From Mucilaginibacter sp. dw_454 (lineage in GTDB: Bacteria > Bacteroidota > Bacteroidia > Sphingobacteriales > Sphingobacteriaceae), in NCBI RefSeq assembly GCF_018449775.1, contig NZ_JAAVVB010000006.1, positions 186,001-250,000 on the forward strand: a stretch of DNA of 64,000 nt. Direction: 5' to 3'. Below are positions 1 to 64,000 of this stretch, one piece after another. Position 1 is the stretch's first letter. Each line of letters begins with the position of its first letter. The notes below the pieces were generated by a model. It ran no database searches and was not told where the DNA came from. It worked only from the letters and a program-made list of their open reading frames with translations. Position numbers and translations under genes: made by a program.

Positions 1-530
1 TCATCATAAGTATAAAGAGTTGTTCGGGTATTGGCAATTACTCTGACAATATCATTATTGGTGTCATAACTGTAAGTAGAAAGTTGAGGGCCATTATCGC
101 CGTCAGAATGTATTTCTGTTATATTATTACCGCTAAAAACAAAACTATAAGTATCCGTAGTCATCACCACCCCGTTCTGATAAGTCCTTCTAATTGCAGC
201 GCTTACTTTGCCATCCGTGTAGGTAAATGTCTGGGTATATACAATTTCGTCGTTGGTTTTATAGGTGACTAAGGATAAATTTCCGTTATTATCATAAGCA
301 TAAGTGATAACTGTAGTTCCGGTTTCTTGTGCAACAAGCCTCTTGTTATCATCATAATTATAATTAGTGATAGTGGTAGTTGTGCCTATTATACTGGTTG
401 CTACACTTATTTGCTTTGTTAAATACTTTAGCTTGGCTGTAATTGGTGGTGTATTTTCGTCATGTTTTTTGCAAGAATTAAATAAGACGAAACATATTAA
501 AAATAGGACCAGACGAGTTAGTAACTTCAT
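1..530 (-). CDS. Putative lipoprotein with YD-like repeats, 3' end outside the window
   Basis: An open frame runs from an ATG at 530 to the window edge without a stop (about 176 codons). The first 20 residues are a basic start and a hydrophobic stretch ending FVLFNSC, a lipobox-like cysteine, then KKHDE. The rest contains repeated aromatic and Asp motifs (NYNYDDNKRL, TYAYDNNGNL, TYSYDTNND) that resemble the YD repeats of RHS-type and other Bacteroidota surface proteins. An outer-membrane or surface lipoprotein is the likely class; its function is unknown. It is followed on the same strand, beyond the edge, by unseen sequence. Confidence 0.7.
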   Translation of the reverse strand, partial: MKLLTRLVLFLICFVLFNSCKKHDENTPPITAKLKYLTKQISVATSIIGTTTTITNYNYDDNKRLVAQETGTTVITYAYDNNGNLSLVTYKTNDEIVYTQTFTYTDGKVSAAIRRTYQNGVVMTTDTYSFVFSGNNITEIHSDGDNGPQLSTYSYDTNNDIVRVIANTRTTLYTYD

Positions 531-586
531 TGTGATGGTTTTGATGGCCTAAATATAATCGTATAAAACAAGATCTAACCACAACG

Positions 587-2506
587 CTAAAAATAATATC
601 GCTTAAAAGCCTCCATGGCCGCATATTCCGCAAAGCCCAGTTTATCGTAATTTTCAGCGGTTTCACGATTGCGGTCCTCAGCTCGTACCCAAAACTCGCG
701 GGCATCTTCGCCCGGGAATACGGCCGGATCTTTTTGCGACTGGTGCTTGAAGATGGCGTAACGCTTACGCAGCACCTCATCAGGCGATAGCGGAACCGCC
801 ATCTCGATCTCATAAGTTGCAAACTCAAACCAGGCACCGCGATACATCCACAGCCAGCAATCTTTAACCCAATCTTCAGTTGCCTTTAATTGATTCAATG
901 CCGCAAGGATAATGTTAAAACAAACAATGTGGGTACCATGGGGGTCTGCAAAATCGCCTGCGGCAAATATTTGCTGTGGTTTTACTTGTTGTAAGAGGTC
1001 GATGGTCATTTGCACATCTATCTGGCTTACCGAATTTTTAGTGACCTTACCTGTTTCATAAAACGGCAGCGACATGAAATGAATATGATCATCCTGCAAG
1101 CCAGCATAGCGCGCACCCGCAATGGCTTCGCTTTTGCGGATAAAGCCCTTTACTGAACGTACCTCAGGTGTATCTATTTGGTTAGGCTGTTTTGTTTCAA
1201 AGAAAACCCGCATATCATTATGAATGTGCTGCAGTTTTTTAATGTCATCGCCAATACTTTTGTTAAAGTCGATAGCAAATTCCATATAACGCAACACATC
1301 ATCATCCCAAACCGCAGTATTGCCAGATGTTTGATAAGCCACATGCACATCATGTCCCTGATCAACCAAACGGATAAATGTGCCGCCCATCGATATTACA
1401 TCATCGTCAGGGTGAGGCGAGAATATAATAGATCGTTTTTTAGCCGGTAGCGCACGTTCCGGGCGCTGGCTGTCGTCGGCATCGGGCTTGCCGCCCGGCC
1501 AGCCGGTTATAGTGTGTTGAATTTGGTTAAAAATGTCGATGTTGATCTCGTAAACCGGCCCCTGTTCGGTAGCCAGTTGCGCCATGCCATTGCTGTTGTA
1601 ATCTTCTTCTATAAGTTTAAGGATAGGCTTGCCCGTTTTTTGCGAGAGCCAGATCACGGCTTTCTTTTTCAGCTCGTTGTTCCAAACGCAATCTTTTACT
1701 AACCAAGGGGTATCAAACCGCGTCAGTTCTGATGCGGCAGGCTCGTCTAAAACAAACTCTACATGGTCTGACAGTTGTAAATAAGTAGCCGGAACCTCGC
1801 CAGATAATTCACCTTCTACTGCTTTCTTAATAATGGGCGCTTTCTTTTTACTCCAGGCCATCAAAATAATCTCGCGAGCCTTGAAAATGGTGCCTACACC
1901 CATGGTGATAGCTTTGGTAGGCACTGCTTCTTTACCACCAAAATCGCGCGCGGCGTCGGTACGGGTCAGGTCATCCAGGGTAACCAGGCGGGTGCCCGAG
2001 TTGGGTGCCGAGCCCGGCTCGTTAAAACCAATATGGCCGGTACGGCCTATACCTAATATTTGCAGATCAAGCCCGCCCAGTTCTTCAATTTGTTTTTCGT
2101 AATTAAGGCAAAAAGCAGCAATATCGCCTTCGGCCAAAGTACCATCAGGGATATGGATATTGGCCCGGTCGATATCCACATGATCAAACAATTGCTTGTT
2201 CATAAACAGCACATAGCTTTGTGCCGATGTGGGCTGCATAGGATAATACTCGTCCAGGTTAAAAGTAATGACGTTTTTAAAACTTAATCCTTCCTGTTGA
2301 TGCAGGCGGATCAGCTCATTATAAACCGCAATCGGGGTTACGCCCGTGGCCAGGCCAAGAACCGCTTTCTCGCCTTTTGTTTGCTTGTCTTTAATTAATT
2401 TGGCTATGCGTTGTGCCACAGCAACAGCGCCTGCAGTAGGGTTTGGATATACGGTTACCGGCAGTTTTTCGTACCTGGTTTCTTCTAATAAATTTAATCT
2501 GGCCAT
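587..2506 (-). CDS. nagB: Glucosamine-6-phosphate deaminase-like / PIG-L (LmbE) deacetylase fusion
   Basis: Residues 1-260 form a NagB/SugI-type isomerase domain (GLATGVTP at 51-58, FNLDEY with Asp85, GHIGFNEP with His158 and Glu163). Residues about 355-639 form a PIG-L/LmbE zinc deacetylase domain with HPDDD at 365-369 and DPHGTH near 521-526. The classical Asp of NagB (E. coli Asp141, motif NDGH) is Thr156 here (RTGH), so deaminase activity is not assured. The family would act on GlcN-6-P or GlcNAc-6-P in amino-sugar catabolism. I start at ATG 2506: a longer frame begins at a TTG (2533) that lies inside the likely promoter. It is divergent from anmK, fitting peptidoglycan sugar recycling. 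Confidence 0.88.
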   Translation of the reverse strand: MARLNLLEETRYEKLPVTVYPNPTAGAVAVAQRIAKLIKDKQTKGEKAVLGLATGVTPIAVYNELIRLHQQEGLSFKNVITFNLDEYYPMQPTSAQSYVLFMNKQLFDHVDIDRANIHIPDGTLAEGDIAAFCLNYEKQIEELGGLDLQILGIGRTGHIGFNEPGSAPNSGTRLVTLDDLTRTDAARDFGGKEAVPTKAITMGVGTIFKAREIILMAWSKKKAPIIKKAVEGELSGEVPATYLQLSDHVEFVLDEPAASELTRFDTPWLVKDCVWNNELKKKAVIWLSQKTGKPILKLIEEDYNSNGMAQLATEQGPVYEINIDIFNQIQHTITGWPGGKPDADDSQRPERALPAKKRSIIFSPHPDDDVISMGGTFIRLVDQGHDVHVAYQTSGNTAVWDDDVLRYMEFAIDFNKSIGDDIKKLQHIHNDMRVFFETKQPNQIDTPEVRSVKGFIRKSEAIAGARYAGLQDDHIHFMSLPFYETGKVTKNSVSQIDVQMTIDLLQQVKPQQIFAAGDFADPHGTHIVCFNIILAALNQLKATEDWVKDCWLWMYRGAWFEFATYEIEMAVPLSPDEVLRKRYAIFKHQSQKDPAVFPGEDAREFWVRAEDRNRETAENYDKLGFAEYAAMEAFKRYYF

Positions 2507-2530
2507 AATAAATAGGTTGGATGGGTGGGG

Positions 2531-2538
2531 CAAATATC
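2531..2538 (-). promoter_or_regulatory. Likely -7 element (GATATTTG) of the nagB-like gene
   Basis: On the minus strand this reads GATATTTG, one base off the Bacteroidota consensus TAnnTTTG, about 25 bp before ATG 2506. No clear TTTG box is seen upstream. It argues against translation starting at TTG 2533. Confidence 0.4.
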
Positions 2539-2676
2539 GCTAATAATTAATTTAAGTTTTGTTTAATGCCCGTAATTTAGTGAGCCGGTATGAATAGAAC
2601 GTTAAGGTTTTATTTGGATGATGATGGCTAAATTCTTATCTTGAGACATCTCCCGTCCCATCTTAATCAAACGTTT

Positions 2677-3867
2677 ATGCCAGCACTCAACAGCAATTTA
2701 CAGCACCTGGTTCAAGTAGCCCAAAAAACCGAACGTATAGGTATAGGTTTAATGTCAGGCACATCATTAGACGGACTAGATATTGCGCTCTGTAAATTTA
2801 CCGGAACGGGTTTAAAGACTAAATGCGAGTTGCTACAGTTTATCACTGTTCCATATCAGGATAATTTTAAAAACGATGTGCGCTCCGTGTTTTCGCGCCG
2901 GCAGGTTGACCTGGAGAAAGTGGTATTGTTGAATGATTTTATTGGTAATTATCACGCTGATCTGATTCTGCAGGCACTGAAAGATTGGAACATCCAGCCC
3001 ACGGAAGTTGATTTTATTGCCAGTCACGGGCAAACCATATACCATGCTCCGCAGCGTTTGCATAGACAGGAAGGTTACCCCAACGCCACATTACAAATAG
3101 GCGATGGTGACCACATCGCGGTAAAAACCGGCATCTTGACGATAAGCGATTTCAGACAGAAACATATCGCGGCAGGGGGTGAGGGCGCACCGCTGGCTTT
3201 GTATGGCGATGTTTTGTTAGGCAGCAAAGCGGGCGAGAACAGAATACTATTAAATATTGGCGGTATAGCCAATTTAACCTATTTGCCGGGCGACGGTGAT
3301 CTGGCTAAAGTGCTTTGTTCGGACATCGGCCCCGGAAATACTTTGATAGATACCTTTAGCCGCAGTCTTTTTAATAAAGCTTTTGACGAAGATTCGGCCA
3401 TAGCTTTTTCCGGATCGGTGGATGATGGGCTGTTAAGTTCGTTACTCAGACATCCTTTCTTTGGCGAGGATGCACCAAAAACAACCGGGCCTGAACTGTT
3501 CAGCGAAGATTACGTGCGCAAGGCCCAGGAAAGATCAGACACCAGCCATATCAGTGCGCAGGGTATTATAGCGACACTCAGCGCGTTTACCGGCAAAGCT
3601 ATAGTCGATTTTGTAAAAAAATATCTGCCCGAAGGTGTGAAGGTTTTTGTAAGCGGCGGTGGCGCACGCAACCCGTTTGTAATGCAATATCTGCAAACTC
3701 ATTTGGCCCAGGCTCATATTGCCGACACTGCCGAACTGGGGATAAATCCCGATGCCAAAGAGGCTATACTTTTTGCATTGCTGGGTAATGAAGCACTGGC
3801 AGGCGAACCATTAGTTATTGGCAATAACCCGAAGGTGTTAATGGGTAAGTTTAGTTTTGCGGGATGA
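2677..3867 (+). CDS. anmK: Anhydro-N-acetylmuramic acid kinase
   Basis: The protein (396 aa from ATG 2677) has the AnmK signatures GLMSGTSLDG near the N-terminus, NIGGIANLTYL and DIGPGNTLIDTF in the middle, and VSGGGARNPFVM near the C-terminus, the usual actin-like ATPase fold motifs and usual family length. The enzyme opens and phosphorylates anhydroMurNAc from recycled peptidoglycan to MurNAc-6-P in the cytosol. A TTG 36 bp upstream would extend the frame by 12 residues without family support. The divergent NagB-like gene suggests linked use of the amino sugar. A REP palindrome lies just after the stop. Confidence 0.95.
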   Translation: MPALNSNLQHLVQVAQKTERIGIGLMSGTSLDGLDIALCKFTGTGLKTKCELLQFITVPYQDNFKNDVRSVFSRRQVDLEKVVLLNDFIGNYHADLILQALKDWNIQPTEVDFIASHGQTIYHAPQRLHRQEGYPNATLQIGDGDHIAVKTGILTISDFRQKHIAAGGEGAPLALYGDVLLGSKAGENRILLNIGGIANLTYLPGDGDLAKVLCSDIGPGNTLIDTFSRSLFNKAFDEDSAIAFSGSVDDGLLSSLLRHPFFGEDAPKTTGPELFSEDYVRKAQERSDTSHISAQGIIATLSAFTGKAIVDFVKKYLPEGVKVFVSGGGARNPFVMQYLQTHLAQAHIADTAELGINPDAKEAILFALLGNEALAGEPLVIGNNPKVLMGKFSFAG

Positions 3868-3879
3868 TTGGTAAACTTT

Positions 3880-3950
3880 GTCATTGCGAGCGTAGCGTGG
3901 CAATCGCAAGGATGCAATGTCCGCGATTGCCACGCTTCGCTCGCAATGAC
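3880..3950. repeat. REP-like palindrome, copy 1
   Basis: About 27-base arms, GTCATTGCGAGCGTAGCGTG at the left and its near-exact complement at the right, with a short spacer. It sits 13 bp after the anmK stop. The same palindrome recurs at 37470, 40692, 43031, 46750, 55228 and, with variants, elsewhere. Confidence 0.9.
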
Positions 3951-4041
3951 AACCAAACGACCCCCAATTTCATAACCTCAACTTAACAATCCCTCAATAT
4001 TGCCAATGTGGCTAATCATAACAAATCTGTAACTTTACTTT

Positions 4042-5106
4042 ATGAAATTACGGGTACTGGTTTTTATAAATGCGCTGGCAGTGGCTGTCACTATTTCGGC
4101 GGTAAATTACTATTTTCAGCATAAATTCTATGATATGGCCATTACGTTTGTGGCCACCATTACATCCAGCTTTATTGTTTTTTACTACCTGATTGAAAAG
4201 TATGTTTACTCGAAAATTAAACTGATCTACAAGCTCATTCACAACCTTAAACTGGGACGCGACCTCCGCGATGCCTTGGGCGAACACATGAGTTCTGACC
4301 CGATTAATGACGTGGAGCATGAGGTGCAGGAATGGGCGCGCGAAAAGAAGACGGAGATAGACATGCTGCGCACGCAGGAGAAATTCAGACGTGATTTTTT
4401 GTCCAATATCTCGCATGAGTTTAAGACCCCGCTTTTTGCTATTCAGGGCTATATTGAAGCTTTGCAGGACGACGACTTCGATGATAAGGACATGGCCAGG
4501 CAATTTCTGGATAAAGCATCGAAAAATGTTGACCGTTTGAGTTATCTGATCAACGACCTGGATGAGATCTCTAAACTAGAATCGGGCGAGTTGCCGGTTA
4601 ACTATACCAAATTTAAGATCAACGATTTGATTAAAGAGATCATCGAATCGTTAGAGCTGAAAGGCCAACAGCACGATATTAAGTTGATATTTAAACAAAA
4701 ATATGACGAGCCGATACAGGTAACCGCCGACAGGCAAAAGATCACACAGGTGTTGGTTAACCTGATAGATAACTCTTTTAAATACGGTAAAGAGGGTGGC
4801 AATACCTGGGTTACCTTGTTCGATCTGCATGACCAGGTATTGATTGAAGTGACTGACGACGGTATGGGTATAGAAGAGAAATTCTTGCCGAGGTTGTTTG
4901 AACGTTTTTTCCGTACAGATACCAGCCGTTCAAGACAAATAGGTGGCTCAGGTTTAGGGCTGGCTATTGTTAAACATATTGTCGAGGCGCATCAGCAAAC
5001 TATTAATGTGCGCAGTACCGAAGGTGTAGGTTCAACTTTTGGCTTTACACTGCAAAAAGTAAAGCAAAACATACCGTTCCCACACATCCCCGGATTGAAA
5101 AGTTAA
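4042..5106 (+). CDS. Membrane sensor histidine kinase, PhoR-like
   Basis: Two hydrophobic segments (about 3-22 and 32-51) are followed by a HAMP-like/linker stretch, a HisKA domain with the phospho-acceptor His125 in SNISHEFKTP, and a HATPase domain (N box DNSFKYG, then DDGMGIEE and GGSGLGLAIVKHI). It should autophosphorylate and pass phosphate to a response regulator. No regulator gene is next to it. The two genes downstream on the same strand encode a PhoU-like protein and a phosphate transporter, so a PhoR-like role in phosphate sensing is plausible but inferred. Its small periplasmic loop of roughly ten residues argues against an extracellular ligand domain. Confidence 0.9.
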   Translation: MKLRVLVFINALAVAVTISAVNYYFQHKFYDMAITFVATITSSFIVFYYLIEKYVYSKIKLIYKLIHNLKLGRDLRDALGEHMSSDPINDVEHEVQEWAREKKTEIDMLRTQEKFRRDFLSNISHEFKTPLFAIQGYIEALQDDDFDDKDMARQFLDKASKNVDRLSYLINDLDEISKLESGELPVNYTKFKINDLIKEIIESLELKGQQHDIKLIFKQKYDEPIQVTADRQKITQVLVNLIDNSFKYGKEGGNTWVTLFDLHDQVLIEVTDDGMGIEEKFLPRLFERFFRTDTSRSRQIGGSGLGLAIVKHIVEAHQQTINVRSTEGVGSTFGFTLQKVKQNIPFPHIPGLKS

Positions 5107-5156
5107 CATTAACTTAACATAGGAAACATACCTTTGACACAGATTTAATATACGTT

Positions 5157-5807
5157 ATGTCATTAAACAGCATTTTCCAGTACTTTGTACCAAAAGATAA
5201 GAAGATATTTTTCCCTCTGTTCGAGCAGGCATCAAACAATGTGGTAGCCATGGCTACTATTTTGGTGGAGACGGTTAACAGCAACAACCCGGCAACCCGA
5301 GAAGAGTTATTTAAGCAAATAGACAAGTTAGAAAATCGTGGCGACGAAATCACTCACCAGGTTTACCTGGAGCTGAGCAAGAACTTTATCACACCGTTTG
5401 ATCGTGAAGACATTCACTCGTTAGCCAGCGCTATCGATGATGTGGCCGACTATATCCAGGGTGCTGCTAACCGCATGAACCTTTACCGTATTGAAGACTA
5501 TAATGAGCATATCCGCAAGCTGTCTGAGTTAGTATTACAAGCCAGTGTCGACCTGGAAAAAGCCGTACGAGAGCTGAAAGATCTGAAAAATGTCCGCGCC
5601 ATTGCCGATTCATGTATCCGCATTAACAGCGTTGAAAACCAGGCCGACTATGTATTTGACCGCGCCGTTGCCGACCTTTTCCTTTACGAGAAAGATGCTA
5701 TCCGTTTAATAAAATATAAAGAGATTTACGCTGCCCTGGAAACCGCTACCGATATGTGCGAAGATGCTGCAGATGTTATGGAATCTATCTTAGTTAAAAA
5801 CGCCTAA
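5157..5807 (+). CDS. DUF47 / PhoU-like phosphate transport accessory protein
   Basis: A 216-residue, almost wholly helical protein with the DUF47 (TIGR00153) pattern: N-terminal FPLFEQASNNVVAMA, paired E..GDEITHQVY and TPFDREDIHSLASAIDDVADYI motifs with acidic metal-binding-type clusters, and a second half ending TDMCEDAADVMESILVK. It lies 18 bp before the Pit gene, the usual order in Bacteroidota. Family members are thought to regulate the low-affinity phosphate transporter in the cytosol. Start ATG 5157 fits the family N-terminus (MSLNSIFQYFVPKDKKIFF). Confidence 0.93.
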   Translation: MSLNSIFQYFVPKDKKIFFPLFEQASNNVVAMATILVETVNSNNPATREELFKQIDKLENRGDEITHQVYLELSKNFITPFDREDIHSLASAIDDVADYIQGAANRMNLYRIEDYNEHIRKLSELVLQASVDLEKAVRELKDLKNVRAIADSCIRINSVENQADYVFDRAVADLFLYEKDAIRLIKYKEIYAALETATDMCEDAADVMESILVKNA

Positions 5808-5825
5808 TCAACCTGTAAACATAAA

Positions 5826-6839
5826 ATGGTTACTACCCTTTTAGTATTTGTAGTTGCGCTGGCGCTGATATTTGATTACACCAATGGTTTTCATGACGCA
5901 GCCAATTCGATTGCTACGGTTGTTTCAACTAAGGTTTTAACGCCTTTCCAGGCTGTAGTTTGGGCCGCTGCTTTCAACTTCCTGGCGTATTTTGTAGTGA
6001 AAGATCATAAGGTAGCCAACTTTGTTTCCAAGATCGTTTTTTCAGATTTTGTGAATATACACGTTATCCTGGCCGGCCTGGTAGCTGCTATTACCTGGAA
6101 CTTAACTACCTGGTGGTTTGGTATCCCCTCAAGTTCATCGCATACACTCATCGGTGGTTTCGCCGGCGCGGGTATGACCAACGCGTTGTACATGGGTTCG
6201 AATGCCTTCCTGGCGGTGAATATGCATTATATCATCCCTATCATCCTGTACATCGTCCTTGCTCCGTTTATTGGCTTGTTTGTCGCATACCTTATTACGA
6301 TAATTATTCTGCATATCTGTAAAAATGCCCGCCCTGCTGCTGCAGAGCGTTGGTTCAAAGCATTGCAGCTTATATCATCGGGCCTGTTAAGCTTTGCCCA
6401 CGGTACTAACGATGCGCAAAAGGTTATGGGTATTTTATACCTGGCTTTAATATCATCCAAAATTATTGGCGCCGGCGCAGCAATGCCTGAATGGATTCCG
6501 CTGGCTTGTTATTCGGCTATTGCTTTAGGCACTATGTCTGGCGGTTGGAAGATCGTTAAAACCATGGGCAGCAAGATCACTAAGATCACCCCGTTGGAAG
6601 GCGTAAGCGCCGAAACTGCTGCAGCTATTACCTTGGGTTTTACAGAGCATTTTGGTATCCCTGTTTCAACTACGCACACTATCACCGGTTCAATTATTGG
6701 TGTGGGTTTAACCAAACGTGTGTCGGCAGTGCGCTGGGGGGTTACCATTAACCTGGTTTGGGCCTGGATTATCACCATCCCAATTTCGGCCCTTATAGCC
6801 GGAATAATTTTTGCTCTCCTACGCGTTTTCGGAGTTTAA
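5826..6839 (+). CDS. pit: Inorganic phosphate transporter, Pit (PHO4) family
   Basis: An integral membrane protein of 337 aa with about ten hydrophobic segments. The two PHO4 signature repeats are present: DYTNGFHDAANSIATVV near the N-terminus and FAHGTNDAQKVMGI in the second half, with TTWWFGIPSSSSHTLIGG and GIPVSTTHTITGSI as the matching re-entrant motifs. It should carry metal-phosphate with protons or sodium into the cell. It is in one transcription unit with the PhoU-like gene (18 bp gap) and probably the sensor kinase (50 bp further upstream). Confidence 0.95.
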   Translation: MVTTLLVFVVALALIFDYTNGFHDAANSIATVVSTKVLTPFQAVVWAAAFNFLAYFVVKDHKVANFVSKIVFSDFVNIHVILAGLVAAITWNLTTWWFGIPSSSSHTLIGGFAGAGMTNALYMGSNAFLAVNMHYIIPIILYIVLAPFIGLFVAYLITIIILHICKNARPAAAERWFKALQLISSGLLSFAHGTNDAQKVMGILYLALISSKIIGAGAAMPEWIPLACYSAIALGTMSGGWKIVKTMGSKITKITPLEGVSAETAAAITLGFTEHFGIPVSTTHTITGSIIGVGLTKRVSAVRWGVTINLVWAWIITIPISALIAGIIFALLRVFGV

Positions 6840-6866
6840 TCTTAGCTGATTTTACTAATTTGCAGC

Positions 6867-7565
6867 ATGAAAAAATCATTGCTGCTCCTTCCGTTGTTGG
6901 TTATCGGTTTGACGTTGTCAACCATCGCCCAAATAATTCCTAGTAATCTTGAAATTGGTACAGCCTTAAAGCAGGCTTTAGAACAAGGGACCATCAAGAG
7001 CGCTACCCAGCTGTCGGCTGTCGATGGTTTTTTTGGCAATGCGGCTGTGAAGATCCTATTGCCTCCCGAGGCACAAAAAGCAGAGAAAACCTTACGCAAA
7101 ATGGGTCTGAATAAAGTGTGCGATGACGCGATATTATCCTTAAATCGCGCCGCAGAAGATGCGGCCATTCAAGCCAAGCCGATATTTGTCGATGCAATAA
7201 AACACATGACGCTGACTGATGTAACCAACATCTTACTGGGCCAGCAAGATGCCGCCACACAATATTTTAAACGGACAACGACGAATGATCTATCCGCTAA
7301 ATTTGAGCCGGTTATTAAAGTAAGCTTAGATAAGGTTGACGCTACCAGGTATTACTCAACGCTGGCATCTACTTACAACAAAATCCCATTTGTAAAAAAG
7401 ATCAATCCGGATATTGCTAACTACGCCACGCAAAAAGCTATTGATGGTTTGTTTATTGAGATTGCTGTACAGGAGTTACAGATTCGTAAAAACTTGCCGG
7501 GTGTGCGCTCTACACCGCTAATGCAAAAGGTATTTGACTTTGCAGATAAGAATATCAAGCATTAA
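6867..7565 (+). CDS. DUF4197 domain protein, exported
   Basis: A 232-aa protein with a cleavable signal peptide (MKKSLLLLPLLVIGLTLSTIAQ), then the DUF4197 pattern: ALKQALEQGTIKSATQLS, VKILLPPEAQKAEKTLRKMG, LNRAAEDAAIQAKPIFVDAI and a C-terminal ALQ-type DGLFIEIAVQE segment. It is helical throughout and probably periplasmic. The role of DUF4197 is not known. It starts 27 bp after pit and may be co-transcribed. It faces the pentapeptide gene tail to tail with a gap of only 4 bp. Confidence 0.88.
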   Translation: MKKSLLLLPLLVIGLTLSTIAQIIPSNLEIGTALKQALEQGTIKSATQLSAVDGFFGNAAVKILLPPEAQKAEKTLRKMGLNKVCDDAILSLNRAAEDAAIQAKPIFVDAIKHMTLTDVTNILLGQQDAATQYFKRTTTNDLSAKFEPVIKVSLDKVDATRYYSTLASTYNKIPFVKKINPDIANYATQKAIDGLFIEIAVQELQIRKNLPGVRSTPLMQKVFDFADKNIKH

Positions 7566-7569
7566 GGAT

Positions 7570-8142
7570 TTACACCACCTTCAGGTTATACTTATACAAT
7601 AAGCCTTCCAGCCCATGAGCAGAGAAGATGGCTTTGTTCATGGTATTTAATTCGGGGTCGATAACGTAGTTCTGTGCCGTAGAAAAGTTTACCGCGGTTA
7701 AATCGGTTCTGTTAAAAATGGTTCCTGCAAGATTGCAGTCATCAAACGCCGATCCTGTTAAAATAGCTTGAGTAAAAGTTGCCTCTCTTAAAGAGGTCTT
7801 GATGAAAGAAGTTTTTGGCATCTTCTTCAACATGAAGGATGAGTAATCCAATATGCACGACTCAAACTTTACGGTAAACAAAAAATCCTCGCAAGGGCTG
7901 AAATTAACGCCCAGTAATTTGCAATGCTTAAACGTTACGTTGTTGAGTGTTGTACGCTCAAACTTGATCATCGACAAATTACAGTTTTCAAAAAGGCAGT
8001 CTATAAACTTAGTTACTGCAAATCCGCATTCACTTAAATCACATTTTTTGAAAGTGCAGTTATTGTATTCCGCATTTCTGACTACCGTTTTATCAAAGGT
8101 AATATCTTCAAAAATTTGATCGTCGTGAATTTGGGTGCTCAT
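7570..8142 (-). CDS. Pentapeptide repeat protein
   Basis: About 190 aa with tandem A(D/N)LXX-like pentapeptides from residue 25 to 165 (for example YNNCTFKKCDLSECGF, FENCNLSMIKFE, FDDCNLAGTIFNRTDL), which should fold as a right-handed quadrilateral beta-helix. There is no signal peptide, so it is probably cytosolic. The layout and length resemble the Qnr/McbG group that mimics DNA and shields gyrase, but most pentapeptide proteins have no known function, and the similarity is only of repeat type. The C-terminal tail (GLEGLLYKYNLKVV) is non-repeat. Confidence 0.88.
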   Translation of the reverse strand: MSTQIHDDQIFEDITFDKTVVRNAEYNNCTFKKCDLSECGFAVTKFIDCLFENCNLSMIKFERTTLNNVTFKHCKLLGVNFSPCEDFLFTVKFESCILDYSSFMLKKMPKTSFIKTSLREATFTQAILTGSAFDDCNLAGTIFNRTDLTAVNFSTAQNYVIDPELNTMNKAIFSAHGLEGLLYKYNLKVV

Positions 8143-8205
8143 ATTAATGTGTTGTTCAACAAAGATAAAATTGTTAATACATTCAAATGCATTTGTTGAA
8201 AAGGA

Positions 8206-8346
8206 GACTCCGTAGGAGTCAAGCTCTGAGATCTTTGCGATCTACAAACAGGATGCTCCTCCGGAGCTTTCTAATCAGCAACCTGGCTCCATAGGAGCCA
8301 CGTGTTTGTAGAAATAGCATATAATAGCAAAGGCTCCATCGGAGCC
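8206..8346. repeat. Four short hairpins of the form GGCTCC-NT-GGAGCC
   Basis: Between the pentapeptide gene and trpC are four small stem-loops: GACTCCGTAGGAGTC (8206), GCTCCTCCGGAGC (8255), GGCTCCATAGGAGCC (8285) and GGCTCCATCGGAGCC (8332), mixed with two copies of a tcTACAAACA / TGTTTGTAGA motif in opposite orientation (8241 and 8302). It is a compound intergenic repeat without coding content. Confidence 0.8.
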
Positions 8347-8372
8347 TCCTAAATATTGCGCGGCAAATAATG

Positions 8373-9155
8373 CTACAATGCTTTCACAAACTCCGCCATC
8401 GCCGCACCCGGGTCAGTCTCTTTCATGAAATTCTCGCCAATCAAAAATCCATTAAAGCCTGCCTTCTTCAATCCTTTAATCGTGTCAGGGTTACTAATAG
8501 CGCTTTCAGAAATTTTCATAAACTCAGCCGGGATATGTTCGGCCAATTTGTAAGAAGTTTCTACAGATACCGTAAAATCTGCCAGGTTGCGGTTATTAAC
8601 GCCGATGGCATCCAGGTTAGGATTGATACTGCGCTCCAACTCTTCTAGGTTATGCACCTCTAGCAACACATTCAGACCCAAGCTTTTTGCCAGTTTGGCC
8701 AGCGTGTCAATTTCCTGCGGAGTGAGTATGGCGGCGATTAACAGAATAATATCGGCACCTAAAGATTTGGCCTCAACTACCTGGAACTCATCAATCATAA
8801 AATCCTTACGCAAAATGGGGATCTGGTTTGCCTGGCGTGCTTTAAACAAGTCGGTTTTAGTACCCATAAAGAAATCCTTGTCCGTTAATACAGACAAAGC
8901 CGAAGCGCCCGCAGCGGCATAACCACTGGTTACTGCTTCTACACCTACCTGGTCGTTAATAATCCCTTTAGATGGCGAGCGACGCTTGAACTCGGCAATG
9001 ATGCCGGTACGGTTTGGCGCAGTTAAAAATTCTTTAAAAGAGTACGTCGGCACAGAAAATAATGCCGACGACTCTAGCTCTTTTATACTGGTATCTCTTT
9101 TGGCCGAAGCAACTTCGGCCCTTTTATTCAATACAATTTTATCGAGGATATTCAT
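8373..9155 (-). CDS. trpC: Indole-3-glycerol-phosphate synthase
   Basis: A single TIM barrel of 260 aa with the family motifs IAEFKRRSPSKG (substrate phosphate and catalytic Lys), VLTDKDFFMG, ILRKDFMIDEFQV, LLEVHNLEEL, IGVNNRNLADF and SESAISNPDTI. It makes indole-3-glycerol phosphate in tryptophan synthesis. ATG 9155 gives the usual MNILDKIV start; an upstream in-frame start would add only four residues. It is the last gene of trpE-trpG-trpC here, 37 bp after trpG. It is not fused to trpF. Confidence 0.96.
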   Translation of the reverse strand: MNILDKIVLNKRAEVASAKRDTSIKELESSALFSVPTYSFKEFLTAPNRTGIIAEFKRRSPSKGIINDQVGVEAVTSGYAAAGASALSVLTDKDFFMGTKTDLFKARQANQIPILRKDFMIDEFQVVEAKSLGADIILLIAAILTPQEIDTLAKLAKSLGLNVLLEVHNLEELERSINPNLDAIGVNNRNLADFTVSVETSYKLAEHIPAEFMKISESAISNPDTIKGLKKAGFNGFLIGENFMKETDPGAAMAEFVKAL

Positions 9156-9192
9156 AAGCCTGCCCACAGCGCGCGGGCGGTGGGGTGTTTTT

Positions 9193-9819
9193 TTAGTTGT
9201 ATACGATCTTATTAACGTCGGCTAAATTACCACTTTTTGATTCATCGCCAGCTAACCAATTTTTCATCATTTCTTTGCCAAATTCGGTCAAAATAGATTC
9301 CGGGTGAAACTGCACCCCGCGTACATCGTAAGTAGTATGACGTAGCGCCATCACTGAATTATCTGTTTCATCTATAGCGGTCACAGTCAATACCTCTGGC
9401 ATTGATTTTTCATCAACTACCCATGAATGGTAACGGCCTACTTTAAACTCATGTGGCAAGCCTAAAAACAAGCGCTCGGTATCGTCAGTTACCGCAATTG
9501 GCGTAGCAATGCCGTGCATAGGCTGCTTTAAATTATATAAGGTACCGCCAAACACCTCGGCAATAGCTTGCTGACCAAGGCACACCCCAAAAATGCTTTT
9601 GGTTGGGGCGTATCTTTCAATCACTTTTAATAGTAAACCGGCTTCTGAAGGAATACCCGGACCAGGTGACAGGATGATCTTGTCGTAAGCGTCAACGTCC
9701 TCTAATTTAAATTGGTCGTTTCTCCAAACATCACATTGCAGGCCAATTTCATTTACAAGATGTACAAGATTGTACGTGAACGAATCGTAGTTGTCGATAA
9801 TTAAAATTTTATTTGCCAT
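9193..9819 (-). CDS. trpG: Anthranilate synthase component II (glutamine amidotransferase)
   Basis: A class I amidotransferase of 208 aa. The catalytic triad is visible: Cys80 in GVCLGQQ, His172 and Glu174 in VQFHPES. The oxyanion-type motif LSPGPGIP is at 50-57. It supplies ammonia from glutamine to TrpE. In some bacteria the same subunit serves PabB. It is 92 bp downstream of trpE on the same strand. The C-terminal extension after residue 190 (GDESKSGNLADVNKIVYN) is a little longer than usual. Confidence 0.95.
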   Translation of the reverse strand: MANKILIIDNYDSFTYNLVHLVNEIGLQCDVWRNDQFKLEDVDAYDKIILSPGPGIPSEAGLLLKVIERYAPTKSIFGVCLGQQAIAEVFGGTLYNLKQPMHGIATPIAVTDDTERLFLGLPHEFKVGRYHSWVVDEKSMPEVLTVTAIDETDNSVMALRHTTYDVRGVQFHPESILTEFGKEMMKNWLAGDESKSGNLADVNKIVYN

Positions 9820-9911
9820 ATTTCACCTCCACCTTCTGCTTAATTAACAGGGGATATAGATATTACGTTCTTATAGATTCTTTTGTTACAAGTTTGTTAC
9901 AATTGGGTCGA

Positions 9912-11321
9912 TTACAATGTCTCTGCCAATTCTATAGCTCTGCGCAAGGCAGCAATTTTGTTATTTACCTCATTTAGTTCGCTTTCTGCAACAGATCCGG
10001 CTACAATACCGGCACCTGCCTGGTAATGCAGCGTGTTGTTTTTACTTAAAAACGAGCGGATCATGATGGCGTGATTAAAATCGCCATTAAAGCCTAAGTA
10101 ACCTATGGCGCCGCTGTAAAAGCTGCGTTTAATGTTCTCGTTTGCGTCTATGAGCTCCATAGCGCGGTATTTTGGCGCACCACTTAACGTACCAGCCGGG
10201 AAAGTATCGGCTACCACTTTAAAAGTAGGTACATCAGGCAGCAGCTCGCCACTTACCATGGATACCAGGTGAATTAAATGCGAATAGTATTGCACCTCTT
10301 TAAAAGCTTTCACCTCTACATGGTCGCAATGGCGGCTCAGATCATTCCGGGCCAGGTCCACCAGCATCACGTGCTCGGCAGACTCTTTCGGATCGTTTTT
10401 TAAGCTGTAAGCCAGTTCTGCGTCTTTCTCGTCGTCGCCGGTACGTTTGAAGGTTCCTGCAATTGGATAAATAGTAGCGCGACGATTCTTGATGGTGATC
10501 TGTGCTTCTGGCGATGATCCAAAGATCCTGAAATTACCATAATCGAAATAAAACAAATAGGGCGAAGGATTAATAGAGCGCAAAGCGCGATATACATTAA
10601 ACTCGTCACCCGTAAACTCTTTGGAGAAAGCCCTTGATGGAACAATCTGGAAAACATCGCCACGGTAAACATGCGTTTTCATTTTCTCTACAATCGCAAT
10701 AAAATCCTCGTCTTTCAGATTTGATTTTTCTTCTGATTTACTTTGGAAAGAGTATTCAGGGAAGTTTTTATTCTTTATCAAGTCATGGATCTTGTCAAGT
10801 CCTGCAGTATCATTATCGCCCTCTGGCTGATTATGAAAGATGTATAACTCGTTTTTAAAGTGATCTATCGCTATGATATAACGGTAGATGTTGTACTGCA
10901 TCACCGGAATCTTGCGGGTAGTATCATCACTTTTTTTCAGGCGGATGGTTTCAAAATGTTCCACAGCCTCATGCGTGAAATAGCCAAATAAACCGTTGGC
11001 GGTAATTTTTACCGGCGGCGCATTGGTTTCAAAACTGTCCAGAAAATCGGTAATCTGCGAGATTAGCTCAAAGTTTCCCGGCTCTAAAGTTTCTTCACTG
11101 CCATCTGGAAAACGTTTGTTGAGCTGCCCGTCGTTCAGGGTAAGGCTTGCAATTGGGTCGCAGCATACATAGCTGGTGCTGTTTTCGCGGCTGTGGTAAT
11201 CAGAACTCTCCAGTAATAGTGAGTTAGGGAAAACATCTCTTAAGCGCAAGTATACGCTTACCGGGGTAGTAGTGTCGGCAAGCTGCTGTTTGTAAGTGGT
11301 ATTAATCTTATATTTTTTCAT
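9912..11321 (-). CDS. trpE: Anthranilate synthase component I
   Basis: A chorismate-binding enzyme of 469 aa. The N-terminal third carries LLESSDYHSRENSTSYV, the region of the tryptophan feedback site (LLES element). The C-terminal domain has GDVFQIVPSRAF, FGSSPEAQ, YPIAGTFKRTGD, EHVMLVDLARND, TFPAGTLSGAPK and GAIGYLGFNGD, the conserved active-site set. It converts chorismate to anthranilate with TrpG. A leader peptide gene with tandem Trp codons and a terminator hairpin lie directly upstream, so expression is probably controlled by attenuation as well as by feedback. Confidence 0.96.
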   Translation of the reverse strand: MKKYKINTTYKQQLADTTTPVSVYLRLRDVFPNSLLLESSDYHSRENSTSYVCCDPIASLTLNDGQLNKRFPDGSEETLEPGNFELISQITDFLDSFETNAPPVKITANGLFGYFTHEAVEHFETIRLKKSDDTTRKIPVMQYNIYRYIIAIDHFKNELYIFHNQPEGDNDTAGLDKIHDLIKNKNFPEYSFQSKSEEKSNLKDEDFIAIVEKMKTHVYRGDVFQIVPSRAFSKEFTGDEFNVYRALRSINPSPYLFYFDYGNFRIFGSSPEAQITIKNRRATIYPIAGTFKRTGDDEKDAELAYSLKNDPKESAEHVMLVDLARNDLSRHCDHVEVKAFKEVQYYSHLIHLVSMVSGELLPDVPTFKVVADTFPAGTLSGAPKYRAMELIDANENIKRSFYSGAIGYLGFNGDFNHAIMIRSFLSKNNTLHYQAGAGIVAGSVAESELNEVNNKIAALRRAIELAETL

Positions 11322-11345
11322 TGTGTTGTTATCAAAAAATGCTGT

Positions 11346-11384
11346 AAAACAAAAGACCCGGCGAATGAGGGTCGCCGGGTCTTT
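11346..11384 (-). terminator. Attenuator terminator in the trpE leader
   Basis: On the minus strand AAAGACCCGGCGA pairs perfectly with TCGCCGGGTCTTT (13 bp stem, 11352-11364 with 11372-11384, 7-base loop), followed by a T-rich run. It lies between the leader peptide stop and trpE, 25 bp before the trpE start, where a transcription attenuator is expected. The leader also holds a GCCGG segment (11431-11435) that could pair with CCGGC of the 5' arm as a weak antiterminator. Confidence 0.88.
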
Positions 11385-11417
11385 GTATTAGGTTTACAAT
11401 TGATTAGTCTCTAATGG

Positions 11418-11483
11418 TCAAAAAGATAGCCGGCTGCCAATTAAATGGTGCCACCAGCTTTTGTTATTTCCTTTTTTGATCAT
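11418..11483 (-). CDS. trpL: Trp operon leader peptide with tandem Trp codons
   Basis: A 21-codon frame, ATG at 11483 and TGA at 11418-11420. It begins MIKKGNNKSWWHHLIG, with two adjacent TGG codons at positions 10 and 11, and ends at a stop 34 bp before the attenuator stem. Trp is rare, and a WW pair in a short frame upstream of trpE with an intrinsic terminator is the classical mark of ribosome-mediated attenuation. The likely promoter ends only 8 bp before the ATG, so the message would have almost no 5' untranslated region. It is too short for automatic gene calling. Confidence 0.85.
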   Translation of the reverse strand: MIKKGNNKSWWHHLIGSRLSF

Positions 11484-11491
11484 TGTGGACG

Positions 11492-11521
11492 CAAATTTAT
11501 AAAGAAAATTGAATTAGCAAA
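11492..11521 (-). promoter_or_regulatory. Promoter of the trp leader and trpEGC
   Basis: The minus strand shows TTTG (11518-11521), an 18-bp spacer and TAAATTTG (11492-11499), an exact match to the Bacteroidota -33/-7 consensus. Transcription would start within a few bases of the leader ATG at 11483. Confidence 0.65.
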
Positions 11522-11544
11522 TTTTTTTTATACTTTTTTTTCGC

Positions 11545-11982
11545 TTATTTAAAGATGGAAATTTTGCCGGCAGCTAAAGCGCCAATAATTATTAGCAGCG
11601 CAAGGCTATAAAACAGCGCAATTATTCTGTGCTTGGCCTCAGGTAATACCAATTTCTTAGATTTGCTATGCCCTACGGTGATTACCGCTATGGCAATAAT
11701 CATCATCACCCAATGCTCAACCGTAAAGTAACGCGTGGTCGGATCTTTCATGGTAGTACTGTTAAAAGCCACCAGCGGACTTAAAAAGTATAACACAATA
11801 CCAATTAACAATTGAGTATGCGCCGAGATCATGGCAAACAAATTTACCAATCTGTTACCATTAGTATAAGGCCGGGTACCCAGCCAGCCCACAAAGGCCG
11901 ACACAATGGCGTAAATAAAAAGAATGAGAACAATGTACCTGAAACCCGAGTGCAGGTGCTGTACGATGCTGTATGCGTTCAT
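11545..11982 (-). CDS. Four-helix membrane protein, possibly cytochrome b-like
   Basis: A 145-aa protein with four hydrophobic segments (about 12-33, 46-70, 86-104, 118-140). Histidines lie at helix ends (HLHSGFRY near the N-terminus, SAHTQLL, EHWVMM, VGHSK), a pattern that could bind heme, and such proteins in this family are often named cytochrome B, though that is not proven. It is an inner-membrane protein. It has no operon partner: it is upstream of and parallel to the trp leader with its stop 24 bp from the trp promoter. Confidence 0.75.
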   Translation of the reverse strand: MNAYSIVQHLHSGFRYIVLILFIYAIVSAFVGWLGTRPYTNGNRLVNLFAMISAHTQLLIGIVLYFLSPLVAFNSTTMKDPTTRYFTVEHWVMMIIAIAVITVGHSKSKKLVLPEAKHRIIALFYSLALLIIIGALAAGKISIFK

Positions 11983-12111
11983 GTTGATGTAAGTTTTTGA
12001 CGAAGATACGGGTTTTAGTGATTAGTGGTTAGCGGTTGGTTTTTGATTTAATTAAGTTATAATGATTTTTGAGTAGGACTTGTATAACTATGAGGTTAAT
12101 AAGGGCGTTGC

Positions 12112-12192
12112 CTTCGGCCCGGGCTATCCGCTCATACGCCACAGGCCTTAAGCGCAAGGCCGGTATCCGCTACTATCCCTAACGCAGCAGTA
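12112..12192. repeat. Dispersed repeat family B, copy 1
   Basis: About 80 bp sharing GGGCGTTGCC, GGGCTATCCGCTCATACG, AGGCCTTAAGCG, GGCCGGTATCCGCT and CTAACGC in order with copies at 56907 (inverted), 60582 and 63280 (inverted). It directly abuts family A copy 1. No coding potential is evident. Confidence 0.8.
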
Positions 12193-12212
12193 TGCATAAA
12201 ATTGGGGGAAGT

Positions 12213-12523
12213 GTCAGACGCAGAGCTTCGGGCGAAAGCAGGTAAAACAATGGTGGCCAGTGCGGTTGCAGGGCTGTCGGGAATGTTGCCTGAAGCGTGG
12301 GCTGTGTGCGACAAACGGCGGCAACAGGCCCCTGCCCAGGTTTTACCTGATTTGCAGGGCAAAGGCCCAGAGCGCAAAGAAGCATTGTGTATGACTTGAT
12401 TTATCCACTTGTTGTTTGTTTTTTTATGGTGTGAATGAGGTCGCTACGCTTAGTTTTTGGTTACTTTTGTATCAAGACAAAAGACACAGCCTTAGCGGCA
12501 ATTGAGCGTCACCAAGCGACAAG
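12213..12523. repeat. Dispersed repeat family A, copy 1 (core only)
   Basis: It shares the core starting GTCAGACGCAGAGCTTC, then GGAATGTTGCCTGAAGC, CGGCAACAGGCC, CCCAGGTTTTA and TGTATGACTTGATTT with 22434-22686 and 56417-56677. After about 205 bp it is interrupted by about 50 unrelated bases before the shared end (TTTGGTTACTTTTG, CCTTAGCGGC). It lacks the left terminal inverted repeat found in copy 2. Frames on the minus strand across it are not conserved between copies. Confidence 0.8.
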
Positions 12524-12539
12524 CAAGCAAATAATCAAG

Positions 12540-13073
12540 CTATTTCGCTACCTGCACCTCAATACTCACCGACACCTCATTACTCATCACCAAACTTTTA
12601 CCACCTACGCCAAAATCTAAACGGTTTAATTTCAGCCCGCCTTTAAAGGTTGCGCTGGTTGCATCAGTGTCATAAGTAAAAGGCATCTCAAATTGCTTGG
12701 TTTGATTCTTTATGGTGAGGTTAAACTGGCCCACATATTTGTCGCCGCCTTTATGTTTGATGGAGATGGATTTCATTACGATGGACGGATACTTGGTAGC
12801 ATCAAAAAATTCGTCGCTGCGCAGGTGATTGTCGCGCAGGTCGTTATCGGTGTTTACCGAGTTTACATCCAGCGTAGCTTCAATGGTACCCGTCTCCGGT
12901 TTATCAGCATCGAAATTAATAGTAGCCTGCAGTGTTTTAAAAGTACCGCCGGTATTTACGCCCAGATTTTTAAGCTGAAATTTAACATCAGATTTTAAGA
13001 TATTGCTTTTTTGCGCTAACGCGACATTAATTAAAACTAACAAGGGTATTACTAGTGCGACGATTCGTTTCAT
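12540..13073 (-). CDS. YceI family lipid-binding-type protein, exported
   Basis: 177 aa with a signal peptide (MKRIVALVIPLLVLINVALAQ) and a YceI beta-barrel fold: KFQLKNLGVNTGGTF, then the hallmark LRSDEFFDATKYPSIVMKS near residue 85, FNLTIKNQTKQFEMPF, and a C-terminal EVSVSIEVQV strand. YceI proteins are periplasmic lipocalin-like carriers of isoprenoid-type lipids. The neighbours (a repeat tract on one side, a porin on the other) give no further clue. The gene stands alone. Confidence 0.9.
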   Translation of the reverse strand: MKRIVALVIPLLVLINVALAQKSNILKSDVKFQLKNLGVNTGGTFKTLQATINFDADKPETGTIEATLDVNSVNTDNDLRDNHLRSDEFFDATKYPSIVMKSISIKHKGGDKYVGQFNLTIKNQTKQFEMPFTYDTDATSATFKGGLKLNRLDFGVGGKSLVMSNEVSVSIEVQVAK

Positions 13074-13170
13074 ATTGCGAATTAACGATGATTGTGGTGG
13101 CGGTGGTACTTTATCCCGCTTTTTTTACATTAACAGTACCAAAGCAGGTTAAATGCTGATAATTTAAAAT

Positions 13171-13260
13171 TCCCCTCTTGAGAGGGGGCGCTAGGTAGTG
13201 CGGCTGCAGGGGTGTGTTAAACGTGCGAAAGGACACCTCCCACCCCTCTCAAGAGGGGAA
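13171..13260. repeat. Intergenic repeat family C, copy 1
   Basis: A palindromic tract flanked by TTCCCCTCTTGAGAGGGGG and CCCCTCTCAAGAGGGGAA, with GGCTGCAGGGGTGTGTTAA inside. Related tracts are at 58731-58816 and 63516-63635. It lies between the yceI and porin genes. Confidence 0.75.
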
Positions 13261-13282
13261 TCGCACAGGCCTTACCCTCTCT

Positions 13283-14593
13283 TTAAAACTCTACGTGAGC
13301 CCTGATAGAGAAAACGTTTACCGGCCCGCGGTCTTTATTGTAAGCCGGGTTTACAATAAACTGGTAATCTGGCGACAGAAAGAATTTATTCTGATAAGCA
13401 TTGATTTTGTAGTAAAGCTCGGCAATCATTTCAGGAGCATAGTTTAGTTTGCCGTCGCCAATCAAAAAACCATAACCACCGGCAGCGAGGTAATCGCGAT
13501 GCGGTGTCGATAAGCCATTGCCAATGAAGGCAAGCGCTAACTCATCATCTTTGCGATTCCATCCTGCGCCTTTAAGTGTGGCTCCAAAACTTACAGAGCG
13601 GTCAATCTCTGTAAAATACCAGGTTTGGGTATGACCATCGTTATAACTCACTTTGGCAAATACACCGAAGTTCTTGCTCAGGTATTGATCGGCACTAATG
13701 CCGAACCCATATTTATGACGGCCATAAGCCTGTGTTGTATCTACATTCGGCGCAGTTGGATTCAAAGCCAATGCCTGATTGTAATTGCCCATTTTGCCGT
13801 TGTTTAAAAAGCCCAGCACACGGGTGGTACCTTTAAAGCCATTGATGGTATAGCGTTTCTCAAACTCTAGAGTCTGCGTATTGGCTTTGCCAATCTGTTG
13901 GTCCCAAATTGCGCCGTTGGCTTGCGTTGTAGACGCCGTAAAGGCAAACCTTAGCGACCAGTCGGGCATGCCTAGCTCGGCCACTGCGCCCAGCACATAG
14001 CCACGCGTATTGGCCGGGTAATCCCAGGCGCCATTATCCATCAGCGACCAGTTCATGAACTGCGTGCGTGGGTCATGGCTAAACTCGTTCCCGTCAAAAT
14101 AATCGGCCATGCCAAATTTACCTGCGGTGATTGATAGATAACGCTTGCTGCGCACCCCGCCTAATTGATTTAGATCGGGTTGTAGCGTATCCACTTCATT
14201 ACCCCAACCAAAGGTTTGCTTTAAATATAAGCGGCCGATATAAATAGATGGCGAAGCGCTCCCCACTCTAAAAGTTTCCCCGTTAGGAAAGCCTGCCACG
14301 CCCAATGTTTTGCTTAACCCAGAACCGCCCGAGATCTCGGGGTTAAAATAAGCTTCCGCGCCTTTCCATAAGCGAGCACCGCCATACAGGGTAGAGGTGA
14401 TGGAGCTTTGTGTTTCTGTGCCTGTCTGCAAACTATTGTCGCCGGTATATTTTGCGCCAAATGCAGGCTTGTATTGTGTGATAATGGTTTGCTGAAAATG
14501 AAAACTGAAGCGTTCTTTCTTAAGCGTGTCCTGCGCCGATGCTAATAAAGCAGTAGCGAGAAATAGATTTATTGCGAGTAAATACTTTTTCAT
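13283..14593 (-). CDS. OprB-type carbohydrate porin
   Basis: 436 aa with a signal peptide (MKKYLLAINLFLATALLASAQ) and a beta-barrel pattern of alternating aromatic strands up to a C-terminal FSIRAHVEF, ending in Phe as outer-membrane barrels do. Motifs such as RLYLKQTFGWG, ITAGKFGMADYFDGNEFSHDPRTQFMNW and the N-terminal FHFQQTIITQYKPAF match the carbohydrate-selective porin OprB family (PF04966). It should allow passive uptake of sugars or similar solutes across the outer membrane. It stands alone; a short AT-rich stretch separates it from the HD hydrolase gene. Confidence 0.88.
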   Translation of the reverse strand: MKKYLLAINLFLATALLASAQDTLKKERFSFHFQQTIITQYKPAFGAKYTGDNSLQTGTETQSSITSTLYGGARLWKGAEAYFNPEISGGSGLSKTLGVAGFPNGETFRVGSASPSIYIGRLYLKQTFGWGNEVDTLQPDLNQLGGVRSKRYLSITAGKFGMADYFDGNEFSHDPRTQFMNWSLMDNGAWDYPANTRGYVLGAVAELGMPDWSLRFAFTASTTQANGAIWDQQIGKANTQTLEFEKRYTINGFKGTTRVLGFLNNGKMGNYNQALALNPTAPNVDTTQAYGRHKYGFGISADQYLSKNFGVFAKVSYNDGHTQTWYFTEIDRSVSFGATLKGAGWNRKDDELALAFIGNGLSTPHRDYLAAGGYGFLIGDGKLNYAPEMIAELYYKINAYQNKFFLSPDYQFIVNPAYNKDRGPVNVFSIRAHVEF

Positions 14594-14636
14594 AAATTAA
14601 TTAATTAGACAAAGCTAATCATTTTTTTAGATAAGT

Positions 14637-15290
14637 CTAAAAATTAAAATCACATTCAGTATAAAATTGCTTTAAGTAGGTTTCCATAAACTCATGGCGT
14701 TGCGCTGCCAGGTGCTTACCTGTGTCGGTATTCATTTTGTCTTTGAGCAGTAATAGCTTTTCGTAAAAATGGTTGATGGTGGGCGCAGTAGAGTTTTTAT
14801 AAGCTACTTTGCTTTGATTAGGGTCAGGTTTTATTTCGGGATTGTAAAGCTCACGACCTTTAAATCCACCGTAGCTGAAGGCGCGTGCTATACCAATAGC
14901 GCCAATGGCATCCAGTCTGTCGGCATCCTGCACTACGGCCAGTTCGGGCGAGTGAAATACAGGTTTATCAAAGCCCGATTTAAAAGACATGTACCTGATA
15001 ATGTTTTGTACGTGCAAGGTAGTTGTAGGGGCGATGTTGATGCCGGTTAAATAGTTGCCCGCAGTGGTTGGGCCTATTTCTTCATCGCCGTTGTGGAATT
15101 TGCTGTCGGCAATGTCATGTAGCAGGGCGGCAAGCTCTACCGTTAGCAGGTCAACTTTTTCAGTCTGGGCTATGTGTTTAGCATTTGTCCAAACCCGGTG
15201 TATGTGCCACCAGTCATGCCCGCCTTCGGCGTTTTTTAGCGTGTCTTTAACAAATTGTATGGTATTGTTGATTATGGTAGCGTGTTCCAT
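14637..15290 (-). CDS. HD-domain phosphohydrolase
   Basis: 217 aa with the HD metal-binding set: HDWWHIHRVW near residue 25, LAALLHDIADSKF with His-Asp near 57-58, and VQDADRLDAIGAIGIARAF with the distal Asp near 127. Length and motif order match the YpgQ/YedJ-type HD proteins, some of which hydrolyse (deoxy)nucleotides; the substrate here is not known. It is cytosolic. The gene lies 30 bp downstream of a small helix-turn-helix gene on the same strand. Confidence 0.9.
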   Translation of the reverse strand: MEHATIINNTIQFVKDTLKNAEGGHDWWHIHRVWTNAKHIAQTEKVDLLTVELAALLHDIADSKFHNGDEEIGPTTAGNYLTGINIAPTTTLHVQNIIRYMSFKSGFDKPVFHSPELAVVQDADRLDAIGAIGIARAFSYGGFKGRELYNPEIKPDPNQSKVAYKNSTAPTINHFYEKLLLLKDKMNTDTGKHLAAQRHEFMETYLKQFYTECDFNF

Positions 15291-15320
15291 ATTTGCAAAT
15301 GTGCTGCAAATATAGAATCT

Positions 15321-15581
15321 CTAATCGGTACCGTTACGTAAAGTTGCCTTTTCTGTTGGATCTGGATTTAATAAATCGGCCGCATTTATCTCCAAAACCT
15401 CTGCTATCTGAAATAATCTTTCGACAGTGATTTTGGTATAACCCAGCTCAATTTTACTATACGCATTTTGCGAGATATTTAACTTATAAGCCAGGTATTC
15501 CTGTGTATAATTTCTTTCTTCGCGTTTCTTTCTAATAATAGCCGCTATGGCTTTAATTTTTACATTTAGCTTATTACTCAT
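15321..15581 (-). CDS. Small XRE-family helix-turn-helix regulator
   Basis: 86 aa, almost entirely one HTH_3 domain: IIRKKREERNYTQEYLAYKL, then NISQNAYSKIELGYTKITV as recognition region and RLFQIAEVLEINAADLL. It should bind DNA as a dimer. Target unknown. Small regulators of this kind in Bacteroidota often stand alone, as here. It precedes the HD hydrolase gene by 30 bp, so the two may share a transcript. Its start region (MSNKLNVKIKAIAA) suits ATG 15581. Confidence 0.85.
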   Translation of the reverse strand: MSNKLNVKIKAIAAIIRKKREERNYTQEYLAYKLNISQNAYSKIELGYTKITVERLFQIAEVLEINAADLLNPDPTEKATLRNGTD

Positions 15582-15659
15582 GTTGTGTTTAGGGGTTGTT
15601 ACCCCTAACTACGAAAGTTTTAAGCGTCTGGATTTATTTTTTTAACAAAAAAAATAATT

Positions 15660-16157
15660 TTATTGTCCCAGTTCGTAATTTATACTTACAGTAGGCAATA
15701 AAGTTGCCATGTCAAGCGGAACCTGGTCAAAAGAAATTACCGGTTTGCGGTGGGTGTAAAAATTATAAACAGCCTTTGCCAGCCCGTTTGGCGGCGTAGC
15801 CGGAGGAACGAAAGTTATGTTAAAAGGAATAATAAAATCATGCGCCTTTTCATGATCAGGAATGATCCATTTTTTATTTGATTTTTTTAACGCTGCAATT
15901 AATGGTTGCGTGAGCGTGATATCATCCGCATAATAAATGATGATTTTTTTGATAACGCCGCTCTCATCGGCAGTAAATTTAAAAACCGCGGTGCCGGTGG
16001 CCCTGCGGCTAATTAACTGGGGCGATACGATTACGCTGTCTTTAAAAAACTTGCTCATCACATCCTTACCACCCTGAAACGGAAAGGCAAGCGTCTCTTG
16101 CGCCCGGGCAAAAAAACCAGTCAATAATATCGTGGCAACTAATAATAGCTTTTTCAT
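15660..16157 (-). CDS. Exported protein with a TonB C-terminal-like domain
   Basis: From ATG 16157 the protein has 165 aa with a signal peptide (MKKLLLVATILLTGFFARA). The mature part (GTAVFKFTADESGVIKKIII, PLIAALKKSNKKWIIPD, IPFNITFVPP) follows the outline of the TonB C-terminal domain but with weaker spacing than in the two-domain proteins at 24.7-27.6 kb. It is probably periplasmic with unknown function. The ATG comes 1 bp after the methyltransferase stop, so the genes are co-transcribed. A longer in-frame start inside that gene (16205) would bury the signal peptide and is rejected. Confidence 0.75.
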   Translation of the reverse strand: MKKLLLVATILLTGFFARAQETLAFPFQGGKDVMSKFFKDSVIVSPQLISRRATGTAVFKFTADESGVIKKIIIYYADDITLTQPLIAALKKSNKKWIIPDHEKAHDFIIPFNITFVPPATPPNGLAKAVYNFYTHRKPVISFDQVPLDMATLLPTVSINYELGQ

Positions 16158-16158
16158 A

Positions 16159-17334
16159 CTAAATATCCTCTCTGGGCTCGCGCTTGCTGCCCTGGTATAA
16201 TTCATATTCTAATAAACGGCAATCCAGTTTGCCGTTATAAAACTCAATGCGCCTTGCGGCACGTAAACCTATCTTTTTAGCCAGGTCGGGGTTGCCGGTA
16301 AAAATGTAACCGCGATAGTCCAGGCATTTTTTCTTCATGAAGTCGCCTATGCGTTTGTAGGTAGCCTCCAGTTTGGTGTGTACGCCTAAACGCTCGCCAT
16401 ACTCGGGGTTAAACATTACTACGCCGGGTTCCTCGGGCACCGGGGTTTCTTCAAAGTCACAAACACTAAATTCTATCAAATGTTCTACACCGGCCGTGCG
16501 GGCATTTTTTTCAGACACTTCAACTGCGTCCTGAGAGATATCTGTAGCGATGATCCTGAAACCAATATCTTTCTTTGATTTATCTTTTAAAATACGGCGC
16601 TCGGCAAAAAATATTTGCTCGTCGTAACCCATAATGTGCATAAAGCCATAGTTCATACGAAACAGCCCGGGATGCTTATCGGTAGCCATTAAAGCGGCCT
16701 CGATAGCCAAAGTCCCCGAACCGCACATCGGATTAATAAATGTGCTTTTCCTATCCCAGTTGGTAGCCATGATGGTTGATGTAGCCAGAGCTTCCAGCAT
16801 AGGTGCTTTACCCGGTATTTTGCGATAGCTGTGTTTAGCCAGGGTTTCGCCTGATGTATCCAGGAATATCTCAGCCTTGTCGTCTTGCCAGTAAAGGTGT
16901 ATTACGGTTTTATTAGCATCAGATCCTGAATTTGGGCGAATGCCTTTTACAGATTTAATCCGGTCGACTATAGCATCCTTTACCTTCACATTGGCAAACA
17001 ATGGCGTTAAAATATGCTCGTTATTTACGTTTGATGTCACAGAGAAATAGCCGCTAAAGTCAATCAACGTTTCCCATTCTATTTTAACCAGTTCGTCATA
17101 TAGCTCTTGCGGGCCGGCGGCGGTAAAGCTGTGCAACGAGTATAAGATCTGGCTGGCGCAGCGCAGGTTTAAGTTAAGACTAATGGTTTCTGTAACTGTA
17201 GCCTGTAGTTCAATACCGGTTTGGAAAACACGGGTAGGGGTAAAGCCCAGTTCTTCAACTTCTTGTTGCAGGTATGGGGCCAACCTTTTGTTACAGGTGA
17301 TGATGATTTTACTCTCTGTTTGGAAAACTGACAT
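16159..17334 (-). CDS. THUMP-domain RNA methyltransferase (RlmL/KL N-terminal-type, class I SAM)
   Basis: About 391 aa. Residues 1-150 form a ferredoxin-like/THUMP RNA-binding part; the rest is a Rossmann SAM methyltransferase with PGKAPMLEALA, FINPMCGSGTLAIEAAL (SAM loop), IIATDISQDAVEVSEKNA and MFNPEYGERLG. The last is the NPPY-type catalytic motif with Glu in place of the second Pro. The family modifies guanine N2 in 23S rRNA. Start ATG 17334 (MSVFQTESKI) fits; an ATG three codons earlier is possible. It heads a two-gene unit with the exported protein downstream. Confidence 0.88.
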   Translation of the reverse strand: MSVFQTESKIIITCNKRLAPYLQQEVEELGFTPTRVFQTGIELQATVTETISLNLNLRCASQILYSLHSFTAAGPQELYDELVKIEWETLIDFSGYFSVTSNVNNEHILTPLFANVKVKDAIVDRIKSVKGIRPNSGSDANKTVIHLYWQDDKAEIFLDTSGETLAKHSYRKIPGKAPMLEALATSTIMATNWDRKSTFINPMCGSGTLAIEAALMATDKHPGLFRMNYGFMHIMGYDEQIFFAERRILKDKSKKDIGFRIIATDISQDAVEVSEKNARTAGVEHLIEFSVCDFEETPVPEEPGVVMFNPEYGERLGVHTKLEATYKRIGDFMKKKCLDYRGYIFTGNPDLAKKIGLRAARRIEFYNGKLDCRLLEYELYQGSKREPREDI

Positions 17335-17398
17335 AGGCGGCAAAAGTACGTATAAAAAGCAAATACGCAGTGAGGCATCTGTTTATACAAGCATAATC

Positions 17399-18826
17399 TT
17401 AGAACGAAGCTTTTTTTCTATCCTTTAGTCGTTGCCGCAAATCAGTAAGTATAGCTATATATTTCGGGTCCTTCGCCAAATTGGTAGTTTCATGTGGATC
17501 ATTCGGGATGTCATACAATTCCTCGTAATTGTGCTCAATAAACTTCATGTATTTAAACCTTTTGGTAACTATACCTTCTTCTTTAGGGATGCTGGGGCTA
17601 CCCAGATAATAATGCTGGTAAAAAAAGTCTTCGCGCGCGGGCAGTTTGCCCTGCAGCATATCCTCCAGGTTTACGCCCTGCATGCCGTATGGGGCTTTCA
17701 AACCGGCCATAGCCAAAATAGTGGGTGCAATATCAATATTCAGCGCAATCTGGTTGGATGTATAACCCTGCAGTTTTCCTGGCGCTGTCGGGTCATAAAT
17801 AAACATCGGCACCCTGATAGATTCTTCATAGCCATACCACTTGCCTTCCATACCGTGTTCGCCTAAAAACATGCCGTTATCGCCCATTAATATAATGATG
17901 GTTTTTTTGTCGATGCCCAATTGTTCCAGTTTTTGGGTCATCTCTCCAAGTACGTCATCAACGCCTGTAATTAACCGGTAATAATTTTTAACGTTCTCCT
18001 GGAACAGCTCGGGCGTTCCAAAAAGTCCGTGCCAGCGTAGGCGGCCAAAGTTTTCTTCGGTTCTAAAAAAATCCGGAAATTTGTTCCAATACTCTGGCGC
18101 TGCTGTTAGTGGCGTGGGTATGGTTATATTATCATACAAATGCTGATAACGTGGCTGCACAACATAAGTAGGCGGATCGCCGTCTTGCTCATGCGGGGCC
18201 TTAAAACTTACCGAAAGGCAAAATGGCTGCTTACTGCCATATTCGCCTAAAAATTCTTGTATAGCATGGCCAATGGTATCGGTATCATGGATAGGTTGCC
18301 CATTTTTACCTATCGTGATATAATCGGGTTGCAGCTTGTCGCCTGCTTCAGTATTTACCCAATAATTAAACAAACGGCCGGGTGGCCTTGTACCAACACC
18401 AAATTTGCCTATAAAACCCATTTTATAACCGGCGTGCTTTAATAAAGCCGGATAGGTTTGAGACAGCGCCTGTGCAGAAAGATCGGTATTAAAATCATTG
18501 ATGTTATGGCGGGATTCGTATTGCCCGGTCAGGATACTGGCACGGCTAACGCAGCAAATAGAGGTGGTAACATACGCGTTCCTGAATAATATGCCGGCTT
18601 TGGCCAGTTTATCCATATTGGGTGTCTGGATAATTGAGTTTCCCCTGGCGCCTAAAGCGTCAAAACGTTGATCGTCGGTTAAGATAAAAATGATATTGGG
18701 CCTTTCATCAACCGCTTTTACTGCTTCTTTTTTACAGAAGGCCATCAACCCTACCACCATTAATACCACGCAAAGCGATAAACTTCTGATTGAATTTTTA
18801 CGGCTAATTACACTGATTATCTGCAT
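17399..18826 (-). CDS. Sulfatase, lipoprotein-anchored
   Basis: 475 aa. Residues 20-31 (VVLMVVGLMAFC) give a lipobox-type cysteine, so the enzyme is probably anchored facing the periplasm or surface. The alkaline-phosphatase-like fold is shown by RPNIIFILTDDQR (metal-binding Asp pair), the formylglycine-site element C91-C-V-S-R-A-S-I-L-T-G, GHAIQEFL, KAPHEQDG and LMGDNGMFLGEHG. The formylglycine motif has Val where CxPxR has Pro, a variant seen in some Bacteroidota sulfatases. Substrate (a sulfated glycan or ester) cannot be read. No SusC/SusD or other glycan genes are adjacent. Confidence 0.9.
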   Translation of the reverse strand: MQIISVISRKNSIRSLSLCVVLMVVGLMAFCKKEAVKAVDERPNIIFILTDDQRFDALGARGNSIIQTPNMDKLAKAGILFRNAYVTTSICCVSRASILTGQYESRHNINDFNTDLSAQALSQTYPALLKHAGYKMGFIGKFGVGTRPPGRLFNYWVNTEAGDKLQPDYITIGKNGQPIHDTDTIGHAIQEFLGEYGSKQPFCLSVSFKAPHEQDGDPPTYVVQPRYQHLYDNITIPTPLTAAPEYWNKFPDFFRTEENFGRLRWHGLFGTPELFQENVKNYYRLITGVDDVLGEMTQKLEQLGIDKKTIIILMGDNGMFLGEHGMEGKWYGYEESIRVPMFIYDPTAPGKLQGYTSNQIALNIDIAPTILAMAGLKAPYGMQGVNLEDMLQGKLPAREDFFYQHYYLGSPSIPKEEGIVTKRFKYMKFIEHNYEELYDIPNDPHETTNLAKDPKYIAILTDLRQRLKDRKKASF

Positions 18827-18944
18827 TTTATTCTAAAAAAGTATTGGTATTAATACTGCTTAATTTAGTGTGGAAAACTTACGCAATAATGTGTGAATTT
18901 ACACATCTTTATCTGTTAACTTTACGTTTTTAATTTTGAAATTT

Positions 18945-19307
18945 ATGGAAATTAAGGGCAAAGTACACGAGATATTCCCGACACTGCAAGTTACCGAAGC
19001 ACTGAAGAAAAGAGAGCTAATAGTTGAATACGTAGAGAATCCGCAATACCCGGAGTACTTGAAATTTGAAGCTATACAAGATCGCTGCAACCTGATAGAC
19101 GCCCTTAAAGTAGGCGATGATGTTGAAGTTTTCTTCAATTTAAGAGGCCGCCCATGGACAGACAAAACCGGCAAAAAGAGCTATTTTAACTCTATGCAAC
19201 TATGGAAAGTAAACGTACTTAGCGGCGCAGGCAGCAGCCCGGCACCAGAATACGCAGCTCCTGCTGATATCAGCTCGGCTCCAGAAGATGACGATTTGCC
19301 ATTTTAA
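18945..19307 (+). CDS. DUF3127 OB-fold-like protein with SSB-like acidic tail
   Basis: 120 aa from ATG 18945 (MEIKGKVHEIFPTL). The body has the DUF3127 pattern (RELIVEYVENPQYPEYLKFE, DVEVFFNLRGRPWTDKTGKK, NSMQLWKVNVL), with alternating strands like an OB fold. A Pro/Ala/Ser-rich linker leads to the final EDDDLPF, very like the DDDIPF tip by which SSB recruits partner proteins. A role on single-stranded nucleic acid is inference. A TTG 9 bp upstream opens the frame but ATG is preferred. A strong terminator follows. Confidence 0.88.
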   Translation: MEIKGKVHEIFPTLQVTEALKKRELIVEYVENPQYPEYLKFEAIQDRCNLIDALKVGDDVEVFFNLRGRPWTDKTGKKSYFNSMQLWKVNVLSGAGSSPAPEYAAPADISSAPEDDDLPF

Positions 19308-19345
19308 TTAGTCGCAGAGACTGTTATAGAGCATTTAACGATTAC

Positions 19346-19369
19346 AAAATCCCGCGGAAGCGGGATTTT
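19346..19369 (+). terminator. Terminator after the DUF3127 gene
   Basis: AAAATCCCGC and GCGGGATTTT form a 10-bp perfect stem with a 4-base loop, followed by TTTTGTTGTTT on the plus strand. It is 39 bp after the stop. Confidence 0.85.
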
Positions 19370-19382
19370 GTTGTTTAGGGGC

Positions 19383-19553
19383 GGCGGGGACTCACCCGGC
19401 CGACGCTTCGCCGGGCCACCCTCTCTTCGCCTTTGGCGGAAAGAGGGTTTAGAAATTCAGCATTCATTATTCGATATCAAATAACATAACCCTCTTTCCC
19501 GCTTGCGGAAGAGAGGGTCGACAAGCGTAGCGAAGTCGGGGTGAGTCCCCGCC
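19383..19553. repeat. Long imperfect inverted repeat, about 65-bp arms
   Basis: The left arm begins GGCGGGGACTCACCC and holds CCACCCTCTCTTC; the right arm ends GGGTGAGTCCCCGCC and holds GAAGAGAGGGT. Between them are about 35 AT-rich bases. A second internal inverted pair (CTTTGGCGGAAAGAGGGTT / AACCCTCTTTCCCGCTTG) strengthens the stem. There is no reading frame. Confidence 0.85.
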
Positions 19554-19637
19554 TTTCCAACAGATGTTAAAAATTGTTAAAAGGCCCCTTTGTAGGTATA
19601 TTTAAGATATTTTTGTTATTACTGAAATTTAAGCAGG

Positions 19638-21446
19638 TTGAAAAAGAGTAGCATACGTATAATTATAGGCTTGATGGGCTTTGCGCTTTTAGGGGTAATT
19701 GCTATGCAGCTATACTTTCTGGTGCAATCTTACAACCTGCAATCTACACTCTTTGACCGTTCGGTTAACGAGGCGCTGAGCAATGTTGTAGAAAAGTTAA
19801 AAAAGCAGGATGCCAATAATTTTTTGATGGACAAGGCCCGCCGAATGGCAGGAACTGATAAGCCTGTACCACAAGGACAAACTATCGAGATCTCTGATAA
19901 GGGCAATTCGGTTGTTCATTTTTTATCAGGCGATAAGGATGCCATCAAAAAACAATTGCGCCGTAAACATAAACTGGCCATGCTGCGCGATAGTTTGAAA
20001 CATATGCTGATGAGCCAGCGCCTGGACGAGCTGGAAAGCAATATCCAACTACATTTTGAAGCGTATACCGATGAAAATGGCGAGCCTGTTGGCCGGTTTA
20101 CACCGGTTATTAAGGTGCCTGATCCACATGCGGTAAATAAGCATCAAAAAATAGAAAAATACATCGTTCAACACTTCGCCTATATTGACCCTCAGCTCGG
20201 TGAGCAGCTGATCACCAAAAAAACAATCAATCCGCTTTGGGTTGAGGATCAGCAACGTAAGCAGAAGCAAGACCAGCTTAACCGGGTAAAAAAAATACTG
20301 GCAATCGACTCATTGCAGACCGCCCAGGTAAGCAACCATCATAACGCGATACAAAATGTGTTAGAAGAATATCAACGTACGAATGAGCCTTTACGCAAAC
20401 GGATCAACAATCCGTTTTTTGTAGATACGCTACTCCGGATGGAATTGCAGAACCAGGGTATTCCGTTGCCGTTCAATTATGAGATATCTACCGCCAAGAA
20501 TGATTCAGTAATCTTTTCGACCGCAATGGATAAGACGGGAGCCAGGCCCATATTTAATGTGTCTGACAGTTACAGTTCGCAGATCTTTAAAGAGGAAGTG
20601 ATCAACGATCCCGGGATGATCAGGTTGTCCTTCCCGCAAAAAAATTCACTTATATTGGGCCGCATGACTGCGACTATGGGTGTTACCGGAGGCCTGTTGC
20701 TGGTACTGATATTTTGCTTTGGCTTTACCATATTCGCCATCATCCGCCAAAAAAAAATCTCTGAAATGCGGACCGATTTTATCAACAACATGACTCACGA
20801 ATTTAAAACTCCGGTATCAACCATCATGATAGCTGCCGAGGCTTTAAAGGATAATGAAATGGCGGTAGATAGAAGCCGCATCTCGCGTCTGGCCAATATT
20901 ATCTATGAAGAGAATGAGCGCCTGGGCAGCCATATTGAAAGGGTACTGAATATTGCTAAGATTGATAAGAACGACTTTAAGCTGGAAAAAAAGCCGCTTG
21001 ATGTTAACGAAATGATTGGGATTGTAGTTGACAGCATGCAGCTTAAGCTACAAAAATGCGATGCCGAGGTAGTGATGGAGCTGGATGCCGAAAACGCGGT
21101 GATCAATGCCGACGAGCTGCACTTTTCGAACGTGTTATATAACCTGATAGACAACGCCATAAAATACAGTACCGACAGGCCGCATATTACTATAGCCAGC
21201 TCTAATAAGAATGGGCAGGTGGTTATTAAGGTGGCCGATAAAGGTATAGGCATGAGCCGCGATCAGCAGGCTAAAATATTTGAACAGTTTTATCGTATCC
21301 CGACAGGTAATGTGCATAACGTAAAGGGTTTTGGCTTGGGATTAAGTTATGTTAACACGATAGTAAAAAGATTAAATGGTACTATAAATGTGCGCTCAGA
21401 AAAAGACAAAGGGTCTGAATTTGAGCTGAAGTTTCAGGGTGCATAA
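19638..21446 (+). CDS. Sensor histidine kinase of a two-component pair
   Basis: 602 aa. One membrane segment at 8-30 and another near 345-370 flank a long periplasmic sensor domain; then HisKA with His387 in NNMTHEFKTPVSTI and a HATPase domain (DNAIKYSTD, ADKGIGMSRDQQ, GFGLGLSYV). The likely start is a TTG (19638, MKKSSIRI after initiation): the next Met, at residue 13, would remove the charged start of the first membrane helix. It is 55 bp upstream of the response regulator gene, the RprX/RprY-type arrangement of Bacteroidota. The periplasmic part is rich in charged helices and has no recognisable domain. Confidence 0.92.
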   Translation: MKKSSIRIIIGLMGFALLGVIAMQLYFLVQSYNLQSTLFDRSVNEALSNVVEKLKKQDANNFLMDKARRMAGTDKPVPQGQTIEISDKGNSVVHFLSGDKDAIKKQLRRKHKLAMLRDSLKHMLMSQRLDELESNIQLHFEAYTDENGEPVGRFTPVIKVPDPHAVNKHQKIEKYIVQHFAYIDPQLGEQLITKKTINPLWVEDQQRKQKQDQLNRVKKILAIDSLQTAQVSNHHNAIQNVLEEYQRTNEPLRKRINNPFFVDTLLRMELQNQGIPLPFNYEISTAKNDSVIFSTAMDKTGARPIFNVSDSYSSQIFKEEVINDPGMIRLSFPQKNSLILGRMTATMGVTGGLLLVLIFCFGFTIFAIIRQKKISEMRTDFINNMTHEFKTPVSTIMIAAEALKDNEMAVDRSRISRLANIIYEENERLGSHIERVLNIAKIDKNDFKLEKKPLDVNEMIGIVVDSMQLKLQKCDAEVVMELDAENAVINADELHFSNVLYNLIDNAIKYSTDRPHITIASSNKNGQVVIKVADKGIGMSRDQQAKIFEQFYRIPTGNVHNVKGFGLGLSYVNTIVKRLNGTINVRSEKDKGSEFELKFQGA

Positions 21447-21501
21447 CACCTGCATAGCATTTGCCGTTAATAATACATAAACCACACAACACCTGCCTGC
21501 C

Positions 21502-22194
21502 ATGAAAAAAATTCTATTGGTTGAAGACGACCCAAACCTGGGTTTATTGCTTCAAGACTATCTGCAGTTAAAAGGAAAATTTGAAGTTGTTTTATGTACA
21601 GACGGCGAGGAAGGTTTGCAGGCTTTTACCAAACAAAGCTATGATTTGCTGATACTGGACGTGATGATGCCAAAAAAAGATGGCTTTACGCTGGGTAAGG
21701 ACGTACGCAAGATCAACCCGCATGTGCCCATTATCTTTGCTACTGCCAAAGGCATGATCGAAGATAAAACCGAGGCCTTTACCCTGGGCGGCGACGATTA
21801 TATTACCAAACCTTTCCGTATAGAGGAGTTGCTGCTGCGCATTAATGCCCTATTGAAACGTACGGAACAAACCGGCAAAAAAGAAGATGCTCAGCCCAGC
21901 AAGTTTGAAATTGGTAAATATGGGTTTGATTATACTACCCAAATTATCACCATAAACGGAACCCAACAAAAATTATCAACCAAAGAAGCCGAGCTGCTTC
22001 GATTGCTTTGCCTGAAACGCAACGAGGTGCTTACCCGCGAAGAAGCCCTACTACACATCTGGCATGACGACAACTACTTTAACGGCCGCAGTATGGATGT
22101 TTTTCTGAGCAAGATCCGCAAGTACTTAAAGGATGACCCGACTGTGGAGATTATCAATGTGCATGGTAAGGGGTATAAATTGCTGGTGAATTAA
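21502..22194 (+). CDS. OmpR-family response regulator
   Basis: 230 aa. Receiver domain with acidic pocket E8-D9-D10, phospho-acceptor Asp53 in LILDVMMPKKDG, Thr in FATAKG and Lys in YITKPF. The C-terminal winged-helix DNA-binding domain spans residues 130-228 (LSTKEAELLRLLCLKRNEV, GRSMDVFLSKIRKYL, IINVHGKGYKL). It is co-transcribed with the kinase upstream. Like RprY-type regulators it probably responds to envelope conditions, but targets cannot be read from this window. Confidence 0.94.
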   Translation: MKKILLVEDDPNLGLLLQDYLQLKGKFEVVLCTDGEEGLQAFTKQSYDLLILDVMMPKKDGFTLGKDVRKINPHVPIIFATAKGMIEDKTEAFTLGGDDYITKPFRIEELLLRINALLKRTEQTGKKEDAQPSKFEIGKYGFDYTTQIITINGTQQKLSTKEAELLRLLCLKRNEVLTREEALLHIWHDDNYFNGRSMDVFLSKIRKYLKDDPTVEIINVHGKGYKLLVN

Positions 22195-22244
22195 GTCAGA
22201 GATTTAACCCCGCATTGCTAGAAATAGCGCTTATATGATCTTTA

Positions 22245-22686
22245 CTTGTCGCTTTTATAGCGCTCATGGCCGCTAAGGCCTAGTTCTTTTTCCTTAGATG
22301 AAAAAGAACCAAAAAATCAAGTCAGCAAAAACCTTCCCCCCACAGGCAAAACTCCCAGGCCCGGTTTGCTGACAGGCCATCGCGCGCTTTTTTTGATTCC
22401 ACATAATTTGTAGAATCTTCAATGAAACGAGACGTCAGACGCAGAGCTTCAGGCGAAGCTGATAAAACAATGGTGGCCAAGTGCGCGGCAGGGCTGTTAG
22501 GAATGTTGCCTGAAGCGCAGGCTTGTGCGACAACAGGCGGCAACAGGCCTCTGCCCAGGTTTTATCGGCTTGCAGCGCAAATGCCCTGAGCCAAGAAGCC
22601 TTGCGTATGACTTGATTTTTTGTTACTTTTTCATCAAGGAAAAAGTAATGGGCCTTAGCGGCCAAGAGCGTTATAAAAGCGATAAG
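22245..22686. mobile_element. MITE-like element with about 80-bp terminal inverted repeats (family A, copy 2)
   Basis: The left end reads CTTGTCGCTTTTATAGCGCT and the inverted right end CTTATCGCTTTTATAACGCT; the match continues through TGGCCGCTAAGGCC, CTTTTTCCTT, GATGAAAAAG and CAAAAAATCAAGTCA for about 80 bp with about nine differences. The 442-bp element has no transposase. Its right-hand core (from 22434) is shared with 12213-12523 and 56417-56677. No clear target duplication is seen at its borders. It fills most of the gap between the response regulator and the hydrolase genes. Confidence 0.75.
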
Positions 22687-22751
22687 CTAGCCGCGCGAGC
22701 CGTCAACTTGGTAACCAGTCATTTACTGCCGGGATTAAAGCAAATCTCTAA

Positions 22752-24155
22752 TTATTCCAACCCAATCTTCTGATGCTGATACGGTATCTCCACATTATGG
22801 AAACCATGCTCCTTTAGCGTGTTGGCAAAGTGCTGCTGTACCTCATACTCACCATGCACCAGGAAGATCTTTTTAACCTTTTTCGGGTCCTGGCATTTTA
22901 AGAAATGCAGCAGGTCCTCATAATCGCCATGGGCGCTCATTGATTTGATGGAGCGCACCTCGGCTTTCACCTCATACTTATCGCCAAAAATATAAACCTC
23001 ATGGTCGCCGCGCATCAGGTGCCCGCCTAACGAGCTTGGCTCGCAATAGCCCACAATCAAAATGGTGGTTTTAGGATTATCGATGTTGTTTTTAATATGA
23101 TGCTTAACCCGCCCGGCTTCTGCCATACCTGATGATGATATGATCACACAAGGTCGCGGGTCGTCATTCAAAGCAATGGATTCTTCGGTTGATTGCACAA
23201 AACGTAAGCCTTTAAAATCAAACGGATCTTCGTCAATTTTTAAAACGCGTTTTACGCCATCATTATATACCTCAGGATGGTCTTTCAATACCTGTGTTGC
23301 TTTGTCTGATAATGGGCTGTCTACATAATAAGGCACATCTGGCAGAATACCTTTTAGCTCTAATCCATTCAAGGCATACAGCAACTCCTGCGTACGCCCC
23401 ACGCTAAATGCCGGGATGATAACCTTTCCCTTTTTAACCAGGCAAGTTTGCTTGATCACCTCCAGTAAAGCATTCTCAATAGGCTCCAGCTCTTTATGTA
23501 AAGAATCGCCATAGGTTGACTCCAACAGGATATAATCAGCCTGTGGGAAACGTTGCGGGCTTTTCAATAGCAGGTCGCCATAGCGGCCAACATCGCCACT
23601 AAAAGTAATATGGGTTTGCTTGCCATTTTCGGTCACGGTTAGGTGTACTGCGCAACTGCCCAGGATATGCCCTGCATCGCTAAAATGAAATTTAACATCT
23701 GGGGTAATGGCATGTTCTTCATGATACTCAACAATCTTGAACAAACGCAAAGCCTCGGTTGCCTGCTCATCAGTATATAAAGGCTCTTCAAGTGGTAAGC
23801 CCTTTTTTGCCCGATGCTTGTTGCTGTATTCCGCGTCACTCATTTGGATCTTGGCCGAGTCAAGCAGCAGAATACGGGTAAGGTCTAATGTGGCCGATGT
23901 ACAGAAAATCGTACCGTTAAATCCTTCGGCAACCAGGCGCGGTATCAAGCCGCAATGATCTATATGCGCATGCGACAGGATCATGTAATCCAGTTTCTTA
24001 GGGTTAAAGCCAAAGTGTTCGTTCAGGCCTTCGGTGTTCTCGCCCATGCCCTGAAACATACCGCAATCCAGTAAAATGCTGGTGCCGTCTTGCAGGTGTA
24101 CCAGGTGCTTGCTGCCGGTTACATTACGGGCGGCGCCGTGAAAAGTTATGTCCAT
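22752..24155 (-). CDS. Metallo-beta-lactamase fold beta-CASP nuclease-like hydrolase
   Basis: 467 aa. The metallo-beta-lactamase part has LDCGMFQG, SHAHIDHCG (HxHxDH), HILGS and SGDVGR; the beta-CASP part has LLESTYGDS, IIPAFSVGRTQELL, SSSGMAEAGRVKHH and a C-terminal ISAHGD-like MSAHGDYEDLL and VHGE pair. Length and motif order match YSH1/CPSF73-like bacterial proteins, believed to act on RNA. It is cytosolic with two zinc ions. It stands alone, divergent from blaI across a region with a palindromic operator. Confidence 0.93.
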   Translation of the reverse strand: MDITFHGAARNVTGSKHLVHLQDGTSILLDCGMFQGMGENTEGLNEHFGFNPKKLDYMILSHAHIDHCGLIPRLVAEGFNGTIFCTSATLDLTRILLLDSAKIQMSDAEYSNKHRAKKGLPLEEPLYTDEQATEALRLFKIVEYHEEHAITPDVKFHFSDAGHILGSCAVHLTVTENGKQTHITFSGDVGRYGDLLLKSPQRFPQADYILLESTYGDSLHKELEPIENALLEVIKQTCLVKKGKVIIPAFSVGRTQELLYALNGLELKGILPDVPYYVDSPLSDKATQVLKDHPEVYNDGVKRVLKIDEDPFDFKGLRFVQSTEESIALNDDPRPCVIISSSGMAEAGRVKHHIKNNIDNPKTTILIVGYCEPSSLGGHLMRGDHEVYIFGDKYEVKAEVRSIKSMSAHGDYEDLLHFLKCQDPKKVKKIFLVHGEYEVQQHFANTLKEHGFHNVEIPYQHQKIGLE

Positions 24156-24230
24156 TTATAGTTTATACAGGTTGAAAGAGTAGACAACGAAGATGCTGAA
24201 AAAATATTCAATATAAAATAAACTAAAAAA

Positions 24231-24257
24231 TTAGTTGTAAATATCATTTATAACTAA
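24231..24257. promoter_or_regulatory. Palindrome, likely BlaI-type operator
   Basis: TTAGTTGTAAAT, spacer ATC, ATTTATAACTAA: 12-bp arms with one mismatch, 50 bp before blaI and 76 bp before the divergent hydrolase gene. BlaI/MecI repressors bind AT-rich palindromes at their own promoters, so self-regulation of the blaI-blaR1-like unit is likely. Confidence 0.6.
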
Positions 24258-24306
24258 TAACTTCGTTTAAGATTATAATCCCCTAGCATAATTAAATAAA
24301 AAATCC

Positions 24307-24678
24307 ATGGAAATTAAAGAGTTAACCCGCGCCGAAGAACAATTAATGCAAATACTTTGGCAAATTGAAAAAGGCTTTGTAAAAGATGTGTTGGAGCACC
24401 TGCCAGAACCTAAACCGGCGTACAATACGGTATCAACCATTATACGCATACTAGAGGCTAAAGGCTTTGTAGCTTACACAGCACATGGAAAAAGCCATGA
24501 GTATTATCCTATCATCAGCAAAGAGACATACCAAAGCTTTGCAACCGATAAGTTGATGACCGGGTATTTTGATAATTCTGTTCAACACATGTTCTCTTAC
24601 TTCGTTAAAAAAGAAAAGATTGATTTAAAGGAGGCCGACGAGATCATGAAATTGATTGAGAAACTTAAAAAACAATAA
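24307..24678 (+). CDS. BlaI/MecI/CopY family repressor
   Basis: 123 aa. The winged helix is visible as LTRAEEQLMQILWQIEKGFVKDVLEHL, AYNTVSTIIRILEAKGFVAY and HGKSHEYYPIISKE; the C-terminal helices serve dimerisation. The family represses a downstream sensor peptidase gene and is inactivated by cleavage when the sensor is triggered. Here the sensor-like gene starts 18 bp later. A palindrome upstream may be its operator. Nothing indicates beta-lactam resistance: no beta-lactamase is present. Confidence 0.93.
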   Translation: MEIKELTRAEEQLMQILWQIEKGFVKDVLEHLPEPKPAYNTVSTIIRILEAKGFVAYTAHGKSHEYYPIISKETYQSFATDKLMTGYFDNSVQHMFSYFVKKEKIDLKEADEIMKLIEKLKKQ

Positions 24679-24695
24679 CCTAAAACCAAAACCTT

Positions 24696-26633
24696 ATGAC
24701 CTGGTGGCATTACTTAATACTGGTAAACTTTTACCTGGTATTGTTCTTCGGCTTTTACGCGTTTTTATTGCGTAAGGAAACATTTTTCCAACTTAATCGC
24801 ATTTACCTGGTGGCGGCGGCGATACTGTCGTTCTGTATCCCTATTATACAGGCCAACTGGGTAAAGAATCTGTTTATTACGCAGCAGGTACAGGACACCA
24901 TTTATGGCGGAAACATGGCTGCCGCAGTGTACAATTTTACAGTTAAACCAAATGTATCGGCGCAAAACTCTTTAACTCTGGGCCAGATATTTAACGCTAT
25001 TTATATTGCGGTGACGGTATTTCTGGTATTGCGCTTATTTTGGCAGCTATTTGTCCTGAAGAGATCTATGGACCAACCCGCGCCATCGGCGGCGTACTCT
25101 TTCTTTAAGAAGATTAGCCTGGGCAAGAATGTTTCTGAATCGTCTGTAATAGCCGAGCATGAAGAGGTGCATGCCGGGCAATGGCATTCGGTCGACGTTA
25201 TGATCATCGAATTGGTAATGATCATCAATTGGTTCAACCCGGTGGTGTACCTGTATCGCTTTGCTATAAAATATATCCATGAGTTTATAGCCGACAGACA
25301 GGTAATAGAGCAGGGTACCGACAAAGTAGATTATGCCATGCTGTTACTGAGCCAAACTTTTCAGACAGATCAGCACAACCTGGTTACACCTTTTTACAAT
25401 CACTCGCTTTTAAAAGAACGTATTAAAATGCTACAGAAAAATAAATCAAACCGAATGATGCTGGCTAAATATGGCCTGTCGGCTCCATTATTTATTTTGA
25501 TGCTGATCTTATCGTCGGCAACGGTAAGTAATAGCAAGGTTATTAAGGTCATCAACAAAAAAACAGAAAAAGCTTTGCAAATTCCTGCTACCAGCGTAAT
25601 TAACGACATGACTAGTCGTTCGGAAGCTCCGGTGGAAAATAAGATCGAATCAAATAAAAATAAACCGGTCAAAGCGGTGGCCGTCGATATTAACCAGACA
25701 GACACGGTGCCCGCCGGAAATAACGTTTTTTCGCAAGTAGAAAAAGCGCCTCAGTTTCCGGGTGGAATGGTAGCCTTTGGTCAGTTTTTAAGTAAAGCTG
25801 TACATTACCCACAGGTAGACAGAGAAAATAAAGTACAAGGTAAAGTTATCTGCACTTTTGTAGTAGAAAAAGACGGTACCTTATCTACCATAAAAGCTTT
25901 ACGTGGCCCGAGTGAGACATTGAAACAAGCCGCTGTTGCCGCGCTCTTACAATCGCCTAAGTGGCGGCCCGGCGTTCAAAACGGGCGGGTAGTGCGCGTA
26001 TCGTACGCGGTGCCGGTTAACTTTACTTTGACCCCAACCGATAACGAGACAACGCCGCCAACGGGCGAAAAAATTTACAACGTAGTAGCTAAACAACCCC
26101 AGTTCCCGGGCGGCATTGAGAATTTTGGCAAGTTTCTCAGCAATTACATTCGTTTCCCTAAAGAAGATAGAGAAAACGGCGTATCAGGAAGAGTTATTGC
26201 AACCTTCGTGGTTGAGAAAGATGGTTCATTGTCAGATATTAGAGTTGTACGAGGCCCTTCTGAAAGAATGGGAGCCGAGGCTGTCAGGGTATTGAGCATG
26301 TCGCCTAAATGGATTCCCGGTAAACTTGACAATGGGCAGTCGGTAAGAGTGTCTTATACTGTGCCAATTAATTTTACACTTAGTGAAGAGTCGGACAATG
26401 CCCCTAAATCAGGTGTCAGGGTAGACTCGCTGCTTAAAAAGGCTCATTCAAAGGCTAATTCTCCGCTTTATGTAATTGATGGCGTAGAATATGGTCCCGG
26501 TAAAGCCATACCGGAAATTAAACAAGAAAATATAGCGTCGATGGAGGTTTTGAGAGATGATAAAGCGATCAAATTATATGGCGACCGTGGTAAAAATGGT
26601 GTAATCATCATTACTTCTAAGAAAAAGCAATAA
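24696..26633 (+). CDS. BlaR1-like M56 peptidase fused to two TonB C-terminal domains and a plug-like tail
   Basis: 645 aa. Three N-terminal membrane helices (about 6-25, 35-53, 98-120) precede the M56 zinc-peptidase site H155-E-E-V-H159, with a further helix near 165-190 and HEFIADRQV at 195-203, then a helix near 260-275. Two TonB_C-type domains follow (about 345-450 and 460-570: APQFPGG, YPQVDRENKVQGKV, SPKWRPG and the matching second set). The last 60 residues (SPLYVIDGVEYGPG, IASMEVLRDDKAIKLYGDRG, NGVIIITSK) mimic the plug of TonB-dependent receptors. A signalling role with BlaI is likely; the ligand is unknown. Confidence 0.9.
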   Translation: MTWWHYLILVNFYLVLFFGFYAFLLRKETFFQLNRIYLVAAAILSFCIPIIQANWVKNLFITQQVQDTIYGGNMAAAVYNFTVKPNVSAQNSLTLGQIFNAIYIAVTVFLVLRLFWQLFVLKRSMDQPAPSAAYSFFKKISLGKNVSESSVIAEHEEVHAGQWHSVDVMIIELVMIINWFNPVVYLYRFAIKYIHEFIADRQVIEQGTDKVDYAMLLLSQTFQTDQHNLVTPFYNHSLLKERIKMLQKNKSNRMMLAKYGLSAPLFILMLILSSATVSNSKVIKVINKKTEKALQIPATSVINDMTSRSEAPVENKIESNKNKPVKAVAVDINQTDTVPAGNNVFSQVEKAPQFPGGMVAFGQFLSKAVHYPQVDRENKVQGKVICTFVVEKDGTLSTIKALRGPSETLKQAAVAALLQSPKWRPGVQNGRVVRVSYAVPVNFTLTPTDNETTPPTGEKIYNVVAKQPQFPGGIENFGKFLSNYIRFPKEDRENGVSGRVIATFVVEKDGSLSDIRVVRGPSERMGAEAVRVLSMSPKWIPGKLDNGQSVRVSYTVPINFTLSEESDNAPKSGVRVDSLLKKAHSKANSPLYVIDGVEYGPGKAIPEIKQENIASMEVLRDDKAIKLYGDRGKNGVIIITSKKKQ

Positions 26634-26654
26634 CCTAAAAAACCCTTCATAATT

Positions 26655-26687
26655 AAAAGCCTGCGACTGTTGTTGCAGGCTTTTTTT
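26655..26687 (+). terminator. Terminator after the BlaR1-like gene
   Basis: AAAAGCCTGC pairs with GCAGGCTTTT over a 10-base loop, followed by T-rich sequence. It separates the sensor gene from the next TonB-domain gene. Confidence 0.85.
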
Positions 26688-26741
26688 GTTGGATGAATAA
26701 CAATGGTTAAGTTTATAACCTAAACCTTTGAAACTTACAGC

Positions 26742-27563
26742 ATGCACCATTACGCTAAAAAAACTTTACCTCGAAACTTAGCGGCTACGTGTAGCTTGTT
26801 AATCGTATTATTTGGCTTGATATTTATAGGGTCATCAACCGCGGCCAAAGCGGTTAGCCCAGCTAATCACGTCGCTATTGTTGATACTGTTTATACGCAA
26901 GTTGATACGCAGCCTGAGTATCCCGGAGGTATTGGGGCGTTTTACAAACTGGTAGGCCAGATTGTTCGTTATCCAAGGGAGGATAGGGATAGGGGCATCC
27001 AGGGCACGGTTATAGTAACCTTTGTAGTAGAGCCAGATGGCGCACTGTCAAATATAAAAGCTGTACGCGGGCCGAGTGAGGCTTTAAAGCAGGAAGCTGT
27101 GCGGGTGGTAACGGTATTGAGTGCGACTAAATGGCAACCCGGCGTAAAAGACGGGCAAGCGGTAAGAGCAATATATACCATACCGTTAAAATTTGCTTAC
27201 CAGAGTTTCAATACAGAGACAGATCAGAATAAAGTTTTTGACAACCCGTTTCGTCAGGTAGAGTTTCCCGGTGGTGCCGAAGCATTGGGCGATTTTATCA
27301 GCGAAAATATCAGGTATCCAAAAGACGATTTGGACAAAGGATTAACCGGAAAAGTTATGCTATCGCTTATAGTTGAACCAGATGGATCTTTGACGCATAT
27401 AAAAGCTACAGAAGGACCGTCAGAAGCCATGAAGGCCGAGGCTATCCGGTTGATGAAGACATCGCCTAAGTGGAAGCCGGGCGTAATGAACGATGGAATG
27501 GCTGTCAGAGTTTCTTATAACTTACCGGTAGAATTTAAATTACCGGCAGCTCAATCAAAGTAA
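26742..27563 (+). CDS. Two-domain TonB C-terminal protein
   Basis: 273 aa. After an N-terminal membrane or signal segment (CSLLIVLFGLIFIGSSTAAKA, about 18-38) come two tandem TonB_C domains, about 55-150 and 165-270, each with PEYPGG/VEFPGG, YP.(D/E)DRD.G..GTV, VEPDGALS.IKA.(R/E)GPSEA, KW.PG and a final strand. They are very like the two domains of the preceding BlaR1-like protein, so the four domains arose by duplication. It has its own terminator. Its partner is unknown; it lacks the cytoplasmic part needed to energise a receptor in the classical way. Confidence 0.88.
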   Translation: MHHYAKKTLPRNLAATCSLLIVLFGLIFIGSSTAAKAVSPANHVAIVDTVYTQVDTQPEYPGGIGAFYKLVGQIVRYPREDRDRGIQGTVIVTFVVEPDGALSNIKAVRGPSEALKQEAVRVVTVLSATKWQPGVKDGQAVRAIYTIPLKFAYQSFNTETDQNKVFDNPFRQVEFPGGAEALGDFISENIRYPKDDLDKGLTGKVMLSLIVEPDGSLTHIKATEGPSEAMKAEAIRLMKTSPKWKPGVMNDGMAVRVSYNLPVEFKLPAAQSK

Positions 27564-27596
27564 TAGTAATATGATTTAGCCTCATTCCTAAATATC

Positions 27597-27630
27597 AAAA
27601 GCCCGCCATTTAATGGTCGCAGGCTTTTTT
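27597..27630 (+). terminator. Terminator after the two-domain TonB protein
   Basis: AAAAGCC and GGCTTTT with an inner CCATT/AATGG stem, then TTTTTTG on the plus strand, 34 bp after the stop. Confidence 0.75.
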
Positions 27631-27685
27631 GTATATAATTGATTGATTTTAATTAGTTATATTTATATAACCAAATTAAACTATT

Positions 27686-28081
27686 ATGAACTGGAAACTG
27701 ATATTTCAACTCTCTGTATTTGGGCTGATTATGGCCTTTGCTACCGTGTCATTGATATCTGAACGTGCCGAACCTGGCTTTTGGATTATAATTTTTGTGT
27801 TTTGCGCCATTGTGATAGCACGGGGTGCGCCGGGCAGGTACTTTTTACATGGCTTTTTAGTTAGCCTGGTAAATTGCGTATGGATAACCGCTGTGCATTG
27901 CTATTTTTATGACAGCTACGCCGCGCATCATCATGATATGGTTACCATGTATAAGGGGACGCATCCGCGCGAAATGATGCTGCTTTTTGGGCCGGCATTT
28001 GGTATTTTGTTTGGGTTAGTTTTAGGATTATTTTCATTTGTGGCCTCAAAATTGACCGACAGAAAAGAGGCAGAAGCCTAA
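27686..28081 (+). CDS. Small membrane protein of unknown function
   Basis: 131 aa, not recognised. Hydrophobic segments lie at about 5-22, 30-45, 55-75 and 97-120; a His-rich loop (YAAHHHDMVTMYKGTHPREMM) sits between the third and fourth. The start has a Lys-containing MNWKLIF. It may be an inner-membrane protein. It lies between two terminators and is followed at 85 bp by another small membrane protein, so the pair may form a unit. Confidence 0.65.
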   Translation: MNWKLIFQLSVFGLIMAFATVSLISERAEPGFWIIIFVFCAIVIARGAPGRYFLHGFLVSLVNCVWITAVHCYFYDSYAAHHHDMVTMYKGTHPREMMLLFGPAFGILFGLVLGLFSFVASKLTDRKEAEA

Positions 28082-28165
28082 CACATCATTTTTTTTAATT
28101 AAACAAATGATGTTATACATAAATTATTAATTTTGCCGTAAGACAAATATTTATATCGACATATA

Positions 28166-28603
28166 ATGAAACCATTCATTTCAAAATCAGCTTACGGATT
28201 TATCAACTACGCAGTGGCCCTATTACTTATTGCATCGCCATGGGCATTCGGATTTTCGCACGTTACCATTGCAGCGGCTTTATTTATGCCAATAATTATG
28301 GGATGGTTACAACTGATCATGGCAATATTTAGCCAAAATCCAATTGGTTTCAGACAGCTGAATGTTTTCCCTATACAAATGCAAGCTTGTGTTGATGTAT
28401 TAATGGGTTCATTCCTGTTCGCTTTACCTTTAACTTACGCTTTCTGCGGCCAGGTTTGGTTACCACACGTTTTATTGGGCGCGGCTTTATTAGTCAAAGG
28501 TATCTTTGTTAAAGAGTCACCTTTCTTAACCCGTCCGCACCGTAGTTTGCCAGAAGCTGGTATCACATCAGTTGATGCAATCGAAGGCAGATTAGATCAC
28601 TAA
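28166..28603 (+). CDS. Membrane protein with an SPW motif
   Basis: 145 aa with four hydrophobic segments. The stretch YAVALLLIASPWAFGFSH carries the SPW motif of small bacterial membrane proteins with SPW repeats. Histidines and charged residues gather at the C-terminus (SPFLTRPHRSLPEAG). The function of the family is not known. The gene has its own terminator 25 bp downstream. Confidence 0.75.
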   Translation: MKPFISKSAYGFINYAVALLLIASPWAFGFSHVTIAAALFMPIIMGWLQLIMAIFSQNPIGFRQLNVFPIQMQACVDVLMGSFLFALPLTYAFCGQVWLPHVLLGAALLVKGIFVKESPFLTRPHRSLPEAGITSVDAIEGRLDH

Positions 28604-28627
28604 GAATTTAATCATCATATAAAATAC

Positions 28628-28660
28628 AAAAGCGGGTCGATTTTATCGAACCCGCTTTTT
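28628..28660 (+). terminator. Terminator after the SPW protein gene
   Basis: AAAAGCGGGT-CGA pairs with TCGAACCCGCTTTT (one bulge), followed by a short T-run. Confidence 0.85.
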
Positions 28661-29042
28661 GCGTTAATAGGGTTGTTATTATAAGACCGTCATAATTGAT
28701 TTAACCCATCGATATTCTTCGGGATTGCAAGGGGGGGGCAATCATGCGGGATAGAAGCTCGCTGGGCGATTTTTTTTGAGGGAGATGGGATTGCGTCGTA
28801 TTTTGTTATAAATAAAGCAGGTGTCTTTAAAAGTGCCTTGGTGCGTTAAGATGGTTTGTGTTATAAGGGAGATTTGGCAAATCCGGATAAGCATTGGGGT
28901 AAATAAAACTATGTTGTAACAAAAACGATACGTTTTTATCTAAAACAAGTTAACTTAGTGATAATAAAAGGTTAAAAAATTAAGTTTAAACCTTAAAGAA
29001 CTTCTATAGTCACAGATAGGAACAACATTTAAAATTAAAGTC
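28661..29042. other. Intergenic stretch without recognised content
   Basis: About 380 bp, AT-rich, with a run of eight or nine G at about 28730. No family repeat, no open frame of note and no RNA gene that I recognise. A small open frame follows at 29043. Confidence 0.6.
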
Positions 29043-29129
29043 ATGAGGATAGTGCGCGTATACTTCGATTTTTATTTTAGCGGAAAGGCTAAAATATCAG
29101 ATTTAGTTTGCCAGGCAGGTATTTACTAA
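29043..29129 (+). CDS. Possible 28-codon small gene
   Basis: ATG at 29043, TAA at 29127-29129. The peptide starts MRIVRVYFDFYFSGKAK, mostly hydrophobic and basic, and ends with a Cys-containing tail. A perfect 17-bp terminator stem begins 5 bp after the stop, which would suit the 3' end of a small transcript. The same terminator also serves pyk on the other strand, so this is weak support. No homologue is recognised. Confidence 0.25.
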   Translation: MRIVRVYFDFYFSGKAKISDLVCQAGIY

Positions 29130-29133
29130 AAAT

Positions 29134-29169
29134 AAAAAGGGCTTAAAGATTGATCTTTAAGCCCTTTTT
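29134..29169. terminator. Bidirectional terminator, pyk 3' side
   Basis: AAAAAGGGCTTAAAGAT and ATCTTTAAGCCCTTTTT form a perfect 17-bp stem with a 2-base loop. The T-run is present on both strands. It ends pyk transcripts from the minus strand and anything arriving from the plus strand. Confidence 0.9.
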
Positions 29170-29189
29170 GTATCTAATCCGTTAACAGA

Positions 29190-30626
29190 TTACTCAATAA
29201 CGGTTACTTTTAACATGTTGGTTTTGCCATGATTTACAATAGGGATGGCAGCAGTGTTAATTACTACGTCACCCTGTTTAACTAATCCTTCAGCTTTCAG
29301 CAAGTTATTTACATCGGCAATAGTTTGATCTGTGCTTTCAACTTTATCATAATAGAAAGTACGTACACCCCAAACCAGGCTTAATGCATTTACCAGTTGT
29401 TTGTTAGACGTAAATATGAAGGTGTGAGCTTTAGGGCGATAACTGGATATCTGGTAAGCGGTATAACCAGAGGTAGTCATTGATACTACACCTACGGCGT
29501 TGGTATGAGAAGCCAGGTGGGCGGCCGATTCGCAAACGGCGTCGCTTAAGTAGCTTGCACCGTTGCCTTCAGGGTTAATTGCTCTTTCGGCGTTAAATGG
29601 ATAACCTAGCTCTTCTACGTTACGAACGATCTTAGCCATAGTCTCAATAACTATCAGCGGGAATTCGCCAACTGAAGTTTCGCCGCTTAGCATCACCGCG
29701 TCTGCACCGTCTAATACAGAATTGGCAACGTCATTCACCTCAGCACGGGTTGGGCGCGGGGTGGTGATCATTGACTCCAGCATTTGTGTAGCCACAATAA
29801 CCGGTTTTGATGCAGCACGACCTTTACGGGCAATCATTTTTTGCAATAATGGCACTTCCTCTAAAGGTAATTCAACACCCAGGTCGCCACGGGCAACCAT
29901 CAGGCCATCAGTAGCAGCAACAATAGCGTCGATATTTTCTATAGCCTCAGGCTTTTCAATTTTGGCAATAACTTTAGCCGATTTACCGCTGCGGGCTATA
30001 ACTTGTTTCAATTCGATAATGTCCTCGGCATTACGCACAAATGAAAGGCCTATCCAATCCAAATCCCACTCTAAAGCATATTGCAGATTCACTAAATCCT
30101 CTTCTGTTAAGCTTGGGATAGATACTTTGGTATTTGGCAGGTTAACGCCCTTACGCGATGTCAGGATACCACCGTGTACAATCTCGCAAACTACAGTATC
30201 AATTTTATTGGTTTCAATAACGCGCATCTGGATCTTTCCATCATCCAACAAAATAATTTCGTTAGCCTGAACATCCTTCGGGAAAGCTTCGTAAGTGATG
30301 TAGATCTGGTTGTCGTCGCCAATGCACTCTTTAGTAGTAATATTAATATGAGTACCGTTAACTAGGTGTATGCCGCCGTCTTTTACCAGGCCTATACGAA
30401 TTTTTGGTCCTTGTAAATCGGCTAATATGGCAACGTTGGTTTTATGCTGTTCGTTAATTTCTCTGATCAGGTCAACAAATTTCTTGTGATCTTCGGGCTT
30501 TCCATGCGAAAAATTAAGACGGCAAACATTTACGCCCGCCTTAATCATCGCCAGCAAAGTTTCTTTTTTAGAGCTTGCAGGCCCCATGGTGGCAACAATC
30601 TTGGTACGGTTATACGGTATATTCAT
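29190..30626 (-). CDS. pyk: Pyruvate kinase
   Basis: 478 aa with the classical motifs: KIVATMGPASS, VCRLNFSHG, ILADLQGPKIRIG, KIEKPEAIENIDAIVAATDGLMVARGDLGVEL (catalytic Lys and metal-binding Glu, Asp) and AVMLSGETSVGEFP. It transfers phosphate from PEP to ADP, the last step of glycolysis. Length is that of a bacterial enzyme without the extra C-terminal PEP-binding domain. The IPExxxVDY gene lies upstream on the same strand with an 80-bp gap. Confidence 0.97.
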   Translation of the reverse strand: MNIPYNRTKIVATMGPASSKKETLLAMIKAGVNVCRLNFSHGKPEDHKKFVDLIREINEQHKTNVAILADLQGPKIRIGLVKDGGIHLVNGTHINITTKECIGDDNQIYITYEAFPKDVQANEIILLDDGKIQMRVIETNKIDTVVCEIVHGGILTSRKGVNLPNTKVSIPSLTEEDLVNLQYALEWDLDWIGLSFVRNAEDIIELKQVIARSGKSAKVIAKIEKPEAIENIDAIVAATDGLMVARGDLGVELPLEEVPLLQKMIARKGRAASKPVIVATQMLESMITTPRPTRAEVNDVANSVLDGADAVMLSGETSVGEFPLIVIETMAKIVRNVEELGYPFNAERAINPEGNGASYLSDAVCESAAHLASHTNAVGVVSMTTSGYTAYQISSYRPKAHTFIFTSNKQLVNALSLVWGVRTFYYDKVESTDQTIADVNNLLKAEGLVKQGDVVINTAAIPIVNHGKTNMLKVTVIE

Positions 30627-30706
30627 AGTTTTTTCTTGGGGTTGTCTTTAATGGATGACGCATGTTTATGCGTTATGGTACTTTTAAATTTCGGCGCTAA
30701 AATAAG

Positions 30707-31126
30707 TTAAAATAAGAGATTTTCGCGCGATTTTATTTTTTTAGGATCAATCTTTACTGCCGCAACAATTTCAGGTATGCGGTTTAGGGTCGAAATTATA
30801 TTTTCGAGGTCCTTATCATCAATATAATTTTTAATCATCATAAAATAATCGGCCTTTTTCATCTCCGGTATCAGGTAACCGTCGGTGCCTTTGTTAGCTA
30901 TAAAAAAGAAATCAGTCTCGCTGGCCTCCCAGTTATAGGTATATAATGAAAAATATACCTGTGGCGCGCCGGCATGAATATCAACCGCCAGGTCATCAGT
31001 TTTGATAAAATTAAAATTTAAACACTTGTTAATAAGGTAACAAATGCGGTAATCTTTTAACGATGTTGTTACTGCAATGAGAACAAAATCCAGATCAATC
31101 TCAAACTTTAAAAATTTCTTGTTCAA
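30707..31126 (-). CDS. IPExxxVDY family protein
   Basis: 139 aa. The family motif appears as YLIPEMKKADYFMMIKNY near residue 85 (Ala for the Val). Other conserved-looking parts are VLIAVTTSLKDYRICYLINKCLNF at the N-terminus and an aromatic FSLYTYNWEASETDFFFIANK centre. The family is restricted to Bacteroidota and has no assigned function. In this group it commonly lies next to pyk, as here, and the same-strand order hints at shared transcription. It is divergent from acpP. Confidence 0.85.
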   Translation of the reverse strand: MNKKFLKFEIDLDFVLIAVTTSLKDYRICYLINKCLNFNFIKTDDLAVDIHAGAPQVYFSLYTYNWEASETDFFFIANKGTDGYLIPEMKKADYFMMIKNYIDDKDLENIISTLNRIPEIVAAVKIDPKKIKSRENLLF

Positions 31127-31213
31127 TTATGATTACATTTGCGCCCGGCAAAAATACAAATTGAAACCTTTTGCTTTCAAAATTTGTTAGCTATCAAAGT
31201 AAAAAGTTTTAGA

Positions 31214-31244
31214 TTTGATATTTAACAGATTTTATTTTTCTTTG
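31214..31244 (+). promoter_or_regulatory. Likely promoter of acpP-fabF-rnc
   Basis: TTTG (31214-31217), a 19-bp spacer and TTTCTTTG (31237-31244), seven of eight bases of TAnnTTTG, 33 bp before the acpP start. Confidence 0.5.
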
Positions 31245-31277
31245 CACTGAAATTATTAATCATTAAACAATAAAACT

Positions 31278-31514
31278 ATGTCTGATATCGCTTCAAGAGT
31301 AAAAGCTATAATCGTAGAAAAACTAGGTGTTGACGAAAGTGAAGTTACACCTGAGGCTAGCTTCACCAATGACCTTGGTGCTGACTCTTTAGACACCGTG
31401 GAACTTATCATGGAGTTTGAAAAAGAATTTAACGTGGCTATACCTGACGATCAGGCTGAAACTATTGGCACAGTAGGTCAAGCCGTAGCTTACCTTGAAA
31501 AAAACGTTAAATAA
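31278..31514 (+). CDS. acpP: Acyl carrier protein
   Basis: 78 aa with the phosphopantetheine site Ser37 in [18 protein letters not shown] and the usual acidic four-helix outline ([18 protein letters not shown], then [16 protein letters not shown]). It carries growing acyl chains for fatty-acid synthesis. It is the first gene of the acpP-fabF-rnc cluster (gaps of 20 and 6 bp), a standard arrangement. Confidence 0.98.
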
Positions 31515-31534
31515 ACTCTCCTTAATTCATTTAG

Positions 31535-32788
31535 ATGGAGTTTAAACGAGTTGTAGTAACCGGGCTTGGGGCACTTACTCCAATTGGCAATACCGTTCCA
31601 GAATATTGGAACTCATTGATCAATGGAGTAAGTGGCGCAGCTTTGATCAAGAGTTTTGATACGACCTTGTTCAAAACAAAATTTGCATGCGAAGTTAAAG
31701 GCTTTGATGCGGACGCTTTTTTAGGAAGAAAGGATGCGCGCAAGCTCGATCCTTTTGTGCAATATGCCCTGTATAGCACCGAAGAAGCAGTAAAAGATGC
31801 TGGTTTAGATTTTTCGAAATTAGATGTTAGCCGTATAGGCGTGATCTGGGGATCGGGCATCGGCGGTTTAAAGACATTTTTAGACGAGGTGACCAACTTT
31901 GCCAAAGGCGACGGTACACCACGGTTCAATCCGTTCTTTATTCCTAAAATGATTGCCGATATTGCTCCGGGCCATATTTCTATTAAATACGGTCTGCGTG
32001 GACCAAACTTCTCTACAGTTTCTGCTTGCGCATCTTCAAACAATTCATTGATCGACTCTTTTAACTATATCCGTTTGGGTAAAGCTAATATGTTTATCAG
32101 TGGTGGTTCTGAAGCTATTATTAATGAAGCCGGTATAGGCGGATTTAATGCTATGCACGCATTGTCTGTACGTAACGATGACCCGGCAACGGCTTCACGT
32201 CCGTTTGACCTTGACCGCGATGGTTTCGTGGCAGGCGAGGGCGCTGGTACCATCATTCTGGAAGAACTGGAACATGCTAAAGCTCGTGGAGCAAAAATAT
32301 ATGCTGAGATGATTGGCGGCGGTATGAGTGCTGACGCTTACCACATGACTGCTCCGCATCCTGATGGTTTGGGCGCTGCCTCTGTAATGCGCTTTGCCCA
32401 GGAGGATGCCGGTGTAACACCAGCTGATATTGATTACGTAAATGTTCACGGCACGTCAACTCCAATTGGCGATCCGCAGGAAATTAAGGCTATACAGGAT
32501 GTATTTGGTGCAGATGCTTATCGTATAAACATCAGCTCAACCAAATCAATGACCGGTCACTTATTAGGTGCTGCGGGCGCTATTGAGGCTATTGCTTCAA
32601 TATTGGCGCTAAACCACGGCATTATCCCACCTACCATTAACCATTTCACTGACGACCCAACCTTTGATCCTAAAATAAACTTTACGTTTAACAAGGCTCA
32701 AAAACGCGATGTTAGAATTGTACAAAGCAACGGTTTCGGCTTCGGCGGTCACAATGCTTCTGTAATATTTAAAAAATACGAAGAATAG
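31535..32788 (+). CDS. fabF: Beta-ketoacyl-ACP synthase II
   Basis: 417 aa thiolase-fold condensing enzyme. The active site is Cys165 (SACASSNNSL), His305 (VNVHGTSTPIGD), Lys337 and His342 (TKSMTGHLLGAAGA). The His-His-Cys set is that of the KAS I/II group. It elongates acyl-ACP with malonyl-ACP in the cytosol. The usual VTGLGALTPIG N-terminus and FGFGGHNASVIF C-terminus are intact. Confidence 0.97.
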   Translation: MEFKRVVVTGLGALTPIGNTVPEYWNSLINGVSGAALIKSFDTTLFKTKFACEVKGFDADAFLGRKDARKLDPFVQYALYSTEEAVKDAGLDFSKLDVSRIGVIWGSGIGGLKTFLDEVTNFAKGDGTPRFNPFFIPKMIADIAPGHISIKYGLRGPNFSTVSACASSNNSLIDSFNYIRLGKANMFISGGSEAIINEAGIGGFNAMHALSVRNDDPATASRPFDLDRDGFVAGEGAGTIILEELEHAKARGAKIYAEMIGGGMSADAYHMTAPHPDGLGAASVMRFAQEDAGVTPADIDYVNVHGTSTPIGDPQEIKAIQDVFGADAYRINISSTKSMTGHLLGAAGAIEAIASILALNHGIIPPTINHFTDDPTFDPKINFTFNKAQKRDVRIVQSNGFGFGGHNASVIFKKYEE

Positions 32789-32794
32789 TAGTGG

Positions 32795-33520
32795 ATGCCT
32801 GTTGGACGGTTATATAAGCTTTATTTTTCACCTCAAAGAAAATACGTCAAGGTTTTAAAGAATTTGCTCGGTTTCGTGCCGGGCAATTTGTCTTTATACC
32901 GGTTGGCATTTCGTCATAAATCTGCTGCGCAAAACGTAAAAAAAGGCGTAAAGAACAGTAATGAGCGCCTGGAATTTTTAGGTGATGCTGTTTTAGGCAG
33001 CGTAGTGGCCGAAGTGCTTTTTAAATTGTATCCTTATGAAGATGAGGGCTTTCTGACCGAATTGCGCTCAAAAATCGTAAGCCGGGTAAACCTTAATCAA
33101 TTAGCACGCAAACTTGGCTTTGAACAGCTGATAGAGTACGATAACCGTGCTTTGGGCCCAACCCGCCAGGGATCTTTGTTGGGCGATGCTTTTGAGGCGT
33201 TAATAGGTGCGGTGTATTTGGACAAGGGTTATGATTTTACCAGGCATTTCCTGGTAAACAACATCATTAAAGCTCATATCGATATCCATACACTTGAGCA
33301 AACCGAAACTAACTTTAAGAGTAAACTCATAGAGTGGTGCCAACGCCACAGTAAGGATATAACGTTCGACCTGGTGGATAATGGCGACGGCGAAAATACC
33401 AAGCTTTTCACCGTACAAGCCAGTGTAGACGGTCAGATCATGGGCCTGGGCAAGGAGTTCAGTAAAAAGAACGCCGAAAAACTTGCCGCCGAGAAAGCCT
33501 GCGAGGCGCTGGGTATTTAA
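32795..33520 (+). CDS. rnc: Ribonuclease III
   Basis: 241 aa. The endonuclease domain carries the signature NERLEFLGDAVLGSVVAE (metal-binding Glu and Asp) and GDAFEALIGAVYLDKG; the C-terminal 70 residues form a dsRNA-binding domain (NFKSKLIEWCQRH, FTVQASVDGQ, SKKNAEKLAAEKACEAL). It cuts double-stranded RNA such as rRNA precursors. It begins 6 bp after fabF and is translated with it. A long REP variant lies downstream. Confidence 0.96.
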   Translation: MPVGRLYKLYFSPQRKYVKVLKNLLGFVPGNLSLYRLAFRHKSAAQNVKKGVKNSNERLEFLGDAVLGSVVAEVLFKLYPYEDEGFLTELRSKIVSRVNLNQLARKLGFEQLIEYDNRALGPTRQGSLLGDAFEALIGAVYLDKGYDFTRHFLVNNIIKAHIDIHTLEQTETNFKSKLIEWCQRHSKDITFDLVDNGDGENTKLFTVQASVDGQIMGLGKEFSKKNAEKLAAEKACEALGI

Positions 33521-33552
33521 TTCCTTTTAATTTTCTGCAATATTATTAACCA

Positions 33553-33649
33553 CGTCATTGCGAACGAGGTACGAGTGTGGCAGTCTCCGGCTCGCTGATT
33601 TAATCGCTCGTTCAGAGATCGTCACACTCGTACCTCGCTCACGATGACG
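33553..33649. repeat. REP-like palindrome, longer variant
   Basis: CGTCATTGCGAACGAGGTAC at the left and its near complement at the right, with the inner segment CTCGTTCAGAGATCGTCAC, also found in the variant at 46750. It follows rnc by 32 bp. Confidence 0.85.
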
Positions 33650-33711
33650 TGCGGGGTGGTGAAGAGATGTCACGTTAGCGATGACGTTTGTTATTTCATA
33701 TACAAAAACAA

Positions 33712-33739
33712 AAGCCCGACTGTTGTTACAGCCGGGCTT
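33712..33739 (-). terminator. Terminator of the cold shock gene
   Basis: AAGCCCG/CGGGCTT with an inner CTG/CAG pair. On the minus strand it is followed by TTTTGTTTTTG. It lies 24 bp after the stop of the cold shock gene. Confidence 0.8.
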
Positions 33740-33762
33740 CAATACGCTTAATATATCTAGTG

Positions 33763-33951
33763 TTAAGCTAATTTTACATTTACCGCGTTAAGGCCTTTTC
33801 TGCCTTGTTGTGGCTCGTAAGTCACTTCGTCGTTCTCGCGAACTTTGTCGATTAAACCTGATACGTGTACAAAGATCTCTTCGCCACTTTCAGTTTTGAT
33901 GAAGCCGAAGCCTTTAGAGTCATTAAAAAATTTTACTGTTCCTGTTGCCAT
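33763..33951 (-). CDS. Cold shock protein (CspA family)
   Basis: 62 aa from ATG 33951: MATGTVKFFNDSKGFGFIKT, then EEIFVHVSGL and a VTYEPQQGRKG strand. The RNP1 (KGFGFI) and RNP2 (VFVHVS-like) nucleic-acid-binding motifs are intact. It binds single-stranded RNA or DNA as an RNA chaperone. A longer in-frame start would add 19 hydrophobic residues with no family support. It is a single-gene unit with its own terminator. Confidence 0.96.
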   Translation of the reverse strand: MATGTVKFFNDSKGFGFIKTESGEEIFVHVSGLIDKVRENDEVTYEPQQGRKGLNAVNVKLA

Positions 33952-34027
33952 TATAAAAAAATATTGAATTAAATTACTGCAAGGTATACTAAAATATTTA
34001 ATATTCAATACCCACGAAGCTTTTTCG

Positions 34028-34444
34028 TTATTTTTTATTGTTTAATGACACCGTGATATTGGGATTAATAACTTGCAGGTCAACAATAAATTGGGCCTTA
34101 TTGGGTGGCGAGATCACTACACTATCGTAAGTGTTATAAAATATTTCAATTCTGTCCATAGACCAAGCAGGGGCACTCCACATGGTGTTTGTTTCGGCTA
34201 CAGATTTTATTTTAGCAATATCAATGTCCGTATTAACAAAAAAGCCCGAGCGCACATTAAGCATATTGCCGTTTATGGTGTAATAAGTGGTACGAAACAG
34301 ATACGTTGTAAAACCGGCGATCAGTAAAATAATGAACAATGCAAACCAATCATCATTTATAATGTCAAGCGCACAAATGCCCAGAAATATTGGCAGTGCG
34401 GGTAAAATGATTACAAGTCCGATTTTTGACCTATAGGTTGTCAT
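34028..34444 (-). CDS. PH-domain-like membrane protein (bPH_6 type)
   Basis: 138 aa from ATG 34444. Two hydrophobic segments (about 8-28 and 32-50) precede a soluble domain with YYTINGNMLNVRSGFF, IDIAKIKSVAETNTMWSAPAWSMDRIEIFYN and VVISPPNKAQFIVDLQVINP, which fits bacterial PH-like domains of the YcxB/YvbH type. Function unknown; membrane-attached and facing the cytosol is likely. It is divergent from the methyltransferase gene at 34499 with only 54 bp between. Confidence 0.75.
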   Translation of the reverse strand: MTTYRSKIGLVIILPALPIFLGICALDIINDDWFALFIILLIAGFTTYLFRTTYYTINGNMLNVRSGFFVNTDIDIAKIKSVAETNTMWSAPAWSMDRIEIFYNTYDSVVISPPNKAQFIVDLQVINPNITVSLNNKK

Positions 34445-34498
34445 GATGTAAGTTTCAAGGTAATTATAAGTTAGACAAAAAAAACGCACTTTTGTAAC

Positions 34499-35212
34499 AT
34501 GCCTTTAGGAACTCTTTTTTTAATACCCGTACCGCTTGCAGAAGATGCCGCGGCCAAAACATTTACTCCATATTTGGTTGATACCATTAATCATATCAAA
34601 GAATATATCGTTGAGAACGAGAAAACTGCCCGCCGTTTCCTGAAAGAAGCTGGATTGAAAACCCCGCAAAGCGAATTGGTTATGCATGACTACGGTAAAC
34701 ATAATCGTACTAATAGCCTCAAACCGTTTTTTGTTGGTTTACAGTCTGGTAAAGATGTCGGGCTAATGAGCGAGGCCGGCTGCCCGGGCATAGCCGATCC
34801 CGGAGCAGATATTGTAGCCGAAGCGCACAAGCGTGGGATAAAAGTAGTACCCTTAGTTGGCCCTAACTCTATTTTGCTGGCGCTGATGGCATCCGGGTTT
34901 AACGGACAGAGTTTTGCCTTTCAGGGCTATTTGCCTATCGATAAAGCGGATAGAAGCAAACGTATTCGGGAACTGGAAGGCCTGTCAGACAGATTGAATC
35001 AAACCCAGATATTTATCGAAACACCTTTTCGTAATAACCCTTTGTTGGAAGAGATCTTGAAAACCGGGGATAATAAAACCAAACTTTGTATAGCCAGCAA
35101 TCTTACCTCGGCGGATGAGTTTGTGCAAACCAAAACCATAGCCGAGTGGCGCACACAGGTACCTGATCTGCATAAAAAGCCAACTATTTTCTTGTTATCG
35201 CGTTCTTTATAG
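34499..35212 (+). CDS. SAM-dependent methyltransferase of the tetrapyrrole methylase / RsmI type
   Basis: 237 aa. GTLFLIPVPL at the start, GLMSEAGCPGIADPGADIV and LVGPNSILLALMASGF in the middle, and QIFIETPFRNNPLLEEIL are the RsmI-family landmarks. RsmI makes 2'-O-methylcytidine in 16S rRNA; this shorter form is common in Bacteroidota and its target is less certain. The stop TAG is directly followed by the GTG of the monooxygenase gene, so translation is coupled. Confidence 0.85.
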   Translation: MPLGTLFLIPVPLAEDAAAKTFTPYLVDTINHIKEYIVENEKTARRFLKEAGLKTPQSELVMHDYGKHNRTNSLKPFFVGLQSGKDVGLMSEAGCPGIADPGADIVAEAHKRGIKVVPLVGPNSILLALMASGFNGQSFAFQGYLPIDKADRSKRIRELEGLSDRLNQTQIFIETPFRNNPLLEEILKTGDNKTKLCIASNLTSADEFVQTKTIAEWRTQVPDLHKKPTIFLLSRSL

Positions 35213-36820
35213 GTGATCAGTCAGCAGCATACCCAGGTTTTAATTGTCGGTGCAGGGCCTTCGGGGCTTATGATGGCGGCACAATTATTGCGTAATGGTG
35301 TGCAGCCTGTAATTATTGATATTAAACAAGGGCCAACCAACCAGTCGAAGGCGCTGGCGGTACAAGCCCGCTCGCTGGAAATATACAGGCAGTTGGGTAT
35401 TGTCGACCGCGCGTTACATGACGGTAAGCGGGCAGGCGGCATGGTACTTAATCAGGACGGTAAAGAAGTAGCGTCACTTTCATTGATAGATGAGGGCGAG
35501 CGGCGAACACTTTTCCCATTCGTTTTTCTATATCAGCAAAGCAAAAATGAGCGATTGCTGCTTGATTTTCTGACACTGAACTGTTGCCCGGTTTATTGGG
35601 ACACTACACTGGTATCGTTAAAACAAAACGGACAACAGGTAGAGGTAGAATTGCAATCGGGCACTGATATCACCACCTTTAACTGCGACTATGTAGTTGG
35701 TGCCGATGGCGCACACAGCACTGTACGCAAGCAATTAAATATTCCTTTTACCGGAGATACTTATGCAAACGAGTTTTTCCTTGCCGACCTGGAATTGGAT
35801 AATGAGGAGTTAACAGACACGCAGGTACAATTGTATCGGGCTAGGGGAGCCATGTCGGCATTCTTTCCCTTGCCTGAACATAACGGTTATCGCGTCATAG
35901 GAAACCTCACTAAAGACAAGGAAGGGAAGTTCAATCTGCAACTTGAAGAGGTGTTACCGCATTTAAAAGCCATAACCGGGATAGATATCAAGGTAGTGCA
36001 TGAGCATTGGTTCACCACCTATAAACTGCATCATCGCATGGCCGATAAGTTTAGATTGCAGAATTGTTTTTTAATAGGTGATGCAGCGCATATCCATTCG
36101 CCGGTTGGCGGCCAGGGTATGAATACCGGCCTGCAGGACGCTTATAATTTAGGTTGGAAACTGGCGGGTGTGGTAAATGGCCAGCTAAAGGAAACTATTT
36201 TAAACAGCTACGCTGCCGAACGTATGCCTGTCGCCAAAGAGTTGTTAGCTACTACCGATCGACTTTTTAAGACTATTATATCAGCCAACTGGTTCTGGGT
36301 GTTCTTTAATAAATGGATAATGCCGTGGGGACTAAAATTCTTTTGGAAGAATGATACCCTGCGCGCTGTGTTCTTTAAGCGGTTATCGCAGATCGGTATC
36401 TCTTATCGCGACAGCAAAATAAACTTACATTTAAGCAGCGCGAAAAATATCAAAGCCGGCGATAGACTACCTTACCTGAAAGTCTTCGACGAAAAGAAAG
36501 AAGTAGAAACCGATTTGCACGAATGGTGCAGTAAGCCCGGCTTTACACTAATTGTATTAGGGAAGCTAAAAGAGCTCGACCTGTTTACGCTGGCCAAATG
36601 GATCACACAAAATTATACCGGCACGCTTAACTTTTTTTACCTGCCGCCATCAGCTAAAAACAATCACGTGTTTCAACAATTTGAAATCACCGGGGGTAAA
36701 ATGAAAGCCTTGATTGTACGGCCCGATATGCATATCGGTTTAATTAATGACGTAGTAGATATTGAGATAATGGATAACTACCTGAATAATGTTGTAGGGC
36801 TTGCTAAAGCCGCTATATAG
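35213..36820 (+). CDS. FAD-dependent aromatic hydroxylase-like monooxygenase
   Basis: 535 aa, GTG start immediately after the upstream TAG. The FAD domain has VLIVGAGPSGLMMAA, YVVGADGAHSTVRKQL and LIGDAAHIHSPVGGQGMNTG, the three motifs of class A flavoprotein monooxygenases (PF01494). The C-terminal 170 residues look like the thioredoxin-like tail of phenol hydroxylase-type enzymes. It should hydroxylate an aromatic or polyketide-like compound with NAD(P)H. The substrate cannot be read, and the pairing with an RsmI-like gene is not explained by pathway logic. Confidence 0.85.
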   Translation: MISQQHTQVLIVGAGPSGLMMAAQLLRNGVQPVIIDIKQGPTNQSKALAVQARSLEIYRQLGIVDRALHDGKRAGGMVLNQDGKEVASLSLIDEGERRTLFPFVFLYQQSKNERLLLDFLTLNCCPVYWDTTLVSLKQNGQQVEVELQSGTDITTFNCDYVVGADGAHSTVRKQLNIPFTGDTYANEFFLADLELDNEELTDTQVQLYRARGAMSAFFPLPEHNGYRVIGNLTKDKEGKFNLQLEEVLPHLKAITGIDIKVVHEHWFTTYKLHHRMADKFRLQNCFLIGDAAHIHSPVGGQGMNTGLQDAYNLGWKLAGVVNGQLKETILNSYAAERMPVAKELLATTDRLFKTIISANWFWVFFNKWIMPWGLKFFWKNDTLRAVFFKRLSQIGISYRDSKINLHLSSAKNIKAGDRLPYLKVFDEKKEVETDLHEWCSKPGFTLIVLGKLKELDLFTLAKWITQNYTGTLNFFYLPPSAKNNHVFQQFEITGGKMKALIVRPDMHIGLINDVVDIEIMDNYLNNVVGLAKAAI

Positions 36821-36825
36821 CGCTT

Positions 36826-37425
36826 CTAACCGTGAATGGTTTCAGATTTGCCGTAGTTCTTCACTACATCAGCCTCATAGGCTAAAAACTCTTTCCAGCG
36901 TTTGTCTACATCAATAGTAACCGCATGTTTTTTAGCCAGGTTAATAAACATGGCGTAGTGCGTAGCCTCACTGATCATTAGCTCATGATAAAACTCAGAA
37001 AGTTCTTTGTCATTTATATTTTCTGACAGCACCTTAAACCGCTCACAACTGCGCGCTTCAATCATTGCCGAAAATAATAAACGGTCAACCAATTGCGCCT
37101 CGCGGCCGCCACCTATGATGATAAATTTGCGTAGCTCATTCACATAGTCATCCTTACGCTCTTTGCCCAATACAAAACCGCGTTTCAGGATAATCTCATG
37201 CACGCGTTTAAAATGATCCATCTCTTCCTGCACCAGGTCGATCATTTGCGCTACCAAGTCGCTCAAGTTTGGATTTTGCACAATGAGGGTTATGCCGTTA
37301 GTAGCCGCCTTCTGTTCGCAATAGGCGTGGTCTATCAATAGCTCTTCGATATTGCTTTCCACTACATTCTTTACCCAGGTTGGGTCGGTAGGTAGCTGCA
37401 GTTTTAAGATGGTTTTTTCGCTCAC
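36826..37425 (-). CDS. miaE: tRNA-(ms2io6A)-hydroxylase
   Basis: 199 aa, ferritin-like diiron protein. Metal ligands are recognisable as VQEEMDHFKRVH and ISEATHYAMF together with EELLIDHAYCEQKAA and IEARSCERF. MiaE hydroxylates the isopentenyl group of the modified adenosine at position 37 of some tRNAs. It stands alone, convergent with the monooxygenase gene (5 bp between stops). Confidence 0.93.
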   Translation of the reverse strand: MSEKTILKLQLPTDPTWVKNVVESNIEELLIDHAYCEQKAATNGITLIVQNPNLSDLVAQMIDLVQEEMDHFKRVHEIILKRGFVLGKERKDDYVNELRKFIIIGGGREAQLVDRLLFSAMIEARSCERFKVLSENINDKELSEFYHELMISEATHYAMFINLAKKHAVTIDVDKRWKEFLAYEADVVKNYGKSETIHG

Positions 37426-37469
37426 GGGGCAAAGATAAAGGTTAGTCCGTAAAGGATACTTTATTATTT

Positions 37470-37550
37470 GTCATTGCGAGCGTAGCGTGGCAATCGCAAG
37501 GAGAAAGTTTGAACGCGTGCGATTGCTTCGTCGTTCCTCCTCGCAATGAC
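37470..37550. repeat. REP-like palindrome, copy
   Basis: GTCATTGCGAGCGTAGCGTG and right arm GATTGCTTCGTCGTTCCTCC, then TCGCAATGAC. The right arm departs from the exact palindrome, as in the copy at 40692. It lies between nadD (stop at 37564) and miaE (start 37425). Confidence 0.85.
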
Positions 37551-37563
37551 AACTTGTGAATGA

Positions 37564-38139
37564 TTACGACTTATACAAACTCTTACTCTCAATAAATTTC
37601 AAAACCGGGTCTGGCACAAAAAATTGTACATTCTTTTTCTCGGCGATAGATTTACGGATAAAAGTTGCCGATAGCTCCATCTGCGGTGTCATGGTAATGG
37701 TTACCGCCGGGTGCGATGCCAGTTCGGCATTTTCATAGCCGGGGCGTGGATAAACAAAGATCTGGTAGTCGCGCAGAATGAGTTTATAGTTTTTCCATTT
37801 TGGTAAGCTCACCAAATTGTCAGAACCCATAATGAGCGCAAACTCGTGCTGTGGATATTTTTCTTTTAAATGGGTAAGCGTATCAATAGTGTATGATGGC
37901 TGCGGTAATTTAAGCTCTACGTCGCTTACTTCAATATTTTGGGCGTTATCTGTAGCCAGCCGCGCCATTTCAAGACGATCGTAAGTATTGATTAGATCAC
38001 TATATTTTTTAAGCGGATTTTGGGGCGACACTACCAGCCATACTTTATCCAGCGCGGTATGATTGGCCAGGTAATTAGCTATGATAAGGTGGCCGATATG
38101 GATGGGATTAAATGAACCAAAAAGTAATCCGATTTTCAT
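37564..38139 (-). CDS. nadD: Nicotinate-nucleotide adenylyltransferase
   Basis: 191 aa nucleotidyltransferase with GSFNPIHIGHLIIAN (HxGH site) at the start and SATFIRKSI (SxTxxR) near the C-terminus. It makes deamido-NAD from nicotinate mononucleotide and ATP. It is downstream of gmk (131-bp gap) and yicC on the same strand, the usual order in this group. Confidence 0.95.
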   Translation of the reverse strand: MKIGLLFGSFNPIHIGHLIIANYLANHTALDKVWLVVSPQNPLKKYSDLINTYDRLEMARLATDNAQNIEVSDVELKLPQPSYTIDTLTHLKEKYPQHEFALIMGSDNLVSLPKWKNYKLILRDYQIFVYPRPGYENAELASHPAVTITMTPQMELSATFIRKSIAEKKNVQFFVPDPVLKFIESKSLYKS

Positions 38140-38270
38140 TTCAATTTTTGCAGTCGAGGGTTACCTATTGACAAATTTAACCGGTGTCAATTTCCGGGGA
38201 GTTAATAGCTTATCAAGCAATTTTAAACAACATCAGCAGGAAATATGATCCTGAAGATGCAGACTGCAAA

Positions 38271-38843
38271 TTATTTCGCTAAGAAATTCTTCACCAACTG
38301 CTCAGCTTCTGCACATGCCGTCTGAAGATCGTGATTTTTGAGGATAATATCAAATTTGGGCGCGTAATTCAGCTCTTTTTCAGCTTTGGCAAAACGTTCC
38401 TTCAATTTATCCTCACTATCAGTACCGCGGCCGGTTAAACGTTGCTTCAATACTTCTAATGATGGCGGCTGAACAAATATGCCCAGGGCCTGTCCATCGT
38501 ACTTACGTTTAAGGTGAAGGCCACCTTCAACGTCGATATCAAATATTACGGTTTTGCCTCTTTTCCAGATCCGTTCAATCTCCGTACGCAAGGTGCCATA
38601 AAAGGTGCCCGAGTATACTTCTTCAAACTCGACAAATTGTTTTTTGGCTATGCGGTGTAAAAATTCTTCTTTGCTGATAAAGTAATATGATTTGTCGGCC
38701 TGTTCATCGCCGCGTGGCGGGCGGGTGGTGGCCGATATGGAAAACTCCAGCTCAGGAAATTTGGTAAGCAAGTGCTTAACTATGGTAGTTTTACCGGCTC
38801 CTGACGGTGCAGAAAATATGACGAGTTTCCCGTTTCGGCTCAT
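38271..38843 (-). CDS. gmk: Guanylate kinase
   Basis: About 190 aa from ATG 38843 (MSRNGKLVIFSAPSGAGKTT). The P-loop is SGAGKTT; ISATTRPPRGDE and VIFDIDVEGGLHLK are the GMP-binding and lid motifs. It phosphorylates GMP to GDP. An upstream in-frame start (38864) lies in a short repeated ATGGTTCATGG-type tract and is less likely. Confidence 0.96.
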   Translation of the reverse strand: MSRNGKLVIFSAPSGAGKTTIVKHLLTKFPELEFSISATTRPPRGDEQADKSYYFISKEEFLHRIAKKQFVEFEEVYSGTFYGTLRTEIERIWKRGKTVIFDIDVEGGLHLKRKYDGQALGIFVQPPSLEVLKQRLTGRGTDSEDKLKERFAKAEKELNYAPKFDIILKNHDLQTACAEAEQLVKNFLAK

Positions 38844-38916
38844 GGTTAATAGCTCATGGTTCATGGTGTCCCGGCTTAAAGTTCAGCTATGAACTATAAA
38901 CCATCAACTATGAACT

Positions 38917-39795
38917 CTATAATACGTTTAATAGTTGTTCTTTAATTTTCTCCAGCTCTTCTTTCATACCTACTACCAGTTTCTGGATGTTGGCATCATT
39001 AGCTTTTGAGCCCAGGGTATTTATTTCGCGGCCTATTTCCTGAGAGATAAATCCAAGCTTTTTGCCATTAGCATCAGCGTTCTTTAATGTCTCCAAAAAA
39101 TAATCTAAATGCGTTTTTAGGCGTACTTTTTCTTCGGTGATATCCAACTTATCGATGTAATAGATCAGCTCTTGTTCGAAACGGTTTTGATCAATTGCTT
39201 CACGACCGGCAGCCTCTAACAAGAATTGGTTCAGTCTTTCGCGGATAATGGGAACGCGTTTTGGTTCTTCAACCTCAACTAGTTTCAAATTTTGGGCAAT
39301 TATGTCAATGCGGAATCTCAGATCCTGTTCCAGTACACCGCCTTCATCACTTCTAAACTGCTGGAAAGCGGCCATGGCCTGGTTAAAGGTTTTCTCTGCA
39401 ATTTTCCATTCATCTTCAGATAGCGTTTCCTCGTCGTATTTCACCACCTCAGGTAAACCCAGGGCCAGTTGCAGCAGGTTGCCCGCTGGCTCGTTCAGTT
39501 CAATACTAACCGCTTTCAATTGTTCGTAATAGTTTTTTAAAAGTACGGTATCAATACCGGCAGCTTTTACGGGTGCTGTGTTGGCTTGCTCCACATTAAA
39601 GGATAAGTTTACCTTGCCACGTTCAATTTGCTTGCTGCAATCAGTGCGTAGTTGGAACTCTTTTTCGGAGAAGATTTTGGGCAGGCGCAAAGACAGTTCG
39701 AGAAACTTGCTGTTCAGGGATTTGATTTCGACGGTGTATTTTGTATTACCTGAGTCGAAACTGGCAATTCCATATCCTGTCATGGATTTTATCAT
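38917..39795 (-). CDS. YicC/YloC family endoribonuclease
   Basis: 292 aa from ATG 39795 (MIKSMTGYGIAS). Family marks include SLNSKFLELSLRLP, RGKVNLSFNVE, RFEQELIYYIDKLDITEEKVRLKTHLDYF and the end VVGMKEELEKIKEQLLNVL. YicC-type proteins are helical RNA-cleaving enzymes, often described as stress-induced regulators. The gene leads the yicC-gmk-nadD run, gaps of 73 and 131 bp. Confidence 0.93.
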   Translation of the reverse strand: MIKSMTGYGIASFDSGNTKYTVEIKSLNSKFLELSLRLPKIFSEKEFQLRTDCSKQIERGKVNLSFNVEQANTAPVKAAGIDTVLLKNYYEQLKAVSIELNEPAGNLLQLALGLPEVVKYDEETLSEDEWKIAEKTFNQAMAAFQQFRSDEGGVLEQDLRFRIDIIAQNLKLVEVEEPKRVPIIRERLNQFLLEAAGREAIDQNRFEQELIYYIDKLDITEEKVRLKTHLDYFLETLKNADANGKKLGFISQEIGREINTLGSKANDANIQKLVVGMKEELEKIKEQLLNVL

Positions 39796-39918
39796 GCGCA
39801 AAGATAGTTTTTTTTCTTTAGTAGCCGTAAACGGGATATTAAAACAGCTGTAAGTCCGTTAAATAAGCCTAATTAAGCGCTAAAAATTAACATTTTTTTA
39901 CAACCGCGTTTAAATACA

Positions 39919-40680
39919 ATGTTTAGTTTTGTATCCTTGAATAACCCACACACATACCGCCGGCTTAGCATTTTAACTGCTTTTTGTATTTGTTTAACGC
40001 TTAGCGTATTTGCACAGCAAGTTGTAATGGTAAAAGGAGTAATCTTTAAAAAGAACTCGCCCATTACTATTTCCTATGCTGCTGTTAGTAATCTAAGTCG
40101 CAAAAACATTCCGGAAACATTGAGCGATGAATTAGGCAGTTTCCATATCCAGGCAGCCATTGGCGATAGCTTACTTTTTAGAAAAACTGATTATACGGCA
40201 CAAATTATTGTGCTGCAAAATTACTCGAGCCAATCGATTTACCTGCAGCAGATCATTCATCTGAACGAGGTTACGGTAAAAGACGTTAGTAAGAAACAGG
40301 AATTAAACGACGCGCTTGATAACTATAAGAAAAAGGGGCAGTACTATAATCTCGACCCGGGTGTAATGTCTGTTATAACTTCGCCGCTAACGGGTTTGTA
40401 TGAATTGTTTGGTAAAGCCCCGGGGCAGGCACGTAAATTCAGGCAATACTCTAAAGAAGAAATGGAGCACATAGAAATTGCCAAACGCTACAATAAGGTG
40501 TTGGTGAAAAACATCACCAATATGCCCGACGAAGATCTGGAAGACTTTATGTTCAATTTCACTCCTAACGTAGAAGATATCCGCATTTGGAGCGATTATG
40601 ATATTATTAGCTACATTAAAAGATCATATGCTTACTTCAAAGAAAATCGCGGCTCTTTGAAATTGCAGAAGCTAAACTAG
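39919..40680 (+). CDS. Exported protein with a carboxypeptidase-regulatory-like domain
   Basis: 253 aa. An N-terminal segment (LSILTAFCICLTLSVFAQQ, about 16-34) gives a signal peptide. Residues 38-120 read VKGVIFKKNSPITISYAAV, NIPETLSDELGSFHIQAAIGDSLLFRK, the outline of the CarboxypepD_reg-like beta-sandwich. The C-terminal half is acidic and helical (EEMEHIEIAKRYNKVLVKN). Such proteins in Bacteroidota are envelope-located with unknown role. The frame could start slightly later; 39919 is the first ATG. Confidence 0.75.
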   Translation: MFSFVSLNNPHTYRRLSILTAFCICLTLSVFAQQVVMVKGVIFKKNSPITISYAAVSNLSRKNIPETLSDELGSFHIQAAIGDSLLFRKTDYTAQIIVLQNYSSQSIYLQQIIHLNEVTVKDVSKKQELNDALDNYKKKGQYYNLDPGVMSVITSPLTGLYELFGKAPGQARKFRQYSKEEMEHIEIAKRYNKVLVKNITNMPDEDLEDFMFNFTPNVEDIRIWSDYDIISYIKRSYAYFKENRGSLKLQKLN

Positions 40681-40691
40681 CCATCCAATAT

Positions 40692-40766
40692 GTCATTGCG
40701 AGCGGAGCGTGGCAATTGCGAACTTTGCAGCGTGCGATTGCTTCGTCGTTCCGGCCGCGCAATGAC
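40692..40766. repeat. REP-like palindrome, copy
   Basis: GTCATTGCGAGCGGAGCGTG at the left, GATTGCTTCGTCGTTCCGGC and CGCAATGAC at the right. It lies between two convergent genes, 12 bp after the plus-strand stop and 8 bp before the stop of lepB. Confidence 0.85.
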
Positions 40767-40773
40767 AAAGATG

Positions 40774-41877
40774 TTAATTAATCGGCCTTAAAACCCTGTT
40801 CCAACGGATACGGTTAAAAATGTTTTGCGTAGAATCTGTGCTAAAGAAAGTTATCATGGCTTTACCCACAACATGATCTTCTGGCACGTAACCCCAAAAT
40901 CTTGAATCTAACGAGTCATGGCGGTTATCGCCCATCATCCAATAGTAATCCATTTTAAAAGTATAGCTGTCGGCCTTTTTGCCGTTGATCAGGATTTCTT
41001 TGCCATTTACAGCCACTTTATTGTTTTCGTAAACTTCTATAGCACGGCGATATAAAGTGAGCGTAGAATCATTCAGCGGCGTTGTCCAGCCTTTTTTGGG
41101 CAGACGGATAGGGCCGTAGTTATCCAAATTCCATTTAAACTTTTCATTATGCGGGAAGATCTCCGCATCGTACGTACCCGCGGGTGCAATAACCGGAGTG
41201 ATGCTTTTGATGTTTGAATATCCTTTCAATGTAGTTGCTGCGGACTCCGGCATGATCATTTCGAAAGTATCCGGCGCTAATTGCTGTCGGATAGAAATAT
41301 TGAGATCCTGCATTACATCAGGATTAATATTTAATCCCGTAGTCACCACGGTGTACGATGTTTGCTGTTTAGGCGCGTTTGGTGCTTCTTTGCCGTTGAT
41401 GAAAACTTGTCCGTTAACTATGGCCAACAGATCGCCGGGGATCGCCTGGCAGCGTTTAATCAATGTGGTACGTTCATCAACCGGGATATTATATTCAGGG
41501 CCCGCTTCATCAGGTTTATTGAAAACTACGATATCACGGTTTTTGATGTGGCCAAAGCCTGGTAGTCTCAAATACGGTAATTGCAGGGCGTCCCAATAGG
41601 TTTTTATACCATACATAACAGGCTCGGTAAACGGAATAGCCAGTGGTGTGTTAGCCACACGCGGGCCATAATTGATCTTGCTTACAAACAAATAATCGCC
41701 GGTAAGTTCGGTGCCTTCCATAGAGCCTGAAGGGATGGCATATGCCGAGAACAGCAGGCCGCGCACAAAAGTTGCTACCACTACGGCAAAAACTATGGCA
41801 TCAACCCATTCGCGGGTTTTTGACTTTTTGGCTTTTTCTGTTTTGGGATTCCTTTTAAAATTTAGTTTCCAATTCAT
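40774..41877 (-). CDS. lepB: Signal peptidase I
   Basis: 367 aa. One membrane helix (about 25-48) leads to the catalytic Ser52 in YAIPSGSMEGTEL; the catalytic Lys141 is in TTLIKRCQAIPGD; the C-terminal box is MMGDNRHDSLDSRFWG. The usual Pro of the SM-P-T box is Gly here (SMEGTEL). The protein is longer than the E. coli enzyme by insertions between the boxes (about 155-310), as is common in Bacteroidota. It removes signal peptides at the inner membrane. It lies 59 bp after a repeat-rich gene on the same strand. Confidence 0.93.
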   Translation of the reverse strand: MNWKLNFKRNPKTEKAKKSKTREWVDAIVFAVVVATFVRGLLFSAYAIPSGSMEGTELTGDYLFVSKINYGPRVANTPLAIPFTEPVMYGIKTYWDALQLPYLRLPGFGHIKNRDIVVFNKPDEAGPEYNIPVDERTTLIKRCQAIPGDLLAIVNGQVFINGKEAPNAPKQQTSYTVVTTGLNINPDVMQDLNISIRQQLAPDTFEMIMPESAATTLKGYSNIKSITPVIAPAGTYDAEIFPHNEKFKWNLDNYGPIRLPKKGWTTPLNDSTLTLYRRAIEVYENNKVAVNGKEILINGKKADSYTFKMDYYWMMGDNRHDSLDSRFWGYVPEDHVVGKAMITFFSTDSTQNIFNRIRWNRVLRPIN

Positions 41878-41936
41878 GACGCTAAGTTTTTTCTAAAACT
41901 TAGATCCCGGATAAGCAGAATTGTTACAACAAAATT

Positions 41937-42716
41937 TTACTCTTGAGTTGGGGGAGGTGTCTGTTTAGTAACTCCAGCTTTAAAACGTGGGGTGAAGCCG
42001 ATTTTTGGTTTTTCTTCAACAGTTTTTTCTTCTGATGCTATTGGTTCTTCTGGTTTTGTTTCGGCAGGAGTTTCAGCAGCTTTAGTGACACCTGTTTTGA
42101 AGCGAGGTGTGAAACCGATCTTGGGTTTGTCGTCGGCCGTTGGAGTCTCCTCGTTCTTTTCCTCGGGATTTTCAGTTGCAGTGGTTTCCGCAGGTTTAGT
42201 TACGCCTGCCTTAAAACGTGGCGTAAACCCGATCTTGGGTTTGTCTTCAGCAACAGGCGTTTCTTCTTTTTTTCCTTCAGAAGTTTCAGCAGCCTCCTCA
42301 GGTTTAGTTACTCCGGCTTTGAACCGAGGCGTAAAGCCAACTTTTGGTTTCTCTGTTTCGGCTGCCGCCGGATTTGCTGCTACGGGAGTTTCAGGCTTAT
42401 CTTCGACAGGCTTAACAGCAGCCTTGAAGCGTGGTGTAAATCCTACTTTTGGTGCAGGTGTACTTAATTCACTTAGCTCTTCGGTTATCGTTTGTTCGGC
42501 CAGTTGGTTCTCGATTTTAGCCTTTTCGGGTTTTTCTTCAGGCGCCAGATGGAATTGCCTGCGCAGTTTATTGAACCAGTATTTCTTGGTATGGTCGAAA
42601 CTTTTTTCGCCCATTTGCTCAAAGTGCAATTTAAATTCGGCAAACAGCGCCGGCTCGCCTTGTTGAAAGGCTGCCAGGTCAATTCGCTTCTTTTTAAAAA
42701 ACTCTTCGAAAGTCAT
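41937..42716 (-). CDS. Protein with five GFTPRFK repeats and a conserved N-terminal module
   Basis: 259 aa from ATG 42716. Residues 1-57 form a basic, aromatic module (MTFEEFFKKKRIDLAAFQQG, HFEQMGEKSFDHTKKYWFNK). The rest is Pro/Glu/Lys/Ala/Thr-rich and disordered, with GFTPRFK at 92-98, 127-133, 163-169, 201-207 and 240-246, spaced 35-39 residues, each after (K/P)K(I/V) and four of five followed by (A/T)GVTK. The repeats look like linear binding motifs held on flexible linkers. No enzyme is recognised. lepB and a DUF2442 gene lie either side on the same strand. No signal peptide is present. Confidence 0.8.
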   Translation of the reverse strand: MTFEEFFKKKRIDLAAFQQGEPALFAEFKLHFEQMGEKSFDHTKKYWFNKLRRQFHLAPEEKPEKAKIENQLAEQTITEELSELSTPAPKVGFTPRFKAAVKPVEDKPETPVAANPAAAETEKPKVGFTPRFKAGVTKPEEAAETSEGKKEETPVAEDKPKIGFTPRFKAGVTKPAETTATENPEEKNEETPTADDKPKIGFTPRFKTGVTKAAETPAETKPEEPIASEEKTVEEKPKIGFTPRFKAGVTKQTPPPTQE

Positions 42717-42801
42717 TGTTTGTAAGATATAAGAATTAAGAGTCAAGACTTAAATATATCTAACATATATCTTGTTTCTTGACTCTTGTTTCCTGTCTCT
42801 A

Positions 42802-43017
42802 CTAAATAGTAATGTCCAGATCTAATTTGTTAAACCGTATGCCTTTGTCTGTTTGTTCCCAGTCCTCGCGTTCCTCGTCGCTGGCTGCTTTTAGCGCCGG
42901 GAACCATTCCAATGGAAACACTTGCGATTTGCCGCCATCAAACTCAACCAACAGCAAACCATCACTAAAAGTAACTTTAGCTTTTTTCTCTTGCTTGCGT
43001 GTGGTGAATAGTGGCAT
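42802..43017 (-). CDS. DUF2442 domain protein
   Basis: 71 aa. The pattern VTFSDGLLLVEFDGGKSQVFPLEWFPAL, ERE(D)W and IRFNKLDLDITI matches DUF2442, which in other bacteria often sits near toxin-antitoxin or restriction genes. The function is unknown. It is 85 bp upstream of the repeat-protein gene on the same strand. Confidence 0.85.
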   Translation of the reverse strand: MPLFTTRKQEKKAKVTFSDGLLLVEFDGGKSQVFPLEWFPALKAASDEEREDWEQTDKGIRFNKLDLDITI

Positions 43018-43030
43018 ATATTAATTTTTT

Positions 43031-43106
43031 GTCATTGCGAGCGTAGCGTGGCAATCGCGAATATTATATTTATTTGCGTCCTTGCGCTTCGTTCCTCGCA
43101 ATGACA
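43031..43106. repeat. REP-like palindrome, copy
   Basis: GTCATTGCGAGCGTAGCGTG, CAATCGCGA at the left, CGCTTCGTTCCTCGCAATGA at the right. It is between the yebC stop and the DUF2442 start. Confidence 0.85.
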
Positions 43107-43117
43107 GTTATAATGTT

Positions 43118-43843
43118 TTACTCGGCCATATTATGGTAAACCGCCTGTACGTCGTCGTCTTCCTCTAAACGGTCAATCAACTTCAATACATCAACAGCTT
43201 GCTCTTCGGTAACGTCTTTAAAAGATTGCGGAATACGCTCTAACTTTGCCGATTTTACCTCTAAGCCCATTTCCTCCAAAGCTTTTTGCATTTTACCAAA
43301 ATCCTCGAAAGCAGTATGCAGTACGCCGATGTCTTTTCCTTCTTCATCAGCCTCAACAAACAAATCTTCTAAACCGGCGTCAATCAATTCAAACTCCAAT
43401 TCTTCCAGATCACGGTCGCCGGGCTCAAAAGTAAATACGGCCTTACGGGTAAAGATAAAATCAAGCGACCCGGTTTTACCCAACGCGCCGTTGTATTTAG
43501 TAAAGTAGCTGCGTACGTTAGCAACGGTACGGTTAATATTGTCGGTAGCGGTTTCAACTAATACGGCAACACCATGTGCGGCATAGCCTTCATAAACCAG
43601 CTCTTCGTAATCTTTTTCATCGCGACTGGTGGCGCGCTTAATAGCGGCTTCCACACGGTCCTTAGGCATGTTAACTGCCTTTGAGTTTTGTACGGCAGTA
43701 CGCAAGCGCGAGTTGGTGTTTATATCTCCACCACCTGCTTTAACAGCCATCACTATCTCTTTACCCAAACGGGTAAACTGCACGGCCATCTTGGCCCAAC
43801 GTTTAAATTTTCTTTCTTTACGGAATTCGAATGCTCTTCCCAT
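43118..43843 (-). CDS. YebC/PmpR family protein
   Basis: 241 aa, N-terminus MGRAFEFRKERKFKRWAKMA as in Bacteroidota YebC. Further marks are FTRLGKEIVMAVKAGGGDINTNSRLR, MPKDRVEAAIKRA and YEGYAAHGVAVLVE. The family has been described both as transcriptional regulators and as translation-assisting factors at proline stretches; the sequence alone does not settle which. It is a single gene. Confidence 0.93.
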   Translation of the reverse strand: MGRAFEFRKERKFKRWAKMAVQFTRLGKEIVMAVKAGGGDINTNSRLRTAVQNSKAVNMPKDRVEAAIKRATSRDEKDYEELVYEGYAAHGVAVLVETATDNINRTVANVRSYFTKYNGALGKTGSLDFIFTRKAVFTFEPGDRDLEELEFELIDAGLEDLFVEADEEGKDIGVLHTAFEDFGKMQKALEEMGLEVKSAKLERIPQSFKDVTEEQAVDVLKLIDRLEEDDDVQAVYHNMAE

Positions 43844-43930
43844 AGTATGCTTAATGAATCCTATTTAGGCAGGATTTTGAGGTACAAATATAATGTTTAT
43901 GTTTTAGTTAGGAATTGAATTAATGGGAGC

Positions 43931-44251
43931 CTAGTCAAGCTGTAATACGATTTTGAGTTTCTGATTAAGCTTGTCGATCTCATCATTTGTCAATTTACCT
44001 AAAAGGCCTAAAATTAAAGAATTGTTTAATGTGGCGATTTTTCCTGTAATAATTAATGATGGTTTTTTAAGCCCATTAGTTTGTGAAACTTCTAACAATA
44101 AATCTTTGCTTTCCTGCCATTTCACTTGGGTGGTGATAAAATTTGCCGTTATATCTATGTCTGTTTCAGTAAGGATAACTGCAGGGCGTACTTTGGTAGC
44201 AGATAAATCAGTAAATGGGAAGGCAACCAATATAATATCACCTTTTGGCAT
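43931..44251 (-). CDS. MazF/PemK-type toxin
   Basis: 106 aa. GDIILVAFPFTDLSATKVRPAVIL is the N-terminal strand-loop of PemK/MazF endoribonucleases, followed by ITTQVKW, GLKKPSLIITGKIATLN and ILGLLGKLTNDEI. It should cleave mRNA. Its start overlaps the antitoxin stop by 14 bp (44238-44251), typical of a coupled toxin-antitoxin pair. Activity is inferred from the family. Confidence 0.9.
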   Translation of the reverse strand: MPKGDIILVAFPFTDLSATKVRPAVILTETDIDITANFITTQVKWQESKDLLLEVSQTNGLKKPSLIITGKIATLNNSLILGLLGKLTNDEIDKLNQKLKIVLQLD

Positions 44252-44519
44252 AAACTTCTTTTAGATCGGCTATGGTATAAAGATCTTCCTCATCTTTTAA
44301 AAAATCAAAAGATTGACCAGATGCTAAACTCTGAACATCGCTATCGAACGTTAATTCTTCTTTTAATTCACGTATTCTCTTCATACGTTCAATAGCTTTA
44401 TCTTCTCTATTAGCTACTTTAATTAAAAGATCGGCAAATTCGGCAATTTCCACAGCCTTATCTTCAGGTAATTGATTAATCACCTCAATAGTATGTTCTA
44501 TGATGGCTTGCTTGGTCAT
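44238..44519 (-). CDS. Antitoxin of the MazF-type pair
   Basis: 93 aa from ATG 44519 (MTKQAIIEHTIEVINQL). Residues 1-35 are a helical region (PEDKAVEIAEFADLLIKVAN) and the C-terminus is acidic (SFDFLKDEEDLYTIADLKEV), fitting the toxin-wrapping tail. I recognise no standard DNA-binding fold such as AbrB. It overlaps the toxin gene and is preceded at 6 bp by a 40-bp perfect palindrome. Confidence 0.8.
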   Translation of the reverse strand: MTKQAIIEHTIEVINQLPEDKAVEIAEFADLLIKVANREDKAIERMKRIRELKEELTFDSDVQSLASGQSFDFLKDEEDLYTIADLKEVYAKR

Positions 44520-44525
44520 ATTCAA

Positions 44526-44565
44526 ATATACGAAAAGATGAACAATTGTTCATCTTTTCGTATAT
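44526..44565. promoter_or_regulatory. Perfect 40-bp palindrome before the antitoxin gene
   Basis: ATATACGAAAAGATGAACAA followed directly by its exact complement, no spacer. It lies 6 bp upstream of the antitoxin ATG and 7 bp after the stop of the upstream gene. It may be the operator for self-regulation by the toxin-antitoxin complex, a terminator hairpin for the gene before it, or both; the minus strand does not show a strong T-run after it. Confidence 0.6.
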
Positions 44566-44572
44566 CGGCGAC

Positions 44573-45517
44573 TTATTTCTTCAAATTCTCCAGCATATCA
44601 GCCGTCATGCTTGCCAGGTCAAATTTCTGTTTCCAGCCCCAGTCTTTTTGCGCATAGGTTTCGTCTATGCTGTTTGGCCAGCTGTCGGCGATAGCCTGCC
44701 GCGGGTCGTGCGCGGCATAACTGATCTCAAAATCAGGCAGATGTTTTTTTATTTCTGCGGATAACTGAGCAGGGGTAAAGCTAATGCCACCCAGGTTGTA
44801 TGATGAGCGAATAGTTAATTTATCAGCAGGCGCATCCATCAGTTCCAGGGTAGCGCGGATGGCATCTTCCATATACATCATTGGCAAGGCAGTATCGGCA
44901 GAAAGAAAACTTTCGTATTTGCCGTGCTCCAAAGCTTCATGGAAAATATTCACTGCGTAATCTGTCGTGCCGCCGCCCGGTTCAGAGCGCCAGCCGATTA
45001 AGCCCGGATAACGGATACTGCGTACATCCAGTCCGTATTTTGCATGGTAATATTCGCACCAGCGTTCGCCCGCCAGTTTACTAAAACCATAAACCGAGTT
45101 AGGGTCCATGATGCAAAACTGCGGCGTGTTTTCCATGGGTGAGTGCGGGCCGAAAACAGCGATAGAGCTTGGCCAGAAAACTTTAGCTATTTTAAATTCA
45201 ACGGCCAAATCAAGCACATTAATCAGGCCGTTCATATTCAGGTCCCAGGCTAGTTTTGGTTTTTGTTCGCCTACGGCGGATAGGATAGCAGCCAACAAGT
45301 ATACTTGCGTAGGCTTATATTTTTCAAATATTTGATGCAGATTTTCTTTATCCAGCACGTTGACCAATTCAAATGGCCCCGATTTTATAGCGGCGTTATC
45401 GGTTTGGCGGATGTCGGATGCTACTACCTGGTTATTGCCGTATTTGGCACGCAGGTTCATTACAAGCTCGGTTCCAATTTGTCCATTGGAGCCCAGCACA
45501 ATTATTGTTTCGGTCAT
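44573..45517 (-). CDS. NAD-dependent epimerase-family dehydrogenase, probably L-threonine 3-dehydrogenase
   Basis: 314 aa from ATG 45517. Rossmann start IIVLGSNGQIGTELV, then YLLAAILSAVGEQKP, WPSSIAVFG, VYGFSKLAGERW (Tyr-x3-Lys) and YPGLIGWRSEPGGGTTDYAV. The last motif and the length match the short-chain-type L-threonine dehydrogenase of Bacteroidota rather than a sugar epimerase, and oxidation of threonine to 2-amino-3-ketobutyrate would be expected. No kbl gene is adjacent. An ATG seven codons upstream is possible but less fitting. Confidence 0.8.
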   Translation of the reverse strand: MTETIIVLGSNGQIGTELVMNLRAKYGNNQVVASDIRQTDNAAIKSGPFELVNVLDKENLHQIFEKYKPTQVYLLAAILSAVGEQKPKLAWDLNMNGLINVLDLAVEFKIAKVFWPSSIAVFGPHSPMENTPQFCIMDPNSVYGFSKLAGERWCEYYHAKYGLDVRSIRYPGLIGWRSEPGGGTTDYAVNIFHEALEHGKYESFLSADTALPMMYMEDAIRATLELMDAPADKLTIRSSYNLGGISFTPAQLSAEIKKHLPDFEISYAAHDPRQAIADSWPNSIDETYAQKDWGWKQKFDLASMTADMLENLKK

Positions 45518-45660
45518 AAAGAGTATCAGTTGCCGCAAAGGTAGAAATTTGATTTGAATGATTATGGCTACACTTCATTAACATTATGTGCTGGCTATAA
45601 ACAAAAAAATCCCGATATTTGCCATCCAATAAATAATTTATTATTAACAAACTAGAAACA

Positions 45661-46668
45661 ATGAAAATCGCAGTTGTAGGTGCTACGGGATTAGTAGGCA
45701 CCAAAATGTTGCAGGTTCTTGAAGAACGCAACTTCCCCATTACAGATCTATTATTAGTCGCATCAGAGAAAAGTGTTGGTAAAGAAATCACTTTCAAGGG
45801 TAAGGCTTATAAGGTTATTTCTGTTGAGGATGCGATTAAACAGAAGCCCGATATTGCTTTATTTTCGGCAGGTGGCAGCACTTCATTATTGCAAGCGCCG
45901 CTTTTTGCTGCGGCGGGCGTTACTGTAATTGATAATTCATCGGCCTGGCGTATGGACCCAACCAAAAAATTGGTTGTGCCCGAGGTTAACGCCAATGTTT
46001 TAACTCCCGAAGATAAGATCATTGCTAACCCTAACTGCTCAACCATACAAATGGTGGTGGCGTTAAAACCATTGCATGATCGTTATAAAATAAAAAGGGT
46101 GGTTGTTTCAACCTATCAGTCAGTAACGGGTACCGGCGTTAAAGCGGTAGACCAGTTAATGAATGAACGTGCCGGTATTGATGGCCCTATGGCATACCCA
46201 TATAAAATTGATTTGAACGTTTTGCCTCATATAGACGTGTTTACCGAAAATGGTTACACCAAAGAGGAAATGAAAATGGTAAAAGAAACCAACAAGATCA
46301 TGGGCGACGACAGCATCCGCGTTACAGCTACTACGGTACGTATCCCGGTGATGGGCGGTCACTCAGAATCTGTAAATATTGAGTTTGCCAATGATTTTGA
46401 CCTGGCAGAAGTTAGAGAGATCTTATCAAAAGCGCCAGGTATTGTGGTAACCGACGACGTTGCCAACCTGAAATACCCGATGCCGCTTGATGCGCACGAT
46501 AAAGACGATGTATTTGTAGGCCGTATCCGTCGTGATGAAAGCCAGGCGAATACGTTGAACTGCTGGATCGTGTCTGACAACCTGCGCAAGGGTGCCGCCA
46601 CTAATGCAGTACAGATTGCCGAATACCTGGTGGCAAACCATTTGGTTGGTCAGGCTGTGGAGGTGTAA
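45661..46668 (+). CDS. asd: Aspartate-semialdehyde dehydrogenase
   Basis: 335 aa: VVGATGLVGTKMLQVL (NADP site), FSAGGSTS, DNSSAWRMD, PEVNAN, NPNCSTIQ with catalytic Cys126, and PVMGGHSESVNIEF with the catalytic His. It reduces aspartyl phosphate on the way to lysine/diaminopimelate, threonine and methionine. It is divergent from the dehydrogenase gene. A near-consensus GATATTTG at 45614-45621 could be its -7 box, though no good -33 box is seen. Confidence 0.96.
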   Translation: MKIAVVGATGLVGTKMLQVLEERNFPITDLLLVASEKSVGKEITFKGKAYKVISVEDAIKQKPDIALFSAGGSTSLLQAPLFAAAGVTVIDNSSAWRMDPTKKLVVPEVNANVLTPEDKIIANPNCSTIQMVVALKPLHDRYKIKRVVVSTYQSVTGTGVKAVDQLMNERAGIDGPMAYPYKIDLNVLPHIDVFTENGYTKEEMKMVKETNKIMGDDSIRVTATTVRIPVMGGHSESVNIEFANDFDLAEVREILSKAPGIVVTDDVANLKYPMPLDAHDKDDVFVGRIRRDESQANTLNCWIVSDNLRKGAATNAVQIAEYLVANHLVGQAVEV

Positions 46669-46713
46669 GTAGAGATTCGTGATAAGAGACTAGAGATTAG
46701 TTTCTGTTTATAT

Positions 46714-46745
46714 AAGGGGATAGCCGTTGGTTGTCCCCTTTTTTC
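46714..46745 (+). terminator. Terminator after asd
   Basis: AAGGGGA pairs with TCCCCTT over a 13-base loop, followed by TTTT. It is 45 bp after the asd stop. Confidence 0.65.
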
Positions 46746-46749
46746 GTCA

Positions 46750-46841
46750 CGTCATTGCGAGCGTAGCGTGGCAATCTCCGGTCCACTGACTTGGTCGATC
46801 GTTCAGAGATCGTCACGCTCGTACCTCGCTCTCGATGACGT
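46750..46841. repeat. REP-like palindrome, longer variant
   Basis: CGTCATTGCGAGCGTAGCGT at the left and GCTCGTACCTCGCTCTCGAT at the right, with the inner CGTTCAGAGATCGTCAC shared with 33553-33649. It lies between asd and fabI. Confidence 0.85.
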
Positions 46842-46904
46842 GAAGGAAAGAGGAATGGGGTTATTATCACTCATTTTATATTTAATTGTAATTCAATAAT
46901 TACC

Positions 46905-46912
46905 TACATTTG
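46905..46912 (+). promoter_or_regulatory. Likely -7 element of fabI
   Basis: TACATTTG is an exact match to TAnnTTTG, 24 bp before the fabI ATG. A TTTA at 46881 is in the right place for the upstream box. The 5' leader would be short. Confidence 0.6.
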
Positions 46913-46936
46913 CCCACATTATAAACAAAAAACAAC

Positions 46937-47749
46937 ATGGGTTATAATTTATTAAAAGGCAAAAAAGGAATAATTTTTGGCGCATTAGACGAGAATTCTA
47001 TCGCCTGGAAGACTGCGCAGCACTGCCACGCTGAGGGCGCCGAAATTGTGTTAACTAACGCTCCGATAGCTTTACGCATGGGCGCAATCAATAAACTGGC
47101 CGAAGAAATTAATGCTCCGGTTATCCCTGCCGACGTTACCGTTACTGCCGATATTGAAAACCTGTTCGCAAAATCTGTTGAACACTTTGGGGGGCCGGTT
47201 GATTTTGTGCTGCACTCCATTGGTATGAGTATCAATGTACGCAAAGCCATCCCTTATTACGAAAACAACTACGAATTCACCCATAAAGGATTTGATATAT
47301 CTGCATTAAGCTTGCACCGCGTATTGCAAACAGCCATGAAAATGGATGCCATTGCCGAGTGGGGTTCTGTTGTAGCGTTAACTTACATTGCTGCACAACG
47401 CGTGTTCCCTGATTATAACGACATGAGCGATAACAAAGCGGTGTTAGAAAGCATTGCCCGTAACTTTGGTTACTACTATGGTACCAAAAAGAAAGTGCGT
47501 ATCAATACGGTATCGCAATCGCCAACGCGTACCACTGCTGGTTCGGGCGTTAAAGGTTTTGATGGCTTTATCAACTATGCCGAGAAAATGAGTCCGCTGG
47601 GAAATGCTGATGCAGATCAATGTGCAGATTACCTGGTTACCTTATTCTCAGATCTTACTAAAATGGTTACCATGCAAAATCTTTTCCATGACGGCGGCTT
47701 CTCTTTCACCGGAGTAACCCAGGCTGTTATTGAGCAGATGGAGAAATAA
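46937..47749 (+). CDS. fabI: Enoyl-ACP reductase
   Basis: 270 aa. GALDENSIAW in the nucleotide-binding loop, VLHSIGMS, YNDMSDNK (Tyr-x6-Lys, as in FabI) and VSQSPTRTTAGSGVKGF are the FabI-type features, with MQNLFHDGGFSFTGV at the end. It reduces the double bond of enoyl-ACP in fatty-acid elongation. It stands apart from acpP-fabF and has its own promoter and terminator. Confidence 0.95.
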   Translation: MGYNLLKGKKGIIFGALDENSIAWKTAQHCHAEGAEIVLTNAPIALRMGAINKLAEEINAPVIPADVTVTADIENLFAKSVEHFGGPVDFVLHSIGMSINVRKAIPYYENNYEFTHKGFDISALSLHRVLQTAMKMDAIAEWGSVVALTYIAAQRVFPDYNDMSDNKAVLESIARNFGYYYGTKKKVRINTVSQSPTRTTAGSGVKGFDGFINYAEKMSPLGNADADQCADYLVTLFSDLTKMVTMQNLFHDGGFSFTGVTQAVIEQMEK

Positions 47750-47772
47750 TATTTGACGATTATTGTTAGCAG

Positions 47773-47806
47773 AAAGGCTATCCCCTTTTGGAGGATAGCC
47801 TTTTCG
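47773..47806 (+). terminator. Terminator after fabI
   Basis: AAAGGCTATCC and GGATAGCCTTT form an 11-bp perfect stem, followed by a short T-run. Confidence 0.85.
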
Positions 47807-47809
47807 TAT

Positions 47810-48652
47810 TTAATCGGCTTTGGCGTAAACGGGTTTGTTTGCCAGTAAGAAGTCTTTAAGCTGCACCAGTCTGTCGGTATTGATTAAATCGACACCGCAA
47901 TTCAGCAGTTCCTGCCAAACGCCCATGTTTTCTGGCGAGGCCCACAGTCTTACACGTTTGCCAAGGCGGTGGCATTTTTCTACATAAGCCGAAAGTAGAT
48001 TTTTCTCGACATCCGGCATTTGGCCATAACCATCCCAACTTAATAGTTTGTTGTATTTACAGCTCGCCATCATAAAAACGCCGCTATTAATCGTGTCGCG
48101 TGCTGCGGCGCGTAAATCTTCATCAATAAAAGCCAGTCGGTTATTTTCTGTAGTGATGCTTTTGAAGGGCTTATTACCCGACAATACAACCGTAATTTGT
48201 TTATAATAAACTTTGCCATCTTGATACCGTGTTAATATGGAACTATATTTTTCAAGTAGAACTTTCAATGCCGCATAAGTTTGCTCTGCGTCGGTCTTGA
48301 TGTCTATCATCAACGTAAGCGGATGCTCATAGCCTGAATAAATACGGCCATGGTTTTGGTTGATCTTATCCAACAAGGGTTTTAAGTAGAGAGCTTCGAG
48401 CGTATGACCTTGTTTAAAATAAGGATTGATATGCGCTACGATCAAACTGCCATTGTTCAGGAATATATCTGCTTCGACATTATTATAGCCATTATCTAAA
48501 GCATCAAATAAGGGGCGTTTGTGCGAATAATCGTTATGTGCAAATGCGTTGGGCAGTGGAATTAATTGGCAGCGAGAGGAAAAGGGGGCAGCAAGTAGTA
48601 AAACAAAAATGGTTGTTTTTAGTAATCTGAGCTTAAATGTCGTGGTAGGCAT
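47810..48652 (-). CDS. PI-PLC/GDPD-type phosphodiesterase, exported
   Basis: 280 aa with a signal peptide (FVLLLAAPFSSRCQ, perhaps a lipobox Cys near 28). AFAHNDYSHKRPLFDALDNGYNNVEADIF places His/Asn and Glu/Asp residues as in the metal-binding start of glycerophosphodiesterase TIM barrels, and LTLMIDIKTD and WASPENMGVWQELLNCGVDLINTD follow. The order matches the AIM6-like subgroup. It should hydrolyse a phosphodiester outside the cytosol. Substrate unknown. It stands alone and is convergent with fabI. Confidence 0.8.
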   Translation of the reverse strand: MPTTTFKLRLLKTTIFVLLLAAPFSSRCQLIPLPNAFAHNDYSHKRPLFDALDNGYNNVEADIFLNNGSLIVAHINPYFKQGHTLEALYLKPLLDKINQNHGRIYSGYEHPLTLMIDIKTDAEQTYAALKVLLEKYSSILTRYQDGKVYYKQITVVLSGNKPFKSITTENNRLAFIDEDLRAAARDTINSGVFMMASCKYNKLLSWDGYGQMPDVEKNLLSAYVEKCHRLGKRVRLWASPENMGVWQELLNCGVDLINTDRLVQLKDFLLANKPVYAKAD

Positions 48653-48788
48653 TTTAAGTAGTATTGCTAAATTTCTTATTACAAATGTAGCTTACTGATA
48701 TGATCCTAAATTGAAAATTGCGTTAACAATTGGTTAAATTACAATGAGTTAATGTTAACAAAATGATATTGTTGAATGGATAAACAAA

Positions 48789-48817
48789 AAATCCCCTCCG
48801 GGTAGCGGAGAGGATTT
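48789..48817 (-). terminator. Terminator after recA
   Basis: On the minus strand ATCCTCTCCG pairs with CGGAGGGGAT (one G-U pair), then TTTTTTG. It is about 40 bp after the recA stop. Confidence 0.8.
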
Positions 48818-48855
48818 ATATCATAAAAGATTATCTGTTTTTCGTAGACTGGAAA

Positions 48856-49869
48856 CTATTCAGTTTCTACAGGCAATTTATCGCCCGTAACTACTTCTTT
48901 AATCTTAACCTCCAATTCATCCATCAGTTCAGGGTTATCCAATATCAATTGTTTAACCGCATCACGGCCCTGTCCTAAGCGGGTATCGCCATAGCTAAAC
49001 CATGAGCCTGCTTTTTTGATGATGTTATGCTCAACACCCAGGTCAATGATCTCGCCTGCTTTTGAAATACCCTCGCCAAACATAATATCGAATTCGGCTA
49101 TACGGAATGGCGGAGCCACTTTGTTTTTAACGATCTTAACCTTAACACGGTTGCCAGATACTTCGTCGGTATCTTTAATTTGAGAGATCCGGCGAACGTC
49201 TAGACGTACTGAAGCATAAAACTTTAACGCGTTACCACCTGTAGTAGTTTCAGGGTTACCAAACATTACGCCGATCTTGTCGCGCAATTGGTTAATAAAG
49301 ATGCAACAGCATCCGGTTTTAGAAATAGTACCGGTTAGCTTACGTAATGCCTGCGACATTAAACGTGCATGCAAACCCATTTTTGAGTCGCCCATTTCGC
49401 CTTCAATCTCAGCCTTTGGCACTAAAGCCGCAACCGAGTCAATAACCAAAATATCAATAGCGCCCGAGCGGATCAGATTATCTGCAATCTCTAAAGCTTG
49501 CTCGCCATTGTCTGGCTGTGATATTAAAAGATTTTCAACGTCAACACCTAATTTCTTAGCATAAAAACGGTCGAAAGCATGTTCTGCATCAATGAAAGCA
49601 GCAATGCCGCCTTTCTTTTGTGCTTCGGCAATGGCATGAATAGCCAAAGTAGTTTTACCTGACGATTCAGGACCGTAGATCTCAATTACACGGCCTTTAG
49701 GCAAACCACCAACACCCAGTGCGATGTCTAAACCTAATGATCCGGTTGAAATAACTTCGGTAGCCTCAATTACGTTGTCGCCCAACTTCATGATGGTACC
49801 TTTTCCGTATGATTTCTCCAGCTTATCCAGTGTAAGCTGCAATGCTTTTAATTTATCTGCGTTGCTCAT
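48856..49869 (-). CDS. recA: Recombinase A
   Basis: 337 aa. Walker A is GPESSGKTT at 66-74; [32 protein letters not shown] (Walker B), MSQALRKL and [13 protein letters not shown] are in the normal order, with [14 protein letters not shown]. It drives strand exchange and the SOS response. It is followed by its own terminator and has an exact TAnnTTTG box upstream. Confidence 0.98.
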
Positions 49870-49888
49870 CTTTTAATAATATCTTTAG

Positions 49889-49896
49889 CAAATATA
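49889..49896 (-). promoter_or_regulatory. Likely -7 element of recA
   Basis: The minus strand reads TATATTTG, matching TAnnTTTG exactly, 20 bp before the ATG. A TTAG lies 19 bp further upstream. No LexA-box-like palindrome could be identified by eye. Confidence 0.55.
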
Positions 49897-49976
49897 AAAA
49901 CTATTTTTAATAATGCTAATTATTTTAGTAATTATTTTTTATTAACTATTAAACTTAATCAACCTATTCAAACCAA

Positions 49977-50738
49977 TCAACTATTGTTATCAACACTACG
50001 TTTCTTTAACTCTTTACTGAGCTTATCTATCGATTTTTTTAGTTTCACATCTTTGGTTTTTTTGAGTTTCAAAGCTTCTGCTTTCTTTAACGCCGTTTCA
50101 GTATGGGTGCGCTCATAGTATCTGCAAAACCAGGTCAACGGACAGATCTCGCATTTTGGGCTACGCGCCACACAAATGTATCGCCCATGTAATATCAGCC
50201 AATGATGTGCTATGGCCAGGGTATTTTGCGGTAGATATTTAACCAGTTGTTTCTCTACAGCCAGCGGGGTGCGTGCATTAGTTGTTAAACCAATACGATC
50301 TGCAACTCTAAACACGTGCGTATCTACCGCGATAGCCGGCGCATCATAAACTACCGAGGCGATTACATTAGCAGTTTTGCGACCCACGCCGGGTAGTTTT
50401 TGCAGTTGGTCGATATCCGATGGAACTACGCTGCCAAAATCAGCGGTAAGCATTTTAGCCATGCCTACCAGGTGCTTAGCTTTATTGTTAGGATAACTTA
50501 CGCTGCGTATATAAGTAAATACTTCATCAGCATCAGAAGCCGCCAACGCCTGAGCATCCGGGAAATGTTTGAACAGGGCAGGAGTAACTTGGTTAATCCG
50601 TTTGTCGGTACACTGCGCCGAGAGGATAACAGCCACCAGCAATTCGTACGGATTGGTATAATGCAATTCGGTTTCGGCCTGCGGCTGATGTTTGGAAAAG
50701 TATTCTAAAAAATGGCGATAGCGTTCTGAGCGTTGCAT
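49977..50738 (-). CDS. nth: Endonuclease III
   Basis: 253 aa. The helix-hairpin-helix is LPGVGRKTANVIAS with the catalytic Lys, VDTHVFRVADRI has the catalytic Asp, and the iron-sulfur cluster cysteines are spaced CVARSPKCEICPLTWFC (6, 2, 5). It removes oxidised pyrimidines from DNA. The C-terminal 45 residues form a Lys-rich tail (KKAEALKLKKTKDVKLKK) not found in the E. coli enzyme. Confidence 0.96.
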   Translation of the reverse strand: MQRSERYRHFLEYFSKHQPQAETELHYTNPYELLVAVILSAQCTDKRINQVTPALFKHFPDAQALAASDADEVFTYIRSVSYPNNKAKHLVGMAKMLTADFGSVVPSDIDQLQKLPGVGRKTANVIASVVYDAPAIAVDTHVFRVADRIGLTTNARTPLAVEKQLVKYLPQNTLAIAHHWLILHGRYICVARSPKCEICPLTWFCRYYERTHTETALKKAEALKLKKTKDVKLKKSIDKLSKELKKRSVDNNS

Positions 50739-50822
50739 GGCGATTACTGACCATCAAAAGTAAAAATTATGCCGGTGAGTTTGGCGTTCGGATATCGATA
50801 TCCCCCAAAAACTTATAAACAA

Positions 50823-50857
50823 AAAATCCCGAGCAGAATTAGGATTCTCTCAGGATT
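50823..50857 (-). terminator. Terminator after the 66-aa gene
   Basis: On the minus strand AATCCTGAG pairs with CTCGGGATT (one G-T pair) over a 15-base loop, then TTTTTT. It lies 26 bp after the stop of the small gene at 50883. Confidence 0.75.
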
Positions 50858-50882
50858 AAAGGCTCTTTTCGACGCTTAACAA

Positions 50883-51083
50883 CTAACGTGTACTTTTTGA
50901 ATAATCAAGAATGTAGTGAATAGTCTGAAGTTTCGGCCGCTTTTGCATTAACTCCAAATCATTTCGTAATGAATGATAGAACATCATTTCATCACCTTCA
51001 AGATTTTCTTGTACATTTTCTTTTTTCACTTCGTTGTTGTTGTTGTGGTTAGCAAATGCATTTAAAGTAAAGGTTTCACCCAT
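50883..51083 (-). CDS. Small protein of unknown function, 66 aa
   Basis: Not recognised. It begins MGETFTLNAFANHNNNNEVK, a polar Asn-rich stretch, followed by a helical acidic part (EGDEMMFYHSLRNDLELMQK) and the end TIHYILDYSKSTR, which resembles the ILxYSKS-type tails seen in other short Bacteroidota proteins. A terminator follows and an AT-rich stretch precedes it, so it seems to be a separate unit between nth and the sigma factor gene. Soluble and probably cytosolic. Confidence 0.6.
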   Translation of the reverse strand: MGETFTLNAFANHNNNNEVKKENVQENLEGDEMMFYHSLRNDLELMQKRPKLQTIHYILDYSKSTR

Positions 51084-51363
51084 AAGCTTTGGTCTGTTTA
51101 ATCAGTTTATATGTTGTATAACGTACACTTAATTTCATTTATTTTACGTACATGAAAATTAAATGAAATTTTTCTTTTTGATAGATAGTTTAGCTTAGTA
51201 TTTAATTAAATCTATCAATTTTTCTCCTTTTACTAACTCTAAGTTAAGTTTTTAGTCTCGTTCTAAAGAGGCAGATGAAATACTTAAACGCAGATGAACT
51301 TATAATATTGGAGCAGGGATCAAAAAAAATCCTTAAAATGGATTTTTAAATTTAGCGCACAAA

Positions 51364-51408
51364 AAAAGAGGCCATCTTTCCCGGGAGCATGGGAAAGAGC
51401 GGCCCCTT
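51364..51408 (-). terminator. Terminator after the sigma factor gene
   Basis: On the minus strand a GC-rich stem (GGCCGCTCTTTCCC with GGGAAAGATGGCC, one small bulge) leads into TTTTTTT. It is 20 bp after the stop. Confidence 0.85.
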
Positions 51409-51427
51409 AAAATCACACTTAATTATT

Positions 51428-52012
51428 TTAATTTTTTAAACTCAGTTCTTTGGTTTGCATCATTTTGCGCAGGTTGTTTAATGCGTAACGCATACGGCCC
51501 AGGGCGGTGTTAATGCTTACATCGGTAATGTCCGCAATTTCTTTAAAGCTCATATCGCCAAAGTGGCGCATAATTAATACTTCCTTCTGTTCAGACGGTA
51601 ATAATTGTATGAGTGTTTTTAGATCTTTGTGAGTTTGTTCACGTACCATGCGGTCCTCAGTACTTTCGTCGTAGTTGCCAAGTACCTCAAAAATATCGAA
51701 GTCGTCGCCGTTACTCACCATAGGCGCACGCTTTTCGCGGCGGAAATGGTCGATGACCAGGTTGTGTGCAATACGGGTTACCCAGGGTAAGAATTTGCCT
51801 TCTTCGTTATATTTACCGGCTCTGAGTGTATTAATAACTTTAATAAACGCGTCCTGGAAAATATCCTCGGCAAGGTATTCGTCCTTTACTAATAAATAAA
51901 TAGAAGTGTAGATTTTGGTTTGATAACGGCGAATTAGCTCCACTAATCCCCTTTCGTCGCCGCCAATGTACAGATGGATTAGATCCTGATCACTTTGCAA
52001 TTGAAAATCCAT
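51428..52012 (-). CDS. ECF-type RNA polymerase sigma factor
   Basis: 194 aa. Region 2 reads LVELIRRYQTKIYTSIYLLVKDEYLAEDIFQDAFIKVI and RFLPWVTRIAHNLVIDHFRREKR-like (FLPWVTRIAHNLVIDHFRR); region 4 is IQLLPSEQKEVLIMRHFGDMSFKEIADITDVSINTALGR. The length and lack of other domains mark an ECF sigma. No anti-sigma gene is adjacent on either side, so it may be constitutive or controlled otherwise. Targets are unknown. Confidence 0.93.
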   Translation of the reverse strand: MDFQLQSDQDLIHLYIGGDERGLVELIRRYQTKIYTSIYLLVKDEYLAEDIFQDAFIKVINTLRAGKYNEEGKFLPWVTRIAHNLVIDHFRREKRAPMVSNGDDFDIFEVLGNYDESTEDRMVREQTHKDLKTLIQLLPSEQKEVLIMRHFGDMSFKEIADITDVSINTALGRMRYALNNLRKMMQTKELSLKN

Positions 52013-52396
52013 ATAAAGCCTTTACTTTAACTTAGTTTGATAAAATTGTTAAGTATAGCTCTAATCGATATAAATTTCCTTTTAGGGGTGAATAAAATTG
52101 TTACATCAAATAAAACAATTTTCATCGTAAAAAGCAAATAATTTTTTTCTGTCATAATATTTTTTGCATCGCAATGTTATTTGGATACTGCTAAATATTT
52201 TAGGATTTTTGCACTTTCAAAGAAATCGACTCAATTGTTGGCTATGCTCTATTAGACTGATACTTTTTGAAAAGGTTTAACACAAAGATTGTTAATAGTT
52301 TATAGTTCATGGTTTATAGTTTGTTTGGCATAATAATAGGTGCCATTTAACTAATGAAACTATTGCCTATGAACCATTAACCATGAACAATAACGA
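52013..52396. other. Divergent intergenic region, sigma factor / uvrA
   Basis: About 380 bp between two divergent genes. AT-rich. Near 52300-52390 there are repeated ATGGTTTATAG- and CATGGTTCATAG-type heptamers (also around 38860-38910) of no known function. No clear promoter pair, RNA gene or open frame is seen. Confidence 0.6.
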
Positions 52397-55219
52397 ATGA
52401 ACGAAGCAGATAAAGATCCTAAAAAACATATCATCATCAAAGGCAGCCGGGTGCATAACCTCAAGAACCTGGATGTGGCCATCCCTAAGAATAAACTGGT
52501 TGTAATTACCGGAATGTCGGGTTCGGGCAAATCGTCCCTGGCTTTTGATACTTTGTATGCCGAGGGTCAGCGCCGCTACGTAGAGAGCCTTTCGGCCTAT
52601 GCGCGGCAGTTTTTGGGCAGGATGAACAAGCCTGATGTCGATTATATAAAAGGCATCGCGCCAGCTATTGCTATCGAGCAGAAAGTTATTACCTCAAATC
52701 CACGGTCTACTGTAGGTACGTCTACCGAGATCTATGATTACCTGAAGTTGCTGTTTTCGCGTATTGGCAAAACCATTTCGCCGGTATCTGGCGGGGTGGT
52801 GAAGAAGGATTCTGTTACCGATGTCATCAATTTTATTATGACTTTGGCCGACGACAGTCAGGCCACCATACTTTGCCCCCTGCATCCGCACAATAACCGC
52901 AGCCTGAAAGAAGAACTGGCAGTACTGATGCAAAAAGGCTTTGTGAGGGTAGAGTACGACGGCAAGGTATCGCGCATTGAAGCTTTACTGGAGGATGAAA
53001 CCATAGCCGACCAGGGCCTGATCAACGAGCACGGGCTCAAGATCGTCATAGACCGGGTAACTAAAGATAATACTGACGAAACCTTGAGCCGCCTGGGCGA
53101 CTCCATACAAACTGCTTTCTTTGAAGGCAAAGGCGATTGCTTTGTATATTATCAGGAGCCTGATGGTGAAGAACACCAACGTTTCTTTTGCGACCGCTTT
53201 GAGCTGGACGGTATCCGTTTCGAGGAGCCTACGCCAAACTTCTTTAGCTTTAATAACCCTTATGGGGCTTGTAAACGCTGCGAGGGCTATGGCAAGGTGA
53301 TTGGTATTGATGAGGACCTGGTTATCCCCGACAAAAGCAAAACCGTGTATGAGGGCGCTATTGCCCCATGGCGCGGCGAAAAGATGCGCGAATGGAACGA
53401 TGTGCTGGTAAAGAATTCTTTAAAGTTCGACTTCCCCATCCATCGCCAGTATAACCAGCTGACTGAAGAGCAGCAACGCCTGCTGTGGACGGGTAACAAG
53501 TACTTCCGTGGCCTTGACGAGTTCTTTAAGGAGATGGAGGCGCAAACCTACAAGATCCAATACCGTGTTATGCTATCCCGCTACCGCGGTAAAACTACCT
53601 GCCCCGATTGTAAAGGCAGTCGCTTACGTCATGACGCTACGTTTGTAAAGATAGAAGGCAAGTCGATAACCGACATTGTGCTGATGGCTTTGGATAAGGC
53701 ACAGGTGTTCTTTGAGACCCTAAAACTTAACGAAACCGATACCAAAGTAGGCAAGCGTCTGCTCACCGAGATCACCAATCGACTGGTGTTTTTGAATGAT
53801 GTGGGTTTGAGTTATCTGACCTTGAACCGTTTGTCGAACACCCTATCAGGTGGCGAGTCGCAGCGGATCAACCTGGCGACCTCTTTGGGGAGTAGTTTGG
53901 TGGGATCGATCTATGTGTTGGACGAACCAAGCATCGGCCTGCACCCGCGCGATACCCAGCGTTTGATCACCGTATTGAAATCGCTGCGCGATGTGGGTAA
54001 TACGGTGTTGGTGGTTGAGCACGAGGAAGAGATCATGAAGGCTGCCGACCATATCATCGACATTGGCCCTGCGGCCGGTACCCACGGCGGCGAGCTGATC
54101 TTCAGCGGCGATTACGCAGCCATTATCAAAGACGACAACAGCTTGACCGGCAGATACCTGAGCGGTAAAGAAGAGATAGCCATACCGGCCCAGCGCCGTA
54201 AATGGAACGATTTTATAGAGATCAAGGGTGCGCGCGAGAACAACCTGCAGCACGTTAACGCCAAGTTCCCACTAGGGGTATTTACGGCCGTTACGGGTGT
54301 GTCAGGCTCGGGTAAAACCAGTTTGGTTAAACGCATTTTGGCGCCTGCCTTGCAAAAGACATTAGGCAACTACAACGGCGAGCAAACCGGCAGCTACGAT
54401 GCCATTGAGGGCGACTACAGCAAGATAGAACAGGTTGAGCTTGTCGACCAGAACCCGATAGGCCGTTCATCGCGCTCTAACCCGGTTACTTATGTGAAGG
54501 CCTGGGACGAGATCCGCAACCTGTATGCGGCACGCCCGGCAGCTAAAGCGGCGGGACTGAAACCATCGGCCTTCTCCTTTAATGTGGAAGGTGGCCGTTG
54601 CGATGTTTGCCAGGGCGAGGGCGAGGTGAAGATTGAGATGCAGTTTATGGCCGACATCTTCCTAACCTGCGAAACCTGCGGCGGCAAGCGCTTCAAACAG
54701 CACATTCTGGATATCACCTACGAAGACAAGAACGTGGCCGACGTACTGGCCATGACCATTGAAGACGCGCTGGAGTTCTTTGCCTCAGAACCCAAGATCA
54801 TTGCCAGGATCAGACCTTTGTTTGACGTAGGTTTGGGCTATGTGCAGCTGGGGCAATCGTCAAACACCCTTTCGGGTGGCGAGGCGCAGCGGATCAAGCT
54901 GGCATCGTTCCTGGTGAAGGGTAACAACCCACACAAAACGCTGTTCATCTTTGACGAACCTACCACCGGCCTGCACTTTGCCGATATCAAGAAGCTCCTC
55001 AAGTCGTTCGACGCCCTGTTGGAGCATGGCAACACCATCATCGTGATAGAGCATAACATGGACGTCATCAAGTGTGCCGACTGGGTAATAGACATCGGCC
55101 CCGAAGGTGGCGACCGCGGCGGCAAAGTAGTATTCGAGGGCCTGCCCGAAGATCTGATCAAAGTTAAAGACAGCTATACCGGCGCGTTCTTAGCAGAACG
55201 ATTTGGGGTAAAGCGCTAA
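52397..55219 (+). CDS. uvrA: Excinuclease ABC subunit A
   Basis: 940 aa. Two ABC ATPase cassettes: Walker [10 protein letters not shown] and GVSGSGKTS, signature [12 protein letters not shown] and [12 protein letters not shown], Walker [14 protein letters not shown] and [14 protein letters not shown] zinc finger CDVCQGEG ... CETCGGKRF lies near 735-770. It recognises damage in nucleotide excision repair with UvrB. Length and order are as usual. It begins at ATG 52397 with [22 protein letters not shown]. Confidence 0.97.
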
Positions 55220-55227
55220 CCCAATCT

Positions 55228-55304
55228 GTCATTGCGAGCGTAGCGTGGCAATCGCAAGGATGCAATGTTCGCGATTGCCACGCTCGTTCCTCGCTCGCAA
55301 TGAC
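55228..55304. repeat. REP-like palindrome, copy
   Basis: GTCATTGCGAGCGTAGCGTG and its mirror GCCACGCTCGTTCCTCGCTC, GCAATGAC, very close to copy 1 at 3880. It follows the uvrA stop by 9 bp. Confidence 0.9.
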
Positions 55305-55315
55305 AAAAACCAGTA

Positions 55316-55669
55316 TTACTGGTGCAAGCTAATCCTGTTCCCATCCGGGTCCTGCACGCTGGCGAAGAGGCCCCAGGGCGTTTTGTCGGGTTTGCTGATA
55401 TCAATGCCTTTAGCATGCAGTTCGGCAACGTCGCGGTGTATGTCGTCGGTTTTAATCACCAGTCCGTCAATGCAGCCCGGCGGCATAGCGTCAAACCAGG
55501 TTACCAGGGTAATGCTGGGCACCTGCGCACCCGGTAAACCCATTTGCACCCATAGCGCGTCGCCCTGAAAAGGCGCTTCAACCATCACTTCAAAGCCCAG
55601 CTCCATATAAAACTGCTTGGCCCGCTGCTGGTCTGTAACCGGGATGGAGATAATTTCGATTGATTTCAT
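55316..55669 (-). CDS. VOC superfamily (glyoxalase/dioxygenase-like) protein
   Basis: 117 aa with the betaalphabetabetabeta pattern of one VOC module: IEIISIPVTDQQRAKQFYMELGF, ITLVTWFDAMPPG, GLVIKTDDIHRDVAELHAKGI and the end ASVQDPDGNRISLHQ. Possible metal ligands exist (His/Glu positions), but the substrate cannot be predicted. Single-domain size suggests a dimer. It is convergent with uvrA across a REP palindrome. Confidence 0.85.
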   Translation of the reverse strand: MKSIEIISIPVTDQQRAKQFYMELGFEVMVEAPFQGDALWVQMGLPGAQVPSITLVTWFDAMPPGCIDGLVIKTDDIHRDVAELHAKGIDISKPDKTPWGLFASVQDPDGNRISLHQ

Positions 55670-55781
55670 AATGTATGTTTGTTGTTTGGCGACGCTAATT
55701 TAGTGATTGGCACTAACAGATAGCAGACCGGTTTTTAAGATTTGTTGTTAAACCTAATGGCAGCGTTTAGCAACCCTGTTT

Positions 55782-55948
55782 TGTTTCACGCATATATGCA
55801 ACAAATGAAACAGTGAAACAAGAATTTTATATAAATTATTGATTAATAGAGCTTTAATAAAAACAAGTGAAACAAAATGAAACACAATTTATGACGTTTA
55901 AGTCATTTTTTGTTTCACGGTGAAACAGGGCGGAGGCATCTGTTTCAC
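55782..55948. promoter_or_regulatory. Cluster of GTGAAACA/TGTTTCAC elements
   Basis: Exact 8-mers TGTTTCAC at 55782, 55911 and 55941 and the complement GTGAAACA at 55813, 55867 and 55920, plus ATGAAACA at 55805 and 55877. TGTTTCACGGTGAAACA (55911-55927) is an inverted pair with a 1-bp spacer, one base longer than the parS-like 16-mer. Six exact copies in 167 bp cannot be explained by base composition. They may be binding sites, or arms of nested hairpins. Confidence 0.7.
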
Positions 55949-56203
55949 AACCTTTCTGAAAACATCAATAATTTAACGACAGCCCTATTTGTAATTAAGT
56001 CAGAAAGACTATTCGATTTTAAAGGATGTGAAAGTTATTTTTACGATTTTATTGCGTTAGCAAAGCGCTACAATCAAAGTGAAGTGTCAAGCTACTATAT
56101 ACAAATTAGTAAGCATCTACTTTCGGTTTTAAAGCCTTATCAAACTAATCATTACAAAGCTATTAAACAAGAGTTAAGAAGTCTGGGCAGTCCTACAAGC
56201 TAA
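55910..56203 (+). pseudogene. Possible gene or gene remnant, 97 codons with TTG start
   Basis: Not recognised. The frame begins with a TTG (55910) inside the GTGAAACA cluster, and the first 13 codons are built of that repeat (FHGETGRRHLFHN). From there the composition is natural for a protein: NNLTTALFVIKSERLFDFKG, CESYFYDFIALAKRYN and YYIQISKHLLSVLKPYQ. There is no ATG upstream in frame (stop at 55892). It may be a 3' fragment of a lost gene or a real small gene with an unusual start. Confidence 0.35.
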
Positions 56204-56360
56204 CTTCTGAGAAGTAATTTATAGTTTCTTAAGTGAGGCACGGGTGTCGCGTATGTCAACAGCCCAGTCTGGCGCAAACGTCCGCTTGTGACTTGCATAG
56301 ATTGCTTCGTTAGTCATAAAGAGGTGGTGGTGAGAACACGCGCTGGTTTACTTTGCACAC

Positions 56361-56388
56361 GGAGATGCTGAAACAAGTTCAGCATGAC
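56361..56388. repeat. Short palindrome GAGATGCTGAAACAAG / TTCAGCATGAC
   Basis: ATGCTGAA and TTCAGCAT with a short spacer. It is another class of intergenic hairpin, related to the CATCCTGAGC type at 57110 and 62592 by its GATGAC-like end. Confidence 0.55.
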
Positions 56389-56416
56389 GGTAACACTAAA
56401 TGATAGCGTCCAACCC

Positions 56417-56677
56417 GTCAGACGGAGAGCTTCGGGCGAAATCGGGTAAAACGATGTTGGGCGGTGCGGCTGCAGGGGTGTTAGGAATGTTGCCTGAAGC
56501 TTCGGCCTAAGTGCGACAACCGGCGGCAACAGGCCCCCTCCCCAGGTTTTACCTGATTTGCGGGGGAAAGGCCACAGCGCGCAAAGAAGCCTTCCGTATG
56601 ACTTGATTTTTTGGTCCTTTTTCATCAAGGAAAAAGGATTAGGCCTTAGCGGCCATGAGCGCTATAAAAGCGACGAG
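56417..56677. repeat. Dispersed repeat family A, copy 3 (core only)
   Basis: It starts GTCAGACGGAGAGCTTCGGG and ends with TTTTTCATCAAGGAAAAAGG, GGCCTTAGCGGCCATGAGCG and TATAAAAGCGA, like the right end of the element at 22245-22686. The left terminal inverted repeat is missing. It has no conserved reading frame. Confidence 0.85.
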
Positions 56678-56691
56678 GTAGGCCGTTCAAG

Positions 56692-56837
56692 TTCGCGATT
56701 GCCACGCTAGCGCTCGCAATGACAGCATGATGAGTGCTACAACGCGTTCCGGAGATTATTGATGGTTAATAGTTTTTAAAGGTATCAATGAGCTCCCTAC
56801 GGTCGGTCGTCGCGCTCGTACCTCGCTCATAATGACG
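56692..56837. repeat. Two REP half-sites
   Basis: TTCGCGATTGCCACGCTAGC, GCTCGCAATGAC at 56692-56725 and CGTCGCGCTCGTACCTCGCT, CATAATGACG at 56806-56837: right-hand arms of the two REP variants without their partners. Confidence 0.75.
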
Positions 56838-56906
56838 GGATGGGGAGGGATGTTGGGCGCGACGCTGCAAACTGTCCATCTATTTTTTCATACACCACTC
56901 TTTTTC

Positions 56907-57029
56907 GGACGGACAAACTCTTCTTGCGTTAGGGATTGAAATGGATACCGTCCGCCTAAAGGCGGATAAGGCCTTGAAGGCGTATGAATGGAAAGCCCGG
57001 CCCGCTTCTACCAGCGGGAACGCCCTTTG
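56907..57029. repeat. Dispersed repeat family B, copy 2 (inverted)
   Basis: Read on the minus strand it has AAGGGCGTTCCCGC, CCGGGCTTTCCATTCATACG, AAGGCCTTATCCGC, GGTATCC and CCCTAACGC, as in the copies at 12112, 60582 and 63280, with an extra GCCTTTAGGCGGAC piece in the middle. Confidence 0.8.
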
Positions 57030-57109
57030 TGTCGCCGCACCGCTTATCACTATGGAGATCGTCACGCTATCACTCACAATTAACAGCTTACAAATACAAT
57101 ATCAAATTT

Positions 57110-57188
57110 GTCATCCTGAGCGGATGCGAAGGATCTTGTATAAGCGACAAGCAAAGCGTATAAGATCCTTCGCTATGCTCAGGATGAC
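57110..57188. repeat. Palindrome of the GTCATCCTGAGC class
   Basis: Left arm GTCATCCTGAGCGGATGCGA and AGGATCTTGTA; right arm TAAGATCCTTCG and GCTCAGGATGAC. About 34-bp arms with a 10-base spacer. A shorter one is at 62592. Confidence 0.85.
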
Positions 57189-57455
57189 AAAAAAGGAGAA
57201 ATCCTGTCCACCCGTCCATTTCTGTCCTAACCTCACAGCGGACGGGCGAAACCAACCCATCCCTAAAAACGTAATAAGCTTTAGCCGCCGAGAAAATTTG
57301 GGGCGCGGCTGCCACAGTTGCGGGCCAGGCGTTATAGCGGTAGTCGGGCAAGTTGTAAGAAGTTTTACCTGTAAAACTCCTAAAATCGTGAAACGGGCAT
57401 ACTTGTTGTTTATGGAACCATAACGAATAGGATATAGCATAGAATTTAATTGGTG

Positions 57456-58706
57456 ATGAAGAATTTGTATATTTTTTTATGTGTGCTGTGTGTGGGTGTG
57501 TTGGGCTGCAGGAAAGAAACCACGCCGGGAAGCAATGGTACAGATGAGTTAATATCCATTACGTTTACTACGCCGGGTGTAACGGCTACTATAGATCAGT
57601 CGGCCGGTACGGTTAAAGTTACTATCCCACCGGGTACGGACCCTACCCAACTGGTGCCGGTTGTAAAAGCAGCCGGTAACGCCAGTGCTACCCTGCCTGC
57701 AGGCACTGCGCTTGATTTTAGTATCGCTCAGCAATTTACTATCACTGCTGCCGATGGTACCAGCAAGACCTATACCTATACGCCTACACTGCCGGTAGCA
57801 TCGGTAAAAGACAAGCCGACTGCGCCGCTTGCTCTGGGTATTTATTATGCCTGGCCAAGTGCGGTTAATGGCAGTAATGGCGACATTAATAAAGCCATTG
57901 CGGTATTTGCACAATTTGATATCCTGGTGTTTGGCGACCAGATCTGGAGAACAACCCACGGCGACTACGCTAACGCCAAACAGATCATAGCCGGGCTAAA
58001 GGCTGCCAAGCCAACCATTAAAATATATGGCTATATAGACATGGGCATTACCACCCAAAACCTGAGCGTGGCCGATATTACCGCCGCTGTTGACGGCTGG
58101 CAGGCTATGGGTGTAACGGGGGTGTTTGGCCATAACTTCGGGTCCGACTTTCAGGTTACCCGCGCCAGGCAGAACCAGCTGATAGATTATGCGCATAGTA
58201 AATCATTATCGGTATTTGCTAACGCCTATAACCCGGCCGACGCACTGGGCGGCACAGATTGCCATTTGGGTGCCGGCGATTATTACCTGCTGGAGCATTT
58301 GCTGGTAGGGCCAACGGCTTATAATACACTGGCTGATTTTAAATCGCGCGGCGACCATGCTTATTATTACATGAAGACGCTGCATATCGGTGTCGCCACT
58401 ACGGCAACGGTACCGTCGCTTGACGAAACTTCAGCTAATTCCGACCAGTTTTTAATGGGTTGGTACGGCACTGCCATGTATAATTTCGACGCTTATCAGT
58501 TTTCCGACAGCAACTATTCAAGCACCTCGAGCCAGCTAAATTATTATGCTGCGCCGATAAGCAATTACGGCACCAGGTGGAAACAAACCGACTGGATAAA
58601 CCAAACAGCTACCAACAGTTTCAGCCGCTCGACAGATACTTATACGCTGACTATAACCGGCGACGGAGCTACTACGGGTACCGGTACTGCTGCCAAGCTT
58701 AACTAG
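57456..58706 (+). CDS. Lipoprotein with an Ig-like domain and a glycosidase-like barrel
   Basis: 416 aa from ATG 57456. Lipobox VGVLGC near residue 18. Residues 30-125 (ITFTTPGVTATIDQSAGTVK, IPPGTDPTQLVPVVKAAG, FTITAADGTSKTYTY) are a DUF5018-type Ig-like domain. The rest (LGIYYAWPSAVNG, DILVFGDQIWRT, IKIYGYIDMG, GVTGVFGHNFGSDF, SLSVFANAYNPADAL) has the strand order of a TIM-barrel glycosidase, close in outline to GH114-type polygalactosaminidases. Catalytic acids are not certain. It probably sits on the cell surface. The 5' flank is repeat-rich and the gene stands alone. Confidence 0.7.
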   Translation: MKNLYIFLCVLCVGVLGCRKETTPGSNGTDELISITFTTPGVTATIDQSAGTVKVTIPPGTDPTQLVPVVKAAGNASATLPAGTALDFSIAQQFTITAADGTSKTYTYTPTLPVASVKDKPTAPLALGIYYAWPSAVNGSNGDINKAIAVFAQFDILVFGDQIWRTTHGDYANAKQIIAGLKAAKPTIKIYGYIDMGITTQNLSVADITAAVDGWQAMGVTGVFGHNFGSDFQVTRARQNQLIDYAHSKSLSVFANAYNPADALGGTDCHLGAGDYYLLEHLLVGPTAYNTLADFKSRGDHAYYYMKTLHIGVATTATVPSLDETSANSDQFLMGWYGTAMYNFDAYQFSDSNYSSTSSQLNYYAAPISNYGTRWKQTDWINQTATNSFSRSTDTYTLTITGDGATTGTGTAAKLN

Positions 58707-58730
58707 TTGTCTGCCTGCCAATCTTGTCCT

Positions 58731-58816
58731 GCCCCTCCCGTGGGGAGGGAAACGCACGGGGCTTGGCTTTTGCCGGTCGCGCGGTTGACACACCCCTGCC
58801 CCTTTCAGGAGGGGAA
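58731..58816. repeat. Intergenic repeat family C, copy 2
   Basis: GCCCCTCCCGTGGGGAGGGA near the left and CACCCCTGCCCCTTTCAGGA, GGGGAA at the right, as in 63516-63635. Confidence 0.75.
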
Positions 58817-58958
58817 CCCTGCGCACTTATCATCAAATTAATTCATTAATAATATTGCATATCCGCACATCTACACATCCGCACATTTTCCCGATAAATT
58901 GATATCTTTAGTTCAAATTAACTGAACTCTTTCAAAAATTAATCTCTGATCATTAAAC

Positions 58959-60488
58959 ATGAAATTTATCTATTCAACCCTGGTGCTCACCATGTTTGGC
59001 ACTTGTTTGTTTGCGCAGGCAAAGCGCAGTGTGTCTGTAATTGTAAAAGACTCGACCGTTGAAAAAAGGGACACCGTGCCCGACAAACCCGTTGTTACTT
59101 CTCATAGTGTAACTGTCGATGGTAAAACAGTTACCTACAAGGCTACCACCGGCTACATGCCCATGCGCGATAAGGACGAAAAGCTGATTGCCAAAATATT
59201 TTACGTAGCCTATACAGCTACCAATGCGCCTCAAAGCAAAGAAAAACGACCGGTAACTTTTGTGTTTAACGGCGGCCCCGGGTCGGCCTCTATATGGCTG
59301 CACATGGGTGGCATATCGCCGGTGCATGTAAAGTATGCTAACGATAAAGGCGATGCCCCGGCAGCACCTTACGAATATGGCGAAAACCCGCATACCTGGC
59401 TGGCCTTTACCGACCTGGTGTTTATAGACCCAATATCAACCGGTTACAGCAGGGCCTATAAGGGTGTCGATGTAAATCAGTTTCATGGTTATAACGAAGA
59501 CCTGGCATCGGTTGGCGATTTCATCAGGCTGTATATCACCAAAAATGAGCGCTGGGGAAGCCCTAAATTTATAGCCGGCGAAAGCTACGGTACTACCCGC
59601 GCGGCGGGCTTGTCGGGTTATTTGGCAGAGCGTTATAATATTTATTTAAACGGCATTACGCTGATCTCGTCCGTACTGAATTTCCAGCTGATTGATTTTA
59701 AGAATGGTAATGATATGCCCTATATCTATTTTTTACCAACTTACGCCAACACAGCAGCTTATTACCATCAATTAAGTGCCGATTTGGAGAGCCTTTCGCC
59801 GGCAGATCTGACTAAAAAATCAGAGATCTTTGCCAATGGCACCTACTCGCGGTTTTTGAGCCTGGGCGATCAGGCCCCGGCTGCATTGACCAACCTGGTG
59901 GTAGACTCGTTAAATTATTTTACCGGCATCTCGAAAGACTATATAAAACGCGCTAACGAGCGTATTACAGATTCGCGTTTTTTTAAAGAAGTACTGCGCA
60001 ACGAAGGCAAGATAGTGGGCCGCTACGATAGCCGCTTTAGCGGTGAGGATGCCGATGATGCCGGCGAAACGCCAACTTACGACCCAAGCGATGCCAACCT
60101 GAGCGGCCTGTTTGTAGGCGCTTTTAATGCTTATGTACGCAAGGATTTGAATTACCGCAACGACATACCTTATGAGGCATTAACCAGCGTTTGGCCATGG
60201 AGCTATAAAAACACACAAAATGCTTACCTGGATGTATCCGAAACGTTGCGTAGTGCCATGACATCAAACCCGCACCTTAAAGTGAATATGGTTTGTGGTT
60301 ATTATGACCTGGCTACCCCCGTTTACAACGCCGAATATGTGATTAGCCACATGGGTTTGCGCCCAGACCTGCGCGGTAACATTGTAACCAACTATTACAA
60401 AGCCGGCCACATGGTATACGTAAGTAAAGAAACAGACGAAAAACTAAAAAATGATGCCGAGGTGTTTTACCAGAACGCGCTAAAATAA
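58959..60488 (+). CDS. S10 family serine carboxypeptidase, exported
   Basis: 509 aa with a signal peptide (MKFIYSTLVLTMFGTCLFAQ). Catalytic Ser209 is in FIAGESYGTTRA, Asp450 in CGYYDLATP, His484 in KAGHMVYVS; VFNGGPGSASIWLHMGG is the oxyanion-hole segment. The order is that of alpha/beta-hydrolase carboxypeptidases. It should release C-terminal residues from peptides in the periplasm or outside. It stands alone with its own terminator. Confidence 0.95.
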   Translation: MKFIYSTLVLTMFGTCLFAQAKRSVSVIVKDSTVEKRDTVPDKPVVTSHSVTVDGKTVTYKATTGYMPMRDKDEKLIAKIFYVAYTATNAPQSKEKRPVTFVFNGGPGSASIWLHMGGISPVHVKYANDKGDAPAAPYEYGENPHTWLAFTDLVFIDPISTGYSRAYKGVDVNQFHGYNEDLASVGDFIRLYITKNERWGSPKFIAGESYGTTRAAGLSGYLAERYNIYLNGITLISSVLNFQLIDFKNGNDMPYIYFLPTYANTAAYYHQLSADLESLSPADLTKKSEIFANGTYSRFLSLGDQAPAALTNLVVDSLNYFTGISKDYIKRANERITDSRFFKEVLRNEGKIVGRYDSRFSGEDADDAGETPTYDPSDANLSGLFVGAFNAYVRKDLNYRNDIPYEALTSVWPWSYKNTQNAYLDVSETLRSAMTSNPHLKVNMVCGYYDLATPVYNAEYVISHMGLRPDLRGNIVTNYYKAGHMVYVSKETDEKLKNDAEVFYQNALK

Positions 60489-60498
60489 ACTATCACCC

Positions 60499-60540
60499 CA
60501 AGCCTTACGGAGTTTCTCAAGCTTCGTAAGGCTTGTTTTG
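60499..60540 (+). terminator. Terminator after the S10 peptidase
   Basis: CAAGCCTTACG and CGTAAGGCTTG form an 11-bp perfect stem, then TTTTG. It starts 11 bp after the stop. Confidence 0.85.
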
Positions 60541-60581
60541 CTACAGACGGCACTAATAACATCAAGTTGCCAAATAATCAT

Positions 60582-60682
60582 GGCGTTGCCCCGCCGATAG
60601 AAGCGGACCCCGCGCTTTCCACTCATACTGCTCGAGGCATTAGGCGCGATGGCCGGTATCCGTTGCAATCGCTAACGCGGGG
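60582..60682. repeat. Dispersed repeat family B, copy 3
   Basis: TGGCGTTGCCCCGCC, GCGCTTTCCACTCATACTGC, GCATTAGGCGCGATGGCCGG, TATCCG and ATCGCTAACGC, in the order of copy 1. Confidence 0.8.
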
Positions 60683-60730
60683 GAAGTGCAAGGCACACCC
60701 GTTAATGTAAGACCGGCAAAGCCAACAACA

Positions 60731-60778
60731 AAAAAGCCCGAAAGGCAGCATCTTACAATGCTTTCTTTCGGGCTTTTA
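60731..60778 (-). terminator. Terminator downstream of the TlpA-like remnant
   Basis: AAAAGCCCGAAAG and CTTTCGGGCTTTT, 13-bp stem over a 20-base loop; on the minus strand followed by TTTTTTG. It has the same form (GCCCGGAAG / CTTCCGGGC) as the terminator of the TlpA gene at 61323. Confidence 0.8.
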
Positions 60779-60793
60779 AATTTCTGAAACTCT

Positions 60794-60829
60794 TTACAAT
60801 TTTCCGAACAATTCTTCCACCAAGCTGGC
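60794..60829 (-). pseudogene. 3' remnant of a TlpA-like gene
   Basis: The minus strand encodes SLVEELFGKL followed by TAA, matching the KLEELFGKL end of the intact protein at 61396. Upstream of it the sequence is unrelated repeat. With the adjacent terminator it looks like the tail of a second copy of the thioredoxin-like gene that was deleted. Confidence 0.65.
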
Positions 60830-60928
60830 GCAAGTATGCGGCGTAGGCTAAAAGAATGGCGTACTTGTGCCTACACCACCATGTCAGATAATAAAGCCTC
60901 GAAGCTGGCGCGAGTATGCAGCGCAGGC
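60822..60928. repeat. Pair of 27-bp direct repeats
   Basis: AAGCTGGCGCAAGTATGC with GGCGTAGGC (60822) recurs as AAGCTGGCGCGAGTATGC with AGCGCAGGC (60902), three differences in 27 bp. The first copy overlaps the gene remnant. An unrelated 53-bp stretch is between. Confidence 0.7.
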
Positions 60929-61028
60929 CACCGCCCAGCGTACTCTTGACTTCACAAATTAGCTTAGCATGTGTAGAGATTATTGATTATTTAATTGTTT
61001 TTTAAAGGAATCAATGAGCTCGCTAGCG

Positions 61029-61312
61029 CTCGGTTGTCTTCGTTCCTCGCAATGACGCGATGGCTAGAGATTGTCACGCTCGTACCTCGCTCACAATGAC
61101 GTGGTGGATTAAAATTCGCGATTGCCACGCTGGCGCTCGCAATGACAGATTGTAAATACACGATCCGGAGATTGTCACGCTCGTACCTCGCTCACAATGA
61201 CGTGGTGGATTAAAATTCGCGATTGCCACGCTGGCGCTTGCTATGAGAGATTATCAATACGAGCGGCTAGAGATTGTCACGCTCGTACCTCGCTCACAAT
61301 GACGGATCGGTT
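61029..61312. repeat. Tandem array of REP units, period about 101 bp
   Basis: GAGATTGTCACGCTCGTACC begins at 61067, 61168 and 61270, each followed by TCGCTCACAATGAC; the first two units continue with GTGGTGGATTAAAATTCGCG and ATTGCCACGCTGGCGC. A separate REP half-site precedes it at 61029. Spacer sequences between units are not unique, which excludes CRISPR. Confidence 0.85.
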
Positions 61313-61322
61313 AATGATCAAC

Positions 61323-61369
61323 AAAAAAGCCCGGAAGAAAGGTATACAAATACTTTCTTCCGGGCTTTT
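61323..61369 (-). terminator. Terminator after the TlpA-like gene
   Basis: AAAAGCCCGGAAGAAAGGTA pairs with TACTTTCTTCCGGGCTTTT with a single bulge, T-run on the minus strand. It is 27 bp after the stop. Confidence 0.85.
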
Positions 61370-61395
61370 CTGTTTTCTCGATTTTCTGTCTGCTT

Positions 61396-62526
61396 CTACA
61401 GCTTGCCGAACAATTCTTCCAGCTTATTATCCAAATCTTCGCCGCGAAGGTTTTTGGCGATGATCTTGCCGTTAGGGTCAAGCAAAAAGTTTTGAGGTAT
61501 GGCGCGAACAGCATATAGCTGGGCAGCTTCGTTTTTCCAATATTTAAGGTCGGATATTTCGGTCCAGGTAAGGCCATCTTTTTGAATAGCAGCTTCCCAT
61601 TTGGCTTTGGCTCCGGGTTGATCTAACGATACGCCAAGGATCGTAAATTTCTGGCCTTTATAGCGATCGTAAGCTTTAACTACGTTAGGGTTTTCGGCAC
61701 GACAAGGCCCGCACCATGATGCCCAAAAATCAACCAAAACATACTTACCCTTGAATGATGACAGGCTAACCATATTGCCGGCAGTATCGGCCTGGGCAAA
61801 CTCCGGCGCGGTGGCGCCAATGGCAACGCTCTTTAATTTGGGCAGCATTTCGGCAAAGTTTTTAGCGCTGGGGCTTGCCTTAACTTTGGGACTCAGGCCG
61901 TCATATAACGATGCCAGCTCGGGGTAATCAGAACTGTAGGCCATGTTTTGCAGTAGGTCGGCGTCAAGGTATGAGTCGGGGTTTTCTTTGATGAATTTTC
62001 CATTTGCCTGCTTTATTTTCAAGCTGATATCCTTTTGGGCATTTTTAACTTCTTTTTGAAATGCCTCAGAGTTTCTGTCGTCTACGGTGAGCGATGCCGC
62101 TTTTTGGTTGAAAGCATCATAGCTATGATAAATAGCATCAAGCGAGGCTTTGTATTTTGTTTGTTCGTCGTTGGTTTTGGTGCCTGTAACTTTTGCCGAC
62201 CTGATTGCGTTGTCGCCGGTTACAGTAATGGTCCCCGGTTCCAGGAAAATTTGCTGGTAATCTTTATAAGAAGCGCCGGTGCCTTGTTGATTAAGCATCA
62301 GGTAACCCGACACCAGGGCGTCGGCATCGGTTAGCCCGCTCAATTGAAATTTGCCTTCTTTTACCTCCGAAGAATCATTAACGGTTGTATTACCAAGCGT
62401 ATAGCGTAGGTATACTTTAGCCGGCGCATTTAATTTACCGATGGACCCTTCTATTGAAAATTTATTTCCTTGTGCAAAAACAAATACGGGCAAACCGGCA
62501 AGAGCCAATAAAATCATCTTTTTCAT
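61396..62526 (-). CDS. TlpA-family thiol-disulfide oxidoreductase with DUF4369 N-terminus
   Basis: 376 aa from ATG 62526. Signal peptide (MKKMILLALAGLPVFVFAQG), then a beta-rich domain of DUF4369 type (KFSIEGSIGKLNAPAKVYLR, VNDSSEVKEGKFQLSG), a helical linker, and a thioredoxin-like domain from about 240 with the active site WASWCGPC and the cis-Pro loop AIPQNFLLD. It should reduce or isomerise disulfides of exported proteins or assist cytochrome maturation. TACATTTG on the minus strand at 62577-62584 may be its -7 box. Confidence 0.93.
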   Translation of the reverse strand: MKKMILLALAGLPVFVFAQGNKFSIEGSIGKLNAPAKVYLRYTLGNTTVNDSSEVKEGKFQLSGLTDADALVSGYLMLNQQGTGASYKDYQQIFLEPGTITVTGDNAIRSAKVTGTKTNDEQTKYKASLDAIYHSYDAFNQKAASLTVDDRNSEAFQKEVKNAQKDISLKIKQANGKFIKENPDSYLDADLLQNMAYSSDYPELASLYDGLSPKVKASPSAKNFAEMLPKLKSVAIGATAPEFAQADTAGNMVSLSSFKGKYVLVDFWASWCGPCRAENPNVVKAYDRYKGQKFTILGVSLDQPGAKAKWEAAIQKDGLTWTEISDLKYWKNEAAQLYAVRAIPQNFLLDPNGKIIAKNLRGEDLDNKLEELFGKL

Positions 62527-62576
62527 ATGCATTAGGTTTAGTGAACTATAAAATTATAAATATTGTTGGTGAGTTG

Positions 62577-62584
62577 CAAATGTA
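62577..62584 (-). promoter_or_regulatory. Likely -7 element of the TlpA-like gene
   Basis: The minus strand reads TACATTTG, an exact TAnnTTTG, 50 bp before the ATG at 62526. No good -33 box; the expected position falls in the palindrome at 62592. Confidence 0.45.
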
Positions 62585-62591
62585 CTTTTTT

Positions 62592-62618
62592 GTCATCCTG
62601 AGCATAGCTCAGGGTGAC
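62592..62618. repeat. Short palindrome of the GTCATCCTGAGC class
   Basis: GTCATCCTGAGC and GCTCAGGGTGAC with a 3-base loop, between the cupin stop and the TlpA start. Compare 57110-57188. Confidence 0.8.
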
Positions 62619-62636
62619 AGGAAGTTTAAATAATCA

Positions 62637-63116
62637 TTATTGTCTGCACAACCTCTTCAACAATTTGCGGTGCTGTGGGTAGGTGGCAAGCATGTCTGCG
62701 CATTTGGCCATTTCAAATTCGGCAAAGTCAAAACCGGGGGCTACGGCGCAGCTTACCAGGGTAAAGCCGTTATAGGTGGGCAGCTCGGCCGCAAACCAGG
62801 TGTTGCATGGTATGACGGCTTGAAGGTTGCCGGAGGGCAGGTCGCTTAGTTCAATGAGGCTGTATTGGCCTTTGTCTGCAATTACATGGATATGCAACGC
62901 CACGCCGGTATGAAAATACCATAACTCGTCAGACGCCAGCCGGTGAAAGCCGGAGAAGTCGCCCGCCTCCAGCAGGTAATAGATAGAGGTACAGGCTTGC
63001 CTCACTTGGGTTGCGCCCTCACGCAATACGCAATTTGCTGAGCGAAATACTTCTTTGTAATAGCCGCCCTCGGGGTGGGGTTGCAGATTAAGGTGGTCTA
63101 TCCAGTTTCTTGCCAT
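62637..63116 (-). CDS. Cupin protein of the DUF985 (cupin_5) type
   Basis: About 159 aa. MARNWIDHLNLQPHPEGGYYKE is the usual start of the family, so ATG 63116 is preferred over one 13 codons earlier. The cupin barrel reads FSGFHRLASDELWYFHTGVALHIHVI with metal-type His and Glu residues, then FAAELPTYNGFTLVSCAVAPGFDFAEFE. It is a metal-binding cytosolic protein; substrate unknown. It stands alone. Confidence 0.88.
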   Translation of the reverse strand: MARNWIDHLNLQPHPEGGYYKEVFRSANCVLREGATQVRQACTSIYYLLEAGDFSGFHRLASDELWYFHTGVALHIHVIADKGQYSLIELSDLPSGNLQAVIPCNTWFAAELPTYNGFTLVSCAVAPGFDFAEFEMAKCADMLATYPQHRKLLKRLCRQ

Positions 63117-63279
63117 GCAGCCAAGATAGTGATTATTAGCGTTGTTGAGACTCATTCTAATCGGTTATCTGCGTTGATTGTGCTTTGTTAGTGCTTGAAA
63201 ACTAGTTGATTATGTTGGGCAGGATGGTCGTTTCTCCTGTTTGTCCGCTTGTCCTTTTGATCCTGGCAATTTAGCGAAC

Positions 63280-63382
63280 GGACAAACTGCGTTAGCGATA
63301 GGAGCGGATACCGGCCAAGCGCCTAATGCCTGAAGCCGTATAAGCGGATAGCGCGGTCCGCCTAAAGGCGGAAACGCCCTTA
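63280..63382. repeat. Dispersed repeat family B, copy 4 (inverted)
   Basis: On the minus strand AGGGCGTTTCCGCC, TTTAGGCGGACCGCGCTATC, CGCTTATACGGC, GCATTAGGCGCTTGGCCGG, TATCCGCTCC and GCTAACGCAGTTTGTCC. It is the most complete of the four copies. Confidence 0.85.
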
Positions 63383-63387
63383 TTTTG

Positions 63388-63465
63388 AATATCGAACAAT
63401 GAATGTTGAATATCCAACGTCGAAGTATTTCATGATTCATCATTCAGAATTCGGTGTTCGATATT
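63388..63465. repeat. Imperfect palindrome AATATCGAACA / TGTTCGATATT
   Basis: Eleven-base exact arms enclose further near-complementary stretches (GAATGTTGAATATCCAAC and GATTCATCATTCAGAATTC). An AT-rich intergenic hairpin of unknown role. Confidence 0.65.
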
Positions 63466-63515
63466 TTTGTCTTCAAATAATCCAGTCAAATAATCTCTAC
63501 CTGTCGCTTGGCTAA

Positions 63516-63635
63516 ACCCCTCCCTTCCCCTCCCGTGGGGAGGGAATCGCGCAGGGCCGGGGCTTTTGCTGGTCGCCTCGTTAACACACCCCTGCAGCAG
63601 CACTGTCTCATCGCGCCCCCTCTCAAGAGGGGAAA
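63516..63635. repeat. Intergenic repeat family C, copy 3
   Basis: ACCCCTCCCTTCCCCTCCCG, TGGGGAGGGAATCGCGCAGG at the left and CACACCCCTGCAGCAGCACT, CCCCCTCTCAAGAGGGGAA at the right, combining features of copies 1 and 2. The frame that can be read through it is a by-product. Confidence 0.8.
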
Positions 63636-63845
63636 TTTAATTCTCAAATTCTCAAATCAAAGAATCTGCATATTTGCACATCCGCACATTCAACTTAGAA
63701 CATTTCCAAATAAGATTGTGACATTACAGCACTTCGGTTTAATTGTTATATTTTGTAAATTCGCCGCACACCTATCTGAACGGGGGAGAGAAGCCCGCCG
63801 CAAATAGGGTAATACGTTTATACCTGCTTACTTAAATATAGAAAA

Positions 63846-64000
63846 ATGGCTTTTGATTTAGACATGATCAAAAAGGTTTACGATCGCTACAGCACCCGTG
63901 TGGCTGCTGCACGTACCGCGACCGGTAAACACCTGACTTTAACTGAAAAAATATTATACGCTCACCTGAGCGAAGGCGATGCTAAGCAAGCCTTTGGCCG
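63846..64000 (+). CDS. Aconitate hydratase, N-terminal part
   Basis: 51 codons are visible from ATG 63846 to the window edge: MAFDLDMIKKVYDRYSTRVA, RTATGKHLTLTEKILYAHL and KQAFGR. The order matches the N-terminus of the mitochondrial-type aconitase found in Bacteroidota (citrate to isocitrate). The iron-sulfur cysteines lie beyond the edge, so the call rests on the N-terminal pattern. Confidence 0.75.
   Translation, partial: MAFDLDMIKKVYDRYSTRVAAARTATGKHLTLTEKILYAHLSEGDAKQAFG

Follow-up and report, generated by a model that had tools for sequence, protein, structure and literature searches.

A conserved leader upstream of trpE in Mucilaginibacter with the features of a ribosome-mediated attenuator and a predicted near-leaderless start

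Organization of the trpEGC locus

The window analysed here, a stretch of 64,000 nucleotides from the soil bacterium Mucilaginibacter sp. dw_454, carries on its minus strand a complete trp leader followed by trpE, trpG and trpC (Table 1; coordinates read from the window). The initial annotation had described a 21-codon frame with two adjacent Trp codons, its stop codon, a 13-bp terminator with a T-run and trpE in the classical order, and this arrangement was confirmed by the coordinates, by folding and by its recurrence in relatives. The terminator lies between the leader ORF and the first structural gene, the position characteristic of an attenuator. Equally confirmed was the annotated promoter, in which TTTG and TAAATTTG are separated by 18 bp and TAAATTTG ends 8 bp before the leader ATG (11483-11481).

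Table 1. Features of the trp leader and the downstream genes (window coordinates)
Feature	Position	Strand	Basis
-33 element TTTG, sigma-A-type Bacteroidota promoter	11518..11521	-	Sequence; TTTG or near match at the equivalent spot in the upstream stretches of relatives
-7 element TAAATTTG (TAnnTTTG)	11492..11499	-	Sequence; present in 92/96 leaders of relatives
Leader ORF, 21 codons + TGA (11420-11418), peptide MIKKGNNKSWWHHLIGSRLSF*	11418..11483	-	Conserved WW/WWW/WLW frame
Tandem Trp codons TGG TGG (sensor)	11451..11456	-	Invariant in alignment A1
Segment 1, CUGGUGGCACCA, partner of segment 2	11446..11457	-	Inner-stem covariation
Segment 2, GCAGCCGGC, partner of segment 1 or of segment 3 (antiterminator)	11429..11437	-	RNA kept in three reading frames; swap test
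Outer stem 3' arm, UUUUUGACCAU, pairing with AUGAUCAAAAA over the leader start codon	11414..11424	-	A1 pairing, double changes
Conserved box CAAUUGUAAACCUAAUA, 3' of the leader ORF and 5' of the terminator	11386..11402	-	Near-invariant in A1 (Mucilaginibacter); unpaired in the model
Segment 3, ACCCGGCGA, terminator 5' arm; core also partner of segment 2	11372..11380	-	Core CCGGC invariant, 3' arm variable
Segment 4, UCGCCGGGU, terminator 3' arm	11356..11364	-	95% of terminator cells paired
Intrinsic terminator, stem AAAGACCCGGCGA/TCGCCGGGTCTTT of 13 bp, 7-nt loop, U-run	11351..11384	-	Folding, sequence
trpE, anthranilate synthase component I (ATG 11321)	9912..11321	-	Pfam PF04715, PF00425 (Anth_synt_I_N, Chorismate_bind)
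trpG, anthranilate synthase glutamine amidotransferase	9193..9819	-	Pfam PF00117 (class-I glutamine amidotransferase) and position adjoining trpE
trpC, indole-3-glycerol phosphate synthase (IGPS)	8373..9167	-	Pfam PF00218

Folding of the leader RNA gives -46.7 kcal/mol, compared with -30.3 +/- 4.0 kcal/mol for dinucleotide-shuffled sequences (z -4.1, 0/200). In the 64-kb window, WW occurs in six ATG frames of 8-45 codons, and only that of the trp leader has a TAnnTTTG box 4-14 nt 5' of its ATG. Since the same combination was found again upstream of trpE in relatives, the leader architecture is not a product of chance.

Conservation of the leader reading frame

The closest relatives of the window's trpE belong to Mucilaginibacter. 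Stretches upstream of trpE, read at 80 + 30 loci of close trpE relatives, yielded 96 distinct leaders, all of which contain an ATG frame with paired Trp codons (WW, WWW or WLW); the conservation check proposed with the initial annotation was thereby passed. The first Trp codon is preceded by 7-10 codons, nine in 81 of the 96 leaders. Twenty further Bacteroidia genomes, from other families, were also read; a Trp-codon leader precedes trpE in 16 of them and was not seen in the remaining four. Leaders of the same RNA type in a close neighbour, genus g104 (L148 and L149), contain a single Trp codon at the sensor position (NNNWQS or NNNWRS), and tandem codons are therefore not universal.

Among the 96 leaders, the reading frame is kept up to and including WW, but not after it. 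The RNA string GCAGCCGG 3' of WW is conserved while the frame shifts through all three possibilities: GCCGG is read in frames 0, 2 and 1 in 50, 19 and 8 leaders, respectively, and the resulting peptides end in ...LAAG, ...WQPD or ...GSR. Retention of GCCGG in all three frames implies that it is selected as RNA. The pattern indicates that the codons up to WW are under selection as codons and segment 2 as RNA, a split that is needed for ribosome-mediated attenuation, and the conservation of this short ORF and its cluster of Trp codons ahead of the trp genes suggests that it is translated. In most leaders, segment 2 begins 22-27 nt past the first UGG; in those with WLW, the distance is 33 nt. The stop codon usually follows 1-23 nt past segment 2; in some relatives, the stop lies 19-23 nt past it, so that masking of segment 2 by a terminating ribosome would be partial there.

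Alternative pairings in the leader RNA

An alignment of 38 Mucilaginibacter leaders (A1) was used to assess a 27-pair structure. The pairs are standard in 89.5% of cases; eight of them have both sides changed, compared with 3.8 expected from shuffles (0/500), and the number of cells with double changes is 19, against 5.1 in shuffles (0/500), which supplies the compensatory stem changes that the initial annotation had proposed to look for. In the inner stem (1:2), all three pairs are changed on both sides and 98% of the cells are paired, with the Trp-codon hairpin occurring in the variants CCA/UGG, CUA/UAG, UCU/AGA and CCG/CGG. The outer stem joins AUGAUCAAAA, at the beginning of the leader ORF, to UUUUUGAUCAU, 3' of segment 2; 78% of its cells are paired, three of its ten pairs show double changes, and its second arm is retained even where it falls outside the reading frame. 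When formed, the outer stem would hide the leader AUG and may thereby have a regulatory role. The terminator is invariant at CCGGC in its 5' arm and tolerates wobble and mismatches in its 3' arm; such invariance is to be expected of an arm that pairs with both segment 2 and segment 4.

The pairing with segment 2, the 2:3 antiterminator, had been annotated as weak and possible. The GCCGG/CCGGC pairing itself stands, but 'merely possible' understates it, given its near-invariance within the genus and the co-variation of its counterparts between genera. Within Mucilaginibacter, GCCGG of segment 2 and CCGGC of segment 3 are so nearly invariant that covariation is uninformative, and exchanging segments inside the genus gave 4236/20000 permutations as good as the native combination. 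As the antiterminator is seen only weakly in single-species folds, segments were swapped across genera. Between genera, the two segments change in a matched manner (UCGG with CCGA, ACGUCGGG with CCCGACGU, UUGCGAC with GUCGCA). Across 18 genera, native combinations reached -13.8 kcal/mol compared with -11.4 kcal/mol for swapped ones, with 2 of 20000 permutations as good; random choice of representatives gave 0 to 33 of 20000, and 16 leaders from other families gave 1/20000. These permutations correct incompletely for shared ancestry. The native swap delta of -2.39 is lost in the controls, which gave -0.04 for shuffled segment 2, -0.19 for the spacer and -0.33 for the N-terminal coding part. Within genus g3, segments 2, 3 and 4 all differ between leaders L166 and L165, in a matched manner, and L164, with a change in segment 2 alone, looks like an intermediate. 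These three leaders and L078 from Pedobacter form a natural series for the evolution of the antiterminator, including apparent intermediates with the segment 2 change alone. Covariation and the swap test together yield 1:2, 2:3 and 3:4 pairings that exclude one another, as in an attenuator. Counting against this reading, the antiterminator comprises only about 5 bp (plus GG:CC), compared with the 13 bp of the terminator, and depends on kinetics. The box CAAUUGUAAACC was also considered as a part of the antiterminator and dropped, its pairing order being not nested and its complementarity not kept.

These results bear on a quite different reading, in which a constitutive terminator after the short ORF would release a small leaderless mRNA, or its peptide, acting in trans, with attenuation of trpE secondary. 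The terminated RNA would indeed be a small near-leaderless mRNA encoding the conserved N-terminus, and rnTrpL/peTrpL of Sinorhizobium meliloti provides a precedent (PMC7298713). However, the peptide after WW is not conserved and its frame changes among species, and the antiterminator co-variation requires a switch in cis; although both roles could coexist, we consider this reading very improbable.

Promoter position and the near-leaderless start

In 92 of the 96 leaders, the gap between the end of the TAnnTTTG box and the leader ATG is 6-13 nt, and exactly 8 nt (the mode) in 56 of them, so that the annotated promoter position holds among relatives as well; by comparison, of the 46 ORFs of at least 150 aa in the window, only 1 is preceded by such a box at a distance of 4-13 nt from its ATG. 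Where a box is recognizable in other genera of Sphingobacteriaceae, the gap is mostly 5-10 nt. In Flavobacterium psychrophilum, the -7 box lies at -12 to -5 (PMC9723704), and combined with the 8-nt gap, this position predicts a 5'UTR of about 4 nt. The leader message would thus be near-leaderless, provided that the start-site spacing follows that of Flavobacterium. Alternatively, attenuation could operate from a promoter further upstream, with a normal 5'UTR. Such an arrangement would accord with the 18-nt gap between the -7 box and the ATG in the Flavobacteriaceae-type leader L197 and with the low share of leaderless mRNAs in F. psychrophilum (5.5%; PMC9723704), but it leaves unexplained both the closeness of the box to the ATG in nearly all leaders and the additional -33 TTTG at 18-bp spacing, and we regard it as unlikely.

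Regulatory model

Taken together, the conserved Trp-codon frame, the promoter spacing, the 1:2 hairpin, the 2:3 co-variation and the 3:4 terminator make it very likely, at the level of comparative sequence evidence, that the leader is a ribosome-mediated transcription attenuator for trpEGC, as the initial annotation had proposed. Transcription from the sigma-A-type promoter would produce a message with its 5' end about 4 nt before the leader AUG, and a ribosome initiating at this near-5'-terminal AUG would translate MIK...WWH. When Trp-tRNA is scarce, the ribosome would stall on the tandem UGG codons and cover segment 1; segment 2 (GCCGG), about 20 nt downstream, would be left free to pair with segment 3 (CCGGC), preventing the terminator and allowing transcription of trpEGC. 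With ample Trp-tRNA, the ribosome would reach the stop codon next to segment 2 and cover that segment, whereupon the 3:4 terminator would form and transcription would end. If no ribosome has been loaded, the 1:2 hairpin and the AUG-hiding outer stem are expected to form and, with them, the terminator.

A structured leader with a terminator upstream of trpE could in principle also be a ligand-binding riboswitch, a T-box or a TRAP-type protein-binding leader. However, no Rfam family reached its gathering score in the window, the leader matched neither a T-box nor a riboswitch at E<=10, neither TRAP (PF02081) nor the Trp repressor TrpR (PF01371) was found in the genome, and what is conserved is an apparently translated frame of Trp codons rather than an aptamer; we therefore consider regulation of this kind extremely improbable, and the genome likewise offers no sign of a TrpR-repressed operon. 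The Rfam matches obtained on the leader at permissive thresholds were to sRNA only and chance-like.

A second leader upstream of trpD

The Trp leaders already described in Bacteroidota go by the name Bacteroid-trp RNA (Rfam RF01692; Weinberg 2010, PMC2864571; in F. psychrophilum, PMC6414381), and attenuation by leader peptides has been reported ahead of amino-acid operons in F. psychrophilum (PMC9723704). The RF01692 model (cut-off 49 bits) did not match the trpE leader of the window even at E<=10, and the leader is accordingly not a member of that family. The model's sole match in the genome, at 43.4 bits and below the Rfam cut-off, is located upstream of trpD. The same holds among the sampled members of the genus: in all 38 Mucilaginibacter genomes with a match (41 searched), the top-scoring match is found 27-156 nt 5' of trpD, separate from the trpE locus, and only one of the 38 passes the cut-off. 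The trpD leader L142 (G000:C1:1137588-1137703, minus strand) encodes MIAKISNNWWWLND, followed by a GGCAA/UUGCC arrangement, a terminator and trpD-trpF-trpB. The trp pathway is thus split, and each half has its own attenuator of a distinct sequence type, the one at trpD being RF01692-like. In a different family of Bacteroidia, RF01692 was also detected ahead of trpE (L146, L147).

A covariance model built from the trpE leader (R1) picks up leaders that RF01692 misses: it finds them ahead of trpE throughout Sphingobacteriaceae, and its best matches outside the genus, down to E of about 2e-7, coincided with the trpE positions in a comparison by eye. The model weakly touches the trpD leader in some genomes of genus g3 (G180, G237), which hints at a distant common origin of the trpE and trpD leaders. 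Four low-scoring R1 matches elsewhere in the genome (E of about 4e-4 to 0.09) looked on reading like ordinary terminators after or between genes rather than attenuators.

Comparison with known attenuators

We conclude that the trpE leader is very probably a real attenuator of ordinary mechanism, and not the first case in Bacteroidota, in which trp attenuation was already known. The trpL attenuator of Escherichia coli combines tandem Trp codons, a stop codon near segment 2, alternative 1:2, 2:3 and 3:4 pairings and a terminator before trpE, all of which recur in the Mucilaginibacter leader. The latter differs in its predicted near-leaderless ORF, the extra outer stem over the start codon, the shorter antiterminator and the lack of a detected TrpR. 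The initial annotation had likewise set the layout apart from the enteric model, and rightly so, although a precedent exists in S. meliloti, where a leaderless trpL attenuator acts on trpE and trpDC is separate (PMC7298713). The Mucilaginibacter leader resembles it as an attenuator on trpE with split trp genes and, by prediction, in being near-leaderless, but is unrelated in sequence and is accompanied by an attenuator on the second trp operon. In Corynebacterium diphtheriae, candidate attenuators have been described for both of its two trp operons (PMC1262725); that bacterium belongs to another phylum and its sequences are different, whereas the two Mucilaginibacter leaders represent two different sequence types. 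Bacteroid-trp RNA likewise combines adjacent Trp codons with hairpins and a terminator in a Bacteroidota leader upstream of trp genes, but the trpE leader differs from it in sequence, in having WW rather than WWW and in the shorter gap between the -7 element and the ATG.

The trpE leader is a version without an Rfam family, prior descriptions having been looked for in open-licence PMC papers. Its unusual points are the predicted near-leaderlessness, the stem able to sequester the leader start codon and the dual control. It offers a well-conserved, testable attenuator whose leader AUG is predicted to lie nearly at the 5' terminus, in a phylum without Shine-Dalgarno sequences, and would allow asking directly how leaderless initiation stays in step with RNA polymerase. 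We tentatively suggest, as a speculative extension, a family-wide Sphingobacteriaceae attenuator with timed 70S initiation on a 5'-terminal AUG, in which the outer stem would capture the AUG after RNA polymerase has passed, so that only promptly loaded ribosomes would sense Trp, and which would be one of two sequence-distinct attenuators separately tuning the trpEGC and trpDFB halves of the pathway. Two attenuators on a split pathway make the regulon divisible while each half keeps its Trp sensing.

Other features near the locus

Immediately upstream of the trp leader, the window encodes a small membrane-like protein of 145 aa without a Pfam match (11545-11982, minus strand), and a similar protein is encoded ahead of trpE in the Pedobacter loci L066, L067 and L153. 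An intergenic inverted repeat, CCCCTCTTGAGAGGGG...CCCCTCTCAAGAGGGG, at 13165-13262 looks like a small mobile or REP-like element.
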